DNA of 64,000 bases from Anaerolineae bacterium (GTDB lineage Bacteria > Chloroflexota > Anaerolineae > Aggregatilineales > Phototrophicaceae), in contig JAJEBK010000028.1 in the NCBI GenBank assembly GCA_022823945.1, positions 1 through 64,000 on the forward strand, in the 5' to 3' direction. Shown piece after piece: positions 1-64,000 of the stretch; position 1 is the first letter of the stretch, and each line of letters starts with the position of its first letter. The notes beneath the pieces were generated by a model, which was not told where the DNA came from, made no database searches, and saw nothing but the letters and a program-made list of their open reading frames with translations. A program made the translations under genes and the position numbers.

Positions 1-168
1 GATGGCACGCCGCATGTCGAGCGCTGGGAGCGGGTTTTGCACGCCTTCGGTGGCGACAGCCATGAGGATGGTCCCATGGGCATCAGCGAGGCGGAGGGCT
101 ATCGCGATCGGGGCTGGGATCGCTGGATACCGGTGGTCGAGGCGCTGAAGAAGCTGGCGGGGGATTAG
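1..168 (+). CDS. 3' end of an unrecognised protein (partial)
   Basis: Frame 1 is open from the left window edge for 55 codons and ends at TAG (166-168). The visible tail is polar with several Trp residues, including ERWERV near the edge and RDRGWDRWIPVVEAL near the end. I do not recognise the family and no start codon or catalytic motif can be judged from this fragment. It is followed by a short B-type inverted repeat and then the leader of the xylose isomerase gene, so it probably belongs to an upstream transcription unit. Confidence 0.6.
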   Translation, partial: DGTPHVERWERVLHAFGGDSHEDGPMGISEAEGYRDRGWDRWIPVVEALKKLAGD

Positions 169-185
169 CGCTCAGTCCGTAAGCT

Positions 186-212
186 GTAGGGGCGACTCAC
201 ATAGTCGCCCAC
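186..212. repeat. B-family inverted repeat (solo copy)
   Basis: A gtaggggcgact arm is followed by an agtcgcccac arm, forming a short hairpin. Related copies lie at 15991, 23364, 28230, 53584 and 61609. It sits between the partial gene and xylA. Confidence 0.7.
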
Positions 213-278
213 ATTTTGCTCTGACATGCTTCCCAAATCAGGCAGTATCTTTGCCTCGCGCAGGCAGGTACCACGCGC

Positions 279-284
279 TACAAT
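279..284 (+). promoter_or_regulatory. putative -10 box for xylA
   Basis: TACAAT, preceded by CGC, lies 35 nt before the xylA start. The CGCTACAAT context recurs before other genes in this window (19743, 39911, and 54726-54734 on the minus strand). No good -35 hexamer is present at 17 nt, so the call rests on the -10 alone. Confidence 0.35.
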
Positions 285-318
285 GACCGCAATTCACAGC
301 GAAAAGAGGATAGCCTAA

Positions 319-1485
319 ATGGCGGACTATAGCCCACGCCCAGAGCACAAATTCACTTTCGGCTTGTGGACGGTCGGCAATATCGGGCGAGACCCATTCG
401 GCGAGCCAACCCGCGCGCCCATCTCGCCCGTGCAGATCGTGCACATGCTGGCTGATGTCGGCGCATGGGGCGTCAACCTGCACGATAACGACCTCGTGCC
501 AATTGATGCCACAAGCGCCGAGCGCGACCAGATCGTCGTCGATTTCAAAGCCGCCATGGACGAGACCGGCATCGTTTGTCCGATGGCGACCACCAACCTC
601 TTCGCCGATCCCGCTTTCAAAGACGGTGCATTCACCAGCAACGACCCGGCTGTGCGCGCCTATGCCCTGCAAAAGACCATGCGCTCCATAGACCTGGGCG
701 CAGAGCTGGGCGCGGAAGTCTATGTTTTTTGGGGCGGCCGCGAAGGCGCGGAATGCGACAGCGCAAAAAATCCTGCCGATGGCATCAAACGCATGCGCGA
801 TGCCCTCAACTTCCTCTGCGCATATTCAAAAGACCAGGGCTATGCTTACCGGTTCGCGCTCGAGCCAAAGCCCAACGAGCCGCGCAGCGACATCTACTTC
901 CCCACAGTCGGCAGCATGTTGGGCTTCATCGCCACGCTGGACGATGCGGACATGGTCGGCGTCAATCCAGAAGTCGCGCACGAGCACATGGCGGGGCTCA
1001 ATTTCATGCACGCGGTGGCGCAGGCCTGGGATGCCGGCAAGCTTTTTCATATCGACCTCAACGACCAGATGTTTGGGCGCTACGACCAGGACTTCCGTTT
1101 TGGCAGCATGATGATCAAGCAGAACTTTCACCTGGTGCGCTTTTTGGAAGATGTCGGCTATGACGGCAGCCGCCACTTTGATGCCCACGCCTACCGCACC
1201 GCCGGCTATGACGATGTCAGGGAGTTCGCACGTGGCTGCATGCGCTCGTACCTGGTGTTCAAAGACAAAGCTGCGCAATTCAATGCCGATGCCGAAGTGC
1301 AGGCGCTGCTGGCAGAGATCAACGCCGACGATGGCGCGACAGCCTACCTGGCTGATGGCTTCAGCCGTGAGTCGGCAGCCCGCCTGAAAGCGTCAGAATT
1401 CGACCGGGCGGCTCTGGGCGCGCGCAGCCTGCCCTACGAGCGCCTCGACCAGTTGACCTTCGATATCCTGCTGGGTGTGCGCTAG
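319..1485 (+). CDS. xylA: xylose isomerase (group I, actinobacterial type)
   Basis: Cytoplasmic TIM-barrel enzyme interconverting D-xylose and D-xylulose (and glucose/fructose). The 388-residue length and sequence follow the short Streptomyces-type group I enzymes, with active-site residues offset by about one from the classical numbering. Visible are His55 and Asp58 (catalytic pair), the LEPKPNEP segment with Glu182 and Lys184, the metal ligands Glu218, His221, Asp246, Asp256, Asp258 and Asp288, and the PMATTNLF and KDGAFTSND signatures. An AGAGGA Shine-Dalgarno sequence precedes ATG 319. The next gene is a GH4 glycosidase in the same direction after 27 nt, suggesting a hemicellulose or oligosaccharide use operon. 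No xylulokinase of the FGGY type is seen nearby. Confidence 0.97.
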
Positions 1486-1512
1486 TCCGTTTGAACCACA
1501 GAGGACGCATTC

Positions 1513-2898
1513 ATGACCAAAATCACCTTCATCGGCGCAGGCAGCACCGTCTTCGCCAAAAGCCTCATGGGCGATATCTGGAGCTATCCCGAGCTGGCCG
1601 ACGCCACCATCTGCCTGATGGACATCGACGCGAATCGACTTCGCCAATCGCAGCAAGTGGCGCGGCATATCATCGCGGCGCTGGGCAACGCTCCGATCGT
1701 CGAATGCACCACCGACCGGGGGGAAGCCCTGCAAGACGCCGATTATGTCATCTGCATGATCCAGGTGGGTGGCTACGAGCCAGCCACAGTCATCGACTTC
1801 GAGATACCCAAGAAATATGGTCTGCGCCAGACGATCGCTGACACGCTGGGCATCGGCGGCATCATGCGCGGCCTGCGCACCATTCCCGTGCTGCTGGATA
1901 TCGCCCGCGACATGCAGGCGATCTGCCCGGATGCGCTGCTGATCAATTATGCCAACCCCATGTGCATGAATCAGTGGGCATTGAGCCGCGCGGCCGACAT
2001 CGCCAGCGTCGGCTTGTGCCACAGCGTGCCTGGCACAGCGCAGGAACTGGCGCGGGATATTGGCTTGCCCGATGCCGACATCAATTACCTGGTGGCGGGC
2101 ATCAACCACATGGCTTTCTATCTCAAGTTCAAGCAGCGCTCAACGGGCGAAGACCTGTATCCCCTGCTGCGGCGCGTGCTAGACGAAGGGCGCGTTCCCA
2201 AGTGGAATCGTGTGCGCTACGAAATGTTGGATCGGCTGGGATATTTCGTGACCGAATCCAGCGAGCATTTCAGCGAATATGTGCCGTACTTCATCAAATC
2301 GGGCGCGCCAGAACTGGTCGAGCGCTTCAACATCCCACTGGACGAATATATCGAACGTTGCAAAGCCGGCATCATCAGCTGGGAGCTGCTGGAAAAAGCC
2401 GAAAGCGAAGGGCGCATCCCCAGCGAAGCCGAGATCATGGCGGCGCTGGCGGATACCAACCCCATGCACAAGAGCTGGACTGTGCACAGCATCCGCAACC
2501 TGAACAAGGTCGAGCGCAGCGTGGAATATGGCTCGCTGATCATCCACAGCATGGAAACGGGCGCGCCACGCACGATCTATGGCAATGTGCCCAATACCGG
2601 CATTATCGACAACCTGCCGGCTGGCTGCTGTGTCGAAGTGCCCTGCCTGGTCGATGGCAACGGCATCCAGCCCACACGCATCGGCAATATCCCGCCGCAG
2701 CTGGCCGCTTTGATGCAAACCAATATCAATGTGCAGGCGCTGACAGTCGAAGCGGCGCTGACGGGCAGACGCGAGCATATCTATCATGCCGCCATGCTCG
2801 ACCCGCACACCGCCGCCGAGTTGACTCTGGATGAAATCTGGTCCATGGTGGATGAGTTGATCGATGCGCACGGGAATTATCTGCCTCACTTCTGTTGA
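1513..2898 (+). CDS. melA: GH4 family NAD-dependent alpha-galactosidase
   Basis: Glycoside hydrolase family 4 enzyme, 461 residues, cleaving alpha-galactosides by an NAD+ and divalent-metal dependent redox-elimination mechanism. The N-terminal Rossmann fold begins with FIGAGS (residues 6-11), and an acidic MDID follows strand two. The central segment QTIADTLGIGGIMR and the NYANPM motif are family hallmarks. Cys169 (in GLCHSV) and His199 (in GINHMAF) are the expected metal ligands. The sequence is closest in feel to MelA, as opposed to 6-phospho-glucosidase members of GH4. No signal peptide, so it acts on imported sugar. The GAGGA ribosome site lies in a C-family repeat fragment (ttgaaccacagagg). 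It is likely co-transcribed with xylA. Confidence 0.93.
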   Translation: MTKITFIGAGSTVFAKSLMGDIWSYPELADATICLMDIDANRLRQSQQVARHIIAALGNAPIVECTTDRGEALQDADYVICMIQVGGYEPATVIDFEIPKKYGLRQTIADTLGIGGIMRGLRTIPVLLDIARDMQAICPDALLINYANPMCMNQWALSRAADIASVGLCHSVPGTAQELARDIGLPDADINYLVAGINHMAFYLKFKQRSTGEDLYPLLRRVLDEGRVPKWNRVRYEMLDRLGYFVTESSEHFSEYVPYFIKSGAPELVERFNIPLDEYIERCKAGIISWELLEKAESEGRIPSEAEIMAALADTNPMHKSWTVHSIRNLNKVERSVEYGSLIIHSMETGAPRTIYGNVPNTGIIDNLPAGCCVEVPCLVDGNGIQPTRIGNIPPQLAALMQTNINVQALTVEAALTGRREHIYHAAMLDPHTAAELTLDEIWSMVDELIDAHGNYLPHFC

Positions 2899-2910
2899 AG
2901 CCACTGAGCC

Positions 2911-3086
2911 CAGTGTAGGGCTTGTCCGGTACTTTGAAATCAGAAGGTTTGAAGAGATGCGTTGCGCAAAACCCCCACCCCAAACCCCTCCCCCAAAATG
3001 AAGGAGGGGCTTTTTGCGCAAGTCTCGGGTTCCATAGCTCCCCTTCCCTCTTGGTGGGGGAAGGGGCCGGGGGATGGGGGCAGCTT
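2911..3086. repeat. A-family G/C palindromic repeat, terminator-like
   Basis: The block runs from gtagggcttgtccg through a shared gaaggtttgaagag segment into a ccccaccccaaacccctccccc arm. A ggaggggcttttt arm then gives a hairpin plus T-run on the plus strand. A second hairpin (ccccttccc ... gggggaaggggccggggg) follows. Its left part matches the element at 32603-32811, but the right inverted end is not preserved. It fills the gap between melA and the aldehyde dehydrogenase gene and could terminate melA transcription. Confidence 0.75.
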
Positions 3087-3123
3087 TGATCGCCCATAAG
3101 TCAGTATAAAACGAGGAAATCGC

Positions 3124-4542
3124 ATGGCTAGCAAAAACCTGATCGGCGGAGAATGGCGCGGCAGCGACGATGTGATGCAAGTGCGCTTTCCCTACGATGG
3201 CAGCGTGGTCGGCGCGGTCGCCATGGCTTCGCAAGGAGATATGGACGATGCCCTGGCGGCCGCCGCCCGTGGTTTTGAAGTGACGCGCAAGCTGCCCAGC
3301 CACCGTCGCAGCGAGATCTTGGGGAATATGGCGCGCTTGCTGCGGGAGCGCTTCGACGAAGTTGTCGAGGCGATGATCCTGGAAGGCGGCAAGAACCGCA
3401 AAACCGCCATCGGCGAGACGACTCGCGCCCTCGAGACCATCAAAGTCTCCAGCGAAGAAGCGCGGCGCATCGGTGGCGAAGTCTTCAGCATCGACTGGAC
3501 TCCCGCCGGCGAGAATCGTCAGGGTTTTACGCGCCGCCTGCCCATCGGCACCGTGCTGGGCATCACGCCGTTCAATTACCCGGTCAACCTGGCTTGCCAC
3601 AAGATAGGTCCTGCCATCGCCGCGGGCAACAGCTTCATCATCAAGCCTGCCGAGAAAACGCCCCTGTCTTCGCTCATCCTGGCGGAAATCGTGCTGGAAG
3701 CCGGCTACCCGCCCGAAGCCTTCAGCGTGCTCAATGCCTGGGGGCGCGATACCGAAAGCATGGCGACCGACCCGCGCGTGCAAATGATCAGCTTCACGGG
3801 CAGCTCGGCAGTCGGCTGGATGCTCAAAGCCAAAGCTGGGCAAAAGAAAGTGACGCTGGAGCTGGGCGGCAATGCAGGCGTGATCGTGCACAGCGATGCC
3901 GACCTGGACGATGCGGCGGCGCAGACCGCGGCGGGCGGATTTGCCAATGCCGGGCAAAATTGCATCTCGGTGCAGCGGCTGCTCATCCAGCGCGGCATCT
4001 TTGAAGAATTCGCCGACCTTTTCATTGAGCAGGTCAAAGCGCTGAAAGTGGGCGACCCGCGCGATCCTGAAGTCGATATCGGACCGCTGATCACAGAAAA
4101 CGACGCCATCCGCGCCGAAGCCTGGGTGAACGAGGCGCAGAAAGCCGGGGCGAGTGTGCTGCTGGGTGGCGCGCGCGAAGGCACGCTCTTCCCGCCCACC
4201 ATCATGACCGAAACAGCGCCGGATATGCGCGTCAACTGCGAAGAAGTCTTTGCGCCAGTGGTGTCGCTGAGCGCCTATGAAGCCTGGGACGATGCCGTCG
4301 CCACGGTCAACGACAGCCCCTACGGCTTGCAGGCGGGCGTCTTCACGCGCGATATCGGGCGCATTATGGATGCCTGGCAGCGCATTGAAGTGGGTGGGTT
4401 GCAGGTCAACCAGGCATCGACCTTCCGCGTCGACCACATGCCCTATGGCGGCATCAAAGCTTCGGGCTATGGACGAGAAGGCGTGCGCTATGCCATCGAA
4501 GACATGACTGATCTGCGTTTGATGGTGTTGAATCTGCGTTGA
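3124..4542 (+). CDS. aldehyde dehydrogenase (lactaldehyde/glyceraldehyde-3-phosphate DH-like)
   Basis: NAD(P)-dependent oxidation of an aldehyde to its acid in the cytoplasm. The 472-residue protein carries the full ALDH set: ITPFNYPVN with Asn151, Lys174 in IIKPAEKTP, the FTGS loop (224-227), general base Glu246 in LELGGN, catalytic Cys280 in NAGQNCISVQR, and EEVFAPV in the C-terminal third. The FxGxNCISVQR-type segment is typical of lactaldehyde and phosphonoacetaldehyde dehydrogenases. It converges with a kinase/aldolase pair and lies near an Fe-type alcohol dehydrogenase, which fits aldehyde disposal after aldol cleavage of a (deoxy)sugar phosphate. Substrate is inferred from context only. 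GAGG lies about 8 nt before ATG. Confidence 0.9.
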   Translation: MASKNLIGGEWRGSDDVMQVRFPYDGSVVGAVAMASQGDMDDALAAAARGFEVTRKLPSHRRSEILGNMARLLRERFDEVVEAMILEGGKNRKTAIGETTRALETIKVSSEEARRIGGEVFSIDWTPAGENRQGFTRRLPIGTVLGITPFNYPVNLACHKIGPAIAAGNSFIIKPAEKTPLSSLILAEIVLEAGYPPEAFSVLNAWGRDTESMATDPRVQMISFTGSSAVGWMLKAKAGQKKVTLELGGNAGVIVHSDADLDDAAAQTAAGGFANAGQNCISVQRLLIQRGIFEEFADLFIEQVKALKVGDPRDPEVDIGPLITENDAIRAEAWVNEAQKAGASVLLGGAREGTLFPPTIMTETAPDMRVNCEEVFAPVVSLSAYEAWDDAVATVNDSPYGLQAGVFTRDIGRIMDAWQRIEVGGLQVNQASTFRVDHMPYGGIKASGYGREGVRYAIEDMTDLRLMVLNLR

Positions 4543-4567
4543 GGCGCGGCGGGTTTCTCGCCGCTCA

Positions 4568-5506
4568 TCAGCCGTAGGGATAGGGAATCAGTTCCACTAG
4601 CGGCAGAAAGCGCTGCATATCGGCGACAGCATAGGCGGCGGTGCCCGGCTGCAAACAGACTGCGGTGGCAGCGGCAATGCCCAGCCGCAAGCCGTCTTCT
4701 ATGGGCAGGTTTTGATGCAGCGCCTGCGCCAGCCCCGCCAGCACAGCATCGCCCGCGCCAGCTGGACTGCTGACTTCGACAGGAATGGGCGGGATGCGAT
4801 AGCTGCGCCCGTCCAGCGCCGCCAGCGCGCCATCCTCCCCCATCGTGACCACCACCTGCGATCCATATTGCGCCTGTATATCGCGCGCAGCCCGGTAAAT
4901 CTCAGCAAGCGTGCGCAGTTCCCTGCCAACCAGCGCGGACAATTCGTGTTCGTTGGGTTTCACAAAAGCCGGACGCGCCCGCAAGCCAGCCTGCAGATTG
5001 GGTGGCGCGGCATCAAAGACGACTGGCACGCCGCGCTCGTCAGCCAGGGTGATGGCATCGGTATAAAAGTCGGGGGTCATGCCCGGCGGCAGCGAACCGC
5101 CCGTGATGACGACGCTCGCCTGCGAAAGCGCTTGTTCATAGCGCGCCAGCAATGCCGTCACATCATCGGGGCGCACCTGCATGGACGCGCTGGTGATGGT
5201 GGTGTGCTCGCCAGCGGCTTCGTCGACGATGACGGTGTTGATGCGCGTTTCGCCAGCAACCTCGCAAAAGTCGACTGTGACGCTGAGTTCGCGCAGCATG
5301 CTGGCGACTTTTTCTCCCACTGCGCCAGCCGCCAGCCCCAACGCCAGGCTTTCTAGGCCCCGCCGTCCCAAAATCCAACTGGCATCGGCCGGTTTGCCAC
5401 CCATGCTGTGCACGGTGCGCGTGGCGCGGATGGTCGTGTTGGTCGTCAGGCGCGGGACGAAGACGGTGAGGTCGAGCGTGGTGTTGGGCGTCAGCGAAAC
5501 GATCAT
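4568..5506 (-). CDS. PfkB-family sugar-phosphate kinase (FruK/LacC-like)
   Basis: ATP-dependent carbohydrate kinase of the 1-phosphofructokinase/tagatose-6-phosphate kinase branch, 312 residues. Seen are the SLTPNTTLD start, a GGKPAD segment near residue 37, VKPNEHEL (182-189) and the anion-hole/catalytic motif PAGAGDAVLAG with Asp253. The gene begins 3 nt after the stop of the upstream class II aldolase gene, so the two are almost certainly co-transcribed and may phosphorylate and cleave the same ketose. The FruK-like branch usually phosphorylates an already phosphorylated or furanose substrate. The exact sugar cannot be told. It converges on the aldehyde dehydrogenase gene. Confidence 0.88.
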   Translation of the reverse strand: MIVSLTPNTTLDLTVFVPRLTTNTTIRATRTVHSMGGKPADASWILGRRGLESLALGLAAGAVGEKVASMLRELSVTVDFCEVAGETRINTVIVDEAAGEHTTITSASMQVRPDDVTALLARYEQALSQASVVITGGSLPPGMTPDFYTDAITLADERGVPVVFDAAPPNLQAGLRARPAFVKPNEHELSALVGRELRTLAEIYRAARDIQAQYGSQVVVTMGEDGALAALDGRSYRIPPIPVEVSSPAGAGDAVLAGLAQALHQNLPIEDGLRLGIAAATAVCLQPGTAAYAVADMQRFLPLVELIPYPYG

Positions 5507-5509
5507 GGC

Positions 5510-6184
5510 TCAATCGCGGAAATCGGCGATAGCGGTTTCCATAGCGGCGCATTCGTCTTTCAGCAGAGGACTCGCGCCGATCTGCCCAGCCATCAGCATG
5601 ACGAAGGCGTTGGTATCCAGCCGTTCTACCGCATCCAGGGCGGCTTCCAGGTGCTTGCCCATCAAGAAGAGCCCGTGCCAAGGGGCGATTGTGCCGGCCG
5701 CGTGCTTGGCGATCATGGCTTCGCGGCCGCGCATGGTGGCGACGATGCGTTCGCCCAGTTTGGGGCTGTGGGCTGGCGCATAGTCAATGACGGGCGTCGT
5801 GCCAAACTTGCGCGTGGCTTCCATCACCGGCGGCATGGGGCGGTTGGCGCAGGCGAAGACCATCAAGTGGCGCGGATGAGCGTGAATGACGGCGCTGCCC
5901 ACATCGCGGTAATGCTGGTGCAAACCCAGGTGGACGGCGCTTTCTCGCGTTAACCCGCCCGCGCCATGCACGATTTCGCCCCGGCAATCGACCACCAGCA
6001 CTTCGGCCGCCTCCAGCTGCCACTGGCGCATCTGCCCGGCCAGGGTGGGCGACATGCAAAAGAGCTCGCCAACGCGCAAGCTGATATTGCCGCCGCCGGC
6101 ATCGGTCAGATGACGATCAAAAAGGATGCGCCCGATGCGCGCAACCAACTCCCGTCCGGCTTCCAGTTCGGGGGTCAAGGGCAT
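5510..6184 (-). CDS. class II aldolase (fuculose-1-phosphate aldolase-like)
   Basis: Zinc-dependent aldolase/epimerase of the AraD/FucA superfamily, 224 residues. Visible are TDAGGGNIS near residue 27, catalytic Glu81 in LTRES, the His101-x-His103 pair in IHAHP, and His170 in APWHG, which match the FucA zinc and acid/base set. Cleavage would yield DHAP and an aldehyde such as lactaldehyde. The reading frame extends 15 codons upstream, but a perfect AGGAGA sits 7 nt before ATG 6184, so that start is chosen. Next in the operon is a PfkB kinase. An alcohol dehydrogenase is divergent and an aldehyde dehydrogenase convergent, both plausible aldehyde sinks. Confidence 0.88.
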   Translation of the reverse strand: MPLTPELEAGRELVARIGRILFDRHLTDAGGGNISLRVGELFCMSPTLAGQMRQWQLEAAEVLVVDCRGEIVHGAGGLTRESAVHLGLHQHYRDVGSAVIHAHPRHLMVFACANRPMPPVMEATRKFGTTPVIDYAPAHSPKLGERIVATMRGREAMIAKHAAGTIAPWHGLFLMGKHLEAALDAVERLDTNAFVMLMAGQIGASPLLKDECAAMETAIADFRD

Positions 6185-6298
6185 TTGCGATTCTCCTGGT
6201 GGCGCGTCATAATGAATGTAGTGTTGCACAGGCTGTCGCGCGATTCAACGGCAAAGCGCGGCGTGGGAGTGTGGAATTTTGTGGATAGGGTAATCAAG

Positions 6299-6409
6299 CC
6301 CCCGTCCCCCGTCCCCTTCCCCACAACGAGGGAAGGGGAGTTTATTGAACGATTCAGCAGGTTTTGAAGCCCCTCCCTCATATTGGGGGAGGGGTTTGGG
6401 GTGGGGGGC
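6299..6409. repeat. A-family palindromic repeat in divergent promoter region
   Basis: The 309-nt gap (6185-6493) between the divergent aldolase and alcohol dehydrogenase genes is largely filled by this element. One half is cccgtccccttcccc ... ggaaggggag and the other is gcccctccctca ... gggggaggggtttgg. Orientation is inverted relative to the copy at 2911. Outside the element I see no convincing promoter. Confidence 0.75.
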
Positions 6410-6493
6410 ATAGCAGCCCGCACGGCGTCAACCGTTTGTCCTGCCAACAGCAATTTTCTTTTCTGCACCCTGCCAAACAGACGAGGACTATCC

Positions 6494-7648
6494 ATGCCAT
6501 TTGAATTCGCCACCGCGGCGCGCATCATCTTCGGCGATGGCACAGCTGGGCAACTGCCCGAACTGGCCAGCGCAATGGGCCGGCGCGTCCTGCTGGTTGC
6601 TGGCGCGAATCCCGCCCGGCACAGCCAGTGCATCGACGCGCTTGCCAAGGTTAATCTGGCCTGCGCCGTCATCAGCGCGGCGGGCGAACCCAGCATAGCC
6701 GCCATCGAAGAGGCTCGTGCAGAAGCGCGCCGGTCTCGCTGCGACCTGGTGATCGCCATCGGTGGCGGCAGCGTCATCGACAGCGGCAAAGCTTTGGCTG
6801 CGCTCATCCCCAATCCTGGCGAAGCGCTGGATTATCTTGAAGTCATCGGCGCGGGCGAGAAATTGAGTGTGTCGCCGCTGCCCTTCATCGCCCTGCCAAC
6901 CACAGCCGGCACTGGCGCGGAAGTCACCAAGAACGCCGTGCTCAGTTCGCCCGAACATGGCGTAAAGGTGAGCCTGCGCGACAACCGCATGTTGCCCGAT
7001 ATCGCCTTGGTCGACCCGCTCTTGACACATTCGCTGCCACCAGCCGCCACCGCCAGCACGGGCATGGACGCGCTGACGCAATTGTTGGAGCCTTTCGTTT
7101 CGCATTTGGCGAATCCGCTGACCAATGCGCTGTGCGAGGCTGGCTTGCGGCGGGCGGGACGGTCGCTGCGGCGCGTGGTTGCCGAGCCGAATGATGCCGA
7201 TGCGCGCGCTGATATGGCTTTGGCGAGTTTGCTGGGCGGTTTGGCGCTGGCGAATGCCAAATTGGGCGCGGTGCATGGCTTCGCTGGTGTGCTGGGCGGA
7301 TTGACAGGCGCGCCACACGGGACGGTCTGCGCTGCGCTGCTGCCGGGCGTCATAAATGCCAATATGACTGCGCTGGCTGCACGAGCTGCCGATTCGCCCG
7401 CTCTGAGGAAGTATCGGCGTGCCGCGCGGCTGCTGCTGGATTCGCCCGATGCGACTGCGCAAGACGCGCTGGATTGGATCAACGAAACCAGCCGCCTGTT
7501 TGAGATCCCGCGCCTTGGCGAGCTGAGCGTTGACAAGGTTGACTTTGCCGAAATCGTGGCGAAATCGCAAGCCTCCAGCAGCATGAAAGGCAATCCAATT
7601 CCGTTGGATGCGCAGGAGCTGGCAGCGATTCTCTCGGCCGCGCTATGA
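6494..7648 (+). CDS. iron-containing (group III) alcohol dehydrogenase
   Basis: NAD(P)-dependent dehydrogenase of the FucO/1,3-propanediol/maleylacetate reductase superfamily, 384 residues. The GGGSVIDSGKA nucleotide motif (90-100), PTTAGTGAE (135-143) and the metal-site segments are present: Asp192, His261 in GAVHGFAG and His275 in GAPHG. The first canonical metal His (Asp+4) is Gln196. The plausible role is reduction of lactaldehyde or acetaldehyde formed by the adjacent aldolase. The frame is open 37 codons further upstream into a repeat, but MPFEFATAARIIFGDG is the normal family start and a GAGGAC sits 8 nt before ATG 6494. Confidence 0.9.
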   Translation: MPFEFATAARIIFGDGTAGQLPELASAMGRRVLLVAGANPARHSQCIDALAKVNLACAVISAAGEPSIAAIEEARAEARRSRCDLVIAIGGGSVIDSGKALAALIPNPGEALDYLEVIGAGEKLSVSPLPFIALPTTAGTGAEVTKNAVLSSPEHGVKVSLRDNRMLPDIALVDPLLTHSLPPAATASTGMDALTQLLEPFVSHLANPLTNALCEAGLRRAGRSLRRVVAEPNDADARADMALASLLGGLALANAKLGAVHGFAGVLGGLTGAPHGTVCAALLPGVINANMTALAARAADSPALRKYRRAARLLLDSPDATAQDALDWINETSRLFEIPRLGELSVDKVDFAEIVAKSQASSSMKGNPIPLDAQELAAILSAAL

Positions 7649-7649
7649 T
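7644..7649 (+). promoter_or_regulatory. putative -10 box giving a leaderless transcript
   Basis: TATGAT overlaps the stop codon of the alcohol dehydrogenase and ends 6 nt before ATG 7656, which has no Shine-Dalgarno sequence. The spacing fits transcription starting at or next to the ATG. Similar geometry occurs at 10743 (minus) and 19758 (plus). Confidence 0.3.
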
Positions 7650-7655
7650 CAGCCT

Positions 7656-8597
7656 ATGAAAGCGCGTTGGCTGCCGAAGCGCCTGCTGTACCTGGCCTTG
7701 CCTTTGCTGCTGTGCGCTGTCATGCCGCTGGCGCATGACGATGCTGGTCGGCTGCTATTCGTCTCGGACAGCGATTCAATTGACGCCGGGCGCGCATCCA
7801 ACTCGGTTTATGGAATTGGGCTGGATGGACGCGGGCAAAAGCGCATCGCCGGCTCCATCAAACACGGCGAGGATTATCTGCGCATCAGCGATGTCGATTG
7901 CCAGGCCGCCAGTAAGCTGGTAGCCATCGCCACCAATGACAGCGCCCTGAATGGTTTTCACCTGGTGGATGTCGCTGGCAAGGGGCTGCGACAATTCACG
8001 CCGGTTGGCGAAGCTCTCACCGCAATTCGCCAATTGTCCTTGTCGCCAGATGGCTCGCGGATTGTCGTTTCGCGCGCCTGGGACGACGGTCCCGATGCGC
8101 GATACGGCTTGCTGATCGGCGATCTGCGCAGCGGCGAATTTGTCGTGTTTGCGCCGCCTGGCGATTCCCGTTCAATCACCGCGCCAGCCTGGTCGCGCGA
8201 TGGGCAGCGCATCGCCTATGTCGTTGAAGAAGCGGGCGAATTTCGCGTCTTCATTTCCGCGTATACCGGGGACCAGGAAAAGCAAATCCATGTTGCGCGG
8301 AGCGCCATCGACGGGCTGGCATGGTCGCCGGATGGCTTGTGGCTGGCGGCTGAGTTGGGCGGGCAGATCGTCATATTGCGCGCCGATAGTGGGGAACTTA
8401 CGCGGCTGAGCGACCGGCCCGGTGGGGCTTGGTCTCCGCAGTGGTCGCAGGATGGCGAACGCATCGCTTTTGCCTCGCGCTCGAGCTTTCCAGGATATGC
8501 TCAACTGCTGACTATATCGGCGGCGGGCGATGATGTGCGGCGTGTGACGGCTCTGCGCGGCGAGTTGGCTTTGGGCTGCTGGCTGGGACAGGGGTAA
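7656..8597 (+). CDS. secreted PD40/TolB-like beta-propeller protein
   Basis: A 313-residue protein beginning with a Sec signal peptide (basic MKARWLPKR, then a Leu-rich stretch LLYLALPLLL). It contains repeated TolB/PD40 blades: LSLSPDGSRIVVS, PAWSRDGQRIAYV, LAWSPDGLWLAAE and PQWSQDGERIAFAS. Such propellers bind peptides or sugars at the cell surface, but no partner is encoded here. The start is set at ATG 7656 because the upstream extension lacks a signal-peptide shape. The gene follows the alcohol dehydrogenase by 7 nt and could be in its operon or be read from its own leaderless start. Confidence 0.75.
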   Translation: MKARWLPKRLLYLALPLLLCAVMPLAHDDAGRLLFVSDSDSIDAGRASNSVYGIGLDGRGQKRIAGSIKHGEDYLRISDVDCQAASKLVAIATNDSALNGFHLVDVAGKGLRQFTPVGEALTAIRQLSLSPDGSRIVVSRAWDDGPDARYGLLIGDLRSGEFVVFAPPGDSRSITAPAWSRDGQRIAYVVEEAGEFRVFISAYTGDQEKQIHVARSAIDGLAWSPDGLWLAAELGGQIVILRADSGELTRLSDRPGGAWSPQWSQDGERIAFASRSSFPGYAQLLTISAAGDDVRRVTALRGELALGCWLGQG

Positions 8598-8613
8598 TCC
8601 GAAACTCCTCGCT

Positions 8614-9849
8614 TTATTTTCTGCGCCGGCTCCACAGCCACAGTGTCAATGTGCTCGCGATCAATATGGCGCTCAAAGCCAACAACGTGCCACTGTAGCC
8701 CAGCGCGCCAATGGCAAAGCCGCCCAGCACCGGACCAGCCACTTTGCCGACATTTTGCAGCGCGCCCAACAAACCCATGCCCGCGCCCAGGTTGTCGGCG
8801 CTGATATCGTCGGCGATCAACGCTTTCGCCGCCGGAAAGACAAGCGCCTGCGCCACGCCCAACAAGCCCGCCGGCAACAGAAACAGCGCGCCAGTATCCA
8901 GCGACCTCGCCAAAGGCAGCGCGGCAGCCAGCAGCAGCATGCCCAGGCTGATGGCGCGCAGGTAACCTAGCTTGTCGGCCAGCCGCCCGCAGACCGGCTT
9001 GCCCAGCACATGCACAGCTTCGCTCAGGCTGAAGAATAGCCCGACCAGCGCCACGCTAACGCCGGCTTCCAGCGCGAAAATGGGCAAGAAAGCTTTCAAC
9101 GTATACAGCGCCACAAATGCCGCCGCTTCCAATCCGCCCGTCAGCCAGACAGCTGGCAGCCGAGTCGCTTCCACAAGCGCCGCGCGCAGGTTAAGAGCGG
9201 GCATCGTCCCAACGCCGCCAAGAACCTGCTGGCCGGGCAGGCCTTCCCCTTTGTTTCGTTGCGCTCTGGAGGGATCGCCTGGCACAACCGGGGCTTTGCG
9301 CGCCGGGGGCAGCCACAGCAGCGGCAGAAACATCGCGCAGCTTAGCAAGCCGATGACCGTGAAGACATCGACCGCCGCCATCGACAGCAGCAGCCAGCCA
9401 CCCAGCGCCGGACCGACGATGTAGCCACCACTGCGCGCCATTTCAAAGGTGCCGATGCCCGCCGCCAGCGACCGTCCCTGCGCCAGCTCGGCGATATACG
9501 CCAGGGTCACCGGACCATAAATCGCCGTGGCGGTGCCATGCAGCAAGCGCAGCAGCAGCAGTTGGTCGGGCGTGGTGATGAAGCGATACAAGAAAGGCAC
9601 AAAAGCGAAGAAGCCCGCGCCCACAAAGAGCCACAGCCGCCGGCCCCAGCTATCGGACAATATGCCAAATAGCGGCTTCAAAAAGAGCCCGGTGATGGTC
9701 GATATGGAAACGATCATGCCCAGCCAGGCGCCCGATGCTCCCAGCGAGGCTGCGAAAATCGGCAACAGCGGCGTTTTGCCTATCTGGTAGGCAGAGCGGG
9801 CGATAAAATCTGCCAGCATCAGGTTGAGGAAGGGTCGGCTGCGCATCAT
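8614..9849 (-). CDS. MFS transporter
   Basis: Major facilitator superfamily membrane protein, 411 residues, about 12 hydrophobic segments split by a central cytoplasmic loop around residues 195-220 (basic and acidic, APVVPGDPSRAQRNKGEG). The motif-A-like segment FGILSDSWGRRLW follows TM2, and VCGRLADKLGYLRA is its second-half equivalent, both typical of drug/sugar efflux or sugar uptake members. The substrate is unknown. The stop lies 17 nt from the convergent propeller gene's end. It is transcribed away from the radical SAM gene, which lies 9 nt upstream on the same strand. Confidence 0.88.
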   Translation of the reverse strand: MMRSRPFLNLMLADFIARSAYQIGKTPLLPIFAASLGASGAWLGMIVSISTITGLFLKPLFGILSDSWGRRLWLFVGAGFFAFVPFLYRFITTPDQLLLLRLLHGTATAIYGPVTLAYIAELAQGRSLAAGIGTFEMARSGGYIVGPALGGWLLLSMAAVDVFTVIGLLSCAMFLPLLWLPPARKAPVVPGDPSRAQRNKGEGLPGQQVLGGVGTMPALNLRAALVEATRLPAVWLTGGLEAAAFVALYTLKAFLPIFALEAGVSVALVGLFFSLSEAVHVLGKPVCGRLADKLGYLRAISLGMLLLAAALPLARSLDTGALFLLPAGLLGVAQALVFPAAKALIADDISADNLGAGMGLLGALQNVGKVAGPVLGGFAIGALGYSGTLLALSAILIASTLTLWLWSRRRK

Positions 9850-9858
9850 GCCGCCGCA

Positions 9859-10743
9859 TTATAGTGCCGCGCGCCGCTGCTGGCAGGGGTGAGAGGGCCT
9901 GCGCGATCGGCCGGGAATGCCCGCAAATCCTGCCGCGCTCCAGCCGATGCCTTTGTGCCGCAAACGCAAGCGCTCGTACAATGCCCGCGCCATCTTTTCA
10001 TCACGCCAGTCATAATCTGCTTTCCGCGCAAAGGGACTGTTGGCTGTGCGTGCGCCACTGCGACCATCGCCAGAGCCAAAGCTGTCGATGACGATGCGCT
10101 GGGCACCGGCAGATAGCAGCCGCGCCGCGAAATCGTCTGTGTGGGGCAGGCAAGGCGCAACGGCGATCTGAACGCGGATACCCCGAGCCAGCGCCTGTTC
10201 GACTGCCGCAAAACGCCGCTCGATGTTGGCGCGCGTCGGTCCATACGGCAGGTCGGGGCGGTCGGTTTCGATGGTCATGCCCAGCCATAAATAGGGGATC
10301 TGCGCCAGCAAATCCAGGTCGTCCAGCAGCAGCGCCGACCGCGTTTGCAGCAGCAGCAGGTCGAGATCGGCATATTGGGCGAAGACTTGCAGGCAGCGCC
10401 GCGTCAGCCGCAGCTTGCGCTCGACAGGCTGGTAGGGGTCGGTCACCGGACTGCAGAAGATGCGCAGTGACTGTCGCGCGGGATGTCTTGCCAGTTGTGC
10501 CGCCAGCAGCTCGGGCGCATTGCTTTTGACGATCAGCGCCTCGCCCCAGGCTTCGTCGTCTTGCCGGGCGAATCGCCAGTTGGGCAGGCTGCGCGCATAA
10601 CAAAATGCGCCGCAATAGTGTTTGCCCAAGCCACAGCCAGCCGCCCACGACAAGCTGTGCGTAAAAGGCCGTTCACCCGTCTGCAGAAAGCCGCGGCGCT
10701 GTGGAGTCAGGATTGATTTGGCGCGTATGCTGCGTATGTGCAT
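9859..10743 (-). CDS. radical SAM protein, SPL-like, with atypical cysteine spacing
   Basis: A 294-residue protein whose opening (SILTPQRRGF ... FTHSLSWAAGCGLGKHYC) resembles SplB/Rv2578c-type radical SAM proteins (SILTP, then a Cys cluster ending in CYA). The cysteines are C37, C44 and C48, i.e. CX6CX3C instead of the usual CX3CX2C. Downstream segments (IFCSPVTDPYQPVERKLRLTRRCL, TRSALLLDDLDLL, LGMTIETD) match the barrel of that group. Function of the family is unknown. The start is ATG 10743. A longer frame runs to 10809 but overlaps the flanking repeat. The upstream TACAAT ends 7 nt from the ATG, suggesting leaderless expression. Confidence 0.75.
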   Translation of the reverse strand: MHIRSIRAKSILTPQRRGFLQTGERPFTHSLSWAAGCGLGKHYCGAFCYARSLPNWRFARQDDEAWGEALIVKSNAPELLAAQLARHPARQSLRIFCSPVTDPYQPVERKLRLTRRCLQVFAQYADLDLLLLQTRSALLLDDLDLLAQIPYLWLGMTIETDRPDLPYGPTRANIERRFAAVEQALARGIRVQIAVAPCLPHTDDFAARLLSAGAQRIVIDSFGSGDGRSGARTANSPFARKADYDWRDEKMARALYERLRLRHKGIGWSAAGFAGIPGRSRRPSHPCQQRRAAL

Positions 10744-10750
10744 GGGCGCG

Positions 10751-10756
10751 ATTGTA
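10751..10756 (-). promoter_or_regulatory. putative -10 box, leaderless start of radical SAM gene
   Basis: On the minus strand TACAAT is followed by 7 nt and then ATG 10743, with no ribosome-binding site between them. The -35 region would fall inside or beside the 41-bp direct repeat, so an insertion there may have replaced the original upstream promoter. Confidence 0.3.
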
Positions 10757-10769
10757 ACAGGCAGCCAGC

Positions 10770-10810
10770 AGCAGGATTGCCGCCACGCGCCCAAGATAGA
10801 AAGTCTCACC
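10770..10810 (+). repeat. left 41-bp direct repeat bounding an accessory island
   Basis: agcaggattgccgccacgcg... recurs in the same orientation at 12714-12754 with 5 mismatches in 41 positions. The two copies bracket the restriction endonuclease and methyltransferase genes exactly, like a target duplication or attachment site pair. Confidence 0.8.
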
Positions 10811-10954
10811 TACGAAGTAATTCCATCTGAGATTGATGCAAGTCTGAGTCTCGCGCGATTTGTAGAGTGAAAGCATAGCGTATACCATTGATACTTAGTA
10901 GCAGGCGGGTCGCACATTGACTCGTATGACATTTGCAGAATAGAGGGCAAGCTG

Positions 10955-12067
10955 TTGGGATACAGGTCGATAGACGCACTCCAAAACGACCTTGCGAACG
11001 AAATCTTTTATTATGCGAGAGACCGCAAGAAAGCGGCAGGAAGAGCATTGGGCACGCTTGTAGAAGTGGTCGCGCACTATCTTCTTTGCGCATGGGAATT
11101 TCGAAACCACCTGGTGATTGAACGCAAGCTGACCGAGTACGCAAATCCTGAAATCGCGCACAATGTCGAGTTTTCTCTTCACCCGATCGTGGGGCAACAA
11201 GAATTCAGGATTGCTTCGTCTCTTCCTGTAACGCCTGCAAAAGTTCGACGGCATTTACAAGTACTTGAGAATTATCGTCTCAAGTCAAGCCAGATCGTGA
11301 CCAGACATGGCATAAAGCGAAACTCAACAGTTCTCACGGAGACAGAAAGGGGTCCAATAGTCGCTCATGTCGATGCAATGGGCGCTGACTTTTATGATCT
11401 TACAGTTTGTGAGCTTCGCGCTGCTCCACACGCAATTTTCGAGTGCAAGCGCGTTGGCGTCGAAGAAGGTATGCGCAAGGGACCACAGACGATTGAAAAA
11501 GCCAAGCAAGGCGCATATGTGGCGAGAGCAGTATCCTCGCTGCAAAAGGTGCGGGGACGCAGCGGAGAGATTCATGGCATAATTGAGGATGCAGAAGGCA
11601 AGTTTCGCATAGCGCCGTATGAGCAACTGTTGCGCAAAGTGATCGGCGCATCGGCGCGTTCTCAGTATCCTGGCTTCATCATGACCGTCGGCGTTGTCAG
11701 CAACCATGGAAACTGGTTTACATCCGACAACTTCAACAAAGAACTGCTTGTATTGGCACAATCTTACGACTGGCTCTTGTTTATCACCGATTCGGGGTTG
11801 CATCAATTCATTGAAGATATGCTGCTTGACCCAATTGCCGAGTATTCGCCGGCTCGCGAGGCGTTCCTGGCGAGCTATTCTGGCCGAGCGGGCAAGAACA
11901 AATTCACGAAAGTAAACATGGATGTGGACGCCGACAGAGTCCTGGTGAAATACTTCGGGAAGTATCGGCGTGAAGTGGAAACATGGTTCAATGTAATTTC
12001 ACCAAGCGGCAGGTCAATTGAAGACCTGAAATCGGACTTGTATACGCTTGCGAATATGCCGAACTGA
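10955..12067 (+). CDS. putative type II restriction endonuclease (PD-(D/E)XK-like)
   Basis: A 370-residue protein I cannot assign to a named enzyme. Near residue 148 the segment YDLTVCEL is followed by AIFECKRVGVEEG, so Asp148...Glu163-x-Lys165 forms a plausible PD-(D/E)XK nuclease core. A helical basic segment (KGPQTIEKAKQGAYVARAV) follows. The adjoining methyltransferase gene overlaps its 3' end, which is typical of a restriction-modification pair and is the main support for the call. The start is TTG 10955, with AGAGGG 7 nt upstream. Base composition is visibly richer in A/T than the neighbours, and the pair lies between 41-bp direct repeats, so it was probably acquired horizontally. Confidence 0.65.
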   Translation: MGYRSIDALQNDLANEIFYYARDRKKAAGRALGTLVEVVAHYLLCAWEFRNHLVIERKLTEYANPEIAHNVEFSLHPIVGQQEFRIASSLPVTPAKVRRHLQVLENYRLKSSQIVTRHGIKRNSTVLTETERGPIVAHVDAMGADFYDLTVCELRAAPHAIFECKRVGVEEGMRKGPQTIEKAKQGAYVARAVSSLQKVRGRSGEIHGIIEDAEGKFRIAPYEQLLRKVIGASARSQYPGFIMTVGVVSNHGNWFTSDNFNKELLVLAQSYDWLLFITDSGLHQFIEDMLLDPIAEYSPAREAFLASYSGRAGKNKFTKVNMDVDADRVLVKYFGKYRREVETWFNVISPSGRSIEDLKSDLYTLANMPN

Positions 12068-12674
12068 AAGCGAAATCAAGGTGACTGCCGGAAGAAATAA
12101 TGCTGAATCGGTCAGCCAGCACTGGTGTACGCCGCCCAAGTATGTCAAGGCGATACGAGAATTTTTTGGCGGAAGGATAGAACTTGATCCTTGCTCCAAC
12201 AAGTACTCAATCGTCGATGCAGTGGTAGAGTATTCCCTGCCCGAAAATGATGGCTTGCACGCCTCCTGGGATTACCAGACTGTTTTCATCAATCCACCCT
12301 ACGGCAGAGATCGGGAGCGTGGCACAACGATCCTTGATTGGCTAAGAAAGGCTGCGATTACGCACGACAAGCACGGCGCAGAGGTAATCGCCCTGGTGCC
12401 AGTTGCGCCCAACACGCGACATTGGAAGCAATATGTCTTCGGCGTTGCAACCGCTATTGTCTTTCTATACGACACGCGTCTTAAGTTTCTTGTGAATGGA
12501 AAGGAAGGCGGCAAAGGCGCCCCGATGGCATGCGCGTTGATTTACTGGGGTTGCAAATATCAGCGATTTGAAGCAGCTTTCAGCAGATTCGGCGCAGTCT
12601 GCGACATTCGCAATCTGCAAGACATTACGATAGGCAACGGCAGGCAATTGGCCATTTGGCAGCAGCACACTTAG
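12048..12674 (+). CDS. phage-type N6-adenine DNA methyltransferase (Dam-like)
   Basis: About 200 residues with the layout of the phage N-6-adenine methyltransferase family (Pfam DNA_N_6-adenine-Mlase type): WCTPPKYVKAIREFFGG near the start, LDPCSN (46-51), the catalytic INPPYG (81-86) and a C-terminal APMACALIYWG segment. It would transfer a methyl group from SAM to adenine N6, protecting the host from the nuclease encoded just upstream. The start is uncertain: TTG 12048 overlaps the nuclease gene by 20 nt, and GTG 12081 lies just after its stop. The gene has no second target-recognition domain, as is normal for this small family. Confidence 0.8.
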   Translation: MRICRTESEIKVTAGRNNAESVSQHWCTPPKYVKAIREFFGGRIELDPCSNKYSIVDAVVEYSLPENDGLHASWDYQTVFINPPYGRDRERGTTILDWLRKAAITHDKHGAEVIALVPVAPNTRHWKQYVFGVATAIVFLYDTRLKFLVNGKEGGKGAPMACALIYWGCKYQRFEAAFSRFGAVCDIRNLQDITIGNGRQLAIWQQHT

Positions 12675-12713
12675 CGCGCTTGCGGACGGCTGACTGCATC
12701 ACAGGACTTTTCT

Positions 12714-12754
12714 AGCAGGATTGCCGTCACGCGCCCACGATAAAAGGTCTCGCC
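12714..12754 (+). repeat. right 41-bp direct repeat bounding an accessory island
   Basis: agcaggattgccgtcacgcg... matches the copy at 10770-10810 in the same orientation. Read on the minus strand, both copies can be translated as GETFYxGRVxAILL, which shows how close they are. This copy ends 8 nt before the 3' end of the M14 peptidase gene. Confidence 0.8.
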
Positions 12755-12762
12755 CAGTGGCA

Positions 12763-14472
12763 TCATGGCAGGGATAGCGAGCGTATTTGCACGCCGCCCT
12801 TTTGCGCGGAGGCTGTAACGGTCACAACCGCGCCCGGCTCTGCCCGCAACAGCCACTCGATGCGCGCGCTCGTGTCGCTCCATTGCCGCAGCCAGGGTGA
12901 CCAGGCGGCAGTGCGTTCATCGCGCCCGGCCAGGTGCCCGATGCTTTGCCGCGCCGAGCCCATCAGCAACTCGCAGCCCGCCGCTTCCAGCGCGACTTCG
13001 ACTGTGCCAGCCGTGCCATGCGCCAGGGCTCGCTGGGTTAGGTGGGTGGGCAAGAAACCTTCGTTGGCGACCAGCGCGCTCAGCTTGACCAAGTTGTCCG
13101 CCAGGCGCACGGCTTCCAACTGGCGAATGTTCAGCAGCGGAGCGGTCATGGCGTGGCGCAGCGTGAACAGGCAATTGCTGTGCAGGGTTTCGGGCAAGAA
13201 ATTGCGCGCCGCTTCTGTCGTGGCAAAGCTGCGTGGCGGCGGGTTGCGAAATGTATACATATGCGTCCAACCGCCGATCTCGACCAGGCCCAGCTGTGGA
13301 TGCTCAAAGGGCTGCCAGTCGATGAAACCAGCGCCGCCCAGATGCTCATCGTTATACGCCAGCAGCGTGATCTCGTCATCTGTAGAACGGGCGCGCACCT
13401 GGTACTTGGCTGGCTGTTCGATGCCAGCCGCCAACTCTGGATTCCACAGCTCGGTGCTGAAAGTGATGATGCCAAACTCGTCATAAGCCCACTGCATCAG
13501 CGAGCCGACGCGCGGCTGGTCGGGGTCGGTTGTGAATTCTTCGTAGACCGAGATGACCGGATAGCCAGTCAGCGCTGTGCCCATTGCGCCGATGCGATTG
13601 TATAGGGCGAGATCGGCGCGCGGCAGGCTGTCGTCCGGGGCGACCAGCGAAGGTCTCAGGTGCAAGCCGCCGTGCGTATGATAGCACTGCATGCCGGCGA
13701 TATTGGGGTGATCGAGGATGAAATCGGCGATTGCCCGCGCTTCTGGCTCGGACAAAGGCGCTTCTCCCGCGCCGTACTGTCGAAATTCGGGACGCCAGCC
13801 GGCTGGAAAATTGCGATTGAGGTTGCCGTCACGCGGCTTTTGAATCTCAAAGTTGACGCCGTTCCAGTCGCCACGGATATCGCCTTCGCGGTAGAGGCGA
13901 TAATAAGGACCTCGCCCGACCTCGCCCGCTTCTCGCAAGGTCATCAGGCGTGGATCTTCGGCAGCGACTCGCCACTCGCCAGCTGGATCGCGAATGCGCA
14001 TTTGGGTGATGAAGCCATCGCCATTCATATCCTGCTGGCACAAGCCTCGCGTCTGTTCTTCGCCGGGCAAAAAGCGTCCATTGCCACACCAATGACAGGG
14101 CGTCTTCAGGCTGATCTCTGCGCCATCGGGATTGATGCGCGGGATGATGTAAAAAGCCAGTTTGTCCAGCAGCCAGCTGACATCGGCATCAATGCCATAA
14201 TTGGTCAGCAGATACCAAATGGTATAGACAGCGGTCTGGGTAGTGGCGACTTCTTCGGCGTGGATGCCAGCGTCAATGTAAAATGCCGGCTTGTCAGTGT
14301 GCGCGCCCGTGGCGGTGTTGGTCAGCGTCATGCAATGGATGTCGCGCCCGCGCCAGCTCTGCCCGATAACTTCCAGGCTTGCCAGCGCTGGATAGGCATC
14401 CGCCAGTCCCTGCAAATGACCGCACAGCGTCTGATAGTCGAAGTATTCGCCAAAGTCGATCGTGTTTGGCAT
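12763..14472 (-). CDS. M14-family zinc carboxypeptidase with calcium-loop insertion
   Basis: A 569-residue metallopeptidase of family M14. The zinc-binding GIHAEE (His-x-x-Glu, near residue 70), IPRINPDG, RNFPAGW, the zinc His in CYHTHGG, and catalytic Glu in FSTELWNP are all visible in order. Between the second and third motifs is DMNGDGFITQM, which matches an EF-hand/dockerin-like calcium loop. The C-terminal ~150 residues form a beta-rich extension. No signal peptide is evident, so it probably acts inside the cell or leaves by another route. AGGGGA precedes the ATG. The hydantoinase-like gene lies 36 nt upstream on the same strand, suggesting co-transcription for peptide or cyclic-amide breakdown. 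Confidence 0.9.
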   Translation of the reverse strand: MPNTIDFGEYFDYQTLCGHLQGLADAYPALASLEVIGQSWRGRDIHCMTLTNTATGAHTDKPAFYIDAGIHAEEVATTQTAVYTIWYLLTNYGIDADVSWLLDKLAFYIIPRINPDGAEISLKTPCHWCGNGRFLPGEEQTRGLCQQDMNGDGFITQMRIRDPAGEWRVAAEDPRLMTLREAGEVGRGPYYRLYREGDIRGDWNGVNFEIQKPRDGNLNRNFPAGWRPEFRQYGAGEAPLSEPEARAIADFILDHPNIAGMQCYHTHGGLHLRPSLVAPDDSLPRADLALYNRIGAMGTALTGYPVISVYEEFTTDPDQPRVGSLMQWAYDEFGIITFSTELWNPELAAGIEQPAKYQVRARSTDDEITLLAYNDEHLGGAGFIDWQPFEHPQLGLVEIGGWTHMYTFRNPPPRSFATTEAARNFLPETLHSNCLFTLRHAMTAPLLNIRQLEAVRLADNLVKLSALVANEGFLPTHLTQRALAHGTAGTVEVALEAAGCELLMGSARQSIGHLAGRDERTAAWSPWLRQWSDTSARIEWLLRAEPGAVVTVTASAQKGGVQIRSLSLP

Positions 14473-14508
14473 GCTGTCCCCTGGTTCGCGTTTGTCTGCT
14501 GTGTTGGT

Positions 14509-15912
14509 TCAGAAGTCCTGGCTGACCCGTGCCCGGTCAGGACGGACAAATTGTCCACCGCCTGGTTCGCCGACCACCTGGCCATCGACATAGACCGTTT
14601 TGCCATTGACGATTGTGCGCGCAACCCGGCCGCGAAAGGTCATGCCCGCGTAGAGCTTGTCGCAATCGCGCGCCTGGCTGAAGAGCATGTCGCGGTGAAT
14701 GGTCGTCTGCGCCTGTGGATCATAGATGACCAGATCGGCAAACGCGCCCACAGCGATATGCCCGCGCTCGGGATATATGCCGAAGCGTTTCGCGCCATTG
14801 GTCGCCACCAGCTCGACCGCCTTGTTGATGCCGATGCGCCCGTTCAGCGCTTCGTGCATCACACCCGGCAGCAACTCTTCGACGCCTGGCGCGCCCGGTG
14901 GGGTCGCCCAGATATCTTCGCGGGCGCTTTCTTTTTCGGCGATCGTGAAGGGCGAATGGTCGGTCGTGATGGCCATCAGCGTGCCATCGCGCAAGCCGTC
15001 CCAAAGCGCTGCCTGATCGGCGGGTTTGCGCAAGGGCGGGTTGATCTTGGCATAGGGACCCACGCGCGCCAGGTCGTCTTCGGTGAAGAGCAGGTAATGC
15101 GGGCAAGTTTCTGCGCTGGCGGTCGATCCCGTGGCTTTGAAGCGGCGAAAGACAGCCAAAGCCTCGGCACAGCTCAGGTGAGCGATATGCAGCTGCGCGC
15201 CGATGCTCTCGTTGAGCGTCAACAGCGTGGCAATAGCCAGCGCCTCGACATGCGGCGGACGCGATTCGCCATGGGCCGGCACATCATTGCGACCAGCGGC
15301 GATCAACTGTGCCGTGTGCCATTCCAGCAGTTGGTTATTTTCGGCATGCACCGCGCAGACCAAACCCGTTTCCGCGACCAATTGCAGCGCCTGATATAGC
15401 TGCGGCACATCGGGCAGACAGAGCCCTTCAAATTCGTCATCGCGGCCTTTTGGCGCAGCTGTCATGAAGATCTTGAAGGCGATCGCGCCCTCGTCGACCA
15501 TGGCGGCGATCTCTTCACGGTCGAGCAAACCCGGCGCGCCATACAGACCGAAATTGACATAGCTATCGCGCTGTGCCAATGCTTTGCGCATGCGGAAGAT
15601 CTCGCCAGTTGCACAGCAGGGCTTGCTGATGGGCATCTCGAAGATCGTGGTGACACCGCCAGCCGCCGCCGCCCGCGTTTCTGTGGCGAAGTCGCCTCGC
15701 TTGGGATAGGCAGGCGCGCGGCAGTGAAAATGAATGTCGATGGCGCCGGGCAGCAACAGCTTGCCGCCGGCATCAATGGTCTGGGCAGCGTGGGTGCCGG
15801 TCGAATCGCTGGTTAGCAGGGCGATGCGCCCATCGCGGATGCCCAGGTCGAGGCTTTGGACGCCGCTCTCCAGGACAACCTGCGCGTTGGTGATGAGGGT
15901 GTCGATATTCAA
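14509..15912 (-). CDS. dihydroorotase/allantoinase/hydantoinase-family amidohydrolase
   Basis: A 467-residue metal-dependent cyclic amidohydrolase. Visible are PGAIDIHFHCRAP (His-x-His metal site), the lysine in AIAFKIFMTA (likely carboxylated), His in CAVHAENN and IAHLSCAE, and Asp in ITTDHSPF. The set is closest to allantoinase or dihydroorotase-like enzymes. The frame is open to 16047, but the upstream part is the B repeat read as protein. AGGAG lies 7 nt before TTG 15912, giving MNIDTLITNAQ, so a TTG start is chosen. It stands upstream of the M14 peptidase on the same strand. The specific ring substrate cannot be told. Confidence 0.85.
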   Translation of the reverse strand: MNIDTLITNAQVVLESGVQSLDLGIRDGRIALLTSDSTGTHAAQTIDAGGKLLLPGAIDIHFHCRAPAYPKRGDFATETRAAAAGGVTTIFEMPISKPCCATGEIFRMRKALAQRDSYVNFGLYGAPGLLDREEIAAMVDEGAIAFKIFMTAAPKGRDDEFEGLCLPDVPQLYQALQLVAETGLVCAVHAENNQLLEWHTAQLIAAGRNDVPAHGESRPPHVEALAIATLLTLNESIGAQLHIAHLSCAEALAVFRRFKATGSTASAETCPHYLLFTEDDLARVGPYAKINPPLRKPADQAALWDGLRDGTLMAITTDHSPFTIAEKESAREDIWATPPGAPGVEELLPGVMHEALNGRIGINKAVELVATNGAKRFGIYPERGHIAVGAFADLVIYDPQAQTTIHRDMLFSQARDCDKLYAGMTFRGRVARTIVNGKTVYVDGQVVGEPGGGQFVRPDRARVSQDF

Positions 15913-15990
15913 ATGGATTCTCCTGTCCGCCTGTGTCTCAGTATCTATATAAAGGAATGATAAAGGAATGCAACAAAAAGAAGGAATGTC

Positions 15991-16061
15991 GTAGGGGCGA
16001 GCCTTGTCTCGCCCACTATGTCGCAACTGACCATGTGGGCGAGTCATCGCCTCGCCCCTAC
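15991..16061. repeat. B-family double inverted repeat element
   Basis: A gtaggggcga...ctcgcccac hairpin is followed, after about 20 nt, by the inverted gtgggcgag...ctcgcccctac hairpin. The element has longer conserved flanks (gcaacaa...gaaggaatgtc on the left, cagatttcgaatcagaat on the right) that also surround the copy at 53584. It lies between the hydantoinase and M20 peptidase genes. Confidence 0.75.
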
Positions 16062-16110
16062 AGATTTCGAATCAGAATAGCATCGTCCTTTTTCGCACAA
16101 CTTACTCGCG

Positions 16111-17277
16111 CTACCTCTGTGGCAAGGCTCTTTGATTTAATAGAACGCGCGCCGCAAAATCGCAGAGAATGGCTGTGGTCGCGGCATAATCCGCCAGCAG
16201 CACATGTTCATTGGCGGCATGAGCGGCTTCATAGCTGCCTGGTCCAAAGATAATCATGTCGCCGAGCGCCAGGTTCATCAGGTGCTTGGCATCGCTGCCC
16301 GGCAAATAGCCGATCGGTCCGGGGTGCGCGCCCAGCTCGCGGCTGACACATTCCAGAAAAAGTTGCCCCAGCTCGGTTTGCAGCCTCGATTCAAACCAAC
16401 TGGAATAGACAAAGTCGCCCAGGCTGGCGCTGGCCGGCGCAATATCTACAGAGTCCAGCACAGATTGCAGTTCGGCGCGCACCTGTGCCGGGTCTTCGCG
16501 CGGGATCATGCGCCTGTCGAGCTGAATGGCGCAGCTGTCGGGCACGGCATTGGCAGTGCTGCCACCGTTGATGACGCCGATATTGCATGTCGGGCAGCCG
16601 ACCATAGGATGGCTTCGCGCCGAAAGCTCGCGATGATAGCCCTCCAGCGCGCCGATGATTTTGCCCATGGCCACGATGGCGTTGATGCCGCGGTCGGGGT
16701 TGGTGGCATGCACCGATTTGCCGCGCACCTGCACTGTCGCCCGCAGCACGCCCTTGTGCGCTGTGGCCACGCGGTTGGCGGTCTGTTCGCCCACGATGAT
16801 GAAGTCGCAGGGAGGCAGATGCCCCTCGTCCGCCAGCCATTTCGTGCCCAGTTGCCCGCCCACTTCTTCTTCCGCGGCCGCCACCAGCACGAGCGAACCG
16901 TGCAGGTCTCGCCGAGCCATCTGCCGCAGGACCAGCAGCATGGAAGCCAGGGGGGCTTTGTCATCGATGCTGCCTTTGCCATAAAGCGCGCCGTTCTTGA
17001 TGACCGCGGCGTAGGGATCGACATGCCAACTGCGGGCTTCGTCGGCGGCGATAGGCACAGTGTCGATGTGCGCATGCAGCATGATGCGCGGCTCGCCCTC
17101 GCCCAGCGTCGCGATGGTATTGAGCGCCTCGGGCTTTGCAGAAGGCGCAATCTGCCGCACCCGGCAGCCGATGGCGCGCATCTCGTCCGCAACGAAATCG
17201 GCAATGGCGCGGGTGTCGCCAGGCGGGTTGGGCGACGGGATCTGCACCAGCCGCCGCAGCAAGTCAATCGCGTCCAT
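16111..17277 (-). CDS. M20-family metallopeptidase (ArgE/DapE-like deacylase)
   Basis: A 388-residue di-zinc hydrolase of the M20 family (acetylornithine deacetylase, succinyl-diaminopimelate desuccinylase and related). The first metal motif is LHAHIDTVP with His70 and Asp72. GSIDDK supplies the bridging Asp (105), AAAEEEVGG the catalytic Glu and next ligand (136-138), and the C-terminal His lies in a GPGSYEAAHAANE-type segment. It probably removes an N-acyl group from an amino acid or dipeptide. The ATG immediately follows the stop of the upstream VOC-protein gene, so they form one operon. A C-repeat fragment lies at the 3' side. Confidence 0.88.
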   Translation of the reverse strand: MDAIDLLRRLVQIPSPNPPGDTRAIADFVADEMRAIGCRVRQIAPSAKPEALNTIATLGEGEPRIMLHAHIDTVPIAADEARSWHVDPYAAVIKNGALYGKGSIDDKAPLASMLLVLRQMARRDLHGSLVLVAAAEEEVGGQLGTKWLADEGHLPPCDFIIVGEQTANRVATAHKGVLRATVQVRGKSVHATNPDRGINAIVAMGKIIGALEGYHRELSARSHPMVGCPTCNIGVINGGSTANAVPDSCAIQLDRRMIPREDPAQVRAELQSVLDSVDIAPASASLGDFVYSSWFESRLQTELGQLFLECVSRELGAHPGPIGYLPGSDAKHLMNLALGDMIIFGPGSYEAAHAANEHVLLADYAATTAILCDFAARVLLNQRALPQR

Positions 17278-17742
17278 CTATATGCCCTGTACCGATTTGT
17301 ATTCTTCCAGCTCTTCGGGCGTATAGACCTGCATCAGCTCCAGCTCGACGCCGCCGGCTTCCTGCTCGAGGAAAGCCACCCAGCCTTCGGGGTGGACGTG
17401 GCTGCCTTTCACCTTGCAGGCTGCGCATTCCTTGAGCGTTGCGCCTTTGGCTTGGGCATCTGCCAGCGCCTCGTCGATATTGGGCACGGCATAGCAGATA
17501 TGGTGTAAGCCTTCGTAGCCGCGTTCTTTGATCCAGGCGTCATAGCGTCCGCCCGAGTCCATCGACTGGCAAAGCTGGTATTCGACATCGCCGACATTGA
17601 AGATGACGACGATATTGCGCGATTTGTCATATTCGTGTACTTCGGCATCTTGCGCCAGGCCGAGGAATTCCTGATAGTTGCGCAGCGCCGCCCGCGCGTC
17701 CTTCACCGCAAATGCCATGTGTTTGATATAGCGTTCGTACAT
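17278..17742 (-). CDS. VOC-family protein (methylmalonyl-CoA epimerase/glyoxalase-like)
   Basis: A 154-residue vicinal-oxygen-chelate protein made of two beta-alpha-beta-beta-beta modules. The opening IKHMAFAVKD supplies His8, GLHHICYAV (near residue 79) the second-module His and VELELMQVY the closing Glu, the usual metal ligands. Family members epimerise acyl-CoA, isomerise glutathione adducts or cleave aromatics, and the sequence alone does not choose among these. CGGAGG precedes the ATG by 6 nt, and TATAAT on the minus strand at 17772-17777 is a good -10 box. The stop touches the M20 start codon, so the pair is translationally linked. Confidence 0.8.
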   Translation of the reverse strand: MYERYIKHMAFAVKDARAALRNYQEFLGLAQDAEVHEYDKSRNIVVIFNVGDVEYQLCQSMDSGGRYDAWIKERGYEGLHHICYAVPNIDEALADAQAKGATLKECAACKVKGSHVHPEGWVAFLEQEAGGVELELMQVYTPEELEEYKSVQGI

Positions 17743-17771
17743 GATTGTCCTCCGAATCGGGTAAGCAATGA

Positions 17772-17777
17772 GATTAT
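17772..17777 (-). promoter_or_regulatory. putative -10 box for the VOC/M20 operon
   Basis: TATAAT on the minus strand lies about 30 nt upstream of ATG 17742. No clear -35 hexamer is visible at standard spacing. Confidence 0.4.
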
Positions 17778-17842
17778 AGTGTTTTCCAGCCGGCGAGGCA
17801 TCCTGCCAAAGCAGCCAGTGAAGTTTTCCGTGCCGCCATATG

Positions 17843-17900
17843 CCACCACCCTAAATCACGCCCATTAAGAGGGAGGGACTTCAAAACGTAGTAGCGCTCC
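17843..17900. repeat. degenerate A-family repeat fragment
   Basis: ccaccctaaatcac...gggagggacttcaaaacgtagtagcgctc matches the copy at 25881 (ccaccctaaatccc...gggagggacttcaaaatgtagtagcgctc) with decay in the palindrome. The second hairpin half is missing. It fills the divergent gap before the enolase-superfamily gene. Confidence 0.65.
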
Positions 17901-17991
17901 TATGTGTCTTAGCGGTTCGCTTTTGCATGATTAACTTTGTTCTACTTCTGCAGGTAAAATTACGCAAATGCTTGCAGTCTAAGGAGCGCGC

Positions 17992-19116
17992 ATGAAAATC
18001 ACCAGTGTAGAAGCGATTCCGCTCTTTGCGTCTTTTGCCGAGGCGCTGGGAGAGGTGCCGCCCGAGCTTGCCGTGCCGGCGTTCAGCATGCGCAGCAACC
18101 CGCTGCTCGGGCAGGGCGCGGTCATCGTGCGCATCCATACAGACGCGGGTCTGGTCGGCATTGGCGAGGCGATGGGACGCCCGGGACCGCGCGGAACAGC
18201 GGCACACATCAACGAGGTGCTCGCGCCATTGCTGCAGGGCGCAGACCCGCGGCACCAGCACGCGCTTTTCACAGCCATGAACGAGCAAATGCGTTTCGCG
18301 CCGATGGGCATCAGCGGCGTCGATATGGCGCTGTGGGACTTGCGCGGCAAGATTTATGGCGATTCCTTGCCAAACCTGCTGGGTGGCGCAGTCCGCGACA
18401 GCATCGACTGTTATGCCAGCCCCATCCCCTACCTGCCCACGCCCGCCGCATCGGCCAGCAAGGCCCGCGAATTCGTGGCGGCTGGCTTCGGCGCGGTGAA
18501 GCTGAAGATCGGTCGCGGCATCAGCGTCGATATGGCGCATGTCGAGGCGGTCAGTGAGGCAATCGGTGCCGAGAGCAAATTGCTGGTCGATGCCAATGGC
18601 GCATACACAGTCAGCGAAAGCATCGCACTGGCGAAAGAGCTGGCGCGGCTGGGTGTGTATTGGCTGGAAGAGCCGGTGCATCCAGAATTTGTCGATGACC
18701 TGGCGCGAATCCGCCGACGAGTTGATCTGCCGGTGGTTTCTGGCGAGTGGCTGGGCAGTTGGTTTCAATTCCGTGATCTGCTGCGCGCCGAGGCAGTGGA
18801 TATCATCATGCCCAATATCACCCGCTGTGGCGGCTTGACTGGCCTATTGAAGATCGCCGACCTGGCCATGCTGGACAATGTGCTGGTCGCGCCCCATGGA
18901 GTCGGCGCGGGCGTGGGCATCGTAGCGGCTTGCGCGGCTTGCGCTGTGCTGCCCAACTTCCTGATTTATGAATACAACCAACTCTTCAATCCGCTGCGGC
19001 ACGCGGTCATAAACGAGCGCATCGACTTTCGTGATGGCGCGCTGCACGCCAGCCTCGAGCCAGGCTTGGGCATCAGCCTGGACAACGCGACAGTCGAGCG
19101 ATACCGAATCGACTAA
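17992..19116 (+). CDS. mandelate racemase/muconate-lactonizing enzyme family (enolase superfamily)
   Basis: A 374-residue enzyme with the N-terminal capping domain and C-terminal barrel of the enolase superfamily, probably a sugar-acid dehydratase or racemase. Lys170-x-Lys172 (VKLKIG), the metal ligands Asp200 (DANG), Glu226/227 (WLEEP) and Glu252 (SGEW), Asp270 and His302 (APHG) are all present. Lys-x-Lys plus Asp-His is the mandelate-racemase-type dual-base layout. AAGGAG precedes ATG 17992. The nearby DapA-like aldolase, UxaA and ribokinase genes suit a non-phosphorylative sugar-acid route. The substrate is not assigned. Its stop codon overlaps that of the convergent cupin gene. Confidence 0.88.
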   Translation: MKITSVEAIPLFASFAEALGEVPPELAVPAFSMRSNPLLGQGAVIVRIHTDAGLVGIGEAMGRPGPRGTAAHINEVLAPLLQGADPRHQHALFTAMNEQMRFAPMGISGVDMALWDLRGKIYGDSLPNLLGGAVRDSIDCYASPIPYLPTPAASASKAREFVAAGFGAVKLKIGRGISVDMAHVEAVSEAIGAESKLLVDANGAYTVSESIALAKELARLGVYWLEEPVHPEFVDDLARIRRRVDLPVVSGEWLGSWFQFRDLLRAEAVDIIMPNITRCGGLTGLLKIADLAMLDNVLVAPHGVGAGVGIVAACAACAVLPNFLIYEYNQLFNPLRHAVINERIDFRDGALHASLEPGLGISLDNATVERYRID

Positions 19117-19505
19117 TCGCCCGTGTCGGGGCGGGCATAGTCGTCCGCAAAACGCGTGATATCGGTTTGCTGCCAATTTCCAAAGGCGACCTCCAACACG
19201 CGCACGGCGGGACCACGGCTGCCCAGGCGGTGTTTCGCCCCGGCGGGAATCCAGATCTCTGCGCCGGCATCCGCTTCGATCTGCTGTTCGTCCACCTGCA
19301 CCAGCGCGCCATCATCCAGCACGATCCACAGTTCGGCGCGGGCGGTATGCGCTTGCAGGCTCAGCCGTTGCCCGGGCGCAACAGTCAGCAAACTGACCGT
19401 GACTTCGCGGTTGTGCGCATATTGGCGGAAGCTGCCCCAGGGACGATTCACCTGCGCGACTGGCGGCGCTGCAGCGGGGATGGGCTTGGTGACAAATTTG
19501 GACAT
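19113..19505 (-). CDS. stand-alone cupin, type II phosphomannose isomerase-like
   Basis: A 130-residue single cupin domain closely resembling the C-terminal isomerase domain of ManC/AlgA. RPWGSFRQY opens the domain, VAPGQRLSLQAHTARAELW and IPAGAKHRLGS are the two cupin motifs, and DITRFADDYAR is the usual tail. It lacks the GDP-mannose pyrophosphorylase half of ManC. One of the usual cupin-motif His residues is changed: the HxHxxE segment reads QAHTARAE. It may isomerise mannose-6-phosphate or another sugar, or only bind one. The gene is convergent with the enolase-superfamily gene, with stop codons overlapping by 4 nt. Confidence 0.8.
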   Translation of the reverse strand: MSKFVTKPIPAAAPPVAQVNRPWGSFRQYAHNREVTVSLLTVAPGQRLSLQAHTARAELWIVLDDGALVQVDEQQIEADAGAEIWIPAGAKHRLGSRGPAVRVLEVAFGNWQQTDITRFADDYARPDTGD

Positions 19506-19543
19506 GGGCGAGCCTCTGCGCGAACGGGACGGACTATACTTTT

Positions 19544-19676
19544 ACCACAGAGCCGTAGAAAAAGTGACAACAAAGGTAACAATCATGAACCACCGCGTAC
19601 ACCGAGTTGAAAAAGTTCGCCGAGTGCGCTAGCCCTTGCGCCTTCTGTGATTTTCTCTGTGATCTCTGTGTCAAAG
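19544..19676. repeat. C-family dispersed repeat (degenerate)
   Basis: Fragments ccacagag, gaaccaccgcgtacaccgagt and ttctctgtgatctctgtgtc lie in the order also seen at 35450-35702. They occupy the divergent gap between the cupin and SDR genes. Confidence 0.55.
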
Positions 19677-19744
19677 AATCGCGCAAGGCCAACTTGGTTT
19701 CACCTGGCAGCCGAGTCGCGGAGGGATCGTGCGGAAATGTCCGC

Positions 19745-19750
19745 TACAAT
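19745..19750 (+). promoter_or_regulatory. putative -10 box, leaderless start of SDR gene
   Basis: CGCTACAAT ends 7 nt before ATG 19758. An AGGCG lies between, too close to a transcription start to act as a normal ribosome site. No standard -35 hexamer is seen. Confidence 0.35.
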
Positions 19751-19757
19751 AGGCGAC

Positions 19758-20534
19758 ATGAACGACAGGCCTGTCACATTACTCACCGGCGCGGGCAGCG
19801 GCATCGGGCGCGGATTCGCCATGGCGCTGGCGAGGCTGGGCAGTCATGTTATCGTCACCGATATCGACTTGGCCAGCGCAGAATCGGTAGCTGCCGAGAT
19901 TTCAGCCGCGGGCGGGCTTGTGCAGGCGCGCCAATTTGATGTCGTCGATGGCCAGGCGGCGCGCTCGCTGGTTGACGAGCTGATCGACTGCTATGGGCGC
20001 ATCGACCATCTCTTCGCCAACGCCGGCATATTGGGTCCCACAGACCTGTGGGAGATCACGCCCAAGGACTGGGATGCCGTGCTGGGCGTCAATATCAAGG
20101 GCGCGGCAATCATCTGTCAACTGGTGGCGGCGCAGATGAAAGAGCAGCGGCGCGGGCGCATCATTGTGACCGCCTCGTACAATGGCGTGCGCGTCGACAA
20201 GCATGTCATCCCCTACCGCGTCAGCAAAGCCGGGCTGCTCATGTTCACCAAATGCCTGTCGCAGGTGATGGCGCCGTATGGCGTGACCGTCAACGCCATC
20301 TGCCCTGGCGTTACTTTGACGCCCCTCCAGCAGACCTATGCGCAAGCCCTGGCCGACCAACGCGGCATCAGCCTGGACGACTACCTCGATGAACGCCGAT
20401 CGCGCATTCCCATGGGCGAGCTCACCACCACCGCCGATCTCAATGCCCTGGCGCGATTCCTGGTTTCGGACGAGGCGCGGCTGATCACCGGGCAGTCCAT
20501 CGCCGTCGATGGCGGCGTTATGGCGAGCTCCTGA
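19758..20534 (+). CDS. short-chain dehydrogenase/reductase (classical SDR)
   Basis: A 258-residue NAD(P)-dependent oxidoreductase. It has the cofactor motif TGAGSGIG (10-17), Asp36 after strand two (suggesting NAD preference), NAG (88-90), Ser140, and Tyr153-x-x-x-Lys157 (YRVSK), followed by a PGV motif. The FabG-like SDR family contains many sugar and polyol dehydrogenases, and the next gene is an MDR dehydrogenase beginning 9 nt downstream. The frame is open 37 codons further upstream but runs through repeat DNA, so ATG 19758 is chosen. Confidence 0.88.
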   Translation: MNDRPVTLLTGAGSGIGRGFAMALARLGSHVIVTDIDLASAESVAAEISAAGGLVQARQFDVVDGQAARSLVDELIDCYGRIDHLFANAGILGPTDLWEITPKDWDAVLGVNIKGAAIICQLVAAQMKEQRRGRIIVTASYNGVRVDKHVIPYRVSKAGLLMFTKCLSQVMAPYGVTVNAICPGVTLTPLQQTYAQALADQRGISLDDYLDERRSRIPMGELTTTADLNALARFLVSDEARLITGQSIAVDGGVMASS

Positions 20535-20543
20535 CGCGCGCCA

Positions 20544-22187
20544 ATGAGCTATCAGGCGTATATCACCGCCAGCCAGCCCATCCCGCGCACAATCCGCAGT
20601 TGGTATTTGAACGGTCGCGGCATGGATTGCTTCGGCCAGCATGATCAGCCCAGCAACGAGGAGCTGCCAGACATCGGCGCGGACGAGTTGCTGACGCGCG
20701 TGGACGCCATTGGCATTTGCGCATCCGATGCCAAAATGATCAGGCTGGGCGACACCTATCCACTCTTTCATGGACGCGACCTGGTGGCGAATCCACAGCG
20801 TCTCGGGCATGAACTGGCGCTGACAGTCGTGCGCGTCGGCGCTGCTCTGGTCGGGCAATATCGGGTCGGGCAACGGTTGGGCGTTCAGCCCGATGTGTAT
20901 TTTCGCGGCGAGCGCAGGGCTATCGGCTCGATGATAGCGGGCGGCTACACAGAATACATGACGCTTGACGAGCGGATTCTTCGCGGCGATGCGGGCAGTT
21001 ATGCGCTGCCGGTCGCCGATTCGCTGTCGTATGCCGAAGTCGCGCTGTCTGAACCCTGGGCATGTGTCGAGGCGGCTTTTCGCCCCTTCCGCCGCTTGAA
21101 TCTGCTGCCGAGCGGGCTGCTGTGGATAAGCGGGCACAGTGACGACTTCGACCTGGATATGCGGCTGCCATCGCGACTGGTAGTCGCCAGTGACATTTCG
21201 GCGCGCACAAGCGAGCAGTTGGCGCAGCGGCAGACACCTGTGATCACTGCGGACGGATTGGACGCAGCGCTGACAGCCCAGCGATACGCTGAGGGCGCTG
21301 GCATAGACGACATCATTTTGTTTGAGCCAACTGCGCGGCAGATCGAGGCTGCCCAGCAGGCACTGGCGCGGCGTGGCACCTTGACCATCGCCGGGCTTTC
21401 ATCGCCTGGCTTCGCCGGCATCGACATCGGGCGCATCCACTACGATTTCAGCGGCATCATGGGCGCGGCGCAACCATCGCTGGCGGCTGCCTATGGAGAA
21501 AAGAGCAGTCGCAGCGAATTGCGGTCCGGCGGCGTCGCCCTCGTGCATGGCGCTGGGGGACCCATGGGGCAAATGCACATCCAGCGGGCGCTGAGCCTGG
21601 AGCATCCGCCGCGCGTCATCATCGCCACCAATCGCGGCTTGGGACGGCTGCGGGCGCTGGAAGCGAGATTTGCGCCGCTGGCAGCCCAACGGGGGGTCGA
21701 ATTTCGAGCGATCAGCCCGCGCGAGGATCCTGAACTGCTGGAAGCGACAGTCGAAGCGCTGGGCGGCTGCGATGATATTTTGATGATATTTCCCTCGCCC
21801 CCAGAAACGCAACGAATGCCCGACCTGTTGCGAACAGGTGGTGTGCTCAATCTCTTCGCTGGCGTCCCGCCGGGGCAGCAGATCCGCCTGGATATCGACC
21901 GCATCCTGCGCGATGGCGTGCAGATCATCGGCAGCAGCGGCTCGTCACTGGCCGATCAAGCGCGCGTGCTGAAACAGACAGCAGCCGGAAAACTGGACAG
22001 CGCGAGCATCGTCAGCGCTGTCGGCGGGTTGGGCGCGGTCAAATCAGCGCTCGCGGCTGTCAATGCGCGGCGATTTGCGGGCAAAATCGTCATCTATCCG
22101 GCGCTGGGCGATATGCCGCTGACGCCTGTATCCAACTGGTCAAAGGCGGCGGAGGCGGCTCTGTTGCGGAAGTGGCTCGGCGAATAG
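20544..22187 (+). CDS. long MDR (zinc-type) dehydrogenase with doubled nucleotide-binding half
   Basis: A 547-residue medium-chain dehydrogenase. The N-terminal GroES-like domain has Cys59 (GICASD) and His89-Glu90 (LGHEL), the catalytic zinc site. The structural-zinc Cys cluster is absent. Two Rossmann-like parts follow: a degenerate one around residues 193-300 (LLWISGHSDDF, VVASDIS) and a good one starting GVALVHGAGGPMGQMH near residue 330. Ordinary members such as sorbitol or L-sorbose-1-phosphate reductase are near 350-420 residues, so this one is about 130 residues too long. It probably oxidises or reduces a sugar (phosphate) together with the SDR encoded just upstream. Confidence 0.8.
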   Translation: MSYQAYITASQPIPRTIRSWYLNGRGMDCFGQHDQPSNEELPDIGADELLTRVDAIGICASDAKMIRLGDTYPLFHGRDLVANPQRLGHELALTVVRVGAALVGQYRVGQRLGVQPDVYFRGERRAIGSMIAGGYTEYMTLDERILRGDAGSYALPVADSLSYAEVALSEPWACVEAAFRPFRRLNLLPSGLLWISGHSDDFDLDMRLPSRLVVASDISARTSEQLAQRQTPVITADGLDAALTAQRYAEGAGIDDIILFEPTARQIEAAQQALARRGTLTIAGLSSPGFAGIDIGRIHYDFSGIMGAAQPSLAAAYGEKSSRSELRSGGVALVHGAGGPMGQMHIQRALSLEHPPRVIIATNRGLGRLRALEARFAPLAAQRGVEFRAISPREDPELLEATVEALGGCDDILMIFPSPPETQRMPDLLRTGGVLNLFAGVPPGQQIRLDIDRILRDGVQIIGSSGSSLADQARVLKQTAAGKLDSASIVSAVGGLGAVKSALAAVNARRFAGKIVIYPALGDMPLTPVSNWSKAAEAALLRKWLGE

Positions 22188-22335
22188 GGGCTGATGTAGC
22201 AAATTTCCCGCCAGATCCAGGTTCGCGCAGTGGGCAACACGAGTGCCGCTGCACCACTCCTCCCCGCCGCCGCGTCTCTGGAGCAACAATCTTGCCATGT
22301 GCTTGTCCCCGACAATTCGGGGGAGGGATGGGGGT

Positions 22336-23250
22336 TCATCGCGCGCTAAATTCGCTCAGCTGCTCGCGGGTTGGCAAACCGCCGATCACGCCAACATGCA
22401 TGGCTGTATAGGCACCCGCCCGCACAGCTTGTCTGACCGCAGCCGACAGCGATTTGCCTTCGTCCAAGCCCACTGCCAACGCCGCATTGAAGCTGTCGCC
22501 CGCGCCGGTCACATCCATCGCGTCAATCCTGGCTGCCGGCACATGCAGCGCGCCGCCATCGTCCACGACCAACGCACCCCGCGCGCCTTGCGTGATCACC
22601 ACTGCGCCCGCCCCCAACGCGAGCAGTTGCTCCGCCAGCGCACGAGTCGGCGTGGCATCATCGGGCGGCAAGCCCAGCAGCATACGCGCTTCGAACACAT
22701 TGGGCGTGAGCACATCGACACAGCGCAAAATGGCGGGGTCGGCGGTCCGCGCTGGCGCAGGATTCAAAATGGTCAGCGCGCCTGCGCCTTTGCCCTGCAG
22801 CAATGCTGCTTGCACTGTCTCCTCCGGCACTTCAAACTGCGTCATGAGGATGTCGCTTTCGGCGATTTGCGCGGCGCAATCATGCACCTGCTGAGGACGC
22901 ATGCGCATATTCGCGCCCAGATCGATCGTGATGAAATTTTCGCCATCGGGCAACACATTGACGAAGCCCACGCCGCTGTTGAGGTCGGGGATGCGCTGAA
23001 TATGGCGCGTGTCGATGCCCTCGCGCGCATAGACATCCAGCGCCCAATCGCCAAAAGCATCATCGCCCAGGCAAGCCAACAACTGCACTTGCGCGCCCAG
23101 TCGAGCCGCCGCGATGGCTTGGTTTGTGCCCTTGCCGCCGGGTCCCAGGTCGAAGCCGCCGCCGACCAGATTTTCGCCCGCCAGTGGCATGCGCGGCACA
23201 CGCAGCGTCAAGCCCTGTACATAACTGCCAACAATAAAGATGCGCGTCAT
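22336..23250 (-). CDS. rbsK: ribokinase-family sugar kinase
   Basis: A 304-residue PfkB-family kinase of the ribokinase branch that phosphorylates a pentose or similar sugar with ATP. It has LGPGGKGTNQA (35-45), the NPAPA loop (163-167), LTPNVFEA (181-188) and the catalytic VTGAGDSFN with Asp252. The gene stands alone on the minus strand facing the MDR gene. The 148-nt gap contains a half A-type palindrome (ccccgacaattcgggggagggatggggg). Ribokinase proper is the best guess, but deoxyribose or adenosine kinases share these motifs. Confidence 0.88.
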   Translation of the reverse strand: MTRIFIVGSYVQGLTLRVPRMPLAGENLVGGGFDLGPGGKGTNQAIAAARLGAQVQLLACLGDDAFGDWALDVYAREGIDTRHIQRIPDLNSGVGFVNVLPDGENFITIDLGANMRMRPQQVHDCAAQIAESDILMTQFEVPEETVQAALLQGKGAGALTILNPAPARTADPAILRCVDVLTPNVFEARMLLGLPPDDATPTRALAEQLLALGAGAVVITQGARGALVVDDGGALHVPAARIDAMDVTGAGDSFNAALAVGLDEGKSLSAAVRQAVRAGAYTAMHVGVIGGLPTREQLSEFSAR

Positions 23251-23363
23251 GACAAGTTCCCTTCAACCAGCGGCTCCACAACCAGCGCAGCCTGCATTTC
23301 TGCTATTCCGTACCTGCACAGAAGCAAGCCCAATACAGTAAGGCAACAAGTTGAAGGAAAGTT

Positions 23364-23432
23364 GTAGGGGCGACTCTTGAGTCGCCCACATATACGATTG
23401 CAACATAGTGGGCGAGACACCGCCTCGCCCAC
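23364..23432. repeat. B-family double inverted repeat element
   Basis: gtaggggcgactcttgagtcgcccac is followed by the opposite-facing gtgggcgag...ctcgcccac arm. The flank gcaacaagttgaaggaa matches the left flank of the copies at 15991 and 53584. Confidence 0.75.
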
Positions 23433-23497
23433 ACGATTCTTGCCTTGCCCACCCGTCCCCCAAAAATAGAGCCGAGGGCTTGGGTGGGCAAACCAAG

Positions 23498-24589
23498 CTA
23501 TTCGCCGCCCGGTCGCAGCACAACCTCGACAGGTTCCCACATGTCGCCGGTGACATCGTGTCCGTCCATGGCCAGCGCGTCAATCGCCGCCTGCGCCAGG
23601 TCGCTGCGATAGGCATCCATGGCTGGCTCTTCGCTGATGACCTGCCCTTCAATCGAAACAGCCACGGTCTGCGCCCACAGATCTGCATCCATGATGCCGA
23701 TGCCAGCCGGCGAGGGCCAAATCAACTTGCTGATCTCGTTGAGCTGCCAGGTTTGATGGCTTTCGCCCAGCGTCGAGCCATTGTCCAGCACGATGCCCAC
23801 GCACTCATCCGGGTTCTCGCGGCAGTGGATCCAACCGCGGAAGCTGGCTTTCAAGAAGGCGACAGCGATGTCTTCATTGCCCTCTTCCGCCAGCCAGTCG
23901 GCATTCACGAAGACATGGTCTTGCAGCATGGCGGTGCCCACATCGTTGAAGTCGATGACATTCAGGTCTTCGGGCTGGTAGAGCTCGCCGGTGTCGGGAT
24001 TGACAGCCTCGAGCACCTGGGCGTATTCGTTGTAGGTCATGGCTTCGGCCGCATCGACCTCGCCATTCAGCAACAGCGACATATCAAAAGGCTGCTGCAC
24101 GATCGTCACATCATCGGGATTTTCCGGGTCGATATCGGCTGCGCGCATGGCGGCAAAAAGCTCGTGCTCGTTGCCAAAGCCCCAGGTGCCGATGCGCATG
24201 CCGCGGAAATCATCCACCGACTCGATGCCGGTATCGACAAAAGATACTTCGAGCGTGCCGCTGCGCTGGAAGACCTGGGCGATATTCACCAGGTTGACGC
24301 CCTGTTCGTTGGATTCCAGCACCTTGGGCACCCAGGCGAGGCCAAATTCTGCGCCGCCAGAAGCCACGACCTGCTGGGGTACGATCTCTACCGCGCCTTC
24401 CAATATCGTTACATCCAAGCCCTCGTCGTTATAAAAACCCAGATCGACCGCTGCGAAGTAACCGGCAAACTGCGATTGCGCCACCCACTGCAACTGCAGT
24501 TTGATGGGCGTGAGGTGGCCATCGGCGCTGCTCAGGCCCCCGCCAAGCAGCATGGTCAATACCAAAAGAAATGTCAGTGTCTTGCGCAT
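23498..24589 (-). CDS. THI5/NMT1-like ABC substrate-binding protein (copy 1)
   Basis: A 363-residue periplasm-facing solute-binding protein of the NMT1/THI5 family (thiamine-pyrimidine, riboflavin, taurine-type ligands). A Sec signal peptide (MRKTLTFLLVLTMLLGGG) lacks a lipobox Cys. Characteristic are PIKLQLQWVAQSQFAGYFAA, the GGAEFGLAWVPKVL segment and GMRIGTWGFGNEHELFAAM. Chloroflexota use related proteins (RibY) for riboflavin, so a flavin or pyrimidine ligand is plausible but unproven. GGAGG lies 6-7 nt before ATG 24589; the 22-codon upstream extension is rejected. No permease or ATPase gene is adjacent. A close paralogue lies immediately upstream. Confidence 0.87.
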   Translation of the reverse strand: MRKTLTFLLVLTMLLGGGLSSADGHLTPIKLQLQWVAQSQFAGYFAAVDLGFYNDEGLDVTILEGAVEIVPQQVVASGGAEFGLAWVPKVLESNEQGVNLVNIAQVFQRSGTLEVSFVDTGIESVDDFRGMRIGTWGFGNEHELFAAMRAADIDPENPDDVTIVQQPFDMSLLLNGEVDAAEAMTYNEYAQVLEAVNPDTGELYQPEDLNVIDFNDVGTAMLQDHVFVNADWLAEEGNEDIAVAFLKASFRGWIHCRENPDECVGIVLDNGSTLGESHQTWQLNEISKLIWPSPAGIGIMDADLWAQTVAVSIEGQVISEEPAMDAYRSDLAQAAIDALAMDGHDVTGDMWEPVEVVLRPGGE

Positions 24590-24714
24590 GAGAACCCTCC
24601 AATTGCTTACCAAAATCGTCCGTCCGAAGTATAGCCAATAAGCGCCCAATCGCACAAATCAACTGCATGAGCCGGCAGCCGCCGCTCAAGCAGCGAAGAG
24701 CAAGGCGAGCCAGT

Positions 24715-25797
24715 CTATTCGCCGCCTGGCCGCAGCACGATCGCAAGTGGCTGCCAGCTTGCGCCTGTCACATCGTGCCCGTGCAGCGCCAGCGCATCGA
24801 TGGCTACCTGGGCAAGATCGCTACGGTAGCTTTCTGCTGGCGGGGCACGTTCAATGATTTGGCTCTCCAGCGCAATCGCCACGGTTTGTTGCCACTGCTG
24901 CCCGTCCATGATGCCGATGCCGGCCGGCGCGGGCCAAATCAACTTGTTCATCTCATTCAGCTGCCAGCTTTGATGACTCTCGCCCAGGATCGGTCCGCGT
25001 TCCAGCACCATCTCCACGCAGGCATTCGGATGGTCGCGGCAATATATCCAACCACGCAAGCTCGCTTTTACGAAGGCGATAGCGATATCGACATTGCCCG
25101 GCTCTGCCAGCCAGTCGGCATGCACAAAAATGTGATCTTGCAACATCGCCGTGCCGAGCTCGTTGAAGTCAATGACATGGAGATCTTCGGGCTGGTACAG
25201 ATCGCCGGTATCGGGATTGACCGTTTCCAGCACTTGCGCATATTCATTGTAGGTCATCGCCTGCGCCGCATCCAGTTCGCCGGACAGCAGCAGCGACATA
25301 TCAAAGGGCTGCTGGACAATCGTCACATGATCGGGATTGTCGGGATTGATGCCGACAGCGCGCATGGCAGCGAAGAGTTCATGCTCGTTGCCAAATCCCC
25401 ACGAGCCGATGCGCATGCCGCGGAAATCCTCGATCGATTCGATGCCGGTTTCGACCAGAGAAACCTGGCGTGTCGCGCTCCGCTGCGAGATTTGGGCGAT
25501 ATTGACCAGGTTGGCACCCTGTTCGTTGGCTGCTAGCACTTTCGGCACCCATCCCAAGCCGAATTGAGCCGCCCCAGCCACGACCAATTGCTGCGGGACG
25601 ATTTCGACTGATCCGCCCAAAATCGTGACATCGAGGCTCTCTTCCTCATAAAATCCCATATCCTGCGCCGCATAATAGCCAGCGAATTCAGCTTGTGTAA
25701 CCCACTGCAGTTGCAGCTTGATGGGCACGAGCTGACTATCGGCGTTGCTGAAGCCAACCAGCCAAACCAGAACCAACGTTGCCAGGCAATTGCGCAT
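24715..25797 (-). CDS. THI5/NMT1-like ABC substrate-binding protein (copy 2)
   Basis: A paralogue of the gene at 23498, sharing nearly every motif: PIKLQLQWVTQAEFAGYYAAQ, QFGLGWVPKVL, GMRIGSWGFGNEHELFAAM, and the same end HDVTG...VLRPGGE. About 360 residues with a short signal peptide (MRNCLATLVLVWLVGFSNA). The start is ATG 25797, with GGGGGAGA at proper distance; ATG 25803 is too close to it. The two genes are in tandem 125 nt apart and arose by duplication. Changes near the putative ligand site (AGAAQ for SGGAE) hint at divergent ligands. The transporter's other subunits must be elsewhere. Confidence 0.87.
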   Translation of the reverse strand: MRNCLATLVLVWLVGFSNADSQLVPIKLQLQWVTQAEFAGYYAAQDMGFYEEESLDVTILGGSVEIVPQQLVVAGAAQFGLGWVPKVLAANEQGANLVNIAQISQRSATRQVSLVETGIESIEDFRGMRIGSWGFGNEHELFAAMRAVGINPDNPDHVTIVQQPFDMSLLLSGELDAAQAMTYNEYAQVLETVNPDTGDLYQPEDLHVIDFNELGTAMLQDHIFVHADWLAEPGNVDIAIAFVKASLRGWIYCRDHPNACVEMVLERGPILGESHQSWQLNEMNKLIWPAPAGIGIMDGQQWQQTVAIALESQIIERAPPAESYRSDLAQVAIDALALHGHDVTGASWQPLAIVLRPGGE

Positions 25798-25880
25798 GAG
25801 CATTCTCCCCCAGACTGTGCAATCAGCACAAGCGGCTGTCCCAACGATAGCTTATTTCCCTGCAGATAGAACAGCATAAG

Positions 25881-25968
25881 CCCCCACCCTAAATCCCTCC
25901 CCCAGAACGAGGGAGGGACTTCAAAATGTAGTAGCGCTCTCCTTCCCTCGTTCTGGGGCTGGGGGATG
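25881..25968. repeat. A-family palindromic repeat
   Basis: cccccaccctaaatccctccccc...gggagggacttc is followed by ctccttccctcgttctgggg...gggggatggg. It lies in the divergent gap before the amidohydrolase gene. The tract cttcaaaatgtagtagcgctc is shared with the relic at 17843. Confidence 0.75.
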
Positions 25969-26010
25969 GGAGCTGGGGCAGCAAGGGACAACATCGCAAA
26001 AGCTGCGCTG

Positions 26011-26019
26011 TGCTACACT
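26011..26019 (+). promoter_or_regulatory. putative extended -10 box for amidohydrolase gene
   Basis: TGCTACACT gives a TGn-TACACT extended -10 element 31 nt before ATG 26050. No -35 hexamer is needed for such promoters and none is seen. Confidence 0.4.
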
Positions 26020-26049
26020 ATGCGCCAGCCATATTGAAAGGATGCTGCC

Positions 26050-27288
26050 ATGCCCGAGGCCCCTGCCTGGCGATTCGATAAGATCATCAAGCCCATGTTT
26101 GAACTGCCCGCGCCGCAGCGAATCCTGGCTGGCGGCACAGTGCTGACCTGCCATGGCGACGAAGTTATCGAGCGCGGATTTGTCGAAATGGCTGGCGGCA
26201 TCATTACTCGTCTCGGCCGCCTGGACGACCTGGGCGCGACAGATGCCGAGATCATCGACTGCGCTGGCAAGACGATCCTGCCCGGGCTGATCAATTCACA
26301 TGCGCACCTGGCTTGGGATGGCGTGCACGACCTGGCTCGGCAATCGCTGGACGACACGCCGGCAATCAGCGCCTGGAAGAGCGCCGGCAACATGCTCAAG
26401 TGTCTGCGCGCTGGCATCACACTCGTGCGCGATCTGGGCATGAACCAGAGCAACTTCTCCGCGAAACAAGCCATCGAACAGGGCATCTTCCCTGGACCGC
26501 GCCTGCTGATCACGGGCGAAGCCATCATCCAAACCGGCGGGCATACCTACTGGTGCTGCCGCGAAGCCAGCGGCGCAGACGAGATGCGGCGAGCTGTCCG
26601 CGACCAGGTCAAAGGCGGCGCAGACCTCATCAAAATCATGGGCTGCCACGACCGGCTGGAATTCACCGATGCCGAGCTGCATGCCGTCATCGACGAGGCG
26701 CATCGCAATGGGTTGCCTATCACCGCGCACGCCACTTTTGACGCCTGCATACAGCGCATGGCGGAATTCGGCGTGGATGTGATTGAGCATGGCGGCAGCA
26801 TGAGCGACGAGACGATTCAACTGCTGCTGGACAAGGATATTCCCATAGTCACGACCTTCGCGCCCTTGCTGATGCAATCACAGCCCGAGCTGGCGCGACA
26901 ATACAATATCCCTGAATGGAAGATCGCCGAGCGTCAAAAAGCGGTCGCCAGCCACGAGCGGTTTGCCGGGCTGGTGCGAGCAGCGCAAGCCGGCGTCACA
27001 ATCGCCTTTGGCACCGATGCCGGCAGCCCGGTGGTGCCCCACGATGTCGTTGTGCCAGAATTGGAATTCATGGTCAAGCTGGGCATCAAGCGCGACAAGT
27101 ATGACGCCTTGCGCAGCGCCACCTGCGTTGCCGCGCAGATCAGCGGACTGGATAACATACTGGGCAGCCTGGCAGTGGGCAAAGCCGCCGATGTCATCGT
27201 CGTCACTGGCGATCCACTGGCAGACTTGGCTGCGCTGCAAGAAGTTGAGCGCGTTTTTGTGGGTGGCAGGCAACTATTTACGCGCTAA
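26050..27288 (+). CDS. imidazolonepropionase/prolidase-like amidohydrolase
   Basis: A 412-residue metal-dependent amidohydrolase of the imidazolonepropionase-like group that also contains Xaa-Pro (carboxy)dipeptidases. The metal site is His84-x-His86 (NSHAHLAW), Lys195 (LIKIMG, probably carboxylated), His227 (TAHAT), His247 (IEHGG) and Asp323 (GTDAG). No signal peptide. AAAGGA precedes ATG 26050. It is followed after 36 nt by the DapA-like gene in the same direction. In this group substrate prediction from sequence is poor, and cleavage of an N-acyl or cyclic-imide bond is all that can be said. Confidence 0.85.
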   Translation: MPEAPAWRFDKIIKPMFELPAPQRILAGGTVLTCHGDEVIERGFVEMAGGIITRLGRLDDLGATDAEIIDCAGKTILPGLINSHAHLAWDGVHDLARQSLDDTPAISAWKSAGNMLKCLRAGITLVRDLGMNQSNFSAKQAIEQGIFPGPRLLITGEAIIQTGGHTYWCCREASGADEMRRAVRDQVKGGADLIKIMGCHDRLEFTDAELHAVIDEAHRNGLPITAHATFDACIQRMAEFGVDVIEHGGSMSDETIQLLLDKDIPIVTTFAPLLMQSQPELARQYNIPEWKIAERQKAVASHERFAGLVRAAQAGVTIAFGTDAGSPVVPHDVVVPELEFMVKLGIKRDKYDALRSATCVAAQISGLDNILGSLAVGKAADVIVVTGDPLADLAALQEVERVFVGGRQLFTR

Positions 27289-27324
27289 GTCAGCATCAAT
27301 ATACCGATAACAGGAGCAGGCAAA

Positions 27325-28233
27325 ATGACACAGTTGCGCGGCATCTTCAATATCCTGGCCACGCCATTCGACAGCGATTATGCGGTCGATTATGCGAGTC
27401 TGCGGCGGCTGGTACGGTTTCAGCTGGGGCTGGGCGCGCAGGGTTTGACCATTCTGGGCGTGATGGGCGAGGCCGCCAAGCTCAGCGTGGACGAACGGCG
27501 CGCGGTGATGGACTGCGTCATTGATGCCGTGGCGGGCGCAGCGCCCATCGTGGTCGGCACCAGCCACACCGAGTTGGCAACTTGCATCGCGCTGAGCCAA
27601 GCTGCCTTTGCCGCGGGCGCAGATGGCGTGATGATCGCGCCGCCGCCACTGGAAGACAAATCCGATCCGGCTATCCTGGCTTTGTATGAGCAGATCGCCG
27701 CATGTGTGGATGGCGAGATCGTCGTCCAGGACTTCCCGCCTGTGAACGATGTGATCATGTCGCCGGGAGTATTGGCGCAGATCGCCCAACGCATCCCCCA
27801 GGCGCGCGCCCTCAAGCTGGAAGACCCGCCACTCATGCAGAAGATCAATGCCATCCGCGAACAAACCGAGCTCTTCGCCATATTCGGCGGGTTGGGCGGC
27901 ATGTTTTTGTTGGAAGAACTGAATCGGGGCGCGGCGGGCACCATGACGGGTTTTGCTTTCACCGAGATCCTGGTGGCGGTGTACGAGGCATTCGTGGCCG
28001 GCGAGCGCGGGAAAGCCGAGGCGATCTTTGACAAGTATGTGCCGCTGATCCGCTATGAGAATCAGCCGGGCATCAACCTGACGATCCGCAAGGAATTTTT
28101 GCAGCGACGCGGGGCGATTGCGAATGCCACGCCACGGCCGCCCTTTGCCGCCATCGACACCGGCACGCAAGCCGAAATCGACTGGCTGCTGCGGCGCGTC
28201 GGCATTGAAGACCCGGCGCAAAAGATCATGTAG
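27325..28233 (+). CDS. DapA/KDG-aldolase family lyase
   Basis: A 302-residue class I aldolase-type barrel of the dihydrodipicolinate synthase family. GVMGEA (45-50) is the carboxylate-binding GxxGE motif and Lys164 (ALKLEDPP) the Schiff-base lysine. The usual YNxP active-site Tyr is replaced by Gln-Asp-Phe-Pro (135-138), so it is unlikely to be true DapA and more likely cleaves or dehydrates a keto-sugar acid. CAGGAG precedes the ATG. The stop TAG (28231-28233) lies inside a B-type repeat, so the repeat insertion may have set the present C-terminus (PAQKIM). Confidence 0.85.
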   Translation: MTQLRGIFNILATPFDSDYAVDYASLRRLVRFQLGLGAQGLTILGVMGEAAKLSVDERRAVMDCVIDAVAGAAPIVVGTSHTELATCIALSQAAFAAGADGVMIAPPPLEDKSDPAILALYEQIAACVDGEIVVQDFPPVNDVIMSPGVLAQIAQRIPQARALKLEDPPLMQKINAIREQTELFAIFGGLGGMFLLEELNRGAAGTMTGFAFTEILVAVYEAFVAGERGKAEAIFDKYVPLIRYENQPGINLTIRKEFLQRRGAIANATPRPPFAAIDTGTQAEIDWLLRRVGIEDPAQKIM

Positions 28234-28255
28234 GGGCGAGGCGCTGACTCGCCCG
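28230..28255. repeat. B-family repeat overlapping a stop codon
   Basis: gtaggggcgaggcgctgactcgccc begins at the last base of the final sense codon of the DapA-like gene and supplies its TAG stop. It is directly followed by an A-type repeat. Confidence 0.7.
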
Positions 28256-28260
28256 TTTAA

Positions 28261-28318
28261 CCCCACCCCCAGCCCCTCCCCGTCAGCTCATTTTGGGGGA
28301 GGGGTTTGGGGTGGGGGT
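28261..28318. repeat. A-family repeat, single hairpin
   Basis: ccccacccccagcccctcccc, then a short cgtcagctcatttt loop, then gggggaggggtttggggtggggg. Only the first of the two hairpins of the full family A element is present. Confidence 0.7.
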
Positions 28319-28382
28319 CTAGCCTCCCCCTGACCTGTCGGGAGCGCCGGGGGCTAACCCTCTGTGCTTCGGTTCTTTTCGC

Positions 28383-28388
28383 TATAAT
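28383..28388 (+). promoter_or_regulatory. putative -10 box for SDR gene
   Basis: TATAAT in the context CGCTATAATCG lies 35 nt before ATG 28424. The -35 region is poorly conserved. It matches the recurrent CGCTA(C/T)AAT pattern of this window. Confidence 0.45.
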
Positions 28389-28423
28389 CGCCCACACACA
28401 AGCGAGCAAAGGGAAATCCAATT

Positions 28424-29206
28424 ATGGACTTGGGACTACAGAACAAGGTCGCCCTGGTGGCGGCATCCAGCAAGGGATTGGGATATGGCGTGGCGAGGGC
28501 GCTGGCGGGCGAGGGCGCGAAAGTCTCGCTGTGCAGTCGCACGCTGGATGATGTGCAAGCCGCCGCGAGTCGACTGGCTGCTGAAACAAGCGCAGAGACC
28601 ATGGCGAGCGCCTGCGATGTGCGCAATCCAGACCACATCCAGGCTTGGGTGGATACGACCGTCGCCGCCTGGGGACAAATCGACTGTCTGCTGGTGAATG
28701 CCGGCGGACCGCCCGCCAAGACCGTGGCAGAAATGTCCGACGCCGATTGGCAAGCCGCCTTTGAGCTGACCTTGCTCAGCAGCATCCGCATGATCGCCGC
28801 TGCTATCCCGCATATGCGCGCTGGTGGCTCGATATTGACCGTCACATCGGGCAGCGTGCGCGAGCCGATCCCGCGATTGGCGCTGTCGACAGTGATGCGC
28901 GCGGGCGTGGCGGGCCTGGTCAAAACACTGGCGGACGAGCTGGCGGGCGATGGCATTCGCGTCAACAACCTCGTGCCAGGACGCATCGATACAGACCGCG
29001 TCGCCCAGTTGGATGCCAATACCTCCGCCAAGCTGGGCATCAGCATGGAAGAAGTGCAAAAACGCAGCCTGGCTGGCATTCCTCTGGGACGCTATGGAAC
29101 GATCGACGACTTTGGGCGGGCCGGCGCATTCCTGCTTTCGCCAGCAGCCAGCTATATCACCGGCGCGACCTTGCGCGTCGATGGCGGCGCGGCGCGTTCT
29201 ATCTAA
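28424..29206 (+). CDS. atypical SDR protein lacking the catalytic Tyr/Lys pair
   Basis: A 260-residue FabG-like short-chain dehydrogenase. The cofactor loop AASSKGLG (13-20) is an altered TGxxxGIG, and VNAGGPP (91-97) and TSGS (141-144) are present. The YxxxK motif is replaced by Ser155-TVM-Arg159 within RLALSTVMRAG. A known SDR subgroup has this S/N...R pattern, so it is not a simple mutation. How such proteins catalyse, or whether they do, is unclear. The M32 peptidase gene begins 15 nt downstream, indicating a shared transcript. The RBS is weak (AAAGGGAAA). Confidence 0.85.
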   Translation: MDLGLQNKVALVAASSKGLGYGVARALAGEGAKVSLCSRTLDDVQAAASRLAAETSAETMASACDVRNPDHIQAWVDTTVAAWGQIDCLLVNAGGPPAKTVAEMSDADWQAAFELTLLSSIRMIAAAIPHMRAGGSILTVTSGSVREPIPRLALSTVMRAGVAGLVKTLADELAGDGIRVNNLVPGRIDTDRVAQLDANTSAKLGISMEEVQKRSLAGIPLGRYGTIDDFGRAGAFLLSPAASYITGATLRVDGGAARSI

Positions 29207-29221
29207 CAAAAGGGACAAACC

Positions 29222-30754
29222 ATGACTGCTGTGCAAGCGCTTGCCGAGCACATCGCCGAATACAACGACCTGCTCAACACCATGAACATTCTGCGCTGGG
29301 ATATGCGCACGAAGATGCCGCCTGGCGGCGCAAACACGCGGGGTATGCAGCTGGCCACGCTGACCAGGCACGCCAAGCGACATTTTGTCAGTGACAAGAC
29401 AGCGAAATTGCTGGATGCTGCCGAAAGCGAAACCGCCCTGGTCGATGCCGACCCGTATGCCGCCCGCGCCATCGCACAAACGCGAGCTGCCTACGAACTG
29501 CAGAAGCGCATCCCCGCCGCGCTGGTGGGCAAATTGGCAGAACTGGGACCAGCCTCGGAAGCAGCCTGGGCGAGCGCCAAAGCTGCCAGCGACTTCGCGA
29601 CCTTCCAGCCCTACCTCGAGCAGATGCTTGCGCTCAACATACAGCTTGCCGATGCCATCGGCTTCAGCGACCAGCCATTTGACGCGCTGGTCCAGCAATT
29701 CGAGCCTGGCATGACGGCTGCTCGGCTAGGGGCGCTCTTCGGTGAATTGCGCGCCGGATTGCTGACTTTGCTGGCGCGCATCACCGCCAAGGACGAGCCT
29801 TTGCCGCGCGATTTGTGGGCGCAGGAATATGCGCTCGGCGCACAGCGGCAACTCTGCCACGAGTTCGCCGCGCTGATCGGCTTTGATTATGCCCGCGGCC
29901 GCCTGGACAGCGCGCCACATCCTTTTGAAGTGTCGTTCACGCGTGAAGATGTGCGCATCACGACGCGCTACGATTTGCACTACCTGCCGATGTCGCTGTT
30001 TGCCGCGCTGCACGAAGCCGGACACGGACTCTACGAACAGAATGTATCGCCCCGGTTGACTCGTAGCGCTTTGACGACCGACTTCATCGGGCAGTATGCG
30101 GTGGGCGGGACGAGTTATGGCGCGCACGAATTCTCGTCGCGACTGTGGGAAAACCAGATCGGCCGCTCGCGCGAGTTTTGGGCGCTGCACTTCGGCCGCT
30201 TGCGACGGGCTTTCCCGGCACAGTTGAAGGGAATCGATGCCGCGCTCTTTCATAGGGCGGTCAACCGCGCCCGCCCCAGCCTCATCCGCGTCGAAGCCGA
30301 CGAAGTCACCTACAACCTGCACATCATGCTGCGGGCAGAGATAGAAATGGCGCTGCTGGATCAGTCGCTTGCCGTGGCCGACCTGCCCGAAGCCTGGAAC
30401 GCCAAAATGCAGGACTATCTGGACTTGACGCCGCCCGATGATGCCCGCGGCGCGTTGCAGGATGTGCATTGGTCGGCGGGCACTTTTGCCAACTTCCCCT
30501 GCTACACAATCGGCAACCTGATGGCGGCACAGGTCTTTGCGGCGGCGCACACAGCCATGCCCGACCTGCCCAACAGCCTCGCTCGGGGAGAATATGGCGA
30601 GCTGCGGGACTGGCTAACGCGCGAAATCTATCAGCATGGACGCGCCTATAGCAGCGATGAATTGTTGACTCGCATCAGCGGCGAATCGCTGAGCACAGCG
30701 CCGCTGCTGCGCTACCTGGAGTCGAAGTACAGCGCGTTGTATGGCTTGAATTGA
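29222..30754 (+). CDS. M32-family zinc carboxypeptidase (Taq carboxypeptidase-like)
   Basis: A 510-residue, mostly helical cytoplasmic carboxypeptidase that trims C-terminal residues from peptides. The zinc-binding HEAGH is at 264-268, with the third ligand Glu303 in AHEFSSRLWEN. HPF (233-235), RVEADEVTYNLHI and the closing GTFANFPCYTIGNL are the other M32 signatures. Length matches the family. AAAAGGGAC precedes the ATG. It sits between the atypical SDR and GH3 genes on the same strand, and with the M14 and M20 enzymes points to peptide scavenging. Confidence 0.95.
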   Translation: MTAVQALAEHIAEYNDLLNTMNILRWDMRTKMPPGGANTRGMQLATLTRHAKRHFVSDKTAKLLDAAESETALVDADPYAARAIAQTRAAYELQKRIPAALVGKLAELGPASEAAWASAKAASDFATFQPYLEQMLALNIQLADAIGFSDQPFDALVQQFEPGMTAARLGALFGELRAGLLTLLARITAKDEPLPRDLWAQEYALGAQRQLCHEFAALIGFDYARGRLDSAPHPFEVSFTREDVRITTRYDLHYLPMSLFAALHEAGHGLYEQNVSPRLTRSALTTDFIGQYAVGGTSYGAHEFSSRLWENQIGRSREFWALHFGRLRRAFPAQLKGIDAALFHRAVNRARPSLIRVEADEVTYNLHIMLRAEIEMALLDQSLAVADLPEAWNAKMQDYLDLTPPDDARGALQDVHWSAGTFANFPCYTIGNLMAAQVFAAAHTAMPDLPNSLARGEYGELRDWLTREIYQHGRAYSSDELLTRISGESLSTAPLLRYLESKYSALYGLN

Positions 30755-30786
30755 CGACAGACTTTGGTAACGAAGGATACAAACTC

Positions 30787-32541
30787 ATGACCGCTCTCTT
30801 GCCCTATCAAGACCCCGCCCGCCCGATCGACGAACGGGTGCAAGATTTGCTGGCGCGCATGACGTTGGAAGAAAAAGCCGGCTTGATGTTCCAGTCCATG
30901 CTGATGATCCCGCCCGATGGCCGCTTCGACCCCGATAGCGGCGGTCCTTTTGGCTTTGCAACGCCGCGCCAGCTGTTGGACAAGGCACTGGTGCATTTTA
31001 ATCTGGTTGGTTCGGTGCCGCCTGTCGAGACGGCTGAGTGGTTGAACCAGTTGCAGGAGCTGGCGGCAGAATCGCGACTGGGCATCCCCATCACCATGTC
31101 CAGCGACCCGCGCCACACCCTCAACGAGCAGATGGGAGCCATGATGAGCACGCCCGGTTTTTCGCAATGGCCCGAGACGACCGGCTTGGCGGCCATCGGC
31201 GACCCGGAGCTGGTGCAAGAATTCGCAGATATCGCCCGCCAGGAATATCTCGCCGTCGGCTTGCGCGCCGCCCTGCACCCCATGGTCGACCTGGCCACCG
31301 AGCCGCGCTGGGGGCGCATCAATGGCACCTTCGGTGAAGATTCGCTGCTGACAGCCCGCCTGACCGCCGCCTATATTCGCGGCTTCCAGGGCGACGAGCT
31401 GGGACCACAGAGCATAGCCTGCACAACCAAGCATTTTCCCGGTGGCGGAGCGCAGAAAGACGGCAGCGACCCGCACTTTGCCTATGGCGCAGAGCAAGCC
31501 TACCCGGGCGGCAACTTCGATTATCACCTGCCGCCTTTCGCCGCGGCCATCAAAGCGGGCACAGCCATGATGATGCCCTACTATGCCAAGCCCATGGGCA
31601 CAGAATACGAAGAAGTGGGCTTCGCTTTCAACAAGGGCATCATCAGTGATTTGCTGCGCGAACAGATGGGCTTCGACGGCGTCGTCTGCACCGACTGGGG
31701 CGTGCTCACCGATGACAACATCATGGGTATGCCCTTCCCGGCGCGGGCTTGGGGGGTCGAGCATCTGACCGTGCCCGAGCGCATCGTCAAGGCGCTGGAA
31801 GCCGGCGTCGACCAGTTCGGCGGCGAATCCTGCCCCGAGCTAATTGTGGAGCTGGTGCGCGATGGGCGGGTGAGCGAGGCGCGCATAGACGAAAGCGCCC
31901 GACGACTGCTGCGAGACAAGTTCCGCCTCGGCTTGTTCGAAAGCTGCACGGTCGATGCCGCCGCCGCCGCCGATGTCGCTGGCAGCCCAGCCTTTCGAGC
32001 CGCCGGCGAAAGCGCCCAACGCCGCTCTATGGTGCTGCTGAAGAATGACGACTGCCTGCCCCTGCGCGGCCGCCCCAAGCTATACATCGAGAATGTGGAT
32101 GCCGCTGTGGCCGCCGAATATGGCGATGTGGTCGATACGCCCGAAGCCGCCGACTTCGCCATTTTACGTTTGCAGACGCCTTTCGAGCCGCGCAGCGACT
32201 TTTTCCTCGAGCAAATGTTTCATCAGGGCGACCTCGATTTCAAAGAACCCGAGTTGAGCCGGCTGCTGGATATCATGGCGCGGGTGCCGACCATCGGCGA
32301 TATCTACCTGGAACGGGCGGCGGTCATCCCAGAGATCGCCGAGGCGGCAGCAGGGCTAGTGGCCAATTTCTCGGTCAGCGACGCCGCCGCGCTGGATGTC
32401 ATCTTCGGGCGAGCGCGACCCGAGGGCAGGCTGCCATTCGAGCTGCCGCGCTCAATGGACGCCGTGCGGGCGCAGCGCAGTGACATGCCGCGCGATTCGC
32501 AAGACCCACTCTTTGCATACGGACACGGGCTGTCGTACTGA
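30787..32541 (+). CDS. glycoside hydrolase family 3 beta-glycosidase
   Basis: A 584-residue GH3 enzyme releasing terminal beta-linked glucose, xylose or related sugars. Visible are SSDPRH (105-110), EPRWGRINGTFGEDS, the KHFPGGG substrate loop (215-221) and the nucleophile Asp303 in VVCTDWGVL. The C-terminal alpha/beta sandwich is present but shortened, ending in PLFAYGHGLSY. The acid/base Glu in the second domain cannot be pinned down. No signal peptide, so imported oligosaccharides are the likely substrate. The start is ATG 30787 with GAAGGA upstream; a TTG at 30751 would overlap the M32 gene. It is followed by an A-type element with a terminator-like hairpin, then the sugar transporter genes. 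Confidence 0.9.
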   Translation: MTALLPYQDPARPIDERVQDLLARMTLEEKAGLMFQSMLMIPPDGRFDPDSGGPFGFATPRQLLDKALVHFNLVGSVPPVETAEWLNQLQELAAESRLGIPITMSSDPRHTLNEQMGAMMSTPGFSQWPETTGLAAIGDPELVQEFADIARQEYLAVGLRAALHPMVDLATEPRWGRINGTFGEDSLLTARLTAAYIRGFQGDELGPQSIACTTKHFPGGGAQKDGSDPHFAYGAEQAYPGGNFDYHLPPFAAAIKAGTAMMMPYYAKPMGTEYEEVGFAFNKGIISDLLREQMGFDGVVCTDWGVLTDDNIMGMPFPARAWGVEHLTVPERIVKALEAGVDQFGGESCPELIVELVRDGRVSEARIDESARRLLRDKFRLGLFESCTVDAAAAADVAGSPAFRAAGESAQRRSMVLLKNDDCLPLRGRPKLYIENVDAAVAAEYGDVVDTPEAADFAILRLQTPFEPRSDFFLEQMFHQGDLDFKEPELSRLLDIMARVPTIGDIYLERAAVIPEIAEAAAGLVANFSVSDAAALDVIFGRARPEGRLPFELPRSMDAVRAQRSDMPRDSQDPLFAYGHGLSY

Positions 32542-32543
32542 TT

Positions 32544-32568
32544 GCCACAGAGGCACAGAGGCGCGGAG
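32544..32568. repeat. C-family repeat fragment
   Basis: gccacagaggcacagaggcg, a widely recurring motif of this window, lies 3 nt after the GH3 stop codon. Confidence 0.55.
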
Positions 32569-32602
32569 GATTTCTGCAAATCATTCCGTCGTAGGGGACG
32601 GT

Positions 32603-32811
32603 GTAGGGCTTGTCCGCTATTCTGTAAGGAAGAAGGTTTGAAGAGGTGCACGGCGCTAAACCCCCACCCCAAACCCCTCCCCCCAAAATGAGGGAGGGGC
32701 TTTTTTCGCAAATCTCGGATTGCATAGCTCCCCTTCCCTCGTTCTGGGGGAAGGGGCCGGGGGATGGGGGCAGGTTTGATCGCCATGCAGTCAATAGCAG
32801 ACAAGCCCTAC
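32603..32811. mobile_element. MITE-like A-family element with 16-bp terminal inverted repeats
   Basis: The 209-bp element starts gtagggcttgtccgct and ends agcagacaagccctac, which are inverted repeats with one mismatch. It has no coding capacity. Its core holds two G/C hairpins: cccctccc...gggagggg plus T6, and ccccttccc...gggggaaggggcc. A partial relative lacking the right end is at 2911. It fills most of the 305-nt gap between the GH3 and binding-protein genes. Confidence 0.75.
32674..32706 (+). terminator. terminator-like hairpin within the MITE-like element
   Basis: CCCCTCCC pairs with GGGAGGGG across a short A-rich loop and is followed by CTTTTTT. On the plus strand this has the form of an intrinsic terminator for the GH3 operon. 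Confidence 0.55.
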
Positions 32812-32846
32812 AAGAAACTCCTGTTAGGAAATGAAAAGGGGGCATC

Positions 32847-34037
32847 ATGAAACGCCGAATAGCAACCATTGTCGTTGTCATCGCCGCGCTGGCGATTCCC
32901 GCGCTGGCGCAGGACGCTGCCAAGCTGCGCTTCCTCTGCTTTCAAGACGGCAACGAATGCGAAGTTTACGCGGAAATGCTGGCGAGCTTCACAGCCGAAA
33001 GCGGCATCGCGGTCGCAGTCGAAATCGCGCCTGAATCCGAGATTGTCGCGGCGCTTGCCGATGGACTGCCCGCCGATATTGTGCGCTTGTCGGACATGGC
33101 GGCGCTGCATGACGCGGTGGAAAGCGGCATGGCTGGGTTGCACGGCCTGCCCGACTCGCTGGCGGTGATCGCGCCATTCGTCAACCTGTCGCTGTTTGAG
33201 GAGGCGGGCGTATCCGTGCCAGGCGCTGGCGAAACGGCGGCCAGCTGGGACGAGTGGCTGGATGCGCTGAAGCTGGTCGTGGAGCGCACCGACGCTCAAT
33301 ATGCGCTGGCGGTGGACAACAAAGACCATCGGCTGGTCGGTCCTGCCATGAGCCTGGGCGCGCAGTATTTCGACACCGACAACAGCTTGACGCTGCCTGA
33401 CGACTCCGGCTTGAGAGTCTTCCTGTCCATCCTAAGTGGGCTGCTGGACGCGGGCATGACGCCGCACGACACGCTGCTGGGCACGGGCAAATCGCAGGAA
33501 TATTTCACGCGCGGCGAAGCGGTCATGTACATCTGCGGCAGTTGGAAAGTGGAGGAAGTGGCGCGGCAGGTCGGCGAGGACTTCGACTGGGCGGTCTTGC
33601 CCAATCCGTCCGGCGCGGGTGGCAGCACTGGCGTTGCGCAAGCGACATCCCTCGTCGCTCAGGCTGGCGCGCCAAACAGCCAGGCAGTTAACGAGGTCAT
33701 GGAATGGCTTACCCGATCCGCGCGCATGCGGGAATTCGCCCGGCGGACCTTGCTTGTGCCGGCAATGGAGTATGCTGCGGACGAAACGCTCGCTTATGAC
33801 ACGGATGATCCGGTCGTGGCGGCGGCGCTGAATGCTTTCGCCCGCGAGGCGCGAAATTTGCAGGATCAGGCTGGCCTGCTGCACATGCATCCGCTGGCGG
33901 GCGTGTATTATGCGGCGTCCAACGAATATCTGCGCGCCTACTTCGCTGGCGATGTGGACATGGACACTGCGCTGGCGGGCATCAAAGCGGCGCTGGCGGA
34001 CGCGCAGAATGCCTCCCCACGTCCCGACAAGGAGTAG
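32847..34037 (+). CDS. ABC sugar substrate-binding protein (family 1), shortened paralogue
   Basis: A 396-residue extracytoplasmic sugar-binding protein. A Sec signal peptide (MKRRIATIVVVIAALAIPALA) without lipobox is followed by LRFLCFQDGNECEVY, sharing a two-Cys CxxxGNEC motif with the paralogue at 35849. Aligned by eye with that paralogue, it lacks about 30 residues after residue 85, in the first lobe (LSDMAALHDAVESG joins directly to MAGLHGLPDS). The GPAMSLGA and GGSTG segments are retained. Either the ligand pocket is altered or the protein is non-functional. AAGGGGGCATC precedes the ATG. It heads a four-gene run: binding protein, isomerase-like, binding protein, permease. Confidence 0.85.
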   Translation: MKRRIATIVVVIAALAIPALAQDAAKLRFLCFQDGNECEVYAEMLASFTAESGIAVAVEIAPESEIVAALADGLPADIVRLSDMAALHDAVESGMAGLHGLPDSLAVIAPFVNLSLFEEAGVSVPGAGETAASWDEWLDALKLVVERTDAQYALAVDNKDHRLVGPAMSLGAQYFDTDNSLTLPDDSGLRVFLSILSGLLDAGMTPHDTLLGTGKSQEYFTRGEAVMYICGSWKVEEVARQVGEDFDWAVLPNPSGAGGSTGVAQATSLVAQAGAPNSQAVNEVMEWLTRSARMREFARRTLLVPAMEYAADETLAYDTDDPVVAAALNAFAREARNLQDQAGLLHMHPLAGVYYAASNEYLRAYFAGDVDMDTALAGIKAALADAQNASPRPDKE

Positions 34038-34049
34038 AAAGAAAGCACC

Positions 34050-35387
34050 ATGATAAACCAGCGCATACGCATCGGCTTTGCGCCCATCGCCAGACCGACA
34101 TTTGATCTGGGCTTGGCGCGCGATTTGACGGCGCAGGTGGTTGAGGCGCTCGCGGGCTACACATTGATGGGTTCGAGCGAGCTGGTCATGGATGGGGCGG
34201 CTGTGCAATCGCGCATATCCGAGCTGGCAGACTCGCGGCTGGACATGCTGCTGCTGCTGCAAGCGAGCTTCGCCGACAGCACGATGGCGCTGGAGCTGGC
34301 GCGCGCGCTTGATGTGCCGCTGCTGCTGTGGGCGCTGCCCGAGGCGCAGGTGGGCGGCCGTTTGCGCATCAATTCTTTCTGTGGCGTCAACCTGGCGGCG
34401 CATGGCTTGCGGCGAGCGGGCATCGCCTACGAGACGGTCGTTGCCGCGCCAGAAGACCCGACTGCGCATGCCAAACTGCACGATTTCGCGCGGGCGGCGA
34501 TGGTCAAACGCCGTTTGCAGGGAGCGCGCATCGGTCGACTGGGCGAAAATCCCGAGGGCTTCGATACTTGTCTGGTCAACCGGGCAGGACTGCGCTCGCA
34601 ACTGGGCGTTGAGGTGCCGCAATATGAATTGACGCCGTTTTTTCAGCGAGCGCGGGAAGCGAATCCAGGGCGGATTGATGCGCTGGCTGAGAGGCTGCGC
34701 ACGCGCCTGGCGGATTTTGATGCGCACGACGCAGACGAAACCCGCGGCACGCTGGGCGCATACTTGGCGCTGGACGAGCTCGCCAAAAACGAAGGGCTGG
34801 ACGGGGTGGCTGTGCGCTGCTGGCCCGAGTTCTTCACCGACCTGGGGTGCTCGGCTTGCGGCGCGATGTCCTTGTTGAGCGATGCGCTGACGCCGACCAG
34901 TTGCGAGGCAGATGTCAATGGCACGATCACGCAACTGATTTTGCAGTGGCTGAGTGGCGCGCCGGCTTTTGGCAGCGATATCGTGGCATTCGACCTGGAT
35001 ACCGATGCGGCAACGCTCTGGCACTGCGGTTTGGCGCCGCTTGCCATGGCCGACCCGGCTGTGCCTCCCAGCGCGACCCTGCATTCCAACCGCGCCAAGC
35101 CCTTGCTGATGCAGTTCCCGCTCAAGCCAGGTCGAGTGACAATCGCGCGTTTGAGCGAAGCCAGCGGCGACCTCCGACTGGTGATCGGCGGTGGCGAGAT
35201 GTTGAAAGCGCCGATGGCCTTCAGCGGGACGAGCGGGCAGATTCGCTTCGATAGCGGAGCGGCTGCGGTGATGGACACGCTGCTGGGCAAGGGGCTGGAG
35301 CACCATGTGTCGCTGGTCTATGGCGAGCATCGGAGCGCGCTGGAGATGCTGGCGCGCATGCTGGGCATAGCTGTGCTGCGGCTGTGA
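34050..35387 (+). CDS. L-fucose/L-arabinose isomerase-family protein
   Basis: A 445-residue protein of the fucose isomerase-like superfamily (ketol isomerases with an alpha/beta N-terminal region and a FucI-type C-terminal barrel). The opening RIGFAPIARPTFD, the middle LLLLQASFADS and LLLWALPE (cf. fucose-isomerase-like YNxLW segments), NSFCGVNLAAHGL, and CWPEFFTDLGCSACGAMSLLSD agree with this group. It probably converts an imported aldose to a ketose, which could feed the kinase and class II aldolase encoded at 4.6-6.2 kb. It sits between two sugar-binding-protein genes, 12 nt after the first. The precise sugar is unknown. Confidence 0.75.
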   Translation: MINQRIRIGFAPIARPTFDLGLARDLTAQVVEALAGYTLMGSSELVMDGAAVQSRISELADSRLDMLLLLQASFADSTMALELARALDVPLLLWALPEAQVGGRLRINSFCGVNLAAHGLRRAGIAYETVVAAPEDPTAHAKLHDFARAAMVKRRLQGARIGRLGENPEGFDTCLVNRAGLRSQLGVEVPQYELTPFFQRAREANPGRIDALAERLRTRLADFDAHDADETRGTLGAYLALDELAKNEGLDGVAVRCWPEFFTDLGCSACGAMSLLSDALTPTSCEADVNGTITQLILQWLSGAPAFGSDIVAFDLDTDAATLWHCGLAPLAMADPAVPPSATLHSNRAKPLLMQFPLKPGRVTIARLSEASGDLRLVIGGGEMLKAPMAFSGTSGQIRFDSGAAAVMDTLLGKGLEHHVSLVYGEHRSALEMLARMLGIAVLRL

Positions 35388-35449
35388 TGCAGAGCAATCG
35401 CATCAATACGAAACCCAAAGTAGACAGCGACCAAATAGATCAAATACTT

Positions 35450-35702
35450 GCCACAAAGGCACGGAGACACAGAAGCAAAACCATTAAAGTAATGAAAGAA
35501 TAAATGAACCATCGAGTACACCGAGTGATTAAAGCCTCTGTGTTCTCTGTGTCGAAAAATGCAAAGTATTTGTTGGTTTCACTGAGAAAAGCGTTCAGTT
35601 TGACATTGAGCGACCGTTCGCCCTCATGACAACAAGGATTCCGAATTGCTCTGCCGTGCCAGACCAAACTCTGTACCCTCAGTGCCTCAGTGCCTCTGTG
35701 GC
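35450..35702. repeat. C-family repeats filling a 461-nt gap
   Basis: The 35388-35848 gap holds gccacaaaggcacggagacacagaag, then gaaccatcgagtacaccgagtg, then ctctgtgttctctgtgtc, then tcagtgcctctgtggc, i.e. opposite-facing copies of one motif. TTATATT at 35772-35778 may be a -10 box for the next gene. No coding sequence is seen. Confidence 0.55.
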
Positions 35703-35848
35703 AGACAATCAATTCAAGGCGATTGCCCTTGGCTGTAATGGCCGCGATTCTGCGCTGCGGCCACAAATGTGTTATATTCGGCTGGCGATTCCGCAATGAC
35801 GGAAATCACGCATTGGCAGCAAGCGAATCTATACAAGGAGGAATACTT

Positions 35849-37129
35849 ATGAAACGGTTACTGACGCTCTTGACCATATTCATGCTGCTGCCTGGCGCGG
35901 CGGCGCAGGACATGGTCGAGCTGGACTTCATGTGCTACGAAAATGGCAATGAATGTTCGGTCTATGACGACTTGCTCAGCCGCTTCAGCGAGAACAACCC
36001 CGGCATCACGGTAACGGTCAACACCGTCCCGTATACGACCGTGCGCGACCAACTGCGCGTCCAGGTCGAGGCGGGGCAAGCGCCCGATATCGCGCGCATC
36101 ACCGACTTCGCTGGTATGGCGGGCTTCTACCTGGACTTGCGCCCGCTGATGGAAGACCCGGCCTTGATGGAAGAAAACTTCCCGGCGGCGATATTGGAGT
36201 CCTTCCGCACCGATGACGACATGAGCGGCTTGTACGGCTTCCCGGATGCGGCGACGGTCACCGCGCCCTATGTCAATGCGACGCTCTTTGCGCAAGCCGG
36301 CATCGATATGCCCAGCGCAACCATGGACGAGCCCAGCTGGGAAGACTGGCTGGCAGCTCTTGACGAGGTGGCGAGCGCGACAGGCGTGCAATATGCGATG
36401 GCGATTGACAACAAAGGGCACCGCTTCGCAGGACCTGCCATGAGCCTGGGCGCAGACTTCTTCGATGACGAAGGCAACTTCGACCTGGCGGACGACGAGG
36501 GCTTCCGCGCCTTCGCCATGATCTTGAAGGACCTGATCGACTCGGGCAAATCTCCAGCCGAGACCTGGCTGGGCACGAGCCAATACACCGGCGCGCAGGA
36601 TTACTTCATCAATGTCGAGGCGGTCATGTACTTCAGCGGCAGTTGGCAGATCGGCCGCTTTTCGAGCGACATCGGCGATGCCTTCGACTGGATTGTCGTG
36701 CCAAATCCGTATGGACCGGGCGGCAGCACCGGCGTCGCGGGTGGCGCGGCGCTGGTCGGCTATGCGGCGACCGAGCATCCAGAAGCAGTCGCCATGGCGC
36801 TGGAGTATCTGATGCAGCCAGAGGTCTATGGCGAGTTCTCGTCGCGGACGCTGGGCATCCCCGGGCACAATGCTGTGGCGATGATGGGCGTCGACTATCC
36901 AACGGCGTCGCCGGCTGTGGCCGCGGCTTTGAATGGCTTCGCGGCTGAAGTGCCCAAGCTGCAAAATCAAGCTGTCGCGCTGAACCCGCATCCGCTGGCA
37001 TTCGCGTATTATGACGCGTCCAACACGCGCCTGGCGCAATACTTCGCCGGCGAGCTGACGCTGGACGAAGCCATGTCGCGCTTGCAGGAACAACTGGACG
37101 AAGCCGCCGCCAATATGGCTGCTGGCTAG
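35849..37129 (+). CDS. ABC sugar substrate-binding protein (family 1)
   Basis: A 426-residue solute-binding protein for carbohydrates. The signal peptide MKRLLTLLTIFMLLPGAAA ends at AQ with no lipobox Cys, so the protein is either soluble or anchored otherwise. The mature start MVELDFMCYENGNECSVYDDL keeps the two-Cys motif seen in the paralogue at 32847. GQAPDIARITD, DNKGHRFAGPAMSLGA and GPGGSTGVAGG are typical of this subgroup. An excellent AAGGAGGA sits 6 nt before ATG 35849; the upstream extension of the frame is repeat DNA. The fused permease gene follows after 77 nt, making this the probable cognate binding protein. Confidence 0.92.
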   Translation: MKRLLTLLTIFMLLPGAAAQDMVELDFMCYENGNECSVYDDLLSRFSENNPGITVTVNTVPYTTVRDQLRVQVEAGQAPDIARITDFAGMAGFYLDLRPLMEDPALMEENFPAAILESFRTDDDMSGLYGFPDAATVTAPYVNATLFAQAGIDMPSATMDEPSWEDWLAALDEVASATGVQYAMAIDNKGHRFAGPAMSLGADFFDDEGNFDLADDEGFRAFAMILKDLIDSGKSPAETWLGTSQYTGAQDYFINVEAVMYFSGSWQIGRFSSDIGDAFDWIVVPNPYGPGGSTGVAGGAALVGYAATEHPEAVAMALEYLMQPEVYGEFSSRTLGIPGHNAVAMMGVDYPTASPAVAAALNGFAAEVPKLQNQAVALNPHPLAFAYYDASNTRLAQYFAGELTLDEAMSRLQEQLDEAAANMAAG

Positions 37130-37140
37130 CAGGCTCACAA

Positions 37141-37169
37141 GCCCCCTCCCTGTTTTGCGGGGCGGGGGC
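37141..37169. repeat. short G/C hairpin (A-like) between binding protein and permease
   Basis: gccccctccctgttttgcggggcgggggc forms an imperfect hairpin in the 77-nt gap. It could lower read-through from the binding-protein gene into the permease gene, a common way to make more binding protein than permease. Confidence 0.45.
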
Positions 37170-37206
37170 AATCGCATCAGATTTTCTCATCAGCACGGAT
37201 AGCGGC

Positions 37207-39342
37207 ATGAACGCGCTTCTGGATAATTTCGTCGGCTTGCTGGACGGCTTGTTCAGTCGCATACAACGGTTCACCGGCGTAACCGGCATGGCCTATGTCT
37301 TCGTCGCGCCGAATATGCTGGTGTTTTCTGTATTTGTGCTCTTCCCCATGTTGTTCAACTTTGTCTATACCTTTACTGGCAGCGACCGGCTCTTCCTCGA
37401 CCAGCGGCCCTATGTGGGCGCGGCCAACCTGGAGCGTTTGTTCGACTGCCAGGACTTCCTGCGGCCCGTAACTTGCGATGAAGACCTCTTCGCATCGGCG
37501 GTTTTGAACACGGCCAGCTTTGTGGTGACGCAGGTGGCTGTGATGATCGCCATTTCGCTGCTAACGGCGGTGGTGTTAAACGGGCGGATACGCGCGCGCG
37601 GCTTCTTTCGCAGCGTGTTCTTTTATCCCGTGCTGCTATCACCGATTGTCGTGGCGATGATTTGGCGCTGGATGCTGCAAGAAAATGGTTTGTTCAATGC
37701 CTTTATCGTCTCGCTGGGCGGCGAGAAGCTGCGCTTTTTGACCGACCGCAACTGGGCGCGCTTCTGGGTGGTGATGGTCAGCGTGTGGTCGCTGATGGGC
37801 TTCTATACCTTGATTCTGCTGGCGGGCTTGCAGGCGATACCCGCCGATTTGTACGAGGCGGCTGCCATCGACGGCGCCAGCAGTTGGCGCGCCTTCCAGT
37901 CGATCACGCTACCTATGCTTGCGCCGACGATGCTGGTGGTCATCGTCTTGTCGACGATACGCGCGGTGCAGATATTTGATGTCGTCTTCGCCTTCACAGG
38001 CGGGGGACCAGGCTCGGCGACCTTGTACATCGTGCATTACATCTACAACAACGGTTTTGCCAGCCCCTTCCGCGAATATGGCTTGGCGGCGGCGACCTCC
38101 CTGGTCATGGCGACGGCGCTGATTGTGCTGACGATCATTCAAATCCGCGTGCAGGGCACGGGCCTGGAAGAGGATGACGACAACAAGCCAAAAGGCCGCG
38201 GCAGACTTCGGCTGGGCGGCGCGCTGAACCGGCTTGGACGGAGCTTGCGCCGCCATGTGCTCGAGCCATTGGGTGGCGCGTTGCAAATCTTGCTGGATGG
38301 GATGGGCGTCGCGCTGGGCGGGCTGCTGGGCACAGCGCGCCGGCGCAGCGTCTTGACCTATGGCTACCTGCTTCTGGGCGTGGTAGTCATGTTTGGGCCA
38401 GTGCTGTGGCTGGTGATGTCGTCTTTCAAGAGCGCGGGCGATATCCAACGATTTCCGCCGCGCTTTTTGCCGCATTATCAGGAAACTGCCGCAATCGCCG
38501 GTTACGATGAGCCGCTGCCGCTGTACACTGTGCGCTTGGAAGATGGCGCGCTGGCACAGCTTGCGCAGGTTCGGCGCGTGGGCTTGGAGGCGCAGATGCT
38601 CGACCCGGCGCAGCCAGAAGCGGGCATTACAAGAGTGAAGCTGAACGAGCGCGAGCCGGTCGAGAGCGTGCGCTTCAGCCTGGACAACTTTGAGCGCGGC
38701 ATCGAGAGCTTCAATTTTTGGCGTTACTTGTCCAACAGCGTCATCGTGACTGTGTCGGCGACGCTGCTCACCTTGTTGGTCAACAGCATGGCGGCTTTCG
38801 CGCTGAGCAAATATCGTTTTCGCGGCCGCGGCGTGATTTTCATGTTGATCATCAGCACATTGATGGTGCCGCTTTCGGTGATTTTGGTGCCGGCCTTTTT
38901 GCTGATTACGGCGCTGGGCTGGAACAACCAGCTCATCGGCATCATCATCCCGACCATTGGCACGCCGACCGGCGTCTTCCTGCTGCGGCAGTATATGCTG
39001 ACCATCCCGGACGAACTGCTGGATTCGGCGCGCATCGACGGCGCGAGTGAATGGCGGATTTACTGGCAAGTCATCCTGCCACTGGCCGCGCCGGCGCTGG
39101 CTGTGCTGGCGATCTTTTCCACGATCTGGCGCTGGAACGATTTCCTGTGGCCGAAGATCGTCATGACCAGCAACGAAATGTTCACGCTGCAAGTCGGGCT
39201 GGAGACCTTCCAGGGCGATTTGACGACGCAGTGGGAGCTCATCCTGGCAATGACGGTGCTGACGGCGCTGCCCATCACCTTCGTTTTTGGCTTCTTGCAG
39301 AAGTACATCACGACCGGGATTGCGACTACGGGGATGAAGTAG
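37207..39342 (+). CDS. fused MalF-MalG-type sugar ABC permease
   Basis: A 711-residue membrane protein joining two carbohydrate ABC permeases in one chain. The first half (to about 310) has six membrane segments and the EAA loop EAAAIDGASSWRAFQSITLP near residue 218. The second half (from about 378) has its own EAA loop SARIDGASEWRIYWQVILPL near 600. A charged linker (EEDDDNKPKGRGRLR) follows the first half. A long periplasmic-type loop (about 415-510) follows the first TM of the second half. In most bacteria these are two genes (MalF and MalG/LacF and LacG). The missing ATPase is presumably a shared MsmK/UgpC-type protein elsewhere. Confidence 0.93.
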   Translation: MNALLDNFVGLLDGLFSRIQRFTGVTGMAYVFVAPNMLVFSVFVLFPMLFNFVYTFTGSDRLFLDQRPYVGAANLERLFDCQDFLRPVTCDEDLFASAVLNTASFVVTQVAVMIAISLLTAVVLNGRIRARGFFRSVFFYPVLLSPIVVAMIWRWMLQENGLFNAFIVSLGGEKLRFLTDRNWARFWVVMVSVWSLMGFYTLILLAGLQAIPADLYEAAAIDGASSWRAFQSITLPMLAPTMLVVIVLSTIRAVQIFDVVFAFTGGGPGSATLYIVHYIYNNGFASPFREYGLAAATSLVMATALIVLTIIQIRVQGTGLEEDDDNKPKGRGRLRLGGALNRLGRSLRRHVLEPLGGALQILLDGMGVALGGLLGTARRRSVLTYGYLLLGVVVMFGPVLWLVMSSFKSAGDIQRFPPRFLPHYQETAAIAGYDEPLPLYTVRLEDGALAQLAQVRRVGLEAQMLDPAQPEAGITRVKLNEREPVESVRFSLDNFERGIESFNFWRYLSNSVIVTVSATLLTLLVNSMAAFALSKYRFRGRGVIFMLIISTLMVPLSVILVPAFLLITALGWNNQLIGIIIPTIGTPTGVFLLRQYMLTIPDELLDSARIDGASEWRIYWQVILPLAAPALAVLAIFSTIWRWNDFLWPKIVMTSNEMFTLQVGLETFQGDLTTQWELILAMTVLTALPITFVFGFLQKYITTGIATTGMK

Positions 39343-39421
39343 CGGGGCGGGGATGGTGGAAATGCTGCATCTGCGCGGGCTGCTGCGCAATATCAATTAT
39401 GGTCCGCTGTTTCGCTTGCGC

Positions 39422-39802
39422 CTATGGAATATCGTACTCTTCCGGGTCTTTGTGCAATCGGTCGTATTCTTCATCTTTGATGGCTCGATCAATAGCGCCA
39501 TCAACAAGGCCAGCGATGGCATCGGGCGGCAACAGCTTCTTCATTAGTTCTTGCGCCATCATGTTGCCCATGACATTTCCTGCGACAGGGATTGACATGC
39601 GCAGGTAGTCCGGGTTTATTGCACCGTCGATGCGTTCGCTTTGCACGCAACGCAATCTGTCGATTAGGCTGTCTTCGCAATCGCTCCAGTCGTCCAGCAC
39701 TTTTTCGACAACATAATAGGCAATCTGTTCAGCCATAAAGTATTCTAGGCGCTCGACGCCCTTCTTGTTCCATAGGAATTGATTCTGTCCTGATTGGGGC
39801 AT
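39422..39802 (-). CDS. conserved-looking hypothetical protein
   Basis: A 126-residue soluble acidic protein with no family I recognise. A strong AGGAGG lies 5 nt before ATG 39802, which supports translation. The sequence includes YYVVEKVLDDWSDCEDSLIDR, a Gly/Met-rich middle GNVMGNMMAQELMKKLLPPDAI and a charged end KDEEYDRLHKDPEEYDIP. It is divergent from the restriction-modification genes at 40020 and could be an accessory part of that module, but no functional link is shown. Confidence 0.6.
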   Translation of the reverse strand: MPQSGQNQFLWNKKGVERLEYFMAEQIAYYVVEKVLDDWSDCEDSLIDRLRCVQSERIDGAINPDYLRMSIPVAGNVMGNMMAQELMKKLLPPDAIAGLVDGAIDRAIKDEEYDRLHKDPEEYDIP

Positions 39803-39890
39803 AGTGTCCTCCTAACAGAAAAGCGATTTCAAACGCGTCCGAAGCGATTGCTCTGGCCTACCATGCGGCCGCGCGATTGCAAGTGGCAGT

Positions 39891-39918
39891 TTGAAAGGAA
39901 GCCGCCACACGCTACAAT
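39891..39918 (+). promoter_or_regulatory. putative promoter of the second R-M operon
   Basis: TTGAAA (39891-39896), a 16-nt spacer and TACAAT (39913-39918, in CGCTACAAT) lie about 100 nt before the methyltransferase start. This is one of the better two-hexamer promoters in the window. Confidence 0.5.
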
Positions 39919-40019
39919 CATTGATATTGACAGCAGCCGCGCCACTGATGATGATTTGTTTGTAGTGGCTGCGGATAATTTGCCGCGCTTGAAATGCGGC
40001 TTGCGGAAGAGCTTGAAAG

Positions 40020-40913
40020 ATGATTCTGAACACGCAGGTTGTGCAATCTGATATCAATCAGTTTCTGGAATATGACGAATTTGTTGATTGCGAGCTTGAC
40101 CTGACCTTCCTCGACCCGCCTTTCAACCAGGCGAAAGAATACGCCTCGCACGATGACGACATGCCGGAAGCGGAATACTGGGATTGGATGAAGCATGTCT
40201 GTGGCGCTATCCAAGCCCAGACATCAGACGGCGGCGCAATCTACTTCATGCAGCGCGAGAAAAACAGCGAACAGGTCCTTCGCTGCCTGCGAGAAGCGGG
40301 CTGGACATTACAAAATCTCATCATCTGGAAGAAGCTGACCTCTGCCGTGCCCATGTCGCGGCGCTTTGGCAAGCATTATCAGATCATCGCCTACGCCACC
40401 AAGGGCAAGCGCGCTCGAATATTCCATCGCCTGCGCATCGACCCGCCCCTGCCAGCCAACTATCGCCAGAAACGCGCCACTGGCATGTATGTAACCGATA
40501 TCTGGGACGACATCCGTGAGTTGACCTCGGGCTACTTCGCTGGCGATGAAGCATTGCGCGATATGGACGGCGCGCGTTTTCACAAACAACAGGCACCTCT
40601 CGCCCTGTTGCTGCGCATCGTGCTGAGTTCGTCAATGCCAGGCGACCTTGTGTTTGATCCCTTCGCCGGGACAGGCACGACGCTGGTTGTGGCACAGCAG
40701 TTGAATCGGCGCGGGCTGGGCGTGGAGATCGACCCAGATAATGCCAACTGCATCCGCGAGCGCCTTTGCGAAATCCGCCCATCCGACGATGTGTCGCGCT
40801 TCCGCGATGATTATCGGTATACGGTGGATCTTGACGAAATCTGGTGTGGAGACAATGTGAATGAGCTCGAAAATGTACTCCATCTACCACTTTTTCGCGC
40901 ACCTGTACCGTAA
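40020..40913 (+). CDS. DNA amino-methyltransferase (beta class, N4/N6 family)
   Basis: A 297-residue SAM-dependent DNA methyltransferase of the N6-adenine/N4-cytosine family. Catalytic motif IV DPPF is at 32-35 and SAM-binding motif I DPFAGTGTT at 213-221, so the order IV, target-recognition region, I marks the beta class. GVEIDPD follows motif I. The middle segment 105-195 would hold sequence recognition. Its 3' end overlaps the next gene, a putative PD-(D/E)XK endonuclease, by 53 nt in another frame, the classical arrangement of a type II modification enzyme with its nuclease. The base methylated cannot be told from DPPF alone. Confidence 0.9.
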   Translation: MILNTQVVQSDINQFLEYDEFVDCELDLTFLDPPFNQAKEYASHDDDMPEAEYWDWMKHVCGAIQAQTSDGGAIYFMQREKNSEQVLRCLREAGWTLQNLIIWKKLTSAVPMSRRFGKHYQIIAYATKGKRARIFHRLRIDPPLPANYRQKRATGMYVTDIWDDIRELTSGYFAGDEALRDMDGARFHKQQAPLALLLRIVLSSSMPGDLVFDPFAGTGTTLVVAQQLNRRGLGVEIDPDNANCIRERLCEIRPSDDVSRFRDDYRYTVDLDEIWCGDNVNELENVLHLPLFRAPVP

Positions 40914-41700
40914 TCGCAGGCAGCTGGCAGAAGAACGCAGGCTGGCCGACTTCCCATTTGACCGCGAGCTGCTGTCTTATGAAGGACGCGGCCGATTCCC
41001 TGACTTGGCCATCTGCGTGAATCCGGCTGGCGATCCACCTGGTGGCGAGTTAGTAGAGCTCAAGGACAGCCGCAGTTACTCCGTATCTTCGTTTAATTCG
41101 ACCATTCCCAGCGGCCAGAAAGCCATCGCCGAAATCACCGGCGGCAAGAGCAATGTGGTGCGCGAAGGGATGCTGGCACGCGGCGACGACATATATTCCG
41201 TACCAATGCGCGATGTCTATTATCTGGTTCGCGGCCACAAGGGCGACAACATCAAAATCTGCCTGGTGCATGGCAGCTTCTTCGAGACAGTCCCGTTTGA
41301 ATACCTGATCCAGGAGTCATTCAGCCAGGCGCTGGAAGAGCGTTTGCAGCAGGAGGGCGAGACAATCAGTGAAGAGCTGCGCGAGTTGATCACGCGGCTG
41401 TTTTCGCGGCAGGACACTTTCAGCAAGGTGCGCCATGTAAAGAAGGCTTCGGTGCGTCTGCGTTTTCGCGTCATGACCGAAGTCAACCGACAAGGCAACA
41501 TCCTGAGCACCAGGACTTATCCCGCGATCAAGGACAATACCATCAACCTGGTCGTTCCCGCTGACTCGAACTGTCAGTTCGAGCGGCAGTTGCGCTATAT
41601 CCGCATGGCGATTTCCGATGCGGAGTGGGATGCAGGCACAACTTTCACCATCTCCCACCCCTGCAACGGCAAATACTTCGTCCTGAGTTATTCCTTGTAA
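40861..41700 (+). CDS. putative type II restriction endonuclease (PD-(D/E)XK)
   Basis: A 279-residue protein with a clear nuclease-core candidate: Pro47-Asp48 in RFPDLAICV and Glu66-Leu-Lys68 in GELVELKDS, 17 residues apart, as in PD-(D/E)XK enzymes. SSFNSTIPSG follows directly. The remainder has mixed alpha/beta character without a second known domain. The gene begins inside the methyltransferase gene (53-nt overlap), so the two are translationally linked and probably cut and protect the same site. I cannot name the prototype. It ends 59 nt before the SAF-domain dehydratase gene, so the module separates sugar-transport from sugar-acid genes. Confidence 0.75.
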   Translation: MSSKMYSIYHFFAHLYRNRRQLAEERRLADFPFDRELLSYEGRGRFPDLAICVNPAGDPPGGELVELKDSRSYSVSSFNSTIPSGQKAIAEITGGKSNVVREGMLARGDDIYSVPMRDVYYLVRGHKGDNIKICLVHGSFFETVPFEYLIQESFSQALEERLQQEGETISEELRELITRLFSRQDTFSKVRHVKKASVRLRFRVMTEVNRQGNILSTRTYPAIKDNTINLVVPADSNCQFERQLRYIRMAISDAEWDAGTTFTISHPCNGKYFVLSYSL

Positions 41701-41759
41701 GTCCCGCGCCCGCAATGCACAATGCAGCCTGTCCAACCGAAGTCACAGAAAGGCGCAAC

Positions 41760-42056
41760 ATGAAAACAGTCTTCGTCGTCTATGCAGATGACAATGTCGG
41801 CACAGCCGTGCTCGAGCCGATAAGCGCCGGCGACAGCGTGGCCAGCAACGGCGAGCGCAGCGACATCCAACTAACCGCCCGCGCCGATATCGCTTATGGG
41901 CACAAGATCGCCCTGCTGGATATCGCGGCTGGCGCGACTGTGTTGAAGTACGGCTTGTCCATCGGCAGCGCCACCAGAGACATCCGCGCTGGCGACCATG
42001 TGCACACCCACAATGTCGAAAGCAACCGCGGCCGCGGCGACCTCGCCGAAAGCTAA
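41760..42056 (+). CDS. UxaA-family dehydratase small subunit (SAF domain)
   Basis: A 98-residue SAF-type domain corresponding to the N-terminal part of altronate/galactarate dehydratases. DNVGTAVLEPISAGD opens it, AYGHKIALLDIAAG contains the conserved His-Lys, and DHVHTHNVES is the closing HxH motif. It forms a two-subunit enzyme with the gene 17 nt downstream. The same split occurs in (2R)-sulfolactate sulfo-lyase (SuyA/SuyB) and in split altronate dehydratases, so the substrate is open. The frame extends upstream to 41625 within the nuclease gene's end, but ATG 41760 with GAAAGG is the natural start. Confidence 0.85.
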   Translation: MKTVFVVYADDNVGTAVLEPISAGDSVASNGERSDIQLTARADIAYGHKIALLDIAAGATVLKYGLSIGSATRDIRAGDHVHTHNVESNRGRGDLAES

Positions 42057-42073
42057 AAACAAGGAGACATCTC

Positions 42074-43246
42074 ATGCAGCAATTTATGGGCTACAGGCGC
42101 GCCAATGGCGATGTCGGCGTGCGCAACCACCTGCTGATCCTATCTGGCACGGTCTATGCCAATGGCGTGGTCGAGCGAGTCGCCGATGCCATTCATGGCG
42201 CAGTGCCCGTCACACATGCCAATGGCCGTTGTCAGGTCGCGCCAGACCTGCGGGTTACACGGCGTTTTCTGGCGGGCACGGCGATGAATCCCAATGTCGG
42301 CGCGGTCGTCATCATCGACCACTTCAAAGAAGAAGGCATGACAGCCGAAGACCTGGCGGACGACATCGCGCCAACCGGCAAACCCGTCGCCACCGTCAAC
42401 ATTCGCGGCGATGGCGGTTATATCAACGCGCTGGCAAAAGCGACCCGCTATGCCCAGGATTTCGCGCGGCAAATCAGCTTGCAGCAGCGCGAACCCGCGC
42501 CCATCAGCAAAATCCTCTTCGGCACGGAATGCGGCACATCCGATACCACATCGGGCTTGGCATCAAACCCCGCCAACGGACTGGCTGGCGAGCTGCTCAT
42601 CGCGCAAGGCGGGCGCATGCTGATGGCTGAATGCACCGAATGGATGGGCTGCGAAAATTGGCTCACCGACAAAGCGGCTACTCCCGAAGTCGCGGCGGCC
42701 ATCATCGCCGGCGTGCAGCACATGGAAGCGCGAGCCCTGGCCAGTGGCGAAGACATCCGCGGCTCGCAGCCCACCGGCGACAACATGGCTGGCGGCTTGA
42801 CGACCATTGAAGAAAAGTCCATGGGCGCGGTCAAAAAGATCGGCGACAGCCCCATCATTGAACACCTCGATATCGCTGCGGCGCCAACGCAGACTGCGCC
42901 CGGCAACTATGTCATGTACGGTCCGGGCATGGGCGCGGAGAGTATCAGCAGCATGGCGGCGGCTGGCTGCCAGGTGCTGACCTTCTGCACGGGCGGCGGA
43001 CACACCAGCAACCATCCCATCATGCCGACCATCAAGGTCACGGGCAACCGCAACTCCTACGACCTGATGCGCGACACGGTCGATGTCGATGTCAGCGGCG
43101 TCTTCACCGGCGAGCTGACACTGGCTGAGGCTGGGCAGATTATCTATGACGAGATGGCACGCGTCTGCAGCGGCTACCTGACCAAGTCGGAGGCTTTGCG
43201 CGACAACAACAGCTTCGCCATCCATCGGGTGGGTCCAAGCATTTAG
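42074..43246 (+). CDS. UxaA-family dehydratase large subunit
   Basis: A 390-residue catalytic subunit of the altronate dehydratase family. It begins GYRRANGDVGVRNHLLILSG, the typical start of this domain, and holds the Cys-containing segments TECGTSD, EWMGCE and TFCTGGGHTSN that bind an iron-sulfur or metal cofactor. Dehydration of a sugar acid (altronate-, galactarate-like) to a 2-keto-3-deoxy acid would feed the DapA-like aldolase at 27.3 kb. Sulfolactate lyase activity (SuyB) is an alternative with the same architecture. AAGGAGA lies upstream of the ATG. It is co-transcribed with the SAF subunit gene. Confidence 0.88.
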   Translation: MQQFMGYRRANGDVGVRNHLLILSGTVYANGVVERVADAIHGAVPVTHANGRCQVAPDLRVTRRFLAGTAMNPNVGAVVIIDHFKEEGMTAEDLADDIAPTGKPVATVNIRGDGGYINALAKATRYAQDFARQISLQQREPAPISKILFGTECGTSDTTSGLASNPANGLAGELLIAQGGRMLMAECTEWMGCENWLTDKAATPEVAAAIIAGVQHMEARALASGEDIRGSQPTGDNMAGGLTTIEEKSMGAVKKIGDSPIIEHLDIAAAPTQTAPGNYVMYGPGMGAESISSMAAAGCQVLTFCTGGGHTSNHPIMPTIKVTGNRNSYDLMRDTVDVDVSGVFTGELTLAEAGQIIYDEMARVCSGYLTKSEALRDNNSFAIHRVGPSI

Positions 43247-43376
43247 CGCATGGATTTGGTCGGAGCCGACTAAGCCGCGGACCGAAATTCAAGATTATCG
43301 CTTTGGCACTGCTGCGGACAGCGTAAGAACACCGCTGGAAAGAAGGGGGCAGGCTGACTCCCTTCTGCCAGCATCG

Positions 43377-43646
43377 TCACTCGGGATTAAATCCCATAGG
43401 CGGCTTTTCGTACTTTACATCCCAGTGTTCAATCAGAGCGTCAAGCTTGTGATTGGCTTCCGCAATTGCCGCTCGATTCTGCTCGATAGCCGCTCGATTC
43501 TGTTCAATAGCTACCCGATTCTGCTCGATAGCCGTTACCATGTTGGGCAACACCTGATCCAACCCGTCCATGATTTTATCTTGCGTACTGCGTAAGGCTT
43601 CGTACTCCAAAGCCATTCTTTGGAATCTAGCGTCAGTCATAACCAT
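43377..43646 (-). CDS. small coiled-coil protein with 7-residue repeats
   Basis: An 89-residue protein whose centre repeats VAIEQNR/AAIEQNR three times, a heptad pattern predicting a parallel coiled coil. It is encoded by 21-bp DNA repeats. The C-terminal end KYEKPPMGFNPE is non-helical. Small proteins of this make often accompany restriction, transposon or endonuclease genes, but no partner is evident. The start is ATG 43646, or the third codon ATG; no strong ribosome site is visible. Confidence 0.5.
   Translation of the reverse strand: MVMTDARFQRMALEYEALRSTQDKIMDGLDQVLPNMVTAIEQNRVAIEQNRAAIEQNRAAIAEANHKLDALIEHWDVKYEKPPMGFNPE
43473..43535. repeat. 21-bp tandem repeat inside coiled-coil gene
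   Basis: Three units beginning tcgattctgctcgatag or close variants code for the heptads of the small coiled-coil protein. Confidence 0.6.
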
Positions 43647-43760
43647 AGTGCTACTGGGCTCATTTCACTCATGTCGCTATACAGAATTAGGCTATCACAT
43701 ATTTGTCGTGATGCAAGTAATTTTGTCAAAAGGGAGAAGCAATGAAGGGGTGTCAGCGAA

Positions 43761-45023
43761 GTGGAAATTAGATTACCCTATAGCAAAGGCACAATACAGG
43801 CTAAGCTGCCTGCCGACTTCAGGATTGAACGCATCGTGCCTCGTTCGCAAGCCGCTGCGCAGGACCCCGCCGCGACGGTCATGCAAGCGGTCTACAATCC
43901 CCTGGGCGATGTTTTGCCACCACGCGCGGGCATGCGAGTCGCCATCGCTATCAACGACAAGACCCGCCCCGTCCCTCACGAAGTCCTGCTGCCGCCCGTG
44001 CTGGCCGGCATGCGACACGCTGGCATCCGCGACCAGGATGTGTATTTTATCATCGCCACTGGCACGCACCCGGCCATGCCGCCCGACGAATATGCGACCA
44101 TTTTGCCACAGGCTATCCTCGACACCTACCGCGTCAGTTGTCACGATGCCTATGACGACAGCAGCCTGACGCCACTGGGCGAAACTTCGCGCGGCACGCC
44201 CATCGCCATCAACAGTGACTATATGGCCGCCGACTATCGCATCGTCATCGGCAATATCGAGCCGCATCAGTTCCAGGGCTTTTCTGGCGGCGTCAAGAGC
44301 GCTGCGATCGGCTTGGCGGGCGTGGAGACCATCAACCACAATCACGCCATGATGCGCCATGACGCGGCTATCTGGGGCAGCTATGTGGACAATCCCGCTC
44401 GGCAGGATGTCGAGGAAATCGGCGCGCGCATCGGCATCGACTTTTGTGTCAACGCTATTTTGAACGCCAATAAGGGGCTGGTGCGGGCATTTGCTGGCGA
44501 ACCTGTGGCGGTGATGCAAGCGGGCATCCCGGCTGTGCGCGAGCTGTATGCTGTGCCGGTGTCTGCGCCGGTCGATCTGATGATTGCCTCGCCGGGCGGG
44601 CACCCCAAAGACATCAACCTATACCAGGCACAGAAGGGCATGGCGCACGCGTCTGCGGTCACGAAGTCGGGCGGACGCATGATTCTGTGCGCGGCTTGTT
44701 CAGAAGGCGCTGGCAATGCCGATTATGAGCGCTGGATGCGCCAGCCGCAGATCGACAGTCATGCAGCGGTCTTCGACGAATTCACGCGAGAAGGCTTTCG
44801 CGTCGGGCGGCACAAGGCTTTTCAGGTATCGCGGGATGCATCGCGCATCCAAACGACGCTGGTCACAGACATGGGTGATGAACTGGTGCGTGCGCTGCTG
44901 CTATCGAAATCAGAGAGCTTGCAGGCTGCCGTGGACGAGGCGCTGTTTTGCCTGCCACCTGGTGCGCGCATCGGCGTCATGCCCGCTGCGAACGCGACCA
45001 TGCCTGTTGTGGTAGGATGCTGA
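43761..45023 (+). CDS. larA: nickel-dependent lactate racemase-family protein
   Basis: A 420-residue LarA-family enzyme that uses the nickel-pincer nucleotide cofactor to racemise or epimerise 2-hydroxy acids. The key residues are in place: His103 (ATGTHP), His169 (EPHQFQGFSGGVKS), the cofactor-attaching Lys179, and His193/His195 (NHNHA). The LarB, LarC and LarE cofactor-making genes are not in the window. Near the UxaA genes it more likely acts on a sugar acid than on lactate, since the family has many substrates. The start is GTG 43761, with GAAGGGG about 10 nt upstream. Confidence 0.88.
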   Translation: MEIRLPYSKGTIQAKLPADFRIERIVPRSQAAAQDPAATVMQAVYNPLGDVLPPRAGMRVAIAINDKTRPVPHEVLLPPVLAGMRHAGIRDQDVYFIIATGTHPAMPPDEYATILPQAILDTYRVSCHDAYDDSSLTPLGETSRGTPIAINSDYMAADYRIVIGNIEPHQFQGFSGGVKSAAIGLAGVETINHNHAMMRHDAAIWGSYVDNPARQDVEEIGARIGIDFCVNAILNANKGLVRAFAGEPVAVMQAGIPAVRELYAVPVSAPVDLMIASPGGHPKDINLYQAQKGMAHASAVTKSGGRMILCAACSEGAGNADYERWMRQPQIDSHAAVFDEFTREGFRVGRHKAFQVSRDASRIQTTLVTDMGDELVRALLLSKSESLQAAVDEALFCLPPGARIGVMPAANATMPVVVGC

Positions 45024-45093
45024 TGATGCTAGGATTTGGGTGCAGAAAACTGTTGGGCATGGCATCCAACACATATTGGTTGGGGAGCGCCTA

Positions 45094-45546
45094 TTGTCTG
45101 ATATTGTAATGACTCAGGAAGAGGCAGATTATTTGCTGGCAATGGAAAAGCGCCGAGTAGACGAAGTAGTGACTCCCTTTCCATTGCATGGAAAGCAAAT
45201 AGTGTTGCATCTTCAATCACTTGACCTGCGAGAAAATTTTCTGCTGGATTTATCACGAGGGCGTCGCAAGGAGCTTCGGGTGAAACTGCAGACACGAGCG
45301 CGGACTGAGATACGACTTGTGAGGCTGGACTTAGGGGGTAGACCCCACCGCAACGAGGACGGTACGGTGGTTCAACCGCCCCATCTCCATCTATATCGAG
45401 AGGGCTTTCACGACAGGTGGGCGATCGCGCCACCCTCTGACAGGTTTTCTGATCTTGGGGATTTGCAAGTGACCTTGGACGATTTCATGCGTTTCTGCAA
45501 TATCGTGCAACCGCCAGATATTCGGATACAGAAAGGCTTAATCTGA
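45094..45546 (+). CDS. DUF6978-like protein, first gene of a two-gene accessory module
   Basis: A 150-residue protein resembling the DUF6978 family: VMTQEEADYLLAMEKR at the start, FPLHGKQIVLHLQSLDLRENFLLDLSRG in the middle and RPHRNEDG...PPHLHLYREG later. That family is seen beside DUF1828/DUF1829 proteins, as here. Function is unknown. The start is TTG 45094 with GGGGAG 5-7 nt before it; a GTG at 45040 and an ATG at 45109 are alternatives. Its TGA overlaps the ATG of the next gene by one base, so translation is coupled. The DNA is more A/T-rich than the flanking genes, suggesting horizontal gain. Confidence 0.7.
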   Translation: MSDIVMTQEEADYLLAMEKRRVDEVVTPFPLHGKQIVLHLQSLDLRENFLLDLSRGRRKELRVKLQTRARTEIRLVRLDLGGRPHRNEDGTVVQPPHLHLYREGFHDRWAIAPPSDRFSDLGDLQVTLDDFMRFCNIVQPPDIRIQKGLI

Positions 45547-46310
45547 TGATTGACCAAGTCAGACAGCTGATCAAACAATATCACAATTGGATGAGCGAGA
45601 GTACAACGCTGCGAACGATCGAGAATGCTGTGGAAATCACAACCCCGTTCTTGGATCGACACAATGACATGATGCAAGTCTACGCAGAGCTATCTGGCGA
45701 CGAAATCATTCTGACTGATGACGGCTACACGATTGATGACCTTGAGTTCTGCAGCTTGACTGTGGATAGTGTACGTTGCAAGAATTTGATGCAGTTTAAC
45801 TTAAATGGATTTGGCGTGAAGCGAGAAGGCAGTGACCTTGTGACTCGCGCAACCGCCAAAGACTTTGCGGTGAAGTTGCATAATCTCCTACAAGCGATGA
45901 TTGCCGTCGACGATCTCTACTATATTGCGACCCCTTCTAAAGCTAAGCACAGATTTGACACAGACATCGGAACTTGGCTGAACACGTTCAAGATTCAGTT
46001 TGACGCCAAGAAATTCAAAGGAAGAAGCGGCTACTATGTGGATTACAAGTATGTCATCCCGCCTTCAGACAATATGCCACATCGTATACTTATCGGTATA
46101 AACAACCCTCGCCGCGACGCAGTAGAGCAAGCCGCTTTTCGCTGGTTGGATATCCACGAGAGTAGGCCTAGAGACGCGCAACTGTATCCAATCTTGAATG
46201 ATACGCAACATGACAGCGTTCTGAATGAAATGGATGCGTTCCGCAATCTTGAAATCAATCCCGTCCTCTGGTCAGAACGCGATTCTGTGCGTGCCGAACT
46301 CGCCGCATAA
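45546..46310 (+). CDS. DUF1828/DUF1829-like protein, second gene of the module
   Basis: A 254-residue protein. Residues about 30-120 match the DUF1828 pattern (ITTPFLDRHNDMMQVYAEL, IILTDDGYTIDDLE), and the C-terminal ~90 residues (KFKGRSGYYVDYKYVIP ... ARPLQ-like hydrophobic strands) match DUF1829. Related proteins occur in prophages and mobile DNA of many bacteria, and their biochemical role is unknown. The ATG overlaps the stop of the DUF6978-like gene. The MFS gene begins 3 nt after its stop, so it could be co-transcribed, although composition suggests the pair is an insertion between racemase and transporter genes. Confidence 0.75.
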   Translation: MIDQVRQLIKQYHNWMSESTTLRTIENAVEITTPFLDRHNDMMQVYAELSGDEIILTDDGYTIDDLEFCSLTVDSVRCKNLMQFNLNGFGVKREGSDLVTRATAKDFAVKLHNLLQAMIAVDDLYYIATPSKAKHRFDTDIGTWLNTFKIQFDAKKFKGRSGYYVDYKYVIPPSDNMPHRILIGINNPRRDAVEQAAFRWLDIHESRPRDAQLYPILNDTQHDSVLNEMDAFRNLEINPVLWSERDSVRAELAA

Positions 46311-46313
46311 AGC

Positions 46314-47534
46314 ATGACTCGGCTGCCTGCCAGCCCTGGCATCAGCGCCGCGCGCATCGTAATCGTCTGTGGGCTTTCCCTCTTTATCATCTTTGGCATT
46401 CGGCTGTCGTTTTCGGTCTTCTTTGCCGAATTCGTGCTGGCCGAAGGCTGGAGCAGCGAATCCGCCGCCACGATCTTCAGCTTGAACATGCTGGTCTTTG
46501 CGGTCACTGCGCCCCTGGCGGGCGTGGCATTGGATCGCTATGGTCCGCGCCCGGTCTTCGGTCTGGGCGCTTGCCTGATGGCGGGCGGTTTGTGGCTGTG
46601 CAGCGGCGCGCGCACGCTGGACGACTTGCGCCTGGCCTATGGCCTGGTGTTCGGCGCGGGGCTGGGCATCACCGGCTTGGGACCGCAGGCATCGGTGATA
46701 GCGGGCTGGGTGGGACCAGCGCGGCGCGGACGTGCATTGGGCATTGCCTTCGCAGGAACGGGCGCGGGCTCGCTTGTGTTTGTGCCCTTGGCGAATTGGC
46801 TGATCACCCGCTACGACTGGCGGAGCGCGTATCTCGCCCTGGCGCTGGTGTGTTTGCTGCTGCTGCTGCCACTGATGACAGCGGGATTGCGGCGTCCCCC
46901 GGCTGTGAAACGACATCGCTCGCGACCGGCGCAGGAAGCTGGCGACCCACGCGCGCTGCTAGGTTTGCCGGCTTTTTGGGCGCTGCTGCTGGTCGGGTTG
47001 ACGGCGCTGGGACCGCTGCGCAGCCTGACCGTGCATCAAGTGGCGCTGATGGAGTCGGCCGGCGTGGCGCGTTCACTGGCGGCGGCGGTTGTTGGAATGG
47101 CTGGCGTGCTGGCAAGCCTGGGCTTTGTGGCGATGGGCTGGTTTTCCGATCGGTATGGACGCACAGCGGCATTCAGCATCGGCGCGGCGGGTTTGCTGGG
47201 CGCGGTGGGATTGCTGCTGGCGATGCAGACGGACGCGAGCGCTGGACTGCTGCTTGCTTATGCTGTGCTGTACGCGCTGGGCGAGTCGACGCGCAGCAGC
47301 CAGTCTACGGCGCTGGCCAGCGATATCTTTCACCGGCAGGGTTTGGGCAAGATCAACGGACTCCTGGGCGGCATGTTTGGCTTGGGGGCGGCGCTGGGAC
47401 CGTGGCTGGTGGGGCGCATCCGCGACAAGAGCGGGTCTTATGAGGGCGGGCTGCTTTTAGTAGCGGCGATGGTGCTCGTGTCGCTGGTCGCGTTTGTCAT
47501 AGCCAGGCGAGGAACAAGCGGGCGAAGGACATGA
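46314..47534 (+). CDS. MFS transporter (OFA/monocarboxylate-like)
   Basis: A 406-residue major facilitator protein with about 12 membrane segments. The first TM region (IVIVCGLSLFIIFGIRLSFSVFF) and the LDRYGPRPVFGLGACLMAGGLWL motif-A segment resemble oxalate/formate- and monocarboxylate-type carriers, as does the second-half WFSDRYGRTAAFSIG. An organic acid substrate would suit the nearby racemase and malate synthase, but this is inference. The start ATG 46314 overlaps no gene and follows the DUF module closely. Confidence 0.87.
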   Translation: MTRLPASPGISAARIVIVCGLSLFIIFGIRLSFSVFFAEFVLAEGWSSESAATIFSLNMLVFAVTAPLAGVALDRYGPRPVFGLGACLMAGGLWLCSGARTLDDLRLAYGLVFGAGLGITGLGPQASVIAGWVGPARRGRALGIAFAGTGAGSLVFVPLANWLITRYDWRSAYLALALVCLLLLLPLMTAGLRRPPAVKRHRSRPAQEAGDPRALLGLPAFWALLLVGLTALGPLRSLTVHQVALMESAGVARSLAAAVVGMAGVLASLGFVAMGWFSDRYGRTAAFSIGAAGLLGAVGLLLAMQTDASAGLLLAYAVLYALGESTRSSQSTALASDIFHRQGLGKINGLLGGMFGLGAALGPWLVGRIRDKSGSYEGGLLLVAAMVLVSLVAFVIARRGTSGRRT

Positions 47535-47612
47535 GCCTATGCGCGCGCAGCGGACGCATAACTTTGCAGATGGCGCTGCTCTCCGTGCCCTCTATATGCT
47601 CAACCGTTATCT

Positions 47613-49208
47613 CTACAGATAGGCATAAGCAGGCAAGGTCAGAAACTCGCAGAACTCGTCATCGCGGATCATCTCGTCGAAGAGGCGCATGGCTAGCGGA
47701 AAATGCCCGTTTTCAAAACGCGCATCGCCGACTTCAGCGCGAATGGCATCCATCTCTTCTTCCAGCAGGCTGCTGTACAGCGCGGTGGTCAGCGGGCGGC
47801 CATCAGCCAAGGTCGCGTTATGATGCAGCCACTGCCACAGTTGGGCGCGGCTGATTTCGGCGGTGGCGGCGTCTTCCATCAGATGATAGAGCGGCACGCA
47901 GCCATTGCCGCCAAGCCAGGCTTCCAGGTATTGAATGCCCACCTTGAGGTTGAGGCGCACGCCCGCTTCGGTGATATCGCCGCCGCAGGGAGTCAACAGA
48001 TCGCTGGCGCTGACCGACACATCATCGCGCTGTTTGTCGATCTGGTTGGCAGAAGGCATGAATTCATCGAAGACCTCGCTGGCTACACCCACCAAACCAG
48101 GATGCGCGACCCAGGTGCCATCGTGTCCGTCTTGGGCTTCGCGCACTTTGTCGGCGCGCACTTTGTCCAGCGCCGCTTGGTTGGCTGCGGGGTCGCTGCG
48201 TATCGGGATTTGCGCGGCCATCCCGCCCATGGCATGAGTCCCGCGCCGATGGCAGACTTTGATGACATGCAAGGTGTATTGACGCATGAAAGGCACGGTC
48301 ATGCTCACCTGGGCGCGGTCGGGCAGCAGAAAGTCGCCTTGCGCGCGCAGTTTTTTGATGTAGCTGAAGATGTAATCCCAACGTCCGCAATTCAAGCCCG
48401 CCGAATGTTCCCGCAATTCGTAGATAATTTCTTCGGCTTCGAAGACAGCCAGGATAGTCTCGATGAGCACGGTAGCTTTGATGCTGCCTTGCGGGATACC
48501 CAGCGAGTCTTGCGCAAATACAAAAACATCGTTCCACAGCCGCGCTTCCAAATGGCTTTCCAGCTTGGGCAAGTAGAAGTAAGGTCCCGTGCCGCGATCC
48601 AGCGCCGCGCGAGCGTTGTGAAAGAAGAATAAGCCGAAGTCGAACAAGCCAGCGGGGATGGGCACCCCATCGACAATGAAGTGGCGTTCGTCCAGATGCC
48701 AGCCGCGCGGCCGCACCATCAGCGTGGCGGTCTCGTCATTGAGTTGGTAAAAACGCCCGTCCGGGTTGGTGAAAGTGATGCTGCGGTCCACAGCATCGCG
48801 CAGGTTGATCTGCCCGTTGAGCATATTGTGCCAGGTGGGCGCGTTGGCGTCTTCGCAATCTGCCATGAAGACTTTCGCGCCGCAATTGAGCGCGTTGATG
48901 ACCATTTTGCGGTCGGTGGGACCGGTGATCTCGACGCGGCGGTCTTGCAGATCGGCTGGCAAAGGCGCGGTTCGCCAGCTTGGGTCGTCGCGGATATGGG
49001 CGGTCTCGGGCAAAAAGTCGGGCAGTTCGCCGCGGTCGATCGCTGCCTGGCGGACTTCGCGAGCAGCCAGCAGTTCATCGCGACGAGAGGCGAAGCGCCG
49101 CGCCAGGCTGGCCAGAAAGTCCAGGGCGGGCGGCGTTAGGATGGTTTCGAATTCAGGGACGATTTCGCCGCTGATTTCGATGCCGGGGGGATAGTTTGAA
49201 TGGGTCAT
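47613..49208 (-). CDS. aceB: malate synthase A
   Basis: A 531-residue malate synthase condensing glyoxylate with acetyl-CoA. The sequence follows isoform A (about 530 residues). Visible are [13 protein letters not shown] (116-127), [13 protein letters not shown] with Arg166, [17 protein letters not shown] with Glu250, [12 protein letters not shown] with Asp278, and the catalytic-base region [13 protein letters not shown] near 445. AGGAAA precedes ATG 49208. No isocitrate lyase is nearby, so glyoxylate may come from another source such as purine or glycolate breakdown, or the lyase may be elsewhere in the genome. Confidence 0.96.
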
Positions 49209-49251
49209 AGTGATTGTTTCCTATCGAATGGATCTGCGTGCGGCCTCGGAT

Positions 49252-49836
49252 TTAGGCAAGAAGATTCGCGTATTGTCGCAATTCCTCGACAGTAACGACA
49301 AGACCCTGTTTTATCAGATTCGAGAGATACTCTTCAACGGTGTAAGGTGGATTCTTTTTGCTGACTCGCGCGGTTCGGACGGCAGAGCAGAACACATCCG
49401 GTTGGAGATGCAAATGATTGACAAGAAAGTCATCGGGGCTTTGTGCATCGAGGTCAAAGTCGTTTATCACATCTCTCGGAAAATGAGCCTGGTTATTGGT
49501 CACGATGACATCACAACGACCAACAATGGCAGCAGCAATTACATGGCGATCGTCCGGATCTGCCTGCAAAGGAATGCACTGTATCAGGCAGTTGTAGCCA
49601 GTGACCATTGCGCCAGGAATAGTTTCGTTCATTAAATCGCGGGTTCTTTCCAGGTTTTTTCGCTTCAACTCGGGCCGATTTCTCAAGAGCGCTTCGATCC
49701 ATTCTTCGTGCACATGCGCTGACCACCGCGCTCGGTACATGTTCGCCAAGGCGACTTCCATACAGATATCGCGAATTGCTGCGGAGTAAAGAATGTTTGC
49801 ATCGAGGAAAGCAGTATAGCGGCTACTAGAGATCAT
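49252..49836 (-). CDS. PIN-domain ribonuclease toxin
   Basis: A 194-residue PIN-domain protein, probably a Mg-dependent RNase toxin. Asp12 (AFLDANIL), Glu44/Glu45 (HVHEEW), Asp93-Asp96 (ADPDDRH) and Asn114/Asn115 (VTNNQAHFP) form the acidic cluster. It is longer than common VapC toxins (about 130 residues) and has a C-terminal helical tail with EEYLSNLIKQG. It overlaps the upstream HTH gene by 11 nt, as in toxin-antitoxin operons. No separate ribosome site is needed, since translation is coupled. Confidence 0.85.
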   Translation of the reverse strand: MISSSRYTAFLDANILYSAAIRDICMEVALANMYRARWSAHVHEEWIEALLRNRPELKRKNLERTRDLMNETIPGAMVTGYNCLIQCIPLQADPDDRHVIAAAIVGRCDVIVTNNQAHFPRDVINDFDLDAQSPDDFLVNHLHLQPDVFCSAVRTARVSKKNPPYTVEEYLSNLIKQGLVVTVEELRQYANLLA

Positions 49837-50275
49837 AGAGACCTAATTCTTCTGACAGCGCCACTAATTCATCCATTGCCGCGCGGCTTTCTCTGTCCGT
49901 TATCTCTTTGTAAGCCATCAGATCTTCCATGCGAATGCGCCGATGTGTACCAACCTTGCGATAGGGAATCTTGTCCTCTTTCAGAAGCTTGATGAGGTAG
50001 GGACGAGAAACATTCAGAATGTCCGCGGCTTGCACTGTGGTTAGTTCCGCATGATGTGGAATCATTGTGATGCTGTGACCAGCCGCCATTGCCTCCAATA
50101 TATCCTTGAGCATGGCTACGGCACCCGCAGGCAGAATAATTGGCTCTGGGTTTACTTCCTCAGTGATCTGCAGCTCTAGCGGCTTGTTCGTCCGAACAAA
50201 CGGCACGATTCTAGCAGTGGCTTCGCGCGCAATCTCAGAGTCCTGCAGAGTGGGCGGGTGTAATTGGGCAAGCAT
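49826..50275 (-). CDS. excisionase-type HTH antitoxin
   Basis: A 149-residue protein with a MerR/excisionase-like helix-turn-helix at residues 77-123 (LTTVQAADILNVSRPYLIKLLKEDK, then KVGTHRRIRMEDLMAYKE). The N-terminal half is likely an antitoxin-specific domain, and the C-terminal RAAMDELVALSEELGLYDL probably wraps the PIN toxin. AAAGGAG precedes the ATG. It probably represses its own promoter through the repeated sites at 50301-50350. Confidence 0.85.
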   Translation of the reverse strand: MLAQLHPPTLQDSEIAREATARIVPFVRTNKPLELQITEEVNPEPIILPAGAVAMLKDILEAMAAGHSITMIPHHAELTTVQAADILNVSRPYLIKLLKEDKIPYRKVGTHRRIRMEDLMAYKEITDRESRAAMDELVALSEELGLYDL

Positions 50276-50300
50276 TTTCGTACTCCTTTCACTGGCAGAT

Positions 50301-50350
50301 TCACTTTAGCACACAAACGCAATAAACGCAATAAGTGAAATATACGCAAC
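50301..50350 (-). promoter_or_regulatory. toxin-antitoxin promoter with repeated operator sites
   Basis: On the plus strand aaacgcaat occurs twice in direct succession (50315-50323, 50324-50332), with a third acgcaa at 50344-50349. On the minus strand TTGCGT, a 17-nt spacer and TAAAGT (plus-strand actttA near 50303) form a promoter, with the repeats over its -35 and spacer. This suits autorepression by the HTH antitoxin. Confidence 0.55.
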
Positions 50351-50359
50351 AAACTTGGG

Positions 50360-53300
50360 CTAGTCGACGCGCAGAATGGTATCTCGGAGCACTTCCCTGA
50401 ACACATCCACAAACCTATCTACATGCTCCCGCCCGAAGATGATGGGCGGCTTCAGCTTCAGCACATTGCCCAGCGGTCCCTCGGTGCTGACCAGGATGCC
50501 CTGCGCTTTCATCCTTTCGGCGATATAGGCGGCTTCCCAATCGGCGGGCTGCAAGGTTAGAGAACTGCGCACCAGTTCAATGCCCAGGAACAATCCCGCC
50601 CCACGCACGTCGCCGATGATCGGGCGGGTCTCTTGCAGGGCGCGCAGCTGCTCCAGCCAATATGCGCCCACCGACCGCGCGTTGGCTTGCAGGCTTTCGT
50701 CATCAATGACGCGCAGCACTTCTAGCCCGATGGCGCAAGCAACCGGGTTGCCGCCGAAAGTGTTGAAGTATTCCATGCCATTGTGAAATGCCGCCGCGAC
50801 CTCGGGTGTTGTCACCACTGCCCCCAGGGGATGTCCGTTGCCGATCGGTTTGCCCATCGTGACGATATCGGGCACGACGCCGCTCAGCTCAAACGCCCAA
50901 AAGCGCTCGCCAACCCGCCCGAAACCGGTCTGCACCTCGTCCGCCACACAGACACCGCCAGCCGCCCGCACCAAAGCACAGGCGCGCTGCAGGTAACCCG
51001 CCGGCAGCGGTATTTGTCCACCACACGCCAAGATACCCTCTGCGAAGAAGGCGGACAGCTTGCCACCGCGCGCGCGAATGATCGCGATTTGTTCGGCGAC
51101 CGAGCGTGCGTAATAGTCGCCGGCTGTTTCGTCATAGCCGCGCGCACTCCCACGGAAGCCATCGGGCAGTTGCGCCACTTGCACATGCGCTGGTTTGCCG
51201 CGCCCACCAGGTCCATTGAACTTGTAGGGGCTGATGTCGATCAAGGCGCTGGTGTGCCCGTGATAAGCGTGATCAATGACGAGGATGTCGCGTCCGCCGC
51301 TATAGGCTGCTGCCAGCCGCAGCGCCAATTCGTTGGCTTCGCTGCCGCTGTTGACAAAGAAGCAGACCGAAAGCCGCTCGGGCAGCGTCGCGCTCAGTCT
51401 CTCGGCATAGTCGATGATGGTATCGTGCAGGTAGCGCGTGTTGGTATTAAGCTGCGCTATCTGTCGCGTTGCCGCCGCTGTGATGCGTGGATGGCAGTGT
51501 CCGACATGCGCCACATTGTTGACGCAGTCCAGAAAGGGCTGTCCCTGCTCATCATAGAGCGTATGCAAATGACCGCGCACGATGTTCAGCGGTCGCTGGT
51601 ACGACAAGCTGAGCGCGGGATTCAGAGTCCGCCGCCGCCGTTGCAGCAGTTGTTTTGGCGAGTCTCGCTTTATTGGCTGGGTCGAGTGAGTCAGCTTCAG
51701 AAGCAAGTTGGGGTCGGGGCATAGCGAAGTCCAGAAGCGGCTTTCATGTGGCGAACAGACGCCGGGCACCTTGTCATGCAGATCAAGCAAATCCGCAACC
51801 AACTGGAAGTGCAAGTGTGGCGCCCAGTTGCCATTGCGCGGATGATCGCCGATATGCGCCAGCAATTCGCCAGCTGCTACCGACTGCCCTGGCTGCCAGC
51901 GATGCAGCGCGTCCCCCGCCAAGTGTCCATAGAGCGTATAGAAGCGGAGACCGGGCAGAGGCTGATGCTCGACGATCAACATCGGCCCATAATCTTGCGG
52001 CGCAGTTTGCTCAGCGACGACACGCACAATGCCGCACAGGGGCGCATAAATGGGCGTCCCAGCTGCTGCGAAGAGGTCGACGCCCAGGTGCAGTGTGCGC
52101 CGATGGTGAGGGGCGATTGCGAACATATCTGCTAAATAGATTGGGCGGATTTCCTTGTACAAGCCGATGCCGATCTTGCCCCGCAGCGCGATTTGCAGTG
52201 GCGCAGCCCAAGCAGCTGGGTCGGACAAGTCGGGCACTTGCGCAAGCAGGTCGCTTTGCATGCCCAGATCGAGCAGTTGGCTATTTTCGGCGCTCAGTTC
52301 CACCCCCAGGATTGGAGCAAATTGCTGCGCTCTCAGCCAGTCGCGCAGGGCGGAGGCACCGGGCAGCGCGGGCAAGCCACAGGCAGCGCGAAATTGATAA
52401 TGGGCGCGGCGCGGGTGGATCTCGCGCAATTGCCGCAGCAAACGCCAGGCGCTGTCTTCGCTGATGCTGAGATGACGATTGGCTGGCTCGCGGCGCTGCT
52501 GATACCAACTGATGCAGACGCTGAGGCACAAGCGAGCCGCCACCAGCGGGAAAAGCAGGCCAATTTCGCGCTCTTGCAGGGGGAAGGCGCGGTGATATGA
52601 GGCGACCAGCGGGATGGCTTGCCGCAATGGGCGCGCGCAGTCCATCATCACATAAGCCAGCGCGACAGCCAGATCGGCGATGACTGGAGCGTAGGTCATA
52701 TCGCCCAGGTCGAGGAAACCGGCCACATGCGGCGCGTTGGATTCATCGGCGCGGACGAGGATGTTGGTGTCGTTGGCATCGTTGTAACAAAAGCAACCCC
52801 GCAGCTGCGTCAGGTCGGGCAGCGCTTCGTCTGTATAGAGCCGCACAAAATGATCGAGCAGCGCTTTTTTGTCGGTGGGCAGGTCTGTCGCAAATTGCGC
52901 AACTTGTGGCAAGTTGGCGATATTCCAACGATAATCGCGGCGCGTTTCGGCGTGGTCAAATGTCGTCATGGCGGCGCTGACTTCGCCCAGACGCGTCCCA
53001 ATATCTGCCAACAGGGCATCTATATGCGGGCGGAAATCGCGCAGGGGCGTACCGTCGATATAGCGCAGCAAGCGAGCGCGGTACAAGGCACCGCCGGGCG
53101 CAGTGATGTGGATGCTGTGTTGTCCATCGGCTGCAGGGATGATCTGCGGGAAGAGTTGTAGCGGACGCAGATGCTGCAGAGTCTGGTTCTGCAAGTCCAG
53201 CTCGTTTTCGCTGATGCTGCTATGGGCGATTTTCAGCACAAATGCTCCTTGGTCGGCGCTTTGCAGGTGAAAATTGCGGTCGAGCTCGGCAGGCAGTTCG

Positions 53301-53398
53301 TGGCAGGTGCTTGCATGAATGCGATAGTGCGCGCGCAGAATCTCGCGGGCATCGGCGCTATCGAAGGGCGGACGTGTGTTTTCTTGCATCATGAGCAT
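50360..53398 (-). CDS. three-domain protein: APH-type kinase, M23 peptidase fold, class III aminotransferase
   Basis: A 1012-residue fusion. Residues about 15-330 are an aminoglycoside-phosphotransferase/choline-kinase-like domain with [12 protein letters not shown] (Brenner-type loop, Asp207) and FLDLGDM. Residues about 420-560 are a LytM/M23 domain with His437 and Asp441 (HLGVDLF) and His528-x-His530 (APHLHF), the complete zinc set. Residues about 600-1010 are a class III PLP aminotransferase with [16 protein letters not shown] (Asp820) and Lys850 (TMGKPIG). The last part resembles AGXT2-like phospho-lyases. The start is ATG 53398, chosen because AGAGGA lies 7 nt before it. A substrate passing from kinase to lyase is attractive but unproven. 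Confidence 0.9.
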
Positions 53399-53583
53399 GT
53401 GGGCGTCCTCTGGACCAACTGCCACAGTGTTTCACCCAGCCTGGAACAGAGCTGAGTCCGAGCAAGGTGTTAGCTGAACTCGCCGCGTTCGCTACTCCAC
53501 ATTGAGGCGGGCGACACAAGTGTCACCTCTGCGAACACCCTCAAAAAGTCCAACAAAGTAATGCAACAACATGAAGGAATGTC

Positions 53584-53650
53584 GTAGGGGCGACTCTTGA
53601 GTCGCCCACTACAGATTTCGAATCAGAATTGCATCGTTCTGTTTCACATA
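53584..53650. repeat. B-family inverted repeat with conserved flanks
   Basis: gtaggggcgactcttgagtcgcccac is followed by tacagatttcgaatcagaattgcatcgt, the same right flank as the copy at 16061. The left flank gcaacaacatgaaggaatgtc also matches. The second inverted hairpin is absent. Confidence 0.7.
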
Positions 53651-53682
53651 ATTTGCTTTGTGCTATTGCGGTCCAAGCGGGG

Positions 53683-54681
<999 letters not shown>

Positions 54682-54766
54682 GATGATTTCTCGTATTGAA
54701 CTCTCCAAAATTGACAATGCGCGGCATTGTAGCGCGTAGCTTTGCGCAGGGCGAATCCTGCTATCA

Positions 54767-54796
54767 TTGTCAAATCGCCAATAATCAGGGTATATT
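54767..54796 (+). promoter_or_regulatory. putative mazEF promoter
   Basis: TTGTCA (54767-54772), an 18-nt spacer and TATATT (54791-54796) lie 32 nt before the mazE start. An inverted pair attgacaat (54710) and attgtcaaat (54766) flanks the region and may be an operator. Confidence 0.55.
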
Positions 54797-54827
54797 GTTT
54801 CAACATTGGCTATACAGGAGGCAGATG

Positions 54828-55069
54828 ATGTTGACGACAGTTTCCAAATGGGGAACAGCCGCGCATTGCGTATCCCGAAGGCCATTGCGCTAGACGCTGG
54901 ATTGGATATCGGCGCTAAAGTAGAACTCAGTGTTGTCGACGGCGCATTGCATGTGGTTCCCACTAAAGAGCCACGATATACGCTGGAGGAATTGGTCGCG
55001 CAAATCACGCCTGAGAATCGGCACGACGAAATTGACTGGGGTCCACCGGTCGGTAAAGAGGTCTGGTAG
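54828..55069 (+). pseudogene. mazE: mazE-like AbrB-fold antitoxin with a one-base frameshift
   Basis: AGGAGG lies 6 nt before ATG 54828, which reads MLTTVSKWG, the normal MazE N-terminus. The frame then breaks in a four-G run (54850-54853) and stops. The neighbouring frame continues NSRALRIPKAIALDAGLDIG ... EIDWGPPVGKEVW, the rest of MazE, to TAG 55069. Adding one G restores MLTTVSKWGNSRALRIPK. A frame open from TTG 54806 covers the C-terminal part but gives a non-family N-terminus. So either the antitoxin is broken or the base run is mis-assembled. Intact MazE would bind DNA through its SpoVT/AbrB fold and neutralise MazF. Confidence 0.8.
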
Positions 55070-55401
55070 TGCCCAATATCCCAAACCGCGGGGATATTGT
55101 CTGGACAGATTTTGATCCGCAAGCGGGGCATGAACAAGCGGGTTCGCGCCCCGCTCTTGTGTTGTCTCGAGATATTTTCAACGACTCTTCAGGGTTGGCT
55201 ACCAGCTGTCCGATTATCGGGCGACAAAAGGGATATCCATTTGAAGTGCCGCTGCCTGCCGGATTGGAAATTTACGGCGTTGTGCTTGTCGATCAGATCC
55301 GGAGCATTGACTGGCGAGCCCGCGAAGTCAAATTCAAGGACAAAGCTCCCGAGTCGGTTCTCGTTGATGTCCTGGATCGGCTCGAAACGCTTTTAAAGTA
55401 G
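55069..55401 (+). CDS. mazF: MazF-family mRNA interferase toxin
   Basis: A 110-residue endoribonuclease toxin of the PemK/MazF family. The sequence RGDIVWTDFDPQAGHEQAGSRPALVLS is the family signature; CPIIGRQKGYPFEVPLP and VDQIRSIDWRAREVKF follow as expected. It starts at GTG 55069, sharing one base with the mazE stop (TAGTG), with AAAGAGG 8 nt upstream. The toxin frame is intact while mazE is shifted, a combination that should be harmful unless mazE is really intact, rescued by slippage, or supplied in trans. Confidence 0.92.
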   Translation: MPNIPNRGDIVWTDFDPQAGHEQAGSRPALVLSRDIFNDSSGLATSCPIIGRQKGYPFEVPLPAGLEIYGVVLVDQIRSIDWRAREVKFKDKAPESVLVDVLDRLETLLK

Positions 55402-55529
55402 ACCTATGGGCTTTTGTTAAGTTGCAGTCCCCCGCTCGCTAGTGTATTCTCCCCTCCAAATGAAACTATGACGATGAACTTGCCAGCTGTCGTAGCTAGC
55501 AAATCTCATATTCCCTGACGGAGACCAAC

Positions 55530-56522
55530 ATGTTCGACTGGACACACGACGAACTGCCGCAACCAAGCACCGACCTCGCCACGCTCGCCGCCAATATAGA
55601 CGAATTTGGCTATTGCCTGGTCAAAGACGCGTTGCAGCCCGACCAGTTGGCGCGCGCCCGTCAACGGCTGCTGGAACAAGCGGAAGCCGAGCTGCAAGCC
55701 GGGCAGGCTTTTGAAGATGGCGGTGCAAAACAGCAATGGGGCGAATTTACCGATGAGCAAGGCAAGATCCGCCGCGAGGCTTTTTCTGCGCGGTCTGGCG
55801 GCGTCAACCAGCGCGTCTGGGTCTTGATCAACAAAGGCGCTGTCTTCCGCGAGATGCTCTCGCAGCCACTGGTGCGTTCGGTGGTCGGGCATGTGCTGGG
55901 CGCGGATTACCTGCTTTCCAGCTTTGGCGCGAACATCGCCAAGCCCGGCGGCATCGCCATGAACCTGCACACCGACCAGTGGTGGATGCCCGAGCCTATC
56001 CACAGACGCCCCAACCCCGTGCCGGCCGGTTCATTAACGCGCGAGCTTTCCAACCGCGTCGATGATGTGCCGGCCATGATCGCGCCGCCCGTTGTCGTCA
56101 ATGTGATGTGGATGCTCAATGACTTCACCGAAGCCAACGGCGCGACTCGCCTCGTGCCACGCAGCCACCTCGCCGGCAAGCGCCCCGACAAAGACCGCGA
56201 CAAAGATGTCGTCAGCATTCCCGCCGCAGGCTCGGCAGGCAGCGCCATGCTCTTCGACGGGCGCATCTGGCATGGCACCGGCGCCAATGTCAGCGACGAG
56301 ATGCGCCTGGGATTGCTCACCACTTTTGTCGCGCCGCAATTCCGCACGCAGGTCAATTTCACCCTGGCGACCGCGCCCGAAGTCGTGGCGGAGGCAGATG
56401 ATGACCTGCTGGCGCTGCTGGGCTTCAAAATCTGGAATGCCTATGGGCGCATGGAAAGCCCGGTGGCGGGCACTGTGCGGCAAGGCGAGCGGACGCTGGG
56501 CGAGATGAAACCGACATCATAG
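55530..56522 (+). CDS. phytanoyl-CoA dioxygenase (PhyH)-family protein
   Basis: A 330-residue Fe(II)/2-oxoglutarate-dependent oxygenase of the PhyH family. The iron ligands are His147-x-Asp149 (NLHTDQWWMP) and His248 (IWHGTG), with Arg259 for 2-oxoglutarate. The N-terminal IDEFGYCLVKDALQPDQL is the usual PhyH opening. Bacterial members hydroxylate very diverse small molecules, so the substrate cannot be told. ACGGAGA precedes ATG 55530. It lies between mazF and a small minus-strand gene and is transcribed alone. Confidence 0.88.
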   Translation: MFDWTHDELPQPSTDLATLAANIDEFGYCLVKDALQPDQLARARQRLLEQAEAELQAGQAFEDGGAKQQWGEFTDEQGKIRREAFSARSGGVNQRVWVLINKGAVFREMLSQPLVRSVVGHVLGADYLLSSFGANIAKPGGIAMNLHTDQWWMPEPIHRRPNPVPAGSLTRELSNRVDDVPAMIAPPVVVNVMWMLNDFTEANGATRLVPRSHLAGKRPDKDRDKDVVSIPAAGSAGSAMLFDGRIWHGTGANVSDEMRLGLLTTFVAPQFRTQVNFTLATAPEVVAEADDDLLALLGFKIWNAYGRMESPVAGTVRQGERTLGEMKPTS

Positions 56523-56534
56523 GTTGCAGGGGCG

Positions 56535-56783
56535 TCAGTCATACACCCGTTGCAACGCCCAGCTATCCGTCAGCAAATCGTGATACACCACCAGCGCCAT
56601 GCCCGCCGCCAGCAGCTTGAAATAGTTGCGATGCGTGCGTGGTCCCCATCGGTTCCTGTCCAGATGCCAGCGCAGCGCGATCCGCTCCACTGGATGCCAG
56701 ACTCCGTTCCAGCGCAGCGCCGTCGGCAGTTCGCCTTGCGCCCGCACCGGCAGCTTCAATCCGTCTTTCCGCATGCGGCTCAT
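56535..56783 (-). CDS. small basic protein, DUF6504-like, under an SOS-like promoter
   Basis: An 82-residue basic, Trp/Arg-rich protein: LRWNGVWHPVERIALRWHLDRNRWG, then RNYFKLLAAGMALVVYHDLLTDSW. It ends ALQRVYD. The strand pattern and the YHD...W...RVYD ending resemble DUF6504-type proteins that occur next to translesion polymerases in some bacteria, but this is a weak match by eye. AAGGAGG lies 8 nt before ATG 56783 and only 2 nt before the ATG at 56789, so the inner ATG is chosen. A strong promoter containing a LexA-type palindrome lies about 100 nt upstream on the same strand. Confidence 0.65.
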   Translation of the reverse strand: MSRMRKDGLKLPVRAQGELPTALRWNGVWHPVERIALRWHLDRNRWGPRTHRNYFKLLAAGMALVVYHDLLTDSWALQRVYD

Positions 56784-56886
56784 GTACATTGCCTCCTTTT
56801 CATAGTGCAGTCCCGCGCAGCAAACCGCCGTCCAAGTTCGAGTGTCACAGCGCGTTCTTCATGTGCGCGAAAATGTCTATGCGCCC

Positions 56887-56915
56887 AGTATAGAACATAT
56901 ATTCTATATTGTCAA
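56887..56915 (-). promoter_or_regulatory. consensus promoter with LexA/SOS-like palindrome in the spacer
   Basis: On the minus strand TTGACA (56915-56910), exactly 17 nt, then TATACT (56892-56887). The spacer contains TAGAATATATGTTCTA (56906-56891), a palindrome with one mismatch that resembles the GAAC-N4-GTTC box of Gram-positive-type LexA. A repressor bound there would block the promoter of the small gene at 56535. Confidence 0.65.
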
Positions 56916-57029
56916 GGGTATACTGGGATTCGTCGTGGACAAATCCACTGCACAAATTGGGCAAGCCACCGCAGGACACGCTATGCTTTCCACTATGCCT
57001 CTGTGGCAAAGAAATTGCTGGAGACCATC

Positions 57030-58214
57030 ATGGTCCAAAAAACCGACAAGCTCGACCAAATCCACATCGGCAAACACGGGGCAGCCCCAATCGCCGCGCC
57101 CGGCTGGACTGCAAAAAGCCGCGACCGCGTCAAATTGGTCGACTGCGATGTCCACCACAACTTCCGCGAAGCCAGCGAGCTGCTGCCGTACCTGCCCAAG
57201 TTCTATCAAGAGCACCTGCTCGACCAGGGCTTGCACCTGCCCGGCGCGGGCTATGCCAACACGCCCTTCCGCCGCACCCGCCCCGACCTGAAAGACCCGC
57301 AACTGCAAGAGCGCGACTTCAACTTCTCGCTGGAATTCACGCAGAAAGAATTGCTCGACCGCTGGGGCATCGACTTCGCCCTGTTGACCGGGCCGCCGGT
57401 CTTTTATGCTTATGCTGGCTTGCCCGACCCCGACTGGGCGGCCGCGCTTTGCAGCGCCTTCAATGACTGGACGATCGACAATTGGCTGGGGCGCGACCCG
57501 CGCATCGTCAACGCCATCCTGGTCGCGCCCAACGACCCGGCGCTGGCTGTCCGCGAGATCCACCGCCTCGCCCATCGCGAAGATACTGTGGCGGTGATGA
57601 TGCCTATGCAGACGCCGCTGCCTTTTGGCAACCGCGCTTATCATCCTATCTGGGAAGCCTGCGCAGAACATGACCTGCCGGTCGTTTCTCACATCGGTGG
57701 CGCAAGCCCGGGCTCCACGCCCACCCCGGTCGGATTCCCCAGTTATTACATGGAATCGCGCATGACCCGCCCCAGCGTGGCTTCCGCCCAATCCGCCTCC
57801 TTGATCGTGGAAGGCGTGTTCGAGCGCTTCCCCAATCTGAAGTTCGCGATGACAGAAGTGCAGCAGATGTGGGCGGTGCCGCTGATGTGGCACATGGATG
57901 TCGATTGGAAGGCAATCGGCGACCAGACCCCCTGGCTGAAGCGCCTGCCCAGCGAGTACTTCCGCGAACACATCCGCATCGGCAGCCAGCCCATGCACGA
58001 GCCGCCACAGACCGAGCAGGTGTATCAGATGCTGGAGATGCTGCACGCCGATGAAACGCTGATATTTTGCAGCGACTTTCCGCACTTCGACTGGAATGAC
58101 CCGGTGACTGTGCTGCCGCGCCTGGATGAGCGCACGCATCGGCGCATCTTCGCCCAAAACGCGCTGGATTTGCTGCGCATCAGCGATGCCATGATCGAGC
58201 GAGCTTGCGCATGA
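57030..58214 (+). CDS. amidohydrolase 2 (ACMSD/decarboxylase-like) family protein
   Basis: A 394-residue metal-dependent hydrolase or decarboxylase of the amidohydrolase_2 family. VKLVDCDVHHNF carries the N-terminal metal segment, VVSHIGGASP a central His, and CSDFPHFDWNDP the C-terminal Asp with the FPH...D motif. Members include aromatic-acid decarboxylases and lactonases. The next gene is a Rieske ferredoxin overlapping by ATGA, and then an oxidoreductase, so the three probably act in one aromatic or cyclic-acid pathway. GGAGA lies 6-7 nt before ATG 57030; the long upstream extension of the frame crosses the SOS-like promoter and is rejected. A C-repeat piece forms part of the leader. Confidence 0.85.
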   Translation: MVQKTDKLDQIHIGKHGAAPIAAPGWTAKSRDRVKLVDCDVHHNFREASELLPYLPKFYQEHLLDQGLHLPGAGYANTPFRRTRPDLKDPQLQERDFNFSLEFTQKELLDRWGIDFALLTGPPVFYAYAGLPDPDWAAALCSAFNDWTIDNWLGRDPRIVNAILVAPNDPALAVREIHRLAHREDTVAVMMPMQTPLPFGNRAYHPIWEACAEHDLPVVSHIGGASPGSTPTPVGFPSYYMESRMTRPSVASAQSASLIVEGVFERFPNLKFAMTEVQQMWAVPLMWHMDVDWKAIGDQTPWLKRLPSEYFREHIRIGSQPMHEPPQTEQVYQMLEMLHADETLIFCSDFPHFDWNDPVTVLPRLDERTHRRIFAQNALDLLRISDAMIERACA

Positions 58215-58608
58215 GCGGCATCGTGGTCGGGCGGGCGGACGAGATCCGGCGGGCGGTCGCAAGATCGTCGTGCCTTTTCGCGGGCGGGCTGGCATCGGCA
58301 TCTTCAATATCGGCGGACGTTTCTATGCCTTGCGCAATATCTGCCCGCACAAACGCGGTCCCCTGTGCACGGGCGAAGTGGCTGGTCGTGGTACCGCGCA
58401 GACGCCACCCTCGGTCAGTGATAGCCACATCGACTACGAAAAAGACGGGCAAATTCTGCGCTGCCCCTGGCACGCCTGGCAATTCGATATCGCCAGCGGA
58501 CAATGCCTGGTCGACCCCACAGTGCGCGTCAAGACCTATCCCGTGCTGGTGGACGGCGATGACCTGGTCGTCGATGTCGATATCAGCGATTTGAGCCGCG
58601 AAAGATGA
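58211..58608 (+). CDS. Rieske [2Fe-2S] ferredoxin-type protein with N-terminal frameshift
   Basis: A Rieske electron-transfer protein of about 131 residues. Cluster ligands are in NICPHKRGPLC (Cys, His) and RCPWHAWQF (Cys, His), 37 residues apart. ATG 58211 overlaps the amidohydrolase stop (ATGA) and reads MSGIVVGRADEI, the usual kind of start. The frame then slips: at ATCCGGCGGG (58244-58253) one more C would give IPAGGRKIVVPFRG and join the two parts. Without it, only GTG 58270 onward is in frame (112 residues, missing the first strand). It may be a sequencing indel or a real lesion. Its stop overlaps the next gene's ATG. Confidence 0.8.
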
Positions 58609-59657
58609 ATGCCCTGCCCAAGAATGACGCGCCGATTCGCCTGGGCGTCATCAGCTTTGCCCATGCCCATGTGCGCCTGTATTGCCAGGTGATCGCCGAC
58701 TACCCCGATGCGCAGGTCGTGGCGTGCTGGGACGATGACACAGCGCGCGGACAGCAATTCGCCACCCAATTCGGCCTGGAATGGCTGCCCGAGCTGGATG
58801 ACTTGCTGGCGCGGGATGATATTGATGCCGTCTTCATCGCCAGCCCGACGAACAAACACGCCGAGCACGCGATCGCCGCTGCGAAAGCCAGCAAACACAT
58901 CCTGCTGCAAAAGCCGATGGCGCTCACGCTGGCGGACTGCGATGCCATAATCGCCGCAGTGGACGAGGCGGGCGTGAAGTTCAGCCTCTGTTATCAGATG
59001 CGCTGCGATCCGGTCAACCAACAGATGAAAAAGCTGGTGGAAGCGGGCGCTGTTGGAGATATCGCTGTCGTGCGCCGCCGCCACGCCATCCCGCTGCTGC
59101 TGGACAAAAACTGGGCGGTCCCCGGCAACTGGCACATCGACCCCGAACAGAATATGGGCATGTTCATGGACGATGCCTCGCATGCCGCCGACTGGTTCTA
59201 TTGGATGCTGGGGGCACCGATCAGCGTCATGGCGGAGATCGACAATGTCATCACCCGGTCCGCGCCCGACGACAACGGCGTGGCGCTTTATCGCTTTCGC
59301 AAAGGCGAAATCGGCATCTTGCTCAATAGCTCGACGCAACTGGCTGCCGAAGCCACCACAGAAATTTATGGCAGCGCGGGCAGCATTCACCAGAATTATG
59401 GCGATGCCCCGTCCAGCCTGTTGCCCGCCGCTGGCAGCGCCCTCAAAGTATTCCGCGCCGGCGAGAGCGACTGGCAACGCTTCGACTTCCCGCTCGTGCC
59501 CCAGCGATCGCGCATTGAAGCGGTGCCGCGTCCATTGATCGATTACCTGAAAGGGGCAGGACCGCCCATCGCCACAGCCGAAGAAGGCCGAGTCTGCATC
59601 GAGATGATCCTGGGCGCATACCAATCGGCGCGCGAGGGACGGCGCGTGCATTTCTAA
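58605..59657 (+). CDS. Gfo/Idh/MocA-family oxidoreductase
   Basis: A 350-residue NAD(P)-dependent dehydrogenase. The fold's opening is altered: GVISFAHAHVRLY stands where the GxGxxG loop normally lies, and the EKP motif reads LLQKPMAL. FIASPTNKHAEHAI and MFMDDASHAADWFYWMLG (catalytic-His segment) fit the family. Substitution of the first cofactor glycines is seen in some members that still bind NAD. Translation is coupled to the Rieske gene (TGA within ATGA). It is the third gene of an amidohydrolase-Rieske-oxidoreductase operon. Confidence 0.85.
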   Translation: MNALPKNDAPIRLGVISFAHAHVRLYCQVIADYPDAQVVACWDDDTARGQQFATQFGLEWLPELDDLLARDDIDAVFIASPTNKHAEHAIAAAKASKHILLQKPMALTLADCDAIIAAVDEAGVKFSLCYQMRCDPVNQQMKKLVEAGAVGDIAVVRRRHAIPLLLDKNWAVPGNWHIDPEQNMGMFMDDASHAADWFYWMLGAPISVMAEIDNVITRSAPDDNGVALYRFRKGEIGILLNSSTQLAAEATTEIYGSAGSIHQNYGDAPSSLLPAAGSALKVFRAGESDWQRFDFPLVPQRSRIEAVPRPLIDYLKGAGPPIATAEEGRVCIEMILGAYQSAREGRRVHF

Positions 59658-59749
59658 CCCCCTCGGCCTTCGTAGCGCAACGCCTTTGCTGTATTCTCGA
59701 TAAACTCGATAGCAAGGGGAGTGCTGAATTAGTTGATATGGTGCTATAT

Positions 59750-59860
59750 CCCCCACCCCAAACCCCTCCCCCAAAATGAGGGAGGGGCTTACATTCTGCG
59801 GTATCGTTGGAAAAACTCCCCTTCCCTCGTTCTGGGGGCAAGGGGGCGGGGGATGGGGGC
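59750..59860. repeat. A-family palindromic repeat in a 332-nt gap
   Basis: The 59658-59989 gap contains cccccaccccaaacccctccccc...gggaggggcttac, then ctccccttccctcgttctggggg...gggggatgggggc. A truncated B end (atcgcccctac) follows at 59884-59894. A promoter lies at 59908-59936. No coding sequence is seen. Confidence 0.75.
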
Positions 59861-59907
59861 TTTTTGGTATATCTATAAATCAAATCGCCCCTACTCGCTC
59901 GGTTCAA

Positions 59908-59936
59908 TTGCATCGCGCACAGCGATTCGTTACACT
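59908..59936 (+). promoter_or_regulatory. promoter of the oligopeptide-type binding protein gene
   Basis: TTGCAT (59908-59913), a 17-nt spacer and TACACT (59931-59936) lie 54 nt before ATG 59990. Confidence 0.5.
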
Positions 59937-59989
59937 AAAATCGTTCGCTTTCTAATCGCAAATATCTATAACAAAAGGAGCTCAATCGC

Positions 59990-61561
59990 ATGAACCGCTT
60001 GTTGATCTGCCTTGCTCTGCTGGCGCTGCTGGCTGGCGCATTCACTAGCCTGGCGCAAGACGAAAAAGTGCTCGTCATCGGGCATTCCGAAGTAACTGAT
60101 TCCTACGATCCGGCACACGGCTTCACCCAGACCACCGGCATCGTCAACCACGCAGCCTACAGCCAGTTGGTCACCTTCCCCGATGCGGACGCCAGCGAAA
60201 TCTTGCCGCTGCTCGCCGATAGCTGGTCGATCTCCGAAGATGGACTGACCTATACCTTCATGCTGAATGCCGATGCGGTCTTCGCCAATGGCGATGATAT
60301 CGACAGCGACGATGTCGTCTTCAGCATCCAGCGCCTGCAAAATGTCAATGGCAACCCCAGCTTCCTTGCTGACCACATCGTCTCGGTCGAAGCGCACGAT
60401 GCCGACAGCGTCTCGATCACCCTGGACAATGTGCGCCCGTCCTTCTTGTCGGAGCTGACAAGCTATGCGTTCAGCATCGTCGATGCCGACTCGGTACGCG
60501 CCAATGGCGGCACAGATGCGATGGACGCCGCCACCACCGATGCCGCCGAAGACTTCATCAACGGTACGTCGCAGGGCAGCGGTCCCTATGTCATGTCGCT
60601 GTGGGAGCCGCAAGTCCGCACCGAGCTGGTGCGCAACGACAATTATTGGCGCGAGCAGCCCTACTTCGACCGCGTCATCATCATCAATATGCCAGAAGCC
60701 GCCACCCAAAAAGCGGCGTTGGAAAGTGGCGAGATCGACCTGGCGCTCGACCTCAGCGCCGACCAGATGGACAGCCTGCGCGAAAATCCGGATATCGCCG
60801 TCTACAGCGGTCCCAGCAATTACACCCACTTCGTGCTGATGAACGAAGACCCGGATGTCGGCGGACCGTTCAGCGAGCCGCTGGTGCAGCAGGCGGTCAA
60901 GTACGCGCTGGATTATGAAGGCTACCGCACGCTATGGGGTGGCGAGACACCCGGCACCAATATGTGGGTCGGCTTGTTCAGCGCCTTCCGCCAGGACCGC
61001 GCCTATGCCCGCGACCTCGACAAAGCGCGCGAGCTGCTGGCAGAAGCCGGCTATGGCGATGGCTTGGATGTCACCCTGCAATATCCCGACTTTTCGCTGG
61101 GCGGCGTCAACTTCAACACCAACGCCCAGAAAATCCAGGCCGACCTGGCTGAAGCCGGCATTAATGTGACGCTGGAGCCGGGCGAACTGCAAGTCTCGCT
61201 GGAGCAATACCGCAATGGCGAGCAGGGTTTTGCCTACTGGCTGTGGGGTCCGGATATTCTCGATCCGCTGGACTTCCTCAGCTTCATGCCCGGCGGCAAG
61301 GTGGCGAAAGAACGCACGAACTGGTTCTTTGATGATGTGCCTGCCGAAGTGCAAGACCTGATCATGGCGGCGCGCAGCACCAGCGATTCGGCTGCCCGGC
61401 TGGAGATCTTCACGGCGCTGCAAGAATGGAGCCAGGCGAACGCGCCCTATGCGCCCTTCAATGTGCCGCAGGTGCAGACAGCCTTCCGCGCCGACTTGCA
61501 GGGCTTCGTCTTCCATCCGCAGTGGCTGCTCGATGTGGCGATTTTGAGCCGCGGCATGTAG
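59990..61561 (+). CDS. ABC substrate-binding protein, family 5 (oligopeptide/dipeptide type)
   Basis: A 523-residue solute-binding protein of the DppA/OppA/NikA family. The signal peptide MNRLLICLALLALLAGAFTSLA lacks a lipobox. The mature part starts EKVLVIGHSEVTDSYDPAHG, then YSQLVTFPDADASEILPLLADSW, LTYTFML, SGPYVMSLWEPQ and RNDNYW, all typical of family 5. The ligand could be a peptide, nickel or an oligosaccharide. Partner permease and ATPase genes are not adjacent. AAAAGGAG precedes ATG 59990 by 8 nt. Confidence 0.93.
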   Translation: MNRLLICLALLALLAGAFTSLAQDEKVLVIGHSEVTDSYDPAHGFTQTTGIVNHAAYSQLVTFPDADASEILPLLADSWSISEDGLTYTFMLNADAVFANGDDIDSDDVVFSIQRLQNVNGNPSFLADHIVSVEAHDADSVSITLDNVRPSFLSELTSYAFSIVDADSVRANGGTDAMDAATTDAAEDFINGTSQGSGPYVMSLWEPQVRTELVRNDNYWREQPYFDRVIIINMPEAATQKAALESGEIDLALDLSADQMDSLRENPDIAVYSGPSNYTHFVLMNEDPDVGGPFSEPLVQQAVKYALDYEGYRTLWGGETPGTNMWVGLFSAFRQDRAYARDLDKARELLAEAGYGDGLDVTLQYPDFSLGGVNFNTNAQKIQADLAEAGINVTLEPGELQVSLEQYRNGEQGFAYWLWGPDILDPLDFLSFMPGGKVAKERTNWFFDDVPAEVQDLIMAARSTSDSAARLEIFTALQEWSQANAPYAPFNVPQVQTAFRADLQGFVFHPQWLLDVAILSRGM

Positions 61562-61608
61562 GTCGTACCTATTCCCGGTCCGCGAATCGGGCTGGGAGCT
61601 GGGAAAAA

Positions 61609-61635
61609 GGGGGCGAGGCGATGTCTTCGCCCCTG
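61609..61635. repeat. B-family repeat (degenerate)
   Basis: gggggcgaggcgatgtcttcgcccctg is an inverted repeat of the B type. It lies in the 348-nt gap between the binding-protein and carbamoyltransferase genes, before an A-type copy. Confidence 0.5.
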
Positions 61636-61676
61636 TCAAGACTTGTTCGCAATTGCCGACATGGCTATTGAGTCCG

Positions 61677-61810
61677 CCCCCATCCCCCGGCCCCTTCCCC
61701 CAGAACGAAGGAAGGGGAGCTAAGGCGTCCGAGTTTGGAGCAAGAAAGCCCCTCCCTCATTTTGGGTCGCGTAGACACAGACCGCCGGGGAGGGGTTTGG
61801 GGTGGGGGGA
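61677..61810. repeat. A-family palindromic repeat with foreign segment in one arm
   Basis: ccccatcccccggccccttccccc...ggaaggggagc is followed by gcccctccctcattttggg. The next bases, tcgcgtagacacagaccgcc, interrupt the arm before ggggaggggtttggggtgggggg. All other copies lack this segment. The 61562-61909 gap otherwise holds only a B repeat and a possible TACAAT -10 box at 61849-61854. Confidence 0.7.
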
Positions 61811-61909
61811 TTTGCGCGCTGTGTAGTTTCAAATTGCCGCCTATCTTGTACAATCGGCGCTTGATGGGCGGCTTGTTTTTTCGCCCGGCTAGGGAAGGGA
61901 CGGCAGCGC

Positions 61910-63652
61910 ATGAGCGTCATCCTCGGCATCAACAGCGACCACGCGGGGGCTTCGGCTGCGCTGGTTGTGGATGGCAGCCCAGTCGCCGCCATCGCCGAAG
62001 AGCGACTCAACCGCGTCAAGTATTATGCCGGCTTCCCGCATCTGGCAGCGCGCTGTGTGCTGGAACTGGCTGGCTTGCGTCCCGCCGACATCGACTGCGT
62101 GGCGCTCCCGCGTGATCCTGCCGCCAACCTGCGGCGCAAAGCGGCCTTCCTCTTTGGCAATCCCGGCCGCCTGCCCACCCTGCTGAGCGCCGGTGCCAGC
62201 CAGGTTCGTCAGCTGGATGTCAAATCGCAATTGGCAAAGACTTTCGACTGCGACCCCGCTGCTTTCAATTTCCGCCTGCTGCGCGTCGAGCATCACCTGG
62301 CACATATCGCCAGCGCCTTTTTCAGTGGTCCCTGGGAGAGCGCGGCCGGCTTCAGCGCAGATGGCAGTGGCGACTTCGTAACCTGTATGCTGGCGCGCTG
62401 CCAGGGCGACAAAATCGAGACCTTGCAGCGCATCCATGTCCCGCATTCGCTGGGATCGCTCTATACCATGATCTGCCAGTTCATCGGTTATGGGCGCTAT
62501 GGCGACGAAGGCAAGGTGATGGGGCTGGCTCCGTATGGCGAAGACAGCTACCGCGAGCATTTTGACGACATGCTGCGCCTGAGCAAGGAAGGATTTCGCC
62601 TGAACAGCCGCTGGTTTTTGCCTTTTGGCGCGGAACAAGGCATCAGCATCAATGCGCGCGGCGAAATGGAGATAAGCCGCCACTATGCCGACCACATGGT
62701 GAAGATATTTGGGCAACCGCGCGAGCCAGGCGCAAAAATCACCCAGCGTGATATGGATCTGGCGCGCGGGCTGCAGCGGACATTCGAGCGCGTCTGGCTG
62801 CATTTGCTGCGCCGCCTGCACGACCTCGCCCCCAGCGACCGGGTGGTCATGGCTGGAGGCTGCGCATTGAACAGCGTGGCAAACGGCTTGGTCACAGCCC
62901 AGACGCCCTTCTGCGAAACCTGGATTCATCCGGCCGCGGGTGATGACGGACTGTCGCTGGGCGCTGCGCTCTATGCTGCCCGCACAGAGTATGGCGAGCG
63001 AGAACGGTATACGATGGGCAGTGCGGGTTTGGGTCCGCAATTCAGCCAGTCGCAGATGCGCAGCGCGCTGGAGCAGCGAGGCATTGAGGCGCAAGAGCTG
63101 GCGGAGGCGCAACTGCTGCAAAAGACGGCGCAAGCCCTGGCCGCGGGCAAAGTGGTCGGCTGGTTTCAGGGACGGATGGAATGGGGACCGCGCGCGCTGG
63201 GCAACCGCTCGATCCTGGCGCATCCTGGCTTGCCGCACATGAAGCAGACGCTCAACGACCGCATCAAACGCCGCGAGTGGTTTCGGCCCTTCGCGCCGGC
63301 TGTACTGGCAGAAGCTCAATCGCGCATCTTCGAAAGCAGCCAGCCATCGCCGCATATGCTGCATGTGCAGCGCATCCGCGATGAATGGCGCGAGCGGCTG
63401 TGCGCGGTGGCGCATGTCGACCAAACCGGCCGCTTGCAGACTGTCGTGCGCGAACACAATCCGCGCTATCACGCCCTGCTGCAGGCATTTGAAGCCATCA
63501 GCGGATTGCCCGTCCTCGTCAACACCAGCTTCAATGAAAACGAACCGATCGTCTGCACGCCATCAGAAGCCATCGATTGCTTCACCCGCACGCGCATGGA
63601 TGTGCTGGTCATTGGCGACAGCTATTGTGAGAAGCCGGGCGACCAAGCATAG
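61910..63652 (+). CDS. NodU/CmcH-family carbamoyltransferase
   Basis: A 580-residue O-carbamoyltransferase (NodU, CmcH, TobZ family) that transfers the carbamoyl group from carbamoyl phosphate, through carbamoyl-adenylate, to a hydroxyl of a small molecule. The Kae1-like N-terminal domain begins ILGINSDHAGASAALV, with the metal-binding EHHLAHIASAF and a SADGSGD nucleotide loop. The YrdC-like C-terminal domain contains VVGWFQGRMEWGPRALGNRSIL and ends NEPIVCTPSEAIDCF. Related enzymes act in antibiotic and polysaccharide decoration, yet no biosynthetic cluster surrounds it. The start is ATG 61910; the ribosome site is weak. Confidence 0.92.
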   Translation: MSVILGINSDHAGASAALVVDGSPVAAIAEERLNRVKYYAGFPHLAARCVLELAGLRPADIDCVALPRDPAANLRRKAAFLFGNPGRLPTLLSAGASQVRQLDVKSQLAKTFDCDPAAFNFRLLRVEHHLAHIASAFFSGPWESAAGFSADGSGDFVTCMLARCQGDKIETLQRIHVPHSLGSLYTMICQFIGYGRYGDEGKVMGLAPYGEDSYREHFDDMLRLSKEGFRLNSRWFLPFGAEQGISINARGEMEISRHYADHMVKIFGQPREPGAKITQRDMDLARGLQRTFERVWLHLLRRLHDLAPSDRVVMAGGCALNSVANGLVTAQTPFCETWIHPAAGDDGLSLGAALYAARTEYGERERYTMGSAGLGPQFSQSQMRSALEQRGIEAQELAEAQLLQKTAQALAAGKVVGWFQGRMEWGPRALGNRSILAHPGLPHMKQTLNDRIKRREWFRPFAPAVLAEAQSRIFESSQPSPHMLHVQRIRDEWRERLCAVAHVDQTGRLQTVVREHNPRYHALLQAFEAISGLPVLVNTSFNENEPIVCTPSEAIDCFTRTRMDVLVIGDSYCEKPGDQA

Positions 63653-63797
63653 GCATTCCTTGATGTTATGTGCTAGCGCTCGCTGACAAGTCTAAACCGA
63701 AACGCCGTGCAGACTATCGTCTGTAGATAGTGACAACAGGTATCTTATTATTCCCTTCATGTGCCATGTTCCGCGCTGGAGCATATTGGAGGTGATA

Positions 63798-64000
63798 TTG
63801 TTTGGCAAGATCGCAACGACATGGTTGCTTTTTATTGCATTTTTCTGCACCACTGCTCGAGCCCAAGCTGAAGCCCCAAGGCTCGACTTGCCCAAAAACT
63901 TCTCCATAACTTGACGATACGCTCCACTGGGATAAGGTCGAGAATGCTATAGGCTATAGCGTACGCCGGCTTGGCATTGATGCACGACACAGGATCGCTG
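63798..64000 (+). CDS. start of a secreted FN3-like protein, with frame break (partial)
   Basis: GGAGGTGA lies a few nt before TTG 63798, which reads MFGKIATTWLLFIAFFCTTARAQA, a good signal peptide, and continues APRLDLPKNFSIT before TGA 63912-63914. In the next frame, from GAC 63913 to the window edge, the sequence reads DDTLHWDKVENAIGYSVRRL, a typical fibronectin type III-like strand pair (LxWxxVxxAxGYxVR). Dropping one T at 63911-63912 joins them. Either an indel is present or the gene is decaying. A minus-strand frame over the same DNA (63692-63907) is taken to be a shadow. Confidence 0.6.

What the first reader, a model, noticed from the sequence alone, without database searches (positions are those of the whole stretch)
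10770..12754. Restriction-modification island bounded by 41-bp direct repeats
Two same-orientation 41-bp sequences with 5 mismatches (agcaggattgccg...) bracket exactly a putative PD-(D/E)XK nuclease and a phage-type adenine methyltransferase, in DNA that looks more A/T-rich than its surroundings. There is no transposase or integrase between the repeats. Joining at the repeats would rebuild a continuous leader between the radical SAM gene and the end of the M14 gene. This suggests an integrase-less insertion, perhaps moved in trans or by recombination between repeats.
Basis: partly seen in the sequence, partly recalled or inferred. Interest (0 to 1): 0.65.

Follow-up and report, generated by a model that had tools for sequence, protein, structure and literature searches.

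The report
Restriction-modification pair inserted with target duplication
A two-gene DNA-cutting and DNA-marking system landed in the start of a peptidase gene, left a 41-base duplicated piece of that gene on each side, and the rest of the peptidase gene is gone; this is a clear new example of a rarely documented but already described way in which such systems move.

Summary
Two same-strand 41-bp copies (36/41 identical; 10770-10810, 12714-12754) bracket a REase gene and a Dam-type MTase gene. The repeat occurs nowhere else in the genome, and the bracketed DNA drops to about 50% GC. No simple empty site was found, but two close congeners explain the repeats: there the same place between the radical-SAM and M14 genes holds an intact M24 peptidase gene, and both repeats are its 5' coding end. 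The right copy is the in-situ M24 start, its ATG overlapping the M14 stop; the left copy duplicates the same stretch. Both share changes absent from the congeners' M24, so the duplication happened in this lineage. The rest of M24 is missing from the assembly. Best reading: an R-M unit inserted by a non-homologous, target-duplicating event into the M24 5' end or its remnant, with loss of M24. Insertion with long target duplication is published for R-M systems (reviewed in PMC3874152, PMC3031569). The R-M pair is patchily spread through the class and in viral contigs. No integrase, terminal inverted repeats or other repeat-flanked copy was found. New member of a known kind; interest moderate to low.

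The parts
10770..10810 (-). Left 41-bp repeat: duplicate of the 5' coding end of an M24 peptidase gene (codons GETFYLGRVAAILL), without a start codon; its left edge joins the radical-SAM upstream flank
10811..12713 (+). Inserted unit (1903 bp, ~50% GC): 144 bp upstream DNA, REase gene, MTase gene, 39 bp downstream DNA; no terminal inverted repeats found
10955..12067 (+). Putative PD-(D/E)XK restriction endonuclease, 370 aa, TTG start, invariant E163-C-K165
12081..12674 (+). Dam-type (PF05869) N6-adenine DNA methyltransferase, 197 aa, GTG start, NPPY motif
12714..12754 (-). Right 41-bp repeat: in-situ 5' coding end of the M24 gene (MMPLGETFYRGRVTAILL)
12755..12766 (-). Remaining start of the lost M24 gene; ATG 12764-12766 overlaps the M14 stop codon
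9859..10740 (-). Radical-SAM (PA0069/Rv2578c-like) gene, left syntenic flank
12763..14472 (-). M14 zinc carboxypeptidase gene, right syntenic flank

Best explanation
A type II-like restriction-modification unit (REase + Dam-type MTase, insert 10811-12713) entered the chromosome in this lineage by a non-homologous insertion that duplicated 41 bp of the target. The target was the 5' coding end of an M24 peptidase gene lying between the radical-SAM and M14 genes, or what was left of it; the M24 body was lost before, during or soon after the insertion. Shown: the repeats, their M24 origin, the intact M24 gene at the same place in two close relatives, its absence from this assembly, and the absence of recombinase genes in the insert. 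Inferred: insertion into a break whose two ends overlapped by about 41 bases (fill-in of a long stagger, or break-repair synthesis that copied the 41 bp twice), so that one copy came to lie on each side of the incoming DNA. Also inferred: the order of events. Open: the source (another genome or another place in this genome).
For: Same rSAM-M14 synteny in G003 (93% nt) and G030 (87-91%), breaking at window 10769/12718, with a 380-aa M24 gene (PF00557 E 4e-41) in place of the R-M. M24-M14 pairs are also adjacent in G017 and G033, so the pair is old. No M24 orthologue is left in G000 (best hit 34%). The right copy keeps the M24 start and its overlap with the M14 stop; native flank - copy - insert - copy - native flank is the topology of a target duplication. 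Both copies share AGCA where G003 and G030 have GCCT, so both descend from one sequence of this lineage. Copies differ by 12%, about the fourfold-site divergence of G000-G003 (9-15%), placing the duplication near or after that split. R-M absent from G003 and G030, present in 4 of 33 congeners (plus one remnant) at another place. R-M insertion with long, variable target duplication is described in the literature (PMC3874152, PMC3031569).
Against: No genome with the M24 5' remnant but without the R-M was found, so the exact pre-insertion site is inferred. Loss of the M24 body right at the edge of the left copy is not explained by a plain target duplication and needs a second or combined event. 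The R-M lies ~1.1 kb from the same MFS gene beside which it sits in G019/G011/G020, with the same relative orientation: a coincidence under random insertion. None of the other copies of this R-M has long flanking repeats. The genome is a 94%-complete draft.
Confidence: 0.7

Rival explanations
1. Site-specific integration in trans: the repeats are attL/attR of a recombinase encoded elsewhere (for example by a phage), and the R-M unit is a satellite cassette with a 41-bp att core matching the M24 5' end.
For: Direct repeats at both ends, no recombinase inside, relatives of the R-M in viral contigs. Some integrases use gene ends as attachment sites (general knowledge).
Against: Repeat found only at these two places; no other copy of this R-M carries matching or long flanking repeats; the target gene was not restored but lost; both copies look about equally far from the native M24, with no sign of an element-borne half.
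Confidence: 0.1
2. Recombination with foreign DNA in which an R-M unit already lay beside an orthologous M24 5' end; the left copy is donor DNA.
For: The two copies differ by 12%, with 3 of 5 differences at third codon positions, as two orthologues might.
Against: Both copies share lineage-specific changes not in the M24 genes of G003, G030, G017 or G033; in no examined genome is the R-M beside this M24 gene; 3 of 5 is not unusual by chance (about 0.2).
Confidence: 0.1
3. The R-M is old at this place (inherited beside the MFS gene), and G003/G030 lost it; the repeats are decay products of M24.
For: MFS gene close by with the same relative order and orientation as in G019, G011 and G020; R-M tree places the window copy within the genus clade.
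Against: Needs two clean losses with an intact M24 in G003 and G030; M24-M14 adjacency is old; the relative G027 keeps its R-M remnant beside the sortilin-like gene, not here, and its MTase is only 71% identical to the window's.
Confidence: 0.08

Closest known systems
R-M insertion with long target duplication (Helicobacter pylori; Nobusato et al. 2000, Furuta et al. 2010; as cited in PMC3874152, PMC3031569, PMC1643837)
   Same: An R-M unit without transposase or integrase, flanked by one long direct repeat that is single-copy in relatives lacking the unit; lower GC than the host.
   Different: Here the duplication is 41 bp (the review speaks of the order of 100 bp), the target gene has also been deleted, and the host is not Helicobacter. 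The two original papers are not in the library; the comparison rests on papers citing them.
Dam-type phage N6-adenine methyltransferases (Pfam PF05869, PHROG 111)
   Same: Window MTase scores above Pfam's cut-off and matches PHROG 111 (E 2e-30).
   Different: Here always paired with one REase family; below NCBIfam TIGR01712's equivalog cut-off (31 against 97 bits).
PfoI and BsmI (PD-(D/E)XK restriction enzymes)
   Same: Best structural matches of the predicted REase (Z 6.9 and 5.3); invariant ExK.
   Different: No sequence similarity (9% and 6% identity); the first acidic ligand is not assigned; Z is in the range where a shared arrangement may be all.
Integrative islands with attL/attR
   Same: Direct repeats at both ends of a foreign segment.
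   Different: No integrase, target gene lost, repeat not seen with other copies of the unit.

Membership tests
R-M insertion with long target duplication | R-M genes bounded by a long direct repeat | tested here: met
   41-bp repeats, 36/41
R-M insertion with long target duplication | Repeat sequence single-copy at the same place in relatives without the R-M | tested here: met
   G003 and G030: one copy, inside intact M24
Simple insertion into an otherwise unchanged site | Nothing of the ancestral site lost | tested here: not met
   M24 body missing in the window genome; this lowers 'simple insertion', not 'target duplication'
R-M insertion with long target duplication | No transposase/integrase in the unit | tested here: met
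   Only REase and MTase ORFs of note
DNA transposon | Terminal inverted repeats and short constant-length duplication | tested here: not met
   No terminal inverted repeat in the outer 60 bp; duplication 41 bp
Integrase-borne island (att sites) | Same att core at other copies or in the genome | tested here: not met
Dam (PF05869) methyltransferase | Score above curated cut-off; NPPY motif | tested here: met
   59.5 against 28.1 bits; NPPYGR
PD-(D/E)XK nuclease | Core fold with D and ExK metal ligands | tested here: inconclusive
   E163-C-K165 invariant; top structural rows PfoI, BsmI Z 5-7; first acid not assigned; Foldseek alone gave no significant match
Type II R-M system | REase cuts the site that the MTase protects | not testable with these tools
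   Genes linked in every examined locus with a full-length REase; activity needs the bench

The most novel reading that the evidence does not exclude
The R-M unit mobilises itself: its own nuclease makes or exploits breaks, so that it inserts with long target duplications and a linked deletion, without any recombinase, in groups far from Helicobacter.
Probability: 0.1. Interest if true: 0.6.

Novelty: new member of a known kind. Interest (0 to 1): 0.32.

Why it matters
How R-M systems without recombinases move is an open question; few cases have the pre-insertion gene in close relatives. Here the target (codons 4-17 of an M24 gene), the gene loss and a rough date (near the split from G003) can be read from sequence, outside Helicobacter. 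The REase family is also unrecognised by Pfam, NCBIfam and PHROGs although it is steadily paired with a Dam-type MTase in at least nine genera of the class and in viral contigs.

Tried and rejected
Long flanking repeats at 16 other loci of the same R-M family, decayed copies included: none above background. A mobile source in plasmid and phage records: no match. Conserved non-coding ends of the unit: homology between copies stops at the REase start and the MTase stop. A sequence relative of the REase with a solved structure: only chance hits. Foldseek on the REase model: nothing below E 0.05. The two copies as diverged orthologues under coding constraint: 3 of 5 differences synonymous, not significant. 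Integron attC sites around the G071 copy: pattern scan with the standard core gave none. In-frame stops reported for some rSAM orthologues lie at the gene ends in those read. A target duplication around the G027 remnant compared with G014: none seen.

Full report
Observation. Shuffled sequence never comes close, and the genome has no third copy at up to 3 mismatches. Between them GC is 49-51% against about 63% outside, and third-position GC is 0.53-0.57 against 0.71-0.76. The enclosed genes are a 370-aa protein without Pfam, NCBIfam or PHROG family and a 197-aa Dam-type adenine methyltransferase.

What the repeats are. In the congeners G003 (93% nt identity of the flanks) and G030 (87-91%) the flanking radical-SAM and M14 genes lie in the same order, but between them is an intact M24 peptidase gene on the minus strand. 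Window and relatives are collinear up to about 10769 and again from 12718. Position 12718 lies inside the right repeat. The right repeat and the bases up to 12766 are the first codons of that M24 gene (MMPLGETFYRGRVTAI..., against MMPLGEAFYRGRVAAI... in G003), and its ATG overlaps the stop codon of M14. The left repeat is the same stretch without the start codon. M24 and M14 are neighbours also in G017 and G033, so the pair is old; G000 has no M24 orthologue left, only 34% paralogues. So the repeats are not a random leader sequence, and the ancestor of this place carried a peptidase gene.

Both copies come from this lineage. At positions 1, 2 and 4 both copies agree with each other (AGCA) against G003 and G030 (GCCT). 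The left copy is preceded by CCAGC, so it reads CCAGCAGCAGGATTGCC; G030 has CCAGCAGCAGGATTCCC 36 bp further into the same gene. The simplest inference is a 36-bp in-frame deletion between two GGATT sites before the duplication, and a second deletion joining the M24 remnant to the radical-SAM flank through the shared CCAGC. This order is inferred, not shown. The two copies differ at 12% of sites, about the fourfold-site divergence of G000 from G003 (9-15%); with 41 bases the uncertainty is wide, but it fits a duplication on the G000 branch, near or after that split.

The R-M unit. Full-length REase relatives exist in four of 33 congeners (62-65% identity), and a fifth has a remnant in which the first 35 REase residues run into the MTase C-terminal part. 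In G019, G011 and G020 the pair lies beside the MFS gene; in G019 and G020 a sortilin-like gene is on the other side, and in G022 and the G027 remnant the pair also adjoins the sortilin-like gene. Several congeners have MFS and sortilin-like genes side by side without the R-M. In the class, 10 of 396 genomes in nine genera have REase matches, two of them broken; one public genome and four viral contigs, three with the same match coordinates and score, do too. An MTase of the same family follows directly in every examined locus with a full REase. GC of the pair is 46% in congeners and 50% here, so low GC is a property of the unit and does not date the insertion. In the tree the window REase falls in the genus clade on its own branch. 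The close relative G027 shares only 71% of the MTase with the window, while its MFS protein is 88% identical; so at least one of the two units is not simply inherited, though the G027 copy is decayed. The source of the window unit (another genome, or another place in the same genome) stays open.

REase fold. The model (mean pLDDT 72.5, four sequences) has no significant Foldseek match. Re-alignment of Foldseek's candidates puts PfoI first (Z 6.9, 174 residues, rmsd 4.3), then BsmI, with EndoMS and a Pyrococcus repair endonuclease lower. These are PD-(D/E)XK enzymes by established knowledge; Z under 8 is only suggestive. E163 and K165 of an ECK motif are invariant. PD-(D/E)XK is likely, not proven.

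Mechanism. The arrangement native flank - copy - insert - copy - native flank, with copies of the target and not of the insert, is that of a target duplication. There is no recombinase in the insert, no terminal inverted repeat, and no sign that the 41 bp travel with the unit: 16 other loci of this R-M family have no long flanking repeats, so the repeat belongs to the site. Insertion of R-M units with long and variable target duplications has been reported from comparisons of related genomes (PMC3874152 and PMC3031569, citing Nobusato 2000 and Furuta 2010; the Furuta paper is not held). I take this as the best explanation. How the duplication forms is not shown here: fill-in of a widely staggered break and repair synthesis copying the target twice both fit. 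The loss of the M24 body at the edge of the left copy suggests that deletion and insertion were linked, but separate events are possible.

Doubts. No genome shows the exact pre-insertion state. The unit sits 1.1 kb from the MFS gene beside which its relatives live, which may be chance or may mean that this neighbourhood receives insertions often. The genome is a 94%-complete draft. An att-site model with a recombinase in trans is not excluded but has nothing specific in its favour.

Verdict. It is a new, well-documented member of a known kind.

Noticed in passing
L054:4652-5147 (G027): R-M remnant in which a deletion joins the first ~35 REase residues to the MTase C-terminal half as an open frame of 159 aa; the sister genome G014 lacks the R-M at that place.
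   Followed up: partly
L146:4001-5736 and L160:5306-7060 (G071): A viral contig and a genome of another family carry very similar copies of this R-M pair (short branches in the tree), pointing to recent transfer; an integrase-like ORF lies ~0.6 kb downstream of the MTase in the viral contig.
   Followed up: partly
L160:7042-7110 (G071): GGCTAAC...GTTAGCC inverted pair about 60 bp apart just after the MTase, and a 12-bp copy (GGTCGTTAGCCG) just before the REase; looks cassette-like but does not fit the standard attC core.
   Followed up: partly
L117, L118 (G006, G015), between the sortilin-like and MFS genes: About 2.9 kb of other DNA between two genes that are directly adjacent in other congeners: a recurrent insertion place.
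   Followed up: no
L127:1-120 (G000:C51 start): Contig end beside the sortilin-like gene looks like an insertion-sequence fragment (by eye), so the place where congeners keep the R-M cannot be read in this genome.
   Followed up: no
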